A stretch of 21,061 nucleotides of DNA from a virus, in the IMG/VR virus record IMGVR_UViG_3300009481_000136, positions 1-21,061 of that record. The stretch is one strand, 5' to 3'. Position 1 is the stretch's first letter. The number at the start of each line of letters is the position of its first letter. The translations under genes and the position numbers were made by a program. A model generated the notes under the pieces. The model was not told the origin of the DNA. It was given only the letters and a program-made list of their open reading frames with translations, and did not search any database. Shown piece after piece: positions 1 to 21,061 of this stretch.

Positions 1-296
1 GTCGTCTTGCTTCCCTTGTAAATCTTATTTTTGGCATTCATAAATACAAAACGAACATCTAATTTAGGATGTTGTTTCTTCATAAGTATCATCTTTACCC
101 TGTCCCCCTTATCTTGGTGGCCTTTTGCTTCTACATAAATGTTTGTTTCTGGAAAGTAAAAGTCGGGAGTGTAATGTCGAGGGGCAGGTATGTATTCAAA
201 TCGCTCCTCTTCATATTGAAACTTAATGTTGTTTGCCGTCAAAGTCTTTGCTAAACTAAGTTCAAAATTAGACCTGTATTTTATTTTATTATTCAA
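1..296 (-). CDS. T7 endonuclease I-like Holliday-junction resolvase (3' end cut by window edge)
   Basis: The frame is open from about 404 down to base 1 and closely resembles phage T7 gp3, which resolves branched DNA and degrades host DNA. Conserved acidic residues are in order: Glu12 in YRSNFEL, Asp45 in HYTPDF, Glu56 and Lys58 in YVEAKG. The segments KKQHPKLDVRFVF and KIYKGSKT near the edge also match the family. About 98 codons are present of a usual 145-150, so the C-terminus is missing. I chose a TTG start at 296 because it overlaps the upstream stop (TTGA) and has AGGA 8 bases upstream. An ATG at 404 has an even better AGGAG 7 bases upstream, but would overlap the upstream gene by 112 bases. 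The family call is firm; the start is not. Confidence 0.85.
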   Translation of the reverse strand, partial: MNNKIKYRSNFELSLAKTLTANNIKFQYEEERFEYIPAPRHYTPDFYFPETNIYVEAKGHQDKGDRVKMILMKKQHPKLDVRFVFMNAKNKIYKGSKT

Positions 297-673
297 AAGG
301 TTATTCCTATTGATATTAATCTTTTTTCTAGGTACCCTGCCAGTTTTGGGGAATACTTTTCTATGTTGGTAAGTTCTTTTGTCAAAGGGTGCATCGGCAC
401 ACATACATACGCTCCTGAAAATGACCGTCTACTAATTTGTTGTAATTCAATTTCAACCTTTTTAATATCTCTGGCATCTGTGTCTGACATTAAGTGACCA
501 TCATTGCCATAATGATTGACAAGAGTAAGAGGCAATCCTTTCTCATGTAACCTTAGTCTAGTGACCCTACGTTCTCCCCCTGTGCCAGTGCTGGACTCTA
601 TATACATATGACTAAGGTCACTGTTTAGTTCCATAAGTTCTACCTCATAATCTTTTACAAACAGATACGGCAT
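293..673 (-). CDS. hypothetical protein, 126 aa
   Basis: I do not recognise this protein. It starts 2 bases after the stop of the PD-(D/E)XK nuclease gene and its stop overlaps the proposed TTG start of the endonuclease I gene, so it is a co-transcribed member of the replication and recombination operon. It has a mixed alpha/beta composition with a basic C-terminal half (KSPKLAGYLEKR-like helix), no membrane segment and no zinc motif. The purine-rich stretch AAAGAAAG just upstream of the ATG may act as the ribosome site. Its position between an exonuclease and a junction resolvase suggests a DNA-metabolism accessory role, but nothing in the sequence proves it. Confidence 0.7.
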   Translation of the reverse strand: MPYLFVKDYEVELMELNSDLSHMYIESSTGTGGERRVTRLRLHEKGLPLTLVNHYGNDGHLMSDTDARDIKKVEIELQQISRRSFSGAYVCVPMHPLTKELTNIEKYSPKLAGYLEKRLISIGITF

Positions 674-675
674 CC

Positions 676-1572
676 TTACATTTCTTTCTTTTTAAGATTG
701 TCGTACCACACCAGTGGTGGGTTCTTTGCTCTGGAAGTAACTTTACCGTGTAAGATAGCATTAGGCCAACAGTGTTGCCGATACCCACACATACTGCATA
801 TTCTAGGTAAAACTTTATTACCTGTCCTAATTACCTCACCATCCCGACGATATGTTTCTGGCTCTGACTTAAATGGAACAAACTCTTTTACGTCAGGGTC
901 TGTAAGAAACTTGACTCGTTTCTCTGCATCTTTTAAATAAGCTTCCTTGTCATCCTGCGCCCAATCCGGCACTTCAACAATAGCCACCATACCACTAGAC
1001 TTGTTAACAACGATCCACCCCCCAAACGGTAAGCCCGTGGCTTCCGAATAGAGAAACCCCTGCATGACATAGCCAAAGGGATCATCTTCTTTTAGTTTGT
1101 CGTAGCCACCATTTATACCAGTAAACTTGTAATTGAATGCCCAATCACTAGCTGACTTAACATCCCACACTTTTTCTACTCCCAACTCATCACGTATGAT
1201 AACGTCAAGAGTACCGTTGACCAGTGTGTCTCCTACCTGTAACTCAACGGCTCGTTGGTAGTCAACAATATCTACCCCAGCCTCTTTCATTATAAGCATA
1301 AGGATTGATTCTGTTAGGTCACCAAACATAAATCGGAATAAGGTGTTGTACTCCATGTCTTCCTTGATGCCCTTCTTCTCCAGCACCTGCTGGCAAAGAG
1401 GACGACCAAGACCTGACATACGAATACGAAACTCACCCCGTTGATGGACAAGTTGTCGTTCTGCTGCTTCAGTGCATTCGTTAGTAAAGTCTTTAACTGC
1501 TTGCGGGGAGACAGTAGTTTCCCCCCGCAAAGCATTAATCATATGATCTTGTATTTTAAGCAGCGTTAGCAT
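676..1572 (-). CDS. PD-(D/E)XK exonuclease, Cas4/RecB-like, with possible Fe-S cysteines
   Basis: A 298-residue nuclease by motif order: Glu89 (FGDLTES), Asp123 (NGTLDVII), then Asp137-Val-Lys139 (VWDVKSA) as the D-(D/E)xK core, followed by Gln171 and Tyr175 (MQGFLYSE) as the QxxxY motif. Cys60 (RPLCQQ) together with Cys259, Cys262 and Cys268 (CxxC-x5-C) matches the one-plus-three cysteine pattern that binds a 4Fe-4S cluster in Cas4 and AddB-type nucleases. The likely role is 5' resection for recombination or degradation of host DNA. I placed the start at ATG 1572, overlapping the upstream gene by 17 bases; ATG 1542 is an alternative, and the frame is open further to 1632. It sits directly after the acidic-tailed protein and before the resolvase, which fits a recombination module. 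Confidence 0.82.
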   Translation of the reverse strand: MLTLLKIQDHMINALRGETTVSPQAVKDFTNECTEAAERQLVHQRGEFRIRMSGLGRPLCQQVLEKKGIKEDMEYNTLFRFMFGDLTESILMLIMKEAGVDIVDYQRAVELQVGDTLVNGTLDVIIRDELGVEKVWDVKSASDWAFNYKFTGINGGYDKLKEDDPFGYVMQGFLYSEATGLPFGGWIVVNKSSGMVAIVEVPDWAQDDKEAYLKDAEKRVKFLTDPDVKEFVPFKSEPETYRRDGEVIRTGNKVLPRICSMCGYRQHCWPNAILHGKVTSRAKNPPLVWYDNLKKKEM

Positions 1573-2416
1573 TATCAAAATCCGCTGCCAAATCGATGTC
1601 GTCATCGTCAGCAACGAGCTTTGCCGCTTCACGGTTTTGGTTCATAACATTATCGTTATGACCCTTTACAGTCTCAGCAAACATTGACATGAGTTGCTTA
1701 TCCTCATCTGTAATGTCTGCCTCACCAACAAGGGCAGGAACCGGAGTCCAGTATGTTACACTACCCTTCTTGTGCTTGTGGGTAGTTAAGGACACAACGC
1801 ACTTCTGCATCAACTTCTTCTGCTTGGATAAGCTATCAATGAAGTCTGAGATAGGCTTGAACCCAGACCGTTTGAAGTATGCAACCACTGGTTGATCTGT
1901 AACCTCAACCTCAGTTCCTTCAGCAGTGACAAAGCTACCACTTATCTTAGCGTATATTACTTGATTACATACGACTGAACGGGAATGCAAATACGCTAGG
2001 TCATCCTTTGACAGGCGATCCTCTTCATCCCGTGTGAGTCTGCCACACTTATTACCACCAGTGGTATCCGGGAACATACCAGACAAGCTGGTCTTCTGAA
2101 CTGACTTGGACGAGAAGGTACCACTCTCCTGATCCCAAACGCTGTACTCAAAGGTACGCAAAATAGGACGGATGTTTACTTTATCTGCGTAGATAAACCT
2201 ACCGTCTAAGTACATTTTCCACGTCCCACGAGTAAGAGACACACCATCTTCTGTCTCTGCGTCGTAGTTTATATTTATACGGGGTAAGCCAACCTGACGA
2301 TTATTATTACCGCCCTGCCCACTTGCTTCCATTAGTGCTTCAACGTTGTCGTCGTTGAATGCTGCAACAATTGCATCGATATTATCAATTTCCATTACTT
2401 CTGTTCCTGTTTCCAT
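1556..2416 (-). CDS. acidic-tailed protein, possible single-stranded DNA-binding protein
   Basis: A 286-residue soluble protein that I cannot assign by a diagnostic motif. The C-terminus is strongly acidic and ends in DDDDIDLAADFDNANAA, like the tails by which phage and bacterial single-stranded DNA-binding proteins recruit polymerase and nuclease. The middle (about 40-215) is beta-rich with several aromatic and basic residues (TWKMYLDGRFIYADK, VVAYFKRSGFKP). Gene order, polymerase then this protein then exonuclease, is where T7-like phages keep their SSB (gp2.5). An AGGAG lies 11 bases before the ATG at 2416; ATG 2395 (codon 8) with AGGA 9 bases upstream is an alternative start. The SSB role is an inference from tail and context only. 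Confidence 0.7.
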   Translation of the reverse strand: METGTEVMEIDNIDAIVAAFNDDNVEALMEASGQGGNNNRQVGLPRININYDAETEDGVSLTRGTWKMYLDGRFIYADKVNIRPILRTFEYSVWDQESGTFSSKSVQKTSLSGMFPDTTGGNKCGRLTRDEEDRLSKDDLAYLHSRSVVCNQVIYAKISGSFVTAEGTEVEVTDQPVVAYFKRSGFKPISDFIDSLSKQKKLMQKCVVSLTTHKHKKGSVTYWTPVPALVGEADITDEDKQLMSMFAETVKGHNDNVMNQNREAAKLVADDDDIDLAADFDNANAA

Positions 2417-2455
2417 GATTTTTCATGCTCCTATAATCAGGTGTGTAGAATGATC

Positions 2456-3997
2456 TTACAGGTTTACTACCTCAGTGTCAAGCCAATTCTTTCCTATCTT
2501 CAATTCTATTTCAACAGGCATATCATATTCAACCTTGTATCGGTTCTCGCTCTCAATGGGTAGCGACAACATTGCGTACTCTAACAGCTTGATACAAGCG
2601 TCTTTCTCATCAGGATGTACATCAAGCACAATCGAATCGTGTACAGTATTACAGATAACTGACTTGAGTTCCCTAATCCGCATCATCCTACTTAAACGAA
2701 CAAGAGCAGTAGGAAGCAAGTCAGCGGTAGCAAAACCCTGTACAGGGTAGTTACATATCGCCGTGCGATTTGTGGCTGTACCCCACTCCGTCCACCGCGC
2801 AGATGGAAAAGCATACTGCCTACCACTTGGAAGGGTGATCTGCTTCGTTTTAACGGCCTCTCGCTGGAGTTTGTCATGCCAGAGGGTAACTCCCTCGTAT
2901 TTATCTTTAAAGGCTCTGTAGTAGCGTTGTTGAGCGTCTGTTCCGGTGGTGCCGCCGTATAGAGGCTTGAAGGTATGTGCCTTTGCTTCTTGTCGGCTGC
3001 ATCCGATAATATCTGCAGTATATTGGTGAACATCTGTACCCTCACTTACATCAACATAGGCTTGACTGTCCTTTGCAAGAAAGCCAGCTACTCTAAACTC
3101 TAGTTGCGAGTAATCCCCCTCAAGTATGTAGCCACCATCAAACCTACTCTCGACAACCTTTCGTATTGCAAAGGTATTACCTCGTGGCATATTCTGAAAG
3201 TTAGGATTGCGGCTCGAAAGGCGACCCGTCGCTGTAACACACTGCATGAACTCTGGATGGATGATACCATTCTCATCAACATTGTTTTTCATTCCCTCTA
3301 CAAAAGTATTCAGATAAGTACGCAAAGCATTGTACCGTATGTAAGCGGTGGCAAATTCCTTTGCATCACCTGTCAACTCTGTTGCTCTGTTTTCTAATGT
3401 AGTCTTGTCCGTCTTGAATCCAGCAGCAGCAGTATCGTAGGTATCACGCGGAACCAATTTGAATCCGGCAACCTCTCGCGTGGGTGTGTAAATCACACCC
3501 GCACCCTTGCAGGGTTTACAGACACGCAGCACTTTACTGGGTTTTCCGTTCTTATTGACGGGACGTACTTTACCAAAACCAACACACCCTGCACACCTAC
3601 TACCAACAGTCTTACGAACCACCTCTGTCATGCGACGAACTGTTGAAGTAAACACACTTCTTTTCATACGCACACGCTGTTTTGGTTTCATCGTGGCACC
3701 ACGCATCTCGTGACCCAAATTAAATATGCGTGACCATTCTTTCTTGTCCTTCACCTTACGGGAGTAAAGAAGAATACTACGATCATCTGGACTGGCAAGA
3801 TTGATGGGAGTATCCCCCATTGCTTCCCGCGCCATTTCATTCAGGCGTATCTCCAGTTCATCCAGTTCTGTCTGAAACTCTGTCTCAATCTGCTTCAGTG
3901 TGTCTAGGTTTATTTTCAATCCATTACGCTCTATCTCAGTGAGCGCTTCTGTCATCTCAAGCGACAGCCTCAACGTCGGTAACAAAGTCCGTTCCAA
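2456..3997 (-). CDS. family A DNA polymerase, polymerase domain, with DnaJ-like zinc insertion
   Basis: 513 residues covering the thumb, palm and fingers of a Pol I-type enzyme but lacking the exonuclease domain. Motif A is GDYSQLEFR with catalytic Asp295; motif B is Arg335-x3-Lys339-x3-Phe343-x3-Tyr347-Gly; motif C is TVHDSI with Asp454. Between the N-terminal thumb part (to about 95) and the helix entering TATGRLSSRNPNFQN lies an insertion with Cys135, Cys138, Cys160 and Cys163, in two CxxCxGxG-like repeats typical of the DnaJ zinc centre. I start it at TTG 3997 because AAGGAG sits exactly 7 bases upstream; the first in-frame ATG at 4033 lies deeper in the exonuclease gene. The TTG choice keeps the expected LLPTLRLSLEM segment. 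The exonuclease domain is encoded by the overlapping upstream gene in the other phase. Confidence 0.93.
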   Translation of the reverse strand: MERTLLPTLRLSLEMTEALTEIERNGLKINLDTLKQIETEFQTELDELEIRLNEMAREAMGDTPINLASPDDRSILLYSRKVKDKKEWSRIFNLGHEMRGATMKPKQRVRMKRSVFTSTVRRMTEVVRKTVGSRCAGCVGFGKVRPVNKNGKPSKVLRVCKPCKGAGVIYTPTREVAGFKLVPRDTYDTAAAGFKTDKTTLENRATELTGDAKEFATAYIRYNALRTYLNTFVEGMKNNVDENGIIHPEFMQCVTATGRLSSRNPNFQNMPRGNTFAIRKVVESRFDGGYILEGDYSQLEFRVAGFLAKDSQAYVDVSEGTDVHQYTADIIGCSRQEAKAHTFKPLYGGTTGTDAQQRYYRAFKDKYEGVTLWHDKLQREAVKTKQITLPSGRQYAFPSARWTEWGTATNRTAICNYPVQGFATADLLPTALVRLSRMMRIRELKSVICNTVHDSIVLDVHPDEKDACIKLLEYAMLSLPIESENRYKVEYDMPVEIELKIGKNWLDTEVVNL

Positions 3998-4541
3998 AAC
4001 ATAACTCCTTAAATGTAGTGCCAAAGGCATCAAGCTGTTTCAAGGCCACCTCTTCTGTGGCAAGTACGTCAGCTTTTCCGTACTCTTCTACTATCTCCCA
4101 CGGTATGTCGTAAAAGGTCTTGCCGTCCTTGAGGTACGGCGAAACAAGGTCTTTCTCCTTTTGGGTAACGTCATACTTTTCTGCAACAGCAGCAAGTCCA
4201 AGAGGCCAACGCTGGGCTTTTGCCAAAATATATTCCGCAACCATTGTATCATATACTTCTCCATTAAAAAAGAAACCACACTCTCTGATCCATGATAGAT
4301 CAAACTTGATGTTGTGTCCGACAATTGTATCAGCCTCGTTGAGTGCTTCCTGAAACAACTCAGGTGCAAAGTCATGGGGTTCCCTATCCGCATGGTAGTA
4401 GCAGTGATAGTGTACATGAGGTGATGACAAACGCTTATACCCGATAGACACAAGACGATTACCAAAGTATGGCAGTGCTGTTGTCCCACCCGTTTCTTTC
4501 TGTATGTGAGTTGTTTCTACGTCGAAGGTCAGTACGTTCAT
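3957..4541 (-). CDS. DnaQ-like 3'-5' exonuclease, proofreading half of a split polymerase
   Basis: 194 residues that match the exonuclease domain of family A polymerases. Exo I is FDVET with Asp7 and Glu9, Exo II is GHNIKFD with Asp81, and Exo III is Tyr154-x3-Asp158 (YGKADVLAT). It should remove mismatched 3' ends for the polymerase encoded immediately downstream. The true start is ATG 4541, which overlaps the HNH stop as ATGA and has GGAG 7 bases upstream; a longer reading from 4583 is possible but lies inside the HNH gene. The ORF ends 38 bases past the proposed polymerase start in a different phase, so the two halves are made separately or joined by frameshifting. The C-terminal residues after FKEL diverge from what a fused enzyme would have. 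Confidence 0.92.
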   Translation of the reverse strand: MNVLTFDVETTHIQKETGGTTALPYFGNRLVSIGYKRLSSPHVHYHCYYHADREPHDFAPELFQEALNEADTIVGHNIKFDLSWIRECGFFFNGEVYDTMVAEYILAKAQRWPLGLAAVAEKYDVTQKEKDLVSPYLKDGKTFYDIPWEIVEEYGKADVLATEEVALKQLDAFGTTFKELCFGTDFVTDVEAVA

Positions 4542-4906
4542 TTGTTTTCTCCAAACGTGTGTATCATGTGGCAGTTTGCACAAAGAACCCTACACTTTCT
4601 AACCTCATCCATCAAACGTTTTAGTTTCAGGGTTATCATGTTTGATACATCACGAACTTTAGTAGATGGGTCTAGGTGATCAAACTGAAGAGCAGCAGGG
4701 TTTTCATTGTAACCACACAGACTGCACCCTTTACGCACCTTATACATGTTGAGCCAACGTCTTCGTATTTTCTTCAAACGTGCCTTGTTATCGTAGTTTC
4801 TTTTCTTGGCAGCATAGAATTTATCTGGGCTTCTCCAGTCCTCATGCTTACCAGACATGCCCCAGAAAATCATACCATCTTCTCTGACATCACCATGCTT
4901 TGCCAT
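4538..4906 (-). CDS. HNH endonuclease, probably homing type
   Basis: 122 residues with a zinc-supported HNH fold: Cys61-x2-Cys64 (CSLCGY), the metal-binding FDHLDP with Asp76-His77, and Cys105, Cys109, Cys112 with His113 (CRVLCANCH). The N-terminal DGMIFWGMSGKHEDW segment followed by a basic helix (about 33-56) is common in phage free-standing HNH nucleases and may contact DNA. It shares one base with the helicase stop (TAATG) and its own stop overlaps the exonuclease start (ATGA), so it is fully embedded in the replication operon. Its place next to the polymerase exonuclease gene is a typical homing position. Whether it cuts a polymerase allele lacking it is not shown by the sequence. Confidence 0.9.
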   Translation of the reverse strand: MAKHGDVREDGMIFWGMSGKHEDWRSPDKFYAAKKRNYDNKARLKKIRRRWLNMYKVRKGCSLCGYNENPAALQFDHLDPSTKVRDVSNMITLKLKRLMDEVRKCRVLCANCHMIHTFGENK

Positions 4907-6135
4907 TAGTAGTACACTCCCCGTTCAATATCAATCTGTCCGTGTATCATACCATGATAACCATTAAGTTTGTTTTTAGATATACAAATATGACGGACGG
5001 TATTTTCTGTTTCACTTGAGCCTGTTTTACCTATACCAATAATGATGTCAGCCTCGCCAGCCTTACCTGTTCGTGAGTTGTCCATCATTGAGTAGTCAAT
5101 CCATTGTCTGTCATGTGCCTCGTAGTTTGCCTGACTGACAGCCCACACTAACACTTTGTTTCGTTTTGCTATCTCACGAGCGTACACGTAGGTTTCTTTC
5201 AAACGCTCATCACCACGATTAAACTCACCGGATATACGAAATTTGTCAAGCTGATCACAAAACATAATGTCCGGCTTATTTAACTTGGCGTATTCATCCA
5301 CCTCTTCAACAGAGGTACCGACAGAATCCATGATTGTAAGCAAAGGTTCAATCTCATCTGCATATTTTGCACATAAAGCAACACGGTCACGCTCCATCTC
5401 TTGGCGTGTCAAGCCAAAATACGACTGTATTAAACGAAGCTTAATCTTTGGTGCGGGTTCTTCGTTTGCCCAGTACACAACCTTAAAACCCTGCTTTATG
5501 TATGATGCTGCAAGAAAGCAACAAAAAGTTGTCTTCCCAGATTCTGGTCTAGCAAACAATATACCTAAGTTACCCCTGTCCAGACCTGACACGTTCTCCG
5601 CAATCAGGTCATAGTCGAAAGGGAAGTCGGGATCACCAGCCTCGTTATCTAACAGGGACTCTAGGTCATCCTCTACCTTTGTGTAGGTAGTTTTGTCACT
5701 GATGCGTCCATCTTCTACGGTATCAATCAGTCTACGTAACTCGCCAAACTCCTCACTGTCACCCGTAAAAATATCAATTGCTTTCTCACCAATTAGCCGC
5801 GCACGATCACGCAGCCAAAAGTTGTGTACCAAGTCCAGATGTAAGTCGGCATTGTCAGCATTACCCACGTCAAGTTTGGCTATAGTTTCATGCACCTTAC
5901 TACGTGTTGCTTCTGGCATAGCAGGGTTGCGGTCATTAAACAAACTACTGAGTTCTGACTTTGTTAAGTCCTTTGCATACTTTGTGTGAGAGAATGTCAG
6001 TGTGTCAAATATATCACGCATCTCTCTGTCAAACATAGACCTGTCAATAATGTTCTTTACGCGACCAAAGAAGTCGGCGTTGAGACAGAAGCCTAATATC
6101 TGCTTATCTATCGATGTAGTTTCGTAGGTAGTCAT
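4906..6135 (-). CDS. replicative DNA helicase, DnaB/T7 gp4 RecA-like type
   Basis: 409 residues. An N-terminal helical region (1-150) resembles the DnaB N-domain in length and is followed by a RecA-type ATPase core. Walker A is ARPESGKT at 195-202, a form usual in DnaB-like helicases; the ANEEP segment (223-227) supplies the catalytic Glu region; Walker B is PDIMFCD at 288-294; SQAN at 334-337 and SKNKLNG near 386-392 match later helicase motifs. It unwinds DNA at the fork with the primase encoded just upstream; in T7 the two are fused, here they are separate and overlap by 32 bases. AAAGGA and a purine run precede the ATG at 6135. Confidence 0.92.
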   Translation of the reverse strand: MTTYETTSIDKQILGFCLNADFFGRVKNIIDRSMFDREMRDIFDTLTFSHTKYAKDLTKSELSSLFNDRNPAMPEATRSKVHETIAKLDVGNADNADLHLDLVHNFWLRDRARLIGEKAIDIFTGDSEEFGELRRLIDTVEDGRISDKTTYTKVEDDLESLLDNEAGDPDFPFDYDLIAENVSGLDRGNLGILFARPESGKTTFCCFLAASYIKQGFKVVYWANEEPAPKIKLRLIQSYFGLTRQEMERDRVALCAKYADEIEPLLTIMDSVGTSVEEVDEYAKLNKPDIMFCDQLDKFRISGEFNRGDERLKETYVYAREIAKRNKVLVWAVSQANYEAHDRQWIDYSMMDNSRTGKAGEADIIIGIGKTGSSETENTVRHICISKNKLNGYHGMIHGQIDIERGVYY

Positions 6136-6916
6136 CTCTTTCGTCCTTTGTCATGTTCTTAAAGTCACGGGATAATACCATGAGTTTGGTTGGAACTATT
6201 CTACACAGGGTTTTTACTATGTCAATTGCCTTGTCAGTTGCGTCTTTGTCAAGCGCAACAAATACTCTGGGGTATTTGGCTAAATGTTGTATGTGTTCTT
6301 CTAGCAAATTCGTACCTAAGATTCCCACCCCCGCGATAACACCGCTAACACTGCAAGCACTAGCAGCATCTTCGACAATACAGGCACCACGTTCTCCATT
6401 GCCAGAAACAAAAGGATATCTACTATTTCCATACCGATACCATTTTGGACTCCTTCCATCCATTGCTCTACCTACCGCATCAACGACCTTTTTGCCATCC
6501 TTGACAATAAAGACGACACGGTTTCTTTTGAAATCATAACGAATGTCTGCACGACCTGACAAGTACGCATCGTACGCATGTACAGATCGAACATAAAGTT
6601 CTGCATCTAAGTTACGAGAAAGACTAACAAAAGTATCCGGCAACTCGTAAGTGTTTCGAGTACGGGGAACAGGCGTATTAGCCTGTGACCTAGAGAGGGC
6701 ATGTTTCGCAAACTCTTTGGTCAGGGTAACACCCGTGCGACCCGACACATTACAGTCAGCGTGGAAACAATACCACAGTCGTTGCAGTCCGTCATCAGTT
6801 ACGCTAAAGGTATTCTTTCTGGCACAGACAGGACAGTCGGATCGGTAACGACCCAACGGCTGAATGTCCAGTGACTCTACGTAGCCTTGTAACCAAGATG
6901 GTGATTTCATGCCCAT
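6104..6916 (-). CDS. DNA primase with zinc-binding and Toprim domains
   Basis: 270 residues. The N-terminus has a primase zinc element with Cys28, Cys31, Cys50 and Cys55 (His52 is an alternative ligand), used to recognise the template. The Toprim domain follows: Glu182 in VEDAASA, a glycine-rich GVGILG turn, and Asp223-x-Asp225 in ALDKDAT, which bind the catalytic metals. This corresponds to the primase half of T7 gp4. It is the first gene of the minus-strand operon and its 3' end overlaps the helicase gene. No clear Shine-Dalgarno precedes ATG 6916, and ATG 6910 is an equally possible start. Confidence 0.92.
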   Translation of the reverse strand: MGMKSPSWLQGYVESLDIQPLGRYRSDCPVCARKNTFSVTDDGLQRLWYCFHADCNVSGRTGVTLTKEFAKHALSRSQANTPVPRTRNTYELPDTFVSLSRNLDAELYVRSVHAYDAYLSGRADIRYDFKRNRVVFIVKDGKKVVDAVGRAMDGRSPKWYRYGNSRYPFVSGNGERGACIVEDAASACSVSGVIAGVGILGTNLLEEHIQHLAKYPRVFVALDKDATDKAIDIVKTLCRIVPTKLMVLSRDFKNMTKDERDDYLRNYIDR

Positions 6917-6918
6917 AT

Positions 6919-6947
6919 CGATAACACACCAAATAAAATTGTGTCAA
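6919..6947 (-). promoter_or_regulatory. candidate promoter for the replication operon
   Basis: On the minus strand TTGACA (6947-6942) is followed after 17 bases by TTATCG (6924-6919). The -35 is perfect but the -10 is weak. Transcription would begin at about 6912, inside or just after the annotated ATG, so either the primase start is ATG 6910 on a near-leaderless message or the real promoter lies elsewhere in the spacer. Confidence 0.3.
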
Positions 6948-6960
6948 CCACGTTTTTTAG

Positions 6961-7013
6961 TTGACGGCTATTGACAGAGTGTGTTACCTATTACGTAACC
7001 TAACCCTTAAGGG
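6961..7013. promoter_or_regulatory. divergent control region with repeated TTGAC boxes and a palindrome
   Basis: The spacer between the two opposed operons has TTGACG at 6961 and TTGACA at 6971, exactly 10 bases apart, plus an opposed TTGACA at 6947-6942. It then has GTTAC...GTAAC arms (6983-6999) and a perfect 10-base palindrome CCCTTAAGGG at 7004-7013 that contains the AAGG likely used as ribosome site for the next gene. I find no good -10 at proper spacing on the plus strand. Operator function is an inference. Confidence 0.35.
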
Positions 7014-7023
7014 AAACCCCACC

Positions 7024-7173
7024 ATGAAAGTACATAATAAAATCAACCCCATAGCAAAGATACTAAGGGATAAGAAATACCAAAAACAAGTTATCCCTAA
7101 TAGGAAAAAAGATAACCTAGATAAACTATCAAAGAAGGATGCACGGGATGCCAAGACCAAACAAGATACTTGA
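7024..7173 (+). CDS. small lysine-rich basic protein, 49 aa
   Basis: A very basic 49-residue protein (MKVHNKINPIAKILRDKKY, then QKQVIPNRKKDN) of the kind found as short early genes in many marine phages. I chose ATG 7024 over the longer reading from 6961 because an AAGGG lies 11 bases upstream and the longer version would run through the control region. It overlaps the next gene by 26 bases. Basic character suggests nucleic-acid binding, but no domain is visible and the function is unknown. Confidence 0.6.
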   Translation: MKVHNKINPIAKILRDKKYQKQVIPNRKKDNLDKLSKKDARDAKTKQDT

Positions 7174-7360
7174 ACCCACCAAGACTTACAATCTGTTGAT
7201 GAAGGAAGAGCAGTTTGACAAACTTGCTTACGTTGCACATCAAATGCAAAAGAAAGCACTCGAACAAGTTGCAGTCGCTGATCTAATTAGAGAAGCACTG
7301 GACATATACGTTGAAGCTTACGAGGAAGAACATGGAATCATTGAAAACCCCAAAACTTGA
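7148..7360 (+). CDS. ribbon-helix-helix-like small protein
   Basis: 70 residues. A short strand-like segment KTYNLLMK (about 12-19) is followed by two predicted helices, EEQFDKLAYVAHQMQK and VAVADLIREALDIYVEAYEEE, which is the layout of ribbon-helix-helix DNA-binding proteins (Arc/MetJ/CopG type). The start at ATG 7148 has GAAGGA 8 bases upstream; ATG 7139 lies on that ribosome site and is less likely. As the second gene from the divergent control region it is a reasonable candidate for a regulator of that region. This is inference from fold pattern and location. Confidence 0.65.
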   Translation: MPRPNKILEPTKTYNLLMKEEQFDKLAYVAHQMQKKALEQVAVADLIREALDIYVEAYEEEHGIIENPKT

Positions 7361-7589
7361 ATTGGAAATTGTTAGACGTGATTATGATGATAGGTGGACT
7401 GTCAATACACCAGCATCATCTGTGCGTATTGGTGAGACAAATAGGGACACAGTAAAGAAAAAAGATTGCGTAGATTACTTACGACTTGTTACAATCTATA
7501 TCGGAAAAAGTGAAAATGAATGTCGTTTGTGGGTTGACAAACACAAACAGGCTTTGGTAAAACTGAGGACACCTTACGAAGTAGCTTAG
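7332..7589 (+). CDS. hypothetical protein, 85 aa
   Basis: An unrecognised 85-residue protein, mixed charge, with a beta-type N-terminal half (LELEIVRRDYDDRWTVN) and a C-terminal helix (SENECRLWVDKHKQALVKL). ATG 7332 is chosen because GAGGA lies 5-6 bases upstream, and it overlaps the end of the ribbon-helix-helix gene by 29 bases. A longer reading from 7311 lacks a ribosome site. It is the last gene before a double hairpin and terminator, so it closes the first accessory cassette. Confidence 0.65.
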   Translation: MESLKTPKLELEIVRRDYDDRWTVNTPASSVRIGETNRDTVKKKDCVDYLRLVTIYIGKSENECRLWVDKHKQALVKLRTPYEVA

Positions 7590-7601
7590 TAGTAAGGTTG
7601 A

Positions 7602-7625
7602 ACAGGGGGAGTGGTTACCCCTTGT
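7602..7625 (+). other. intergenic hairpin upstream of terminator
   Basis: Arms ACAGGGGG (7602-7609) and CCCCTTGT (7618-7625) pair over 8 bases with one G-U, loop of 8. There is no T-tract, so it is more likely a 3'-end stabiliser or protein site than a terminator. Confidence 0.5.
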
Positions 7626-7648
7626 ACTTTCGTTGGTTGGTTGAAGAG

Positions 7649-7685
7649 CGGGGCTGGATTAATTTCTAGTCCCGTTTCTTTTTTT
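7649..7685 (+). terminator. rho-independent terminator
   Basis: CGGGGCT (7649-7655) pairs with AGTCCCG (7668-7674), one G-U, across a 12-base loop, followed by TTTCTTTTTTT at 7675-7685. It ends the first plus-strand accessory cassette. Confidence 0.85.
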
Positions 7686-7686
7686 G

Positions 7687-7713
7687 TTGACAGGGTAGTT
7701 TGTTTCCTATATC
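7687..7713 (+). promoter_or_regulatory. candidate promoter after terminator
   Basis: TTGACA at 7687-7692 is followed after 15 bases by TATATC (7708-7713); a 17-base spacing gives the weaker TATCGG. It starts 2 bases after the terminator T-tract and about 35 bases before the next gene start, which supports a new transcription unit here. Confidence 0.5.
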
Positions 7714-7747
7714 GGTTACTTATCAACTGCCAGAGAGGAGAAACCAA

Positions 7748-8026
7748 ATGGCGAAAAAACTAGAAAACATGACACAAGATGAACGCATTGCTTACTGGGA
7801 AAACGTCCGTGAGAAGGAGCGTATCAATCGTCGAAACCGGATAGCTAAGTTGACTATGGAGCAACGTGCAGCAGTCATCGAAGTAAACACACTGTTAGAC
7901 AGAGTGCTTGACGTTGCATTGTATCCTGACATGGGGGGCATTAAGGCTGTTAGTGCCTACAACCTACAAGAACTTTCTGATGCAATGGACACACTACAGT
8001 TTCAATTTAATTTGCGAGGTGAGTGA
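7748..8026 (+). CDS. hypothetical protein, 92 aa
   Basis: An unrecognised, mostly helical protein of 92 residues. The first half is highly charged (TQDERIAYWENVREKERINR, then RRNRIAKLT) and the second half has amphipathic helices. ATG 7748 has a strong GAGAGGAG ribosome site about 7 bases upstream; the longer reading from 7700 would cross the promoter and was set aside. It is the first gene of the second cassette and its stop overlaps the next start as TGATG. Confidence 0.7.
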   Translation: MAKKLENMTQDERIAYWENVREKERINRRNRIAKLTMEQRAAVIEVNTLLDRVLDVALYPDMGGIKAVSAYNLQELSDAMDTLQFQFNLRGE

Positions 8027-8196
8027 TGCCAAAATTTGAAGTAACCCGAAGCTATACTGTGGCTGAAGTAGCCACGCTGGAAGCAGAGAACGCCAACCAA
8101 GCTAGAATCATAGCTATGAATTGGGATGGACATTGGAAAGAGTATGACGGTGACTATGACGCAGAAATTACAGTGGAGCAAGTTAACGATGATTAA
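8026..8196 (+). CDS. small acidic hypothetical protein, 56 aa
   Basis: A 56-residue ORF starting on the TGATG overlap with the gene before and preceded by GAGGTGAG. It begins MPKFEVTRSYTVAEVATLEA and ends in acidic VEQVNDD. The pattern, a beta strand then 'A-x-N-x-x-x-A' helix then W/Y-rich acidic strand, is common among small phage proteins of unknown role. Its stop overlaps the next gene by 8 bases, which supports real coding in a tightly packed operon. Confidence 0.7.
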   Translation: MPKFEVTRSYTVAEVATLEAENANQARIIAMNWDGHWKEYDGDYDAEITVEQVNDD

Positions 8197-8470
8197 ACTA
8201 TACAGCCTAATCATGGACAGCAAACGCAACCCGCTGTCCAACATCCCCGACACAAACACACGCCATCTAATCATGCAGATACTGGCATGGATGTGGTGCA
8301 TCGTATTCTCAATGTGGATGGGTAGCATTGTTGTCTTTGGCATCAGTGCCGTAGCCCACGCCCTCTTGATAGCTGGTGTGTTTATTACGGCGAGTGTATT
8401 TGAAACAGCAAGACGCAAGCCCCAATACTTTGGTGGGCTTGGTAGAGGTAATGGGGGTGAACATGAGTAA
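8189..8470 (+). CDS. small membrane protein, two transmembrane segments
   Basis: 93 residues. Two hydrophobic stretches follow a polar N-terminus of about 28 residues: roughly 31-51 (ILAWMWCIVFSMWMGSIVVF) and 52-70 (SAVAHALLIAGVFITASVF). Then comes a short basic tail with RRKPQYFGG. ATG 8189 overlaps the gene before by 8 bases and has GTGGAG 10 bases upstream; ATG 8213 and the longer reading from 8126 are less well supported. Function is unknown; small membrane proteins in phage accessory regions can act in lysis control or superinfection exclusion, but nothing specific is visible. Confidence 0.65.
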   Translation: MIKLYSLIMDSKRNPLSNIPDTNTRHLIMQILAWMWCIVFSMWMGSIVVFGISAVAHALLIAGVFITASVFETARRKPQYFGGLGRGNGGEHE

Positions 8471-8666
8471 AATGAGCGATTGGTCAATCCAGCTAGAAGA
8501 AGACTTCTGGGACGTAGCAAACAAGGTAATTGGTGGCTGCGAATACTTGGGGCAGTTTATGCAGGAAATGGAACCCCACCGCGACTGGCTGGGAACACGT
8601 GACAAAAACGAGTACGCTGACATGTTACGGGAAGCGTGGGACAACTACTGGAGTGACAAACAATGA
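8463..8666 (+). CDS. hypothetical protein, 67 aa
   Basis: An acidic helical protein of 67 residues rich in tryptophan and aromatic residues (MSDWSIQLEEDFWDVANKV, and REAWDNYWSDKQ at the end). ATG 8463 has GGGGGTGA directly upstream and overlaps the membrane protein gene by 8 bases. ATG 8451 gives a 4-residue longer version. The stop overlaps the next start as ATGA. I do not recognise the family. Confidence 0.65.
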   Translation: MSKMSDWSIQLEEDFWDVANKVIGGCEYLGQFMQEMEPHRDWLGTRDKNEYADMLREAWDNYWSDKQ

Positions 8667-8872
8667 CAAATCCCCCACGCCAAAACTTTGACAAATCGAC
8701 CACGCTAAAACGAGACAAACAAACCACGCTAAACCCTAAGTACAAGTGTGATACCTGCGGCGAACCTGCGATGGTGGTTGAGATGGACAGGTTCTTTTCT
8801 TGTCCAGAATGCTATCTAGAAAGATTGCGCGATAAATTAAAAGTACTTGACCGCGCCGGAAACTATCACTAA
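8663..8872 (+). CDS. small zinc-ribbon protein
   Basis: 69 residues with a four-cysteine zinc ribbon: CDTC at about 30-33 and CPEC at about 47-50, separated by a beta hairpin (GEPAMVVEMDRFFS). Then a basic C-terminal helix. The N-terminal 27 residues are polar and repetitive (TTLKRDKQTTLN), and the DNA there has three copies of a CCACGC-based repeat spaced 24-25 bases. The start overlaps the stop of the gene before as ATGA and has GGAG 9 bases upstream. The zinc ribbon suggests nucleic-acid or protein binding. Confidence 0.7.
   Translation: MTNPPRQNFDKSTTLKRDKQTTLNPKYKCDTCGEPAMVVEMDRFFSCPECYLERLRDKLKVLDRAGNYH
8675..8730 (+). repeat. short direct repeats inside the zinc-ribbon gene
   Basis: CCACGC(C/T)AAA occurs at 8675, 8700 and 8724, a period of 24-25 bases, with GACAAA(T/C) between copies. 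It lies in coding sequence and encodes the low-complexity N-terminus. Confidence 0.55.
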
Positions 8873-8909
8873 AAGAAACCCAACCTAAACCAACGAAGGA
8901 ACCGAACCG

Positions 8910-9149
8910 ATGAAAAAACGAATCCATATAAACCAGCACGTGATTCGGGCTAATGCTAAATATAAGGCTCGAAAAGACCCACCAATTACTATTAAGACCA
9001 GTAAAAGCAATCACTATACCTACGCAGCAGAAATTGACGGGCTGGCGCGGGTGGTATATTCCCCAGATAAACCTTTATCTTGTGGTGCTAAAGTTTGGAT
9101 AGAAACCGACGCGCCAGTCTGGATTCATACGGGGGAAACAATCAAATGA
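8910..9149 (+). CDS. conserved phage hypothetical protein (MKKRIHINQH type), 79 aa
   Basis: 79 residues, basic N-terminus MKKRIHINQHVIRANAKYK, then TIKTSKSN, a beta-rich middle, and PDKPLSCGAKVWIETDAPV near the end. I recognise this as a widespread small phage protein pattern of unknown function (start with INQH, end with 'PLSCGA-VWIETD'), from memory only. AAGGA lies 9 bases upstream of ATG 8910. The stop overlaps the next gene as ATGA, so the two are translated as a pair. Confidence 0.72.
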   Translation: MKKRIHINQHVIRANAKYKARKDPPITIKTSKSNHYTYAAEIDGLARVVYSPDKPLSCGAKVWIETDAPVWIHTGETIK

Positions 9150-9760
9150 AACGACCAACTAAACTAGCTCACAAAAAAATGGTCAACAATATTACCCACT
9201 GTTATCTTGACGCTGACCCAGTACAGATAAAAGGGGGTATGGCGTGGTATGCTGCAGCCTATGACGCTGCGTATGATATCGGCAATAAATACGGGATAGG
9301 TGTTTACCTTGTGGTGGCTGTTATTTCTGCACTGTCGCCAAATAACAAATGGGAACGCAACGTTAGCAATGCCGATGCCTTAATAGGTGCCTTTTTAAAG
9401 GGTGACGGTATCGACTCCGTAAAAGTGTCAACCTACCACGCTATGAAAAAGAAGGCTTGGGGCATATTGGCAGAACGTCCAACCTACAACGGGGCAAAGG
9501 CTATGCTGAAGGGGCAGAAAATAACGTCGTTCTTTTGTGACATCATGGGCGAATTTAACGTTACTATTGACGGGCATGCAAGGAACATTGCTTATAATGA
9601 GCGTATCGGATTAACCGACGACCGAACCAATATTGGGGTGCGTGAATATAAAGCATTACAGGAAGCTTACAAGGAAGCTGCGAACGATGCGGGAATCATG
9701 CCCTATCAATTACAGGCTATTACTTGGCGCGTTTGGCGTGACCGTTACGGGATAACGTGA
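9146..9760 (+). CDS. phage protein of unknown function, faint HhH-glycosylase-like motif
   Basis: 204 residues, all-helical by appearance. An N-terminal helix pair is followed by VISALSPNNKWERNVSNA (about 58-75), a middle segment with the turn KGQKITSFFCDIMG, and then VTIDGHARNIAY (about 142-153). That last motif resembles the 'V-D-x-H-x-x-R' segment that carries the catalytic Asp in helix-hairpin-helix DNA glycosylases, and the family is recurrent in phages as a domain of unknown function. The glycosylase link is a weak inference. ATG 9146 overlaps the gene before by 4 bases; the longer reading from 9095 is rejected because it lies inside that gene. Confidence 0.75.
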   Translation: MKRPTKLAHKKMVNNITHCYLDADPVQIKGGMAWYAAAYDAAYDIGNKYGIGVYLVVAVISALSPNNKWERNVSNADALIGAFLKGDGIDSVKVSTYHAMKKKAWGILAERPTYNGAKAMLKGQKITSFFCDIMGEFNVTIDGHARNIAYNERIGLTDDRTNIGVREYKALQEAYKEAANDAGIMPYQLQAITWRVWRDRYGIT

Positions 9761-9836
9761 CAAACGATGCGACGCTAAAAGTTGGACTGTCATGCCGGAT
9801 TGGTTTGTTGGTTTTACCACTGGCGGGGGCAGTATC

Positions 9837-9863
9837 GGGCAAGTTGAGTCGCGGGGCTTGCTC
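9837..9863 (+). other. intergenic hairpin upstream of terminator
   Basis: GGGCAAG (9837-9843) pairs with CTTGCTC (9857-9863), one G-U, loop 13. Like the hairpin at 7602-7625 it precedes a true terminator by a short distance and lacks a T-tract. Confidence 0.4.
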
Positions 9864-9872
9864 AAAATGGGG

Positions 9873-9905
9873 CGGGGCGGGATCAGATTTTTCCGTCCCG
9901 TTTTT
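9873..9905 (+). terminator. rho-independent terminator
   Basis: CGGGGCGG (9873-9880) pairs with CCGTCCCG (9893-9900), one G-U, with a 12-base loop, followed by TTTTT at 9901-9905. It closes the second accessory cassette. Confidence 0.85.
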
Positions 9906-9910
9906 ATCCC

Positions 9911-9939
9911 TTGACCGATTCGGCGGGGGGTGCAATAAC
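9911..9939 (+). promoter_or_regulatory. candidate promoter for the DUF932 cassette
   Basis: TTGACC (9911-9916) and AATAAC (9934-9939) are separated by 17 bases, five bases after the terminator. The -10 matches four of six consensus bases. It lies 50 bases before the DUF932 start. Confidence 0.45.
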
Positions 9940-9988
9940 AGTCTGGCGGGGTTGTCCCGCATAACCACAACGAAAGGAACATGAAACC

Positions 9989-11026
9989 ATGTTTGACGTA
10001 GTAGAAATAAACACAGACCTAAACGTTGTTGAACACAACGATCCATCAAACATTGAATTGTTTACCCGTCGCGGCAGTGTCCGGCGGGTTCCAATCGAGG
10101 CAATCACGACTAGGAATGCTGATAGTTATGAAGAAATAGCCGGAAGGCATGATTTAATAGAAGTATGTGAGCCGGTACCCATGCCGGATTTTTCAGCCCT
10201 ACAAAATACCGCATCTGGGGCAATCCTGAATACAAGGCCAGTCGGCAAAACTTACAATCTGGTGCCGCATGATAAGCTTTTCCGGCGGCAAGCCGAATTG
10301 CTGAATGAGTCGGATTTGCCCTTGTCGAATGTAAAGGTGATTGATCGGGTTTATGATGACGGGCTTCGAGCGCATCGAACAATCCACTTTAACGACCTAC
10401 AAACAACCATCGGGGATTCGTCGGATTCGGTGAATTGCCGCATGGATGTTTTTAATTCGGTAGACATGTCATGGTCATTTCAAATCTTTAGCGGTGCCTA
10501 TCGTGACCTCTGCCGCAATACGTTAGTGTTTGGGGGTGAAAAGGCATATCACCAAAAAGCAAAACACACTAAGAACTTGTCCCCAGATGCATTGATTAGC
10601 AAGGCGGGTGGCAGTCTGGAAATGTGGACAGGCCAGCGCGACCAGATGAATTTGTGGGTAGGTGCTAAGATGAGTGATGCCAAGTTTGCTGAAGTTTTGG
10701 CACAATCTATCTGCCACAAATCCACAAGAGCAGTAGAGGCAGGACAGGCTAAACCCGTGAATGAATCCCTAATGAATCACTTGCTTTACTTGTTCGACAA
10801 GGAAAAGCGCGAATTGGGGTCAACCATGTGGGCGGCATACAATGCCCTTACTCATTGGTCAACCCATACTCAGGAAGCTTGGACTGATCCGAAAACCGGC
10901 AAAGAACGATCTGCCGGAAGATCAAACCATAACGTGCCGAATACCCAGCGGGTGCGAAACGATCAAGTGCGAATGGTGCTTGAATCTCCGGCTTGGACTT
11001 GGGCAGAAAGTAGGGCGGCAGCATAA
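9989..11026 (+). CDS. DUF932 phage/plasmid-like protein
   Basis: 345 residues. The region from about 90 to 300 matches the DUF932 pattern as I know it: YNLVPHDKLFRRQAELL, then DSVNCRMDVFNSVDMSWSF, FSGAYRDLCRNTLVFG and KHTKNL. DUF932 proteins occur in phages, plasmids and mobile elements; function is not settled. AAAGGA stands 10 bases before the ATG. The gene starts a new cassette after a terminator and candidate promoter. Composition here is G- and CCGG-rich compared with the flanking replication and structural genes, suggesting a different origin. Confidence 0.85.
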   Translation: MFDVVEINTDLNVVEHNDPSNIELFTRRGSVRRVPIEAITTRNADSYEEIAGRHDLIEVCEPVPMPDFSALQNTASGAILNTRPVGKTYNLVPHDKLFRRQAELLNESDLPLSNVKVIDRVYDDGLRAHRTIHFNDLQTTIGDSSDSVNCRMDVFNSVDMSWSFQIFSGAYRDLCRNTLVFGGEKAYHQKAKHTKNLSPDALISKAGGSLEMWTGQRDQMNLWVGAKMSDAKFAEVLAQSICHKSTRAVEAGQAKPVNESLMNHLLYLFDKEKRELGSTMWAAYNALTHWSTHTQEAWTDPKTGKERSAGRSNHNVPNTQRVRNDQVRMVLESPAWTWAESRAAA

Positions 11027-11027
11027 C

Positions 11028-11108
11028 ATGGAAGCAATCTTACTTTTATATCGGTCTGCGGTGCTGATATTCTTAATACTTTTAATATCCGCATTTTTAT
11101 CGTTTTAA
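11028..11108 (+). CDS. possible single-span membrane microprotein, 26 aa
   Basis: MEAILLLYRSAVLIFLILL then ISAFLSF: nearly the whole 26-residue peptide is one hydrophobic helix. It begins 1 base after the DUF932 stop. The ribosome site is poor, so translation may depend on coupling. It fills an otherwise empty 113-base gap, which makes it plausible, but the evidence is thin. Confidence 0.4.
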   Translation: MEAILLLYRSAVLIFLILLISAFLSF

Positions 11109-11139
11109 CCAACGGGCATAGCCCAGAAAGAACGAACCA

Positions 11140-11523
11140 ATGACTAATATTCCACAAAACCTTGTAAACGAACTAATGAGCCTTGCCGATAAATTCGAAG
11201 AATACTACCGGCAGGACGAGCGGCAGAAAGTTTTGACCCAATTATCGGAAGAATTGTTTGCTGATAAGAACGGGGAAAAGACACGCCATGCGGCTGAATC
11301 TGTCCGGCTGCGGCGCGGGTTTCATTCCGGCAGTAAGCTTGGAAAGCTTTACCGATGCCTTGCCAGTCGTACCCATGCAGTAACAAAGAACACGCTAATG
11401 CGTGAAACTGGCATGACCACAGGCGGCGTTTATCAGGGTATCGCAAAGTTGCGCGGGAAGGGTTACAAGATAAATGCAGTCTTTGGTAATGGTTCAAAAG
11501 CCCGTTACAAACTGGTTGCATAG
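11140..11523 (+). CDS. winged-helix-like DNA-binding protein
   Basis: 127 residues. The first half is helical and charged. The C-terminal 60 residues have the order of a winged helix-turn-helix: a helix (GSKLGKLYRCLASR), a second helix (TKNTLMRETG), a serine/threonine turn and recognition helix (MTTGGVYQGIAKLRGKG), then a two-strand wing (YKINAVFGNGSKARYKLVA). It could regulate its own cassette or the nearby late promoter; that is an inference. AGAAAGAACG precedes ATG 11140, and a stable hairpin follows the stop. Confidence 0.65.
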   Translation: MTNIPQNLVNELMSLADKFEEYYRQDERQKVLTQLSEELFADKNGEKTRHAAESVRLRRGFHSGSKLGKLYRCLASRTHAVTKNTLMRETGMTTGGVYQGIAKLRGKGYKINAVFGNGSKARYKLVA

Positions 11524-11548
11524 TCTGAAAGCATAGTGTAACAATCAT

Positions 11549-11573
11549 GGGGACGGGGCAGCTTGTCCCCTTT
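11549..11573 (+). terminator. hairpin with short T-tract, weak terminator
   Basis: GGGGAC (11549-11554) pairs with GTCCCC (11565-11570) across a 10-base loop, followed only by TTT. It may attenuate or stabilise rather than fully end transcription between the winged-helix gene and the next one. Confidence 0.5.
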
Positions 11574-11597
11574 AACTTGTAACAAGGAAACAAACCA

Positions 11598-11843
11598 ATG
11601 ATTAAATCAACTCTTAATATCAACGAGAATAATTTCACTGAAGATGCTGCAAAGAAGCTTGTTGTGATGACCAGCACTGAACAGGCTTTTATCTTGTCAA
11701 TGGTTGAATCTCTGGAATCACAGGCCAGCAGCTTGAAAGACTTCTTGCGGTTGTCCGGCTTCGATCATTATCACTTTGGCACAGATAATCCCCGCACGGT
11801 TGCAAGGCTGCAACTTACCTATAAGCCTGATAGCAGCGACTAA
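11598..11843 (+). CDS. hypothetical protein, 81 aa
   Basis: An unrecognised 81-residue protein: polar N-terminus (MIKSTLNINENNFTEDAAKK), a central helix (TEQAFILSMVESLESQASSLKD-like, about 26-48) and a His/Tyr-rich segment DHYHFGTDNP. AAGGA lies 11 bases before ATG 11598. It stands between a weak hairpin terminator and a strong terminator as the last accessory gene. Confidence 0.65.
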   Translation: MIKSTLNINENNFTEDAAKKLVVMTSTEQAFILSMVESLESQASSLKDFLRLSGFDHYHFGTDNPRTVARLQLTYKPDSSD

Positions 11844-11870
11844 CACCTTACCTTTTACCTCCCTTGACTC

Positions 11871-11904
11871 AACCCGCTTGGCTAGTCCGGCGGGTTCTTT
11901 TTTT
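11871..11904 (+). terminator. rho-independent terminator
   Basis: AACCCGC (11871-11877) pairs perfectly with GCGGGTT (11890-11896) across a 12-base loop, followed by C and seven T's (11898-11904). It ends the accessory region. Confidence 0.88.
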
Positions 11905-12030
11905 GCCTGTTGTCTGAATGTGTCCCAGCGTGTTGAACTGGCGGGATAAATCGCGGGTTGGGTGTGGTGGTATTGCAGCGCAAATTCAACAACGATCTGT
12001 CAACATAAATAATTAAAGGGATGACAAATC

Positions 12031-12144
12031 ATGCAACGCGGGCGGGTGTGCGGGCATGTTATCCCGTTAGGATATATGGCGGGGTTGTTTTTGGGTGCGA
12101 TCCGGTGGGGTGTCGACCTTGGCAAAGGTCTTTGGGAAACGTAA
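12031..12144 (+). CDS. possible microprotein, 37 aa
   Basis: A 37-residue reading frame beginning MQRGRVCGHVIPLG with a hydrophobic, glycine-rich core (YMAGLFLGAIRWGVDLGKG). AAAGGG lies about 10 bases upstream. The composition looks more protein-like than the alternative frame starting 10 bases earlier. It stands alone between the last accessory terminator and the palindrome cluster, so coding is uncertain. Confidence 0.3.
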   Translation: MQRGRVCGHVIPLGYMAGLFLGAIRWGVDLGKGLWET

Positions 12145-12162
12145 AAAGATAAATAAATACAA

Positions 12163-12338
12163 CGCGTGGGCGTACGCGAGGGCCACCCCACCCCCCCGGC
12201 ATATGCTAGCAATGGCCCGACAGATTTTATGGCGTGTAGGTTATCGATATGACTAAAAAACAACTCCTTTGGGGGTACCCCTATAGGAGTATAGCGGGGT
12301 TCCCCAAAAGAAACCCCCTACGCGCAGACGAAGGGGGT
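12163..12338. other. palindrome cluster upstream of the late operon
   Basis: Within about 175 bases without a clear gene lie: CGCGT/ACGCG (12163-12178, loop 6); GGGCCA/TGGCCC (12180-12218) enclosing a run of seven C's and the palindrome GCATATGC (12199-12206); ACTCCT/AGGAGT (12263-12290) enclosing GGGG/CCCC; GGGGTTCCCC (12296-12305); and ACCCCCT/AGGGGGT (12313-12338, loop 12). This could be a packaging start site (pac or cos), a replication origin, a structured RNA or a set of operators. The rest of 11905-12586 holds the promoter below and no gene that I can support firmly. Confidence 0.55.
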
Positions 12339-12439
12339 GGTATGGGTGTATTTCCCGGCAGGACTTAGTCCCATTGTACAGTCGATATGCGGTTTTGTCA
12401 AGAAAAAAGCCCCCCATCCTTCCATTTTTATTTTTATTG

Positions 12440-12468
12440 TTGACTTATAGGTATATAATCTGTATACT
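12440..12468 (+). promoter_or_regulatory. sigma70-type promoter for the packaging/head operon
   Basis: TTGACT (12440-12445) and TATACT (12463-12468) are separated by exactly 17 bases, with A/T-rich sequence upstream. The predicted start is near 12475. It is the best promoter in the window and points at the terminase genes. Confidence 0.72.
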
Positions 12469-12472
12469 TTGG

Positions 12473-12507
12473 TTGTGGGGCTAGATAAATCTAGCACATC
12501 CCGACAA
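12473..12507 (+). promoter_or_regulatory. hairpin/operator at the predicted 5' end of the late transcript
   Basis: GCTAGAT (12480-12486) and ATCTAGC (12489-12495) form a perfect 7-base inverted repeat with 2 bases between. Outer arms TTGT+GG(G) (12473-12479) and CCC+ACAA (12500-12507) extend it imperfectly. It starts at the expected transcription start, so it could be a repressor operator or an RNA hairpin that protects or regulates the message. Confidence 0.5.
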
Positions 12508-12586
12508 TTTTCCTCTTGACTTGTACCAACAGGGCGATGTAGGCTAATTAATCGGTCCCACATTTCAAAAAACAAGGAAATACGAC

Positions 12587-12838
12587 ATGTTTGAAGCCCT
12601 GTTGTTGGTTTGCTTGTCGGTTTCCCCCGACACCTGCAGAGAATTATCTGATACAAAAGGCCCATATTCTACATTTGAACAGTGTAAAGTTCGTGTAGAT
12701 GAAATGGCAGAGTTTACTGTATCAGCTAATCTATTTCAGTTAGAAATTAAATGGCAATGTAATGAACTTACTTCCTCAGACACAGAAAAAAAGGGAATTA
12801 ACACCTCAACAGGCACAATTCCTAGAATTGCTATTTGA
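12587..12838 (+). CDS. small protein with hydrophobic N-terminus and three cysteines
   Basis: 83 residues. The first 12 residues (MFEALLLVCLSV) are hydrophobic and may be a short signal or anchor; Cys9, Cys17, Cys33 and Cys58 follow, with a GPYSTFEQCKVRVDEMAEF segment. AAGGA lies 8 bases before the ATG. It is the first gene after the late promoter. Its last 77 bases overlap the terminase small subunit gene in another phase. I do not recognise a family; small exported Cys-containing proteins of this shape recur in marine phages. Confidence 0.65.
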   Translation: MFEALLLVCLSVSPDTCRELSDTKGPYSTFEQCKVRVDEMAEFTVSANLFQLEIKWQCNELTSSDTEKKGINTSTGTIPRIAI

Positions 12839-13169
12839 AAATGGCGGTCAGGTAACTGCCGCCGCTGTAGATGCAGGGTATTCCCGTGGGTCTGCCGCGT
12901 GGCTCAAGTCAACTTTAGCCGATGAGATCATTGAACGCACCAAAACCATCCTAGCTACCAACGCAATGAAGGCAGCTAACCGCGTGATCTCAACCATAGA
13001 CAATCCCGCCCCAGAACGAGGTGACGAACTACGCCTCAAAGCCGCCGAATCACTCCTCAACCGTGTCGGTGTAGCAAAACAAGAACAAATCAACCACAAT
13101 GTAACCGCAATACACGGAGTAGTCCTGCTACCCCCCAAGAAAGAGGTCGTGATCGATGGGAATGTTTGA
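12762..13169 (+). CDS. terminase small subunit
   Basis: 135 residues. The N-terminus has the helix-turn-helix of phage small terminases: LTPQQAQFLELLFENGGQV then TAAAVDAGYSRGSAAWLKST (about 13-52). A helical oligomerisation segment follows (TILATNAMKAANRV, then GDELRLKAAESLLNRVG) and a short tail. It recognises the packaging site on viral DNA and feeds it to the large subunit. The start at 12762 lacks a good ribosome site and overlaps the gene before by 77 bases, so translation may be coupled; no later ATG would keep the DNA-binding domain. The next gene overlaps its 3' end by 14 bases. Confidence 0.85.
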   Translation: MNLLPQTQKKRELTPQQAQFLELLFENGGQVTAAAVDAGYSRGSAAWLKSTLADEIIERTKTILATNAMKAANRVISTIDNPAPERGDELRLKAAESLLNRVGVAKQEQINHNVTAIHGVVLLPPKKEVVIDGNV

Positions 13170-13398
13170 CAGAATGACAAGTATGTTCAACCCGGACAGC
13201 GTATTTTACAAAGAGGACGGAAGTTTGATTCCGTTGAACGATGCCCGTCGTATTATCTTACGACAGGCCACCGAAGCTGACATGGACGACATGGAAGGTG
13301 GAGAGTTCGCACGTAACAAACTAAAGCGACTAGGTTACAAGATGAAGGACATCCGTAACCAAACCCGCCCTGCAGCAAGCAGCGCAGAAAAAGACTAA
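13156..13398 (+). CDS. hypothetical protein between terminase subunits, 80 aa
   Basis: 80 residues, charged, with DGSLIPLNDARRIILRQATEADMDDM-like content (about 22-46) and a basic helix near 50-68. GAGGT lies 8 bases before the first ATG (13156); ATG 13162 is an alternative. It is sandwiched between the terminase subunit genes, overlapping the small subunit by 14 bases and ending 4 bases before the large subunit. No family recognised. Confidence 0.7.
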   Translation: MGMFDRMTSMFNPDSVFYKEDGSLIPLNDARRIILRQATEADMDDMEGGEFARNKLKRLGYKMKDIRNQTRPAASSAEKD

Positions 13399-13402
13399 GC
13401 GT

Positions 13403-15055
13403 ATGGCTCAAGTCGCTACGAAGCGCACCTATCAGTTGTCTACAGCCGAACGTGCGCGAAGAGCAGCCCAGAAACGTTTACGTGACGCAAAGAAGAAAGC
13501 ACAACAAGCCACAAAAAAGGCTGAGACAAAACGAAAGAAAGCTCGTGATCTTGAAAGCACTATTGGAAGAGTTGAGAAAGCTATCAAGGGAGCAGACACA
13601 GCAGTCATCGACATGGGAGATATCTCCGTTTTACCCTCGTCCGTTTCCGATCTTGTGGGGGATTCCGAAGTTGTATTCCAAGCTAATCCCGGACCTCAAG
13701 AGGAGTTTCTTTCGGCGGGTGAAAGAGACGTTCTTTACGGTGGAGCGGCTGGTGGCGGTAAATCGTTTGCTTTACTTGCTGATCCCCTACGGTATTGCCA
13801 TAATGCCAATCATAGGGGTCTTCTTCTCCGGCGTACCCTCGACGAACTAACAGAACTGATAGACAAGTCACGCCAGCTTTACACAAAGGCGTTTCCCGGA
13901 GCAAAGTTCCGTGAATCAAAATCAACGTGGCACTTCCCATCAGGAGCCACGATATGGTTTACCTACCTAGACAGAGACAAGGACGTTACCCGATTTCAGG
14001 GACAGGCATTTAACTGGATAGGCATCGATGAGATTACCCAGTACCCCACACCGTATGTGTGGGACTATTTGCGTTCTAGGCTTCGTGCCACCGATCCTGA
14101 ACTTCAAGAACATTTGTACATGCGATGCACAGCCAACCCCGGAGGTGTAGGTGGCTGGTGGGTCAAGAAGACATACATTGACGGTACTCCCGAAAACAAA
14201 GCATTCCCTGCTTTTGACATAGACACACGTAAAACGTTTGTTTGGCCTAGCGGTCACGAAAAGGCAGGTCAGCCGCTCTTCTTCCGAAAGTTTGTTCCAG
14301 CGCGGTTGACAGATAATCCCCACCTCATGGCTGACGGTCAATACGAGGCTATGTTGCGTTCGCTCCCAGATGTCGAACGGAAGAGACTTCTCGAAGGGGA
14401 TTGGGATGTGGCAGAGGGAGCGGCCTTTCCTGAGTTTTCACGGACCAAGCACGTAGTCGAACCGTTTGAGTTGCCGACCAACTGGCCTCGCATACGAGCA
14501 GCCGACTACGGATACTCTGCACCATCCTGTGTTCTCTGGGGTGCAATTGACTGGGACAATAATATTTGGGTATACAGAGAATTATATGCAAAACACTTGA
14601 CAGCAGAGCAATTAGCTGATAGAATACTAGAAGCGGAACAAATTGACCCGTTACCTCATTACACCGTACTCGATTCTTCCTGCTGGAATAAGACAGGCTT
14701 TGGCCCGTCTATTGCGGAAGTTATGATGAGACAGGGAGTACGTTGGACCCCTTCTGATCGTAATCGTATTCAGGGCAAGATGGAGATACATCGTCGTCTG
14801 GCAGATGATCCATACACAAAGGAACCACGAGTCCGTTTCTTTTCGACTTGCCAGAACATCGTGAAACAAGTGGCTGGTATACCTCTTTCCAAAACAAATA
14901 GCGAAGACGTAGATACCAAAGCTGAAGATCACGCATACGACGCTTTACGATACATGATGATGACACGAATGAGCGGGTACGCTTCAATACACAAACAACT
15001 AGGCGCAATCAAGAACCACGTCCACAAAGTTCAAGACGAAGTATTTGGATACTAA
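13403..15055 (+). CDS. terminase large subunit
   Basis: 550 residues. The ATPase half has Walker A GGAAGGGKS (113-121), Walker B WIGIDE (205-210) and the coupling motif CTANPGG (242-248). The nuclease half has Asp368 (AADYGY), Asp424 (VLDSS) and Asp513 (EDHAYDAL), the RNase H-like metal site. It packages and cuts viral DNA at the portal. Residues 1-95 form an unusual extension: a strongly basic, probably coiled-coil helix (about 14-60, rich in Lys, Arg, Ala) before the usual start of the ATPase. No clear Shine-Dalgarno precedes ATG 13403, and the frame ends directly at the next gene's ATG (TAAATG). Confidence 0.96.
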   Translation: MAQVATKRTYQLSTAERARRAAQKRLRDAKKKAQQATKKAETKRKKARDLESTIGRVEKAIKGADTAVIDMGDISVLPSSVSDLVGDSEVVFQANPGPQEEFLSAGERDVLYGGAAGGGKSFALLADPLRYCHNANHRGLLLRRTLDELTELIDKSRQLYTKAFPGAKFRESKSTWHFPSGATIWFTYLDRDKDVTRFQGQAFNWIGIDEITQYPTPYVWDYLRSRLRATDPELQEHLYMRCTANPGGVGGWWVKKTYIDGTPENKAFPAFDIDTRKTFVWPSGHEKAGQPLFFRKFVPARLTDNPHLMADGQYEAMLRSLPDVERKRLLEGDWDVAEGAAFPEFSRTKHVVEPFELPTNWPRIRAADYGYSAPSCVLWGAIDWDNNIWVYRELYAKHLTAEQLADRILEAEQIDPLPHYTVLDSSCWNKTGFGPSIAEVMMRQGVRWTPSDRNRIQGKMEIHRRLADDPYTKEPRVRFFSTCQNIVKQVAGIPLSKTNSEDVDTKAEDHAYDALRYMMMTRMSGYASIHKQLGAIKNHVHKVQDEVFGY

Positions 15056-16807
15056 ATGGCTGAGAAAAAAGACCCAAACCAGATCACCCTTCGTGAAGCA
15101 GCCGATGCTTACAACGCTCGTGGTGCAGGTAAAATTGCACGATTTGGTGCAAAGGGGACTTTAAAGCAGTACGGAGATATACCTCTCGTACAGGCGTTTA
15201 CTCCAGATGAAAATGGTGTTCGTCTTATCGATACTATACTTGACAGTATGACAAGTCAAGGTGCAGCCAACTCTCTTCAGGATGATCTTCGTCTAATTTC
15301 AAAAGATGTAAACCGTAAAATATTTAACGCAGACCCTAACTCTCCGGCTTTAAATCTTCTTCCCGGCTTAGAAGCAGATGATCCTCAAACATTCAACATC
15401 TTTGGTGAGCGAGTATCAGCACCTAAACAAACTGAAATTGCAATTATAGCCCAAAACAAAAAGGGTTGGGGCGAGTTTATGCAGCAGTTAGATACTATTC
15501 GTCAAGGGGGCGGTGACGATGCTGTAATCGCTGATGCAATATATGTAAATTTACAAACTGGCTATCGTGCTGGAGCAGTTGCTGGTTTAACAGGCGCAGA
15601 ATATAAAGTAGATCGTGGCACAGTAGAAATTACACCGCAAACAAAAGCTACCCCTGAACTTGAAAAACGAACTGGCGCACAAAAAGTTGGGGGTAAGCGC
15701 GGCAAAGCTATCCCACAAGACGTACCGTTAAACGAACAGGCACATGCCCGTCTTCAACAACGTTTAGCTGCAAATCAAGAGGATGCAGGGATACGTGCTT
15801 TTATAGAAAGTAAAATTAAAGCTGGTAAAGCTGCCCCCATATTTGTAATTAAGGGAAAGGGCAAGAACTATCGTCAGGTAGATACGACAGATATGTCAAG
15901 AGTTCTTTCTCGTATTAAAACTTCTACGCCTATCATCAAAGATAATATTACAAACAAAGAATTTAACACCCTTTTACCTGATGATCCCGCATATTCAGGA
16001 AAAGATAAGAAGGGTAAGTTTGGTTCTGCTCTTCTTCGTAACGTATTTGCAAATGTTGCAGCTTTTGAAGTAGAAATATCTGATAAGATGTTAGACTTTT
16101 TACAAGGGCGTAGTTTAACTTCTGGTGCGGAAACTAGGTCAAAAACAGCTAAATCAGGTTACTTAGTTCGTCCTCGTGGAACATTCTATCCGGGGGAACG
16201 TGATGCTGCACAGTCAGTCGGCAACTGGTTTGATCAAGTCGAAGGGGTAGATGTAACTAAACGATTCAATCCAGAAACACAAACTGTTCGTGCAGCACAA
16301 TATAGTATTCCCGGAATGTTTGATCAGCCTGTATCACAAGCACCCATGCCAGCACCTGCTGCTCCTGTCGAATCTGCTGCTCCATCCAGCTATGCAGATT
16401 TTACTCAAGAAGACAGGGATGCACTCGCTAAAGCAGGTTTTAAGATAGATTTTTCTAAAATTGATAAAGGAAAAGCAGGTATAGCAGCGTTAATTACAAC
16501 AGGTATTGCGTCGGCTGAAGACGCTGTTGCTGCTACAAAAGAATTTCTAGGTGAATCTGGACGAGACTTAGCAATAGAAGGCGCACTTTTGGCAGCTAAA
16601 GCTCCAACTGCACTTGCTAGTGCTGCTACATTTGCTCTTGATCCTGACTTGGGAGTTGGTATCTCACCATCTACCTTGCGACCTGAAGATAGAATGGAAG
16701 CAATAGCTATGAAAGATTCGGCTATGAGATTAAAGCCTGAAGCAAGACAGGATTTTATTCCTGCACCTGAAGTTGAAGAAGACAACTTCCTAACAATGCA
16801 ACCATAA
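15056..16807 (+). CDS. divergent tyrosine recombinase-like protein with C-terminal extension
   Basis: 583 residues. Residues 10-95 look like a core-binding domain (ITLREAADAYNARG, helical). From about 120 the order matches tyrosine recombinases: PKQTEIAII, then ADAIYVNLQTGYRAGAVAGL with Arg171 as box I Arg; KRGKAIPQDVPL (214-225); PIFVI (261-265); SALLRNVFANVAAF with Arg328 as box II Arg; FLQGRS (348-353) where LGHS is expected; and Tyr369 (SGYLV) as nucleophile candidate. The box II His is Ala325 and the box III His is Arg352, so catalysis may be altered or lost. A Pro/Ala-rich linker (about 425-445) leads to a helical, Ala-rich C-terminal part (470-583). Lying between terminase and portal is unexpected for an integrase. 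Confidence 0.65.
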   Translation: MAEKKDPNQITLREAADAYNARGAGKIARFGAKGTLKQYGDIPLVQAFTPDENGVRLIDTILDSMTSQGAANSLQDDLRLISKDVNRKIFNADPNSPALNLLPGLEADDPQTFNIFGERVSAPKQTEIAIIAQNKKGWGEFMQQLDTIRQGGGDDAVIADAIYVNLQTGYRAGAVAGLTGAEYKVDRGTVEITPQTKATPELEKRTGAQKVGGKRGKAIPQDVPLNEQAHARLQQRLAANQEDAGIRAFIESKIKAGKAAPIFVIKGKGKNYRQVDTTDMSRVLSRIKTSTPIIKDNITNKEFNTLLPDDPAYSGKDKKGKFGSALLRNVFANVAAFEVEISDKMLDFLQGRSLTSGAETRSKTAKSGYLVRPRGTFYPGERDAAQSVGNWFDQVEGVDVTKRFNPETQTVRAAQYSIPGMFDQPVSQAPMPAPAAPVESAAPSSYADFTQEDRDALAKAGFKIDFSKIDKGKAGIAALITTGIASAEDAVAATKEFLGESGRDLAIEGALLAAKAPTALASAATFALDPDLGVGISPSTLRPEDRMEAIAMKDSAMRLKPEARQDFIPAPEVEEDNFLTMQP

Positions 16808-16825
16808 CATAGGGGAGAGAAACCT

Positions 16826-17044
16826 ATGCCAGATTATAATAAAGGTGCCGCTTACATAATGAACTCCGACAAGGAGTCTGTTGATGATCAAGCAGGTGTA
16901 AATCAACTATATCGTGAAGGTCTTGAGTTCCCAACTCGTGTAAAGACAGGACCAATCACAGAAGATATGCCAAAGAAACAAACCAAGCCTACAGTAGAAG
17001 CCTCATTTAATAAGATGGCAGAAGATCGTAACTACTTCAGCTAG
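16826..17044 (+). CDS. hypothetical protein, 72 aa
   Basis: A 72-residue polar protein without a hydrophobic core (MPDYNKGAAYIMNSDKES at the start, ending KMAEDRNYFS), probably extended or disordered. GGGGAGAG lies about 6 bases before ATG 16826. It stands 10 bases before the portal gene, so it is a head-operon member, perhaps a minor virion or assembly factor. No family recognised. Confidence 0.7.
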   Translation: MPDYNKGAAYIMNSDKESVDDQAGVNQLYREGLEFPTRVKTGPITEDMPKKQTKPTVEASFNKMAEDRNYFS

Positions 17045-17054
17045 GGGTAAATAG

Positions 17055-19178
17055 ATGGCTGACAATTTCCTAGAACCGGATGATGATACATCAATCCCCA
17101 TAAACTCTCCGCGTGAGCAAATGCCGGGGTTGGCGGGACACATCCATTCTAAATTTGAGGACTCTGAAAACGGACGGTTCTCGTATGAACAGCGTTGGAT
17201 TCAGGCGTATAAAAACTTTAGGGGAATCTACGATTCAACTACACAATACCGTGACTCCGAAAAGTCAAAGGTATTTATCAAGATTACCAAAACTAAAGTG
17301 CTTGCAGCATACGGACAAATTGTTGACATCTTATTTGCAAACAAGAAGTTTCCTTTAGTTGTTGAGTCTACTCCAATGCCGGAAGGTATTGAGGAGTTTG
17401 CTCACATGAAGACCCCAGTAGATGATCTTCAACCAGAACAAGCTGACCCCTACGGGTTTGAAGGTGATGGTCGGGAGATACCGCCGGGGGGTCTTGCTGC
17501 ATCTGAACCTGCACACAGTCTGGGTTCATACGGTAAAGACTTTGGTGACGCTATTCTTCCGGGACGAGCCAAAGCAGGTGAACCCCAGTTTGAGCCAGCT
17601 AAAGAAATGGCTCGTAAAATGGAGAAGTGCATCCACGATCAGCTTCTTGATACAGGAGCAGTAAACGTGATGCGTAAAGCTATCTTTGAAGCTGCTCTTT
17701 TAGGCACGGGCATAATCAAGGGACCGTTTAACTTTTACAAACGAGTCCACAATTGGAAAAACGACGAACAAGAAGGTCGGGTATACGATCCCTACGAAAA
17801 GACTGTCCCTCGCATTGAACACGTTTCTATCTGGGACTTTCATCCTGATCCTGCCGCGACTAACCTTGAGGACTGTGAGTACGTAATACAACGTCACCGT
17901 ATGAACCGTCAACAACTACGTAGTTTGATTATGCGTCCTCACTTTTACGCAGAGGCAATCGAAGAGTGTCTTGGTAAAGGGCCAAACTATGCGGATAAAT
18001 ACTACGAAGATACCATTCGTGAAGATGAAACCGAAGCCTACTACCAAGAGAACCGTTTTGAGGTTCTTGAATATTGGGGCATTATTGATGCTAAGTTTGC
18101 CAAAGAAGTTGGCATGGAAGGAACCGAAGAACTATCAGAGTTCGACCAGATGCAAGTCAATGTCTGGGTGTGTGGTACAAGTATTCTTCGCTGTGTCGTA
18201 AATCCGTTTACTCCGGCACGTATCCCGTTTCAGGCATTTCCATTTGAGATCAACCCCTACCAAATCTGGGGCGTTGGTGTAGCAGAGAACATGGAAGATG
18301 CTCAGATGTTGATGAACGGTCACGTCCGTATGGCAATCGACAACTTAGCCCTAGCTGGTAACCTTGTATTTGATGTGGATGAGGCCAGCTTGGTTCCCGG
18401 ACAGAACATGGACATTTTTCCCGGAAAGATATTCCGTCGTCAGTCAGGTGTAACCGGAACAGCTATCAACGGACTCAAGTTTCCCAACACTGCTGGTGAA
18501 AACATCCAAATGTACCAAATCAGTAGGCAGCTTGCAGATGAGGAGACGGGTATACCGTCCATAATGCACGGTCAGACGGGCGTAACAGGCACCGGACGTA
18601 CTGCAGCCGGACTGTCGATGTTGATGGGGTCTGCTGGGCTTTCTATGAAGACTGTAATCAAGAATATTGACGATCACCTGTTAAAACCACTTGGTGAGGC
18701 ATACTTTCAATGGAATATGCAATTCAACGACCGTGTGGAAGATGTAACAGGTGATCTAGAGATTAAACCACGCGGTGTAGCAGCCGTGATGCAAAAGGAA
18801 GTACGCACCCAGCGTCTTACCTCTTTGTTACAAACCGTAGCCAACCCCATGCTGGCTCCATTCATCAAAATACCTAACCTGATGCGTGAACTAGCTATCT
18901 CACAGGATATTGATCCTGACAGTTTAGTTAATGATGCTAATGAAGCGCAAGTTTACGCTCAGATGTTACAAGGAATGATGCAAAATGCTCAACAACAAGC
19001 AAGCCAAGAATCTGGCCCCCCTAATCAACAACAAGGAATGGGAGAGGTTGGAGGAGTACCTAGCGGAACTCAAGGACTGGACGATTCGGGCAGTGGTAAC
19101 GGCACAATCGGAGTCGGAACTGCGCCAACTGCAGGGGAAGCTGGCTTTACTGGAAACACTCCTGCAATTGAAAACTAA
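17055..19178 (+). CDS. portal (head-tail connector) protein
   Basis: 707 residues. It has the pattern of podovirus portals: an N-terminal helical region (QRWIQAYKNFRGIYD), KVLAAYGQIVDILFANKKF near 80-100, a stem/wing region with VSIWDFHPDPAATNLEDC near 255-275, and GQTGVTGTGRTAAGLSML near 505-520, after which long helices follow. It forms the ring through which DNA is packaged and ejected. AGGGGT lies 6 bases before ATG 17055. Residues from about 640 to 707 are low-complexity, rich in Gln, Gly, Ser and Thr; this part overlaps another gene in the +1 phase. Confidence 0.93.
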   Translation: MADNFLEPDDDTSIPINSPREQMPGLAGHIHSKFEDSENGRFSYEQRWIQAYKNFRGIYDSTTQYRDSEKSKVFIKITKTKVLAAYGQIVDILFANKKFPLVVESTPMPEGIEEFAHMKTPVDDLQPEQADPYGFEGDGREIPPGGLAASEPAHSLGSYGKDFGDAILPGRAKAGEPQFEPAKEMARKMEKCIHDQLLDTGAVNVMRKAIFEAALLGTGIIKGPFNFYKRVHNWKNDEQEGRVYDPYEKTVPRIEHVSIWDFHPDPAATNLEDCEYVIQRHRMNRQQLRSLIMRPHFYAEAIEECLGKGPNYADKYYEDTIREDETEAYYQENRFEVLEYWGIIDAKFAKEVGMEGTEELSEFDQMQVNVWVCGTSILRCVVNPFTPARIPFQAFPFEINPYQIWGVGVAENMEDAQMLMNGHVRMAIDNLALAGNLVFDVDEASLVPGQNMDIFPGKIFRRQSGVTGTAINGLKFPNTAGENIQMYQISRQLADEETGIPSIMHGQTGVTGTGRTAAGLSMLMGSAGLSMKTVIKNIDDHLLKPLGEAYFQWNMQFNDRVEDVTGDLEIKPRGVAAVMQKEVRTQRLTSLLQTVANPMLAPFIKIPNLMRELAISQDIDPDSLVNDANEAQVYAQMLQGMMQNAQQQASQESGPPNQQQGMGEVGGVPSGTQGLDDSGSGNGTIGVGTAPTAGEAGFTGNTPAIEN

Positions 19179-19209
19179 TTATGTCGAGGTTATAAAAAAT
19201 GGCAACTAA
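18985..19209 (+). CDS. helical protein overprinted on the portal tail, 74 aa
   Basis: 74 residues read in a different phase from the portal and overlapping its last 194 bases. The sequence looks like a genuine helical, coiled-coil-like protein: KQAKNLAPLINNKEWERLEE, then a leucine/glutamate-rich second helix (SESELRQLQGKLALLETLLQ). I recall short proteins of this pattern directly after portal genes in other phages. AAGGA lies 10 bases before ATG 18985, and its stop lies inside the start of the next gene (19199). By contrast the portal frame here is low-complexity, suggesting the portal tail is constrained by this gene. Confidence 0.68.
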   Translation: MLNNKQAKNLAPLINNKEWERLEEYLAELKDWTIRAVVTAQSESELRQLQGKLALLETLLQLKTNYVEVIKNGN

Positions 19210-21061
19210 CCCAACCATAACATTACCAAGAATTAACATGGGGGGCAATATGCCGTTACCGGGGAACGCTGTGCCGTTACCTTCACCCCCGAATCCACTG
19301 CTTCCCGCTGGACCGGGGACCACGACTCCTCGCACTCCATTTTTTAATCCTACTTCAATAAGCAAAAACCAGTACATGTCAGGGGGAGTAGACTTTTACT
19401 CTCAAGCATTAGATACAACAGGAGTCGGTGTAGTAAGAACTCCCGGATTAGAGGATGACGACGACGATAGGGATGAATCTAATTTATCAGGACAGGATGG
19501 TCAAGGGGACCAACCCCCCTCTGTATTAGAGTCCACTTTAGGAGAGGGTTTAACAAATCAGTTTGCAGTAACAAACTATGGCGTAGACGATATTAATTTT
19601 GGTCCAGACAGCAATAATACATACAATTTTACAAATGTACCCGGAATGACTATGGATACAGCTACTGGAAGGGTAGCTAGGGATTTAAATAGCAATTGGT
19701 CTGATTCACTTTTTGACTATGCTGAAAATACTTTATTTGAAGGGGCAAAGGCTGGATTCCAAGCAACAAGAAGTCAAGTAATGGGTATTGGTGAGGACGG
19801 TAAACCAGCAAAAGACCGTTCATTTATAGACAAAGTTAGTGACTTATTAGGTAGTCAAGCTGGTGTGCGACCATTCGGCACCACACCCTCTTCAGTCAGT
19901 CCCGGTGGTGCAGTTGGTATGGTGGTTGGACCTGTGATTGGTGGACTCGCAACTGCCTTTGGGGGTATGAATCTGGCTAATCAGGCACGTAACGCTGCTG
20001 CCTATAAAGCAACAGGTGGTACAGGTGGTGCAATAATGGAAGTGGGTGGTCAGATGGTCAGCCGTATGCCGGGAGCGTCCACCTTCCCCGGAGAGTTTGG
20101 GGGTAAAGTAGATAGCTTTTTAGGGGGATTAACAGACCCGATTTCGGGGGTGGCTCTCAACAGAAATTATTTGGGCGGTATGCACTTCGTATATTCGGGT
20201 ACTATGAGGGGACTTAATAACTTCCAGATGGCGGCAAGAGAAGCAGCCAGTTATGGATTCGTTCCGGGTACGTTGATAGAAACATACGATCCTGCCTCGA
20301 AAAGATATGTAAAAGCTAGTGCTATAAATAAAAACCAATACATGACTAGTAATGATATGCAAAATAACGTGGGTGGTACTTACAACCCTGAAACCGGAAC
20401 GTTTGTAGACCTGAACGGAAACTCATCTGCAATGGGTACGAAGAAAGCAGCACAAGCGTATGTTAAAGGAATAAACAACGTATTCGGTAAAAATGTTTTA
20501 AGTTGGTCAGACGTTTCAAGAGGTCGTGCTGCAGCTAGAGCGAGAGGAATTGATTTTGTTGATTACATGGAAGAACTAGCCGTATCAAGAGGTGGTAACG
20601 CAGCACGAGCAAAAGCAATCATGGGAGATATAAACCAAGTAACTGGGGGTGTTCGACAAAGAGACTTCAGCGATGATGGCGGCGGTGCCTTACAGGATGT
20701 TACTAAAGAAGGAAGAGCAGCAGGGTTTACTGAGTATGGTAAATTTGGGTACGAAGATGACGACGGTGGCAGCGGCGATATGGGTCAGGGTGACGGTCAA
20801 AGTGACAACCCCGGTGGTGGCGGTATGTCAGATAGAGGTGGTTTTGAAGGTTTTGAAGGTGATGCTATGGGCGGCACAATTACGTCTGGTCGCCCTCAAA
20901 ACAGAATGCAAGAAGGTGGTGTTGCAATGGAACAACCTGCTGGCTTTGTTGAGCGTCCCCCGTCACAAGTCTCAGACGGTCAGACTGTAGCAGATGACGT
21001 ACCCGCAACTGTTGGAGAGGGTAGTTTTGTAATCAACGCCCCTGCCGTAGAGTTTGCAGGA
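19199..21061 (+). CDS. large Gly-rich virion-type protein (3' end cut by window edge)
   Basis: The frame is open for 621 codons with no stop and runs off the right edge. It begins MATNPTITLPRINMGG, followed by a Pro-rich segment (about 15-50), an acidic run of five Asp near 90, and a hydrophobic glycine-rich stretch (SPGGAVGMVVGPVIGGLATAF, one or two possible membrane helices near 235-260). Then comes a helical region, a Gly/Asp-rich linker (about 515-560) and VGEGSFVINAPAVEFAG at the edge. The start overlaps the stop of the overprinted gene by 11 bases. Its place directly after the portal suggests a structural, scaffold or ejection role; no family was recognised. Confidence 0.85.
   Translation, partial: MATNPTITLPRINMGGNMPLPGNAVPLPSPPNPLLPAGPGTTTPRTPFFNPTSISKNQYMSGGVDFYSQALDTTGVGVVRTPGLEDDDDDRDESNLSGQDGQGDQPPSVLESTLGEGLTNQFAVTNYGVDDINFGPDSNNTYNFTNVPGMTMDTATGRVARDLNSNWSDSLFDYAENTLFEGAKAGFQATRSQVMGIGEDGKPAKDRSFIDKVSDLLGSQAGVRPFGTTPSSVSPGGAVGMVVGPVIGGLATAFGGMNLANQARNAAAYKATGGTGGAIMEVGGQMVSRMPGASTFPGEFGGKVDSFLGGLTDPISGVALNRNYLGGMHFVYSGTMRGLNNFQMAAREAASYGFVPGTLIETYDPASKRYVKASAINKNQYMTSNDMQNNVGGTYNPETGTFVDLNGNSSAMGTKKAAQAYVKGINNVFGKNVLSWSDVSRGRAAARARGIDFVDYMEELAVSRGGNAARAKAIMGDINQVTGGVRQRDFSDDGGGALQDVTKEGRAAGFTEYGKFGYEDDDGGSGDMGQGDGQSDNPGGGGMSDRGGFEGFEGDAMGGTITSGRPQNRMQEGGVAMEQPAGFVERPPSQVSDGQTVADDVPATVGEGSFVINAPAVEFAG

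Follow-up and report, generated by a model that had tools for sequence, protein, structure and literature searches.

A tyrosine recombinase-like gene with an exchangeable enzyme domain occupies the terminase-portal interval in marine phages related to HMO-2011

The window, the whole 21,061-nucleotide stretch of DNA analysed here, is a 21-kb virus record from IMG/VR (IMGVR_UViG_3300009481_000136) in which profile searches recognize a terminase large subunit (TerL), a portal protein and a small TerS-like ORF. Between TerL and portal lies a gene for a tyrosine recombinase-like protein whose ATG abuts the TerL stop codon without a gap (TAA/ATG); a short ORF separates it from the portal gene, which is followed immediately by a second polymorphic gene (Table 1). 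By portal (46-51% identity) and by TerL, the nearest isolates are the HMO-2011-type phages of SAR11, SAR116 and Roseobacter. Elsewhere in the window, inspection by eye finds a DNA polymerase encoded on the minus strand (2456-4583) by two overlapping ORFs, exonuclease-like (3957-4583) and polymerase (2456-4033), with a CxxC..CxxC DnaJ-like zinc-finger stretch mid-gene, reflecting either a split or a frameshift; a small HNH-endonuclease-like ORF (4538-4906, minus strand) sits between the helicase and polymerase genes.

Table 1. Features of the terminase-portal region, in coordinates of the window
Feature	Position	Strand	Basis or remark
Terminase large subunit (TerL)	13403..15055	+	profile match
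Tyrosine recombinase-like gene, 583 aa	15056..16807	+	ORF list, alignments, profile, predicted structure, Foldseek
N-terminal helical region, aa 1-125, probable core-binding domain	15056..15430	+	helices 12-21, 44-47, 57-63 and 68-92 in predicted structure
Cassette region replaced in L034, aa 5-430	15068..16345	+	flanks 95.8% and 90% identical DNA
Catalytic domain, about aa 135-372	15458..16171	+	profile, AlphaFold, Foldseek
Arg171, box I catalytic Arg, invariant	15566..15568	+	family alignments
Position 215, Arg in window, probable beta2-beta3 catalytic Lys position	15698..15700	+	alignment; loop with low pLDDT, less certain
Ala325, where HxxR usually has its His; no family member has His here	16028..16030	+	alignment
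Arg328, box II catalytic Arg, invariant	16037..16039	+	family alignments
Arg352, His/Trp-III position	16109..16111	+	Arg 130 / His 105 in family
Tyr369, putative nucleophile, invariant where covered	16160..16162	+	family alignments
Variable Ala/Gly/Pro-rich C-terminal tail, aa 426-583	16331..16804	+	ends EDNFLTMQP, a variant of the GF(I/L/V/M)-type terminal motif
72-aa ORF in recombinase-portal interval	16826..17044	+	occurs in relatives, conserved
Portal protein	17055..19178	+	SU10_portal PF23899, phrog_332
Second polymorphic gene, immediately 3' of portal	19199..21061	+	open at window end

A first-pass annotation, made from the letters alone, had read TGYRAG (Arg171), ALLRNVFAN (Arg328), LQGRS (Arg352) and Tyr369 as tyrosine recombinase boxes, with 24 residues between Arg328 and Arg352; the translation bears out every position, and the spacing is 22-25 across the family. 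Searched alone, the window protein has no match among Pfam or PDB sequences and a weak integrase match in PHROG (E 0.033). PF00589 matches 35 of 67 family members (E up to 1; best 5.3e-9) and phrog_1 matches 42 of the 67, while the family profile retrieves from the PDB the Xer-like/XerC-like 4a8e (E 1.3e-10) and Tn1549 Int (3e-9), and also XerA, XerD and XerH. An AlphaFold (AF2) model based on 72 non-redundant homologues (pLDDT 86.7, pTM 0.76) was compared with known structures using Foldseek: the top 30 PDB hits comprise only tyrosine recombinases, protelomerase and topoisomerase IB, which form one superfamily, with Tn1549 Int the best (probability 1.00, E 1.4e-3) and Xer, Cre-derived Tre, XerH, IntI and Cre among the leaders; viral structures return phage integrases and nudivirus VLF-1. 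The E-values are modest and the whole-chain TM-scores low (0.2-0.35 by query), so that the identity of the hits rather than their score carries the argument; the low TM-scores would be consistent with a different domain placement and are no proof of a standard architecture. In the model, Arg171 lies between helices 153-168 and 172-176, Arg328 within helix 323-338, Arg352 after helix 343-349 and Tyr369 in a short helix (366-369), and these predicted secondary-structure elements are those on which the catalytic residues of a recombinase are expected to fall. Together, the profile matches and the predicted structure support the tyrosine recombinase fold and, at the level of the model, residues 135-372 as the catalytic domain.

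In alignments of 67 and of 72 divergent homologues (15-16% mean column identity), no columns other than those of Arg171, Arg328 and Tyr369 are invariant; the motif matches are therefore not due to chance. Among the 240 loci these three residues have zero exceptions where covered (235, 236 and 229 sequences, respectively). Position 215 is Lys in 202 and Arg in 27 of the 238 sequences that cover it, the window having Arg with a Lys nearby, in a loop that is poorly modelled. Position 352 is Arg or His and nothing else in 235 sequences, and position 325, mostly Ser, Ala, Lys or Tyr, is never His in 236. The earlier reading that both catalytic His are replaced is correct for the window copy, but the family divides it: His is absent from 325 throughout, whereas at 352 roughly half the members have Arg and the others His. 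The altered site is therefore a family trait, not a defect of this copy. Archaeal integrases with KxxR or YxxR in place of HxxR are known, as in the SSV1-type (R..KxxR..Y) and pNOB8-type (R..YxxR..Y) enzymes, and SSV1 Int has been shown to be active (PMC8371274). These enzymes belong to archaeal viruses and plasmids; their Lys and Tyr are among the residues found at position 325 of the slot family, whereas the window has Ala. At the His-III position, SSV1 Int carries Arg. Within subfamilies, NG86 omega lies mostly at 0.03-0.08, with 0.19 in a single very close pair and several dS values saturated, and these comparisons show the recombinase gene to be under strong purifying selection. Loss of catalysis appears unlikely because the catalytic residues are kept in every assessable sequence, and the recombinase is probably catalytically active.

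Scans of IMG/VR by two portals, and by two recombinase subfamilies alone, place family members at 242 loci, which include overlapping cuts of the same contig and are therefore not a count of independent phages. The gene lies between TerL and portal at 180 loci, beside TerL only at 29, beside portal only at 30 and on 3 bare fragments; the 59 loci with a single neighbour sit at a contig end, and none of the 242, including those found by recombinase sequence alone, has a member outside the TerL/portal slot. The placement first noted for one genome is a fixed rule of the clade, and in almost all loci the gene starts at most about 10 bases from the TerL stop. The 240 members comprise 153 distinct proteins with about 15% column identity; close relatives of the window protein (70-98%) occur at about 20 IMG/VR loci. 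The portal-based scan yields 80 loci, nearly all of which, given enough flank, have one ORF of 530-790 aa in the slot, and single linkage joins 76 of its 76 distinct proteins. Neither the window protein nor four other subfamilies have a homologue among GenBank phages, no cultured phage encoding the recombinase was found, and a search of the bacterial genome collection with the family returned no member. Six GenBank records without the slot recombinase (HMO-2011, HTVC115P, HTVC033P, phiM6, RHph_N3_19 and MW202701) carry different genes, or none, in the TerL-portal interval; in CRP-3 the slot is empty and a canonical int lies elsewhere. The carriers are marine, abundant, largely uncultured phages related to the HMO-2011 group. 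A literature search (subscription journals being outside its coverage) returned nothing relevant on integrases encoded in the terminase-portal interval or present in phage virions.

The enzyme domain changes hands between close relatives. Window and L034 DNA are 95.8% identical up to base 15067, unalignable to 16345 and 90% identical from 16346 (residue 431), the break falling 11 bases into the recombinase gene; in L035 and L037 identity resumes only at the last codons. Where portals are at least 98% identical, 17 of 37 pairs have cores that are less than 40% identical or lack a BLAST match, and 98 pairs with portals 75-80% identical have cores at least 70% identical; members are shared among pairs, and these counts are therefore not independent. 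Tails track neither partner strictly and are exchanged separately from the enzyme domain. By these alignments, the recombinase domain is shown to behave as a cassette swappable between near-identical phages. Comparison by eye of the TerL stop with the gene end revealed no repeats at the junctions of the kind expected of a self-mobile cassette. In some slot proteins the N-terminal part includes an additional region, about 130 aa long (L034:1276-1660, L066:954-1340, L070, L100 and L006:3628-4041; FPE(K/R)R..QIS; MANDDIKFVKEN), which is common to unrelated recombinase cores and constitutes a third exchangeable module.

The Pro/Ala linker and Ala-rich C-terminal part described in the first-pass annotation are present; the tail, 150-220 aa in slot recombinases, is variable. 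A GF(I/L/V/M)-like end occurs in 92 of 104 tails (5.6 in shuffles) and in 31 of the 79 downstream polymorphic ORFs (3.7 shuffled), and this common end is suggestive of a shared virion signal. Tail hydrophobicity is modest; there is therefore no clear membrane segment. A late protein of about 180 aa, encoded upstream of genes for 660-860 and 1550 aa (L272:16974-17513; L278:18040-18567, minus strand; L276:11276-11821), ends in a motif of the recombinase-tail type (ERGFLS, DNFINM, RNFLNM). The ORF 3' of portal (in the window and in L017, L041, L034 and L109) encodes 636-1150 aa and varies in length and sequence despite near-identical capsid genes; some of these downstream ORFs have a cell-wall hydrolase domain (PF07486, E 2.9e-11 in L107), which suggests an ejected protein.

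Position, swapping and invariant catalytic residues together point to an enzyme whose action on phage DNA would come at about the time of packaging or injection, and not to a conventional integrase. The protein is also inferred to be associated with the head. The explanation that we favour, at about an even chance, is an active tyrosine recombinase that is produced together with the head and packaging proteins and probably has packaged or incoming phage DNA as its substrate, with a logic like that of VLF-1. Virion carriage and action on packaged DNA ends, both raised by the first-pass annotation, would fit the gene context and the tail. The tail would hold the recombinase to the head or portal region; the docked enzyme would be packaged and enter with the DNA, or else act at the portal vertex during packaging, and the recombinase domain would use Tyr369 to break and rejoin phage DNA at a specific site. 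No recombination site for the slot recombinase was found. The most likely outcome would be a circularized or resolved genome, possibly an integrated one, and domain diversification would amount to changing target-site specificity. A fuller version, in which the protein is a phage equivalent of VLF-1, delivered in the virion, has a tail for docking and an exchangeable cassette that sets specificity, and circularizes or resolves the genome at entry or packaging before gene expression, is more tentative and somewhat doubtful. The strict late-operon position could also be a regulatory chance fixed by linkage.

By analogy, VLF-1 of baculoviruses and nudiviruses is the closest working parallel: it belongs to the tyrosine recombinase family and is tied to the virion and to DNA packaging or processing (PMC3649998; PMC6669607), is a virion component, and has a conserved Tyr that is required for infectious virus, the Tyr mutant being non-infectious (PMC3649998). 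Its hosts differ, as these are nuclear viruses of insects with an unrelated capsid, and VLF-1 has been shown in virions whereas the slot recombinase is known here from genes alone; by the predicted structure, an evolutionary link would be a matter of resemblance at the fold level only. We know of no cassette swapping in VLF-1. Ejection proteins such as 80alpha gp44 and T7 gp14-16 are likewise mosaic and late, with a portal-adjacent gene in the case of gp44 (PMC7290940; PMC8954989), but none is reported as a tyrosine recombinase in the literature covered. The ejected gp44 binds DNA ends, and a role in promoting circularization has been proposed for it (PMC7290940); an ejected protein can therefore serve genome ends.

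The main rival, unlikely but still to be taken seriously, is an ordinary phage integrase moved into the late operon, which would integrate into the host chromosome, be absent from the virion and be swapped as attB changes. Phage tyrosine recombinases are usually read as lysogeny markers and expected near attP. The slot proteins share the fold and all catalytic Arg and Tyr with the PF00589/phrog_1 integrases, to which they have weak to moderate profile matches, and a canonical integrase is absent from the same genomes: contigs of 47-57 kb with the slot gene (four of 54-57 kb) contain no second integrase-like gene, in a search that gave the control CRP-3 int E 1e-32. Temperate members exist among the HMO-2011-type phages, with int placed elsewhere (PMC9038755; CRP-3). 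However, CRP-3 int, 1.07 kb long and located upstream of primase, has no long tail, whereas the slot genes sit in the head operon directly behind TerL, lack the HxxR His and encode the long tail. The swapped unit is a domain, not a gene plus intergenic attP, and no tRNA or RNA-family match, the only attP proxy examined, lies near the gene (Rfam matches are chance-level only). A search by portal for prophages of the clade found none, among hosts that may be poorly sampled; one genome of 84,980 species has a portal relative, on a 4115-bp MAG Winogradskyella contig (L268) with an unrelated 347-aa ORF upstream of portal and no recombinase.

Rather improbable is a recombinase of conflict, virion-delivered or made late, that acts on host, plasmid or rival-phage DNA and varies in an arms race. 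An extreme swap rate with constant catalytic residues and a second polymorphic gene on the other side of portal would suit it, but no target is known and no immunity partner is seen alongside, where there is only the 72-aa ORF, itself conserved. The first-pass annotation also offered a recombinase domain exapted to a structural role; such a catalytically dead DNA-binding scaffold, very unlikely, would account for the missing HxxR His and for Arg at 352 in half of the members, but it would not be expected to hold exactly Arg171, Arg328 and Tyr369 at about 15% column identity, with Lys or Arg at 215 in 229 of 238 sequences. Exaptation by catalytic loss is disfavoured because none of the sequences covering these positions has lost Arg, Arg or Tyr, and purifying selection is strong. 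A protelomerase making hairpin genome ends is hardly credible: TelA appears low in the Foldseek list, but neither the window nor the four 54-57 kb contigs contain palindromes with arms of at least 14 bp, and one contig of 54,901 bp is bounded by perfect direct terminal repeats of 91 bp, like those of circularly mapping genomes.

Throughout a clade related to HMO-2011, a recombinase is kept in the packaging operon, its catalytic residues invariant and its domain exchanged between near-identical phages. If, as the preferred explanation has it, the enzyme works on phage DNA when the genome is packaged or enters the cell, this would be a genome-processing step new for tailed phages in the literature searched, and would caution against inferring a temperate lifestyle from an integrase match. 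The hundreds of natural cassettes are a potential source of new site-specific recombinases.
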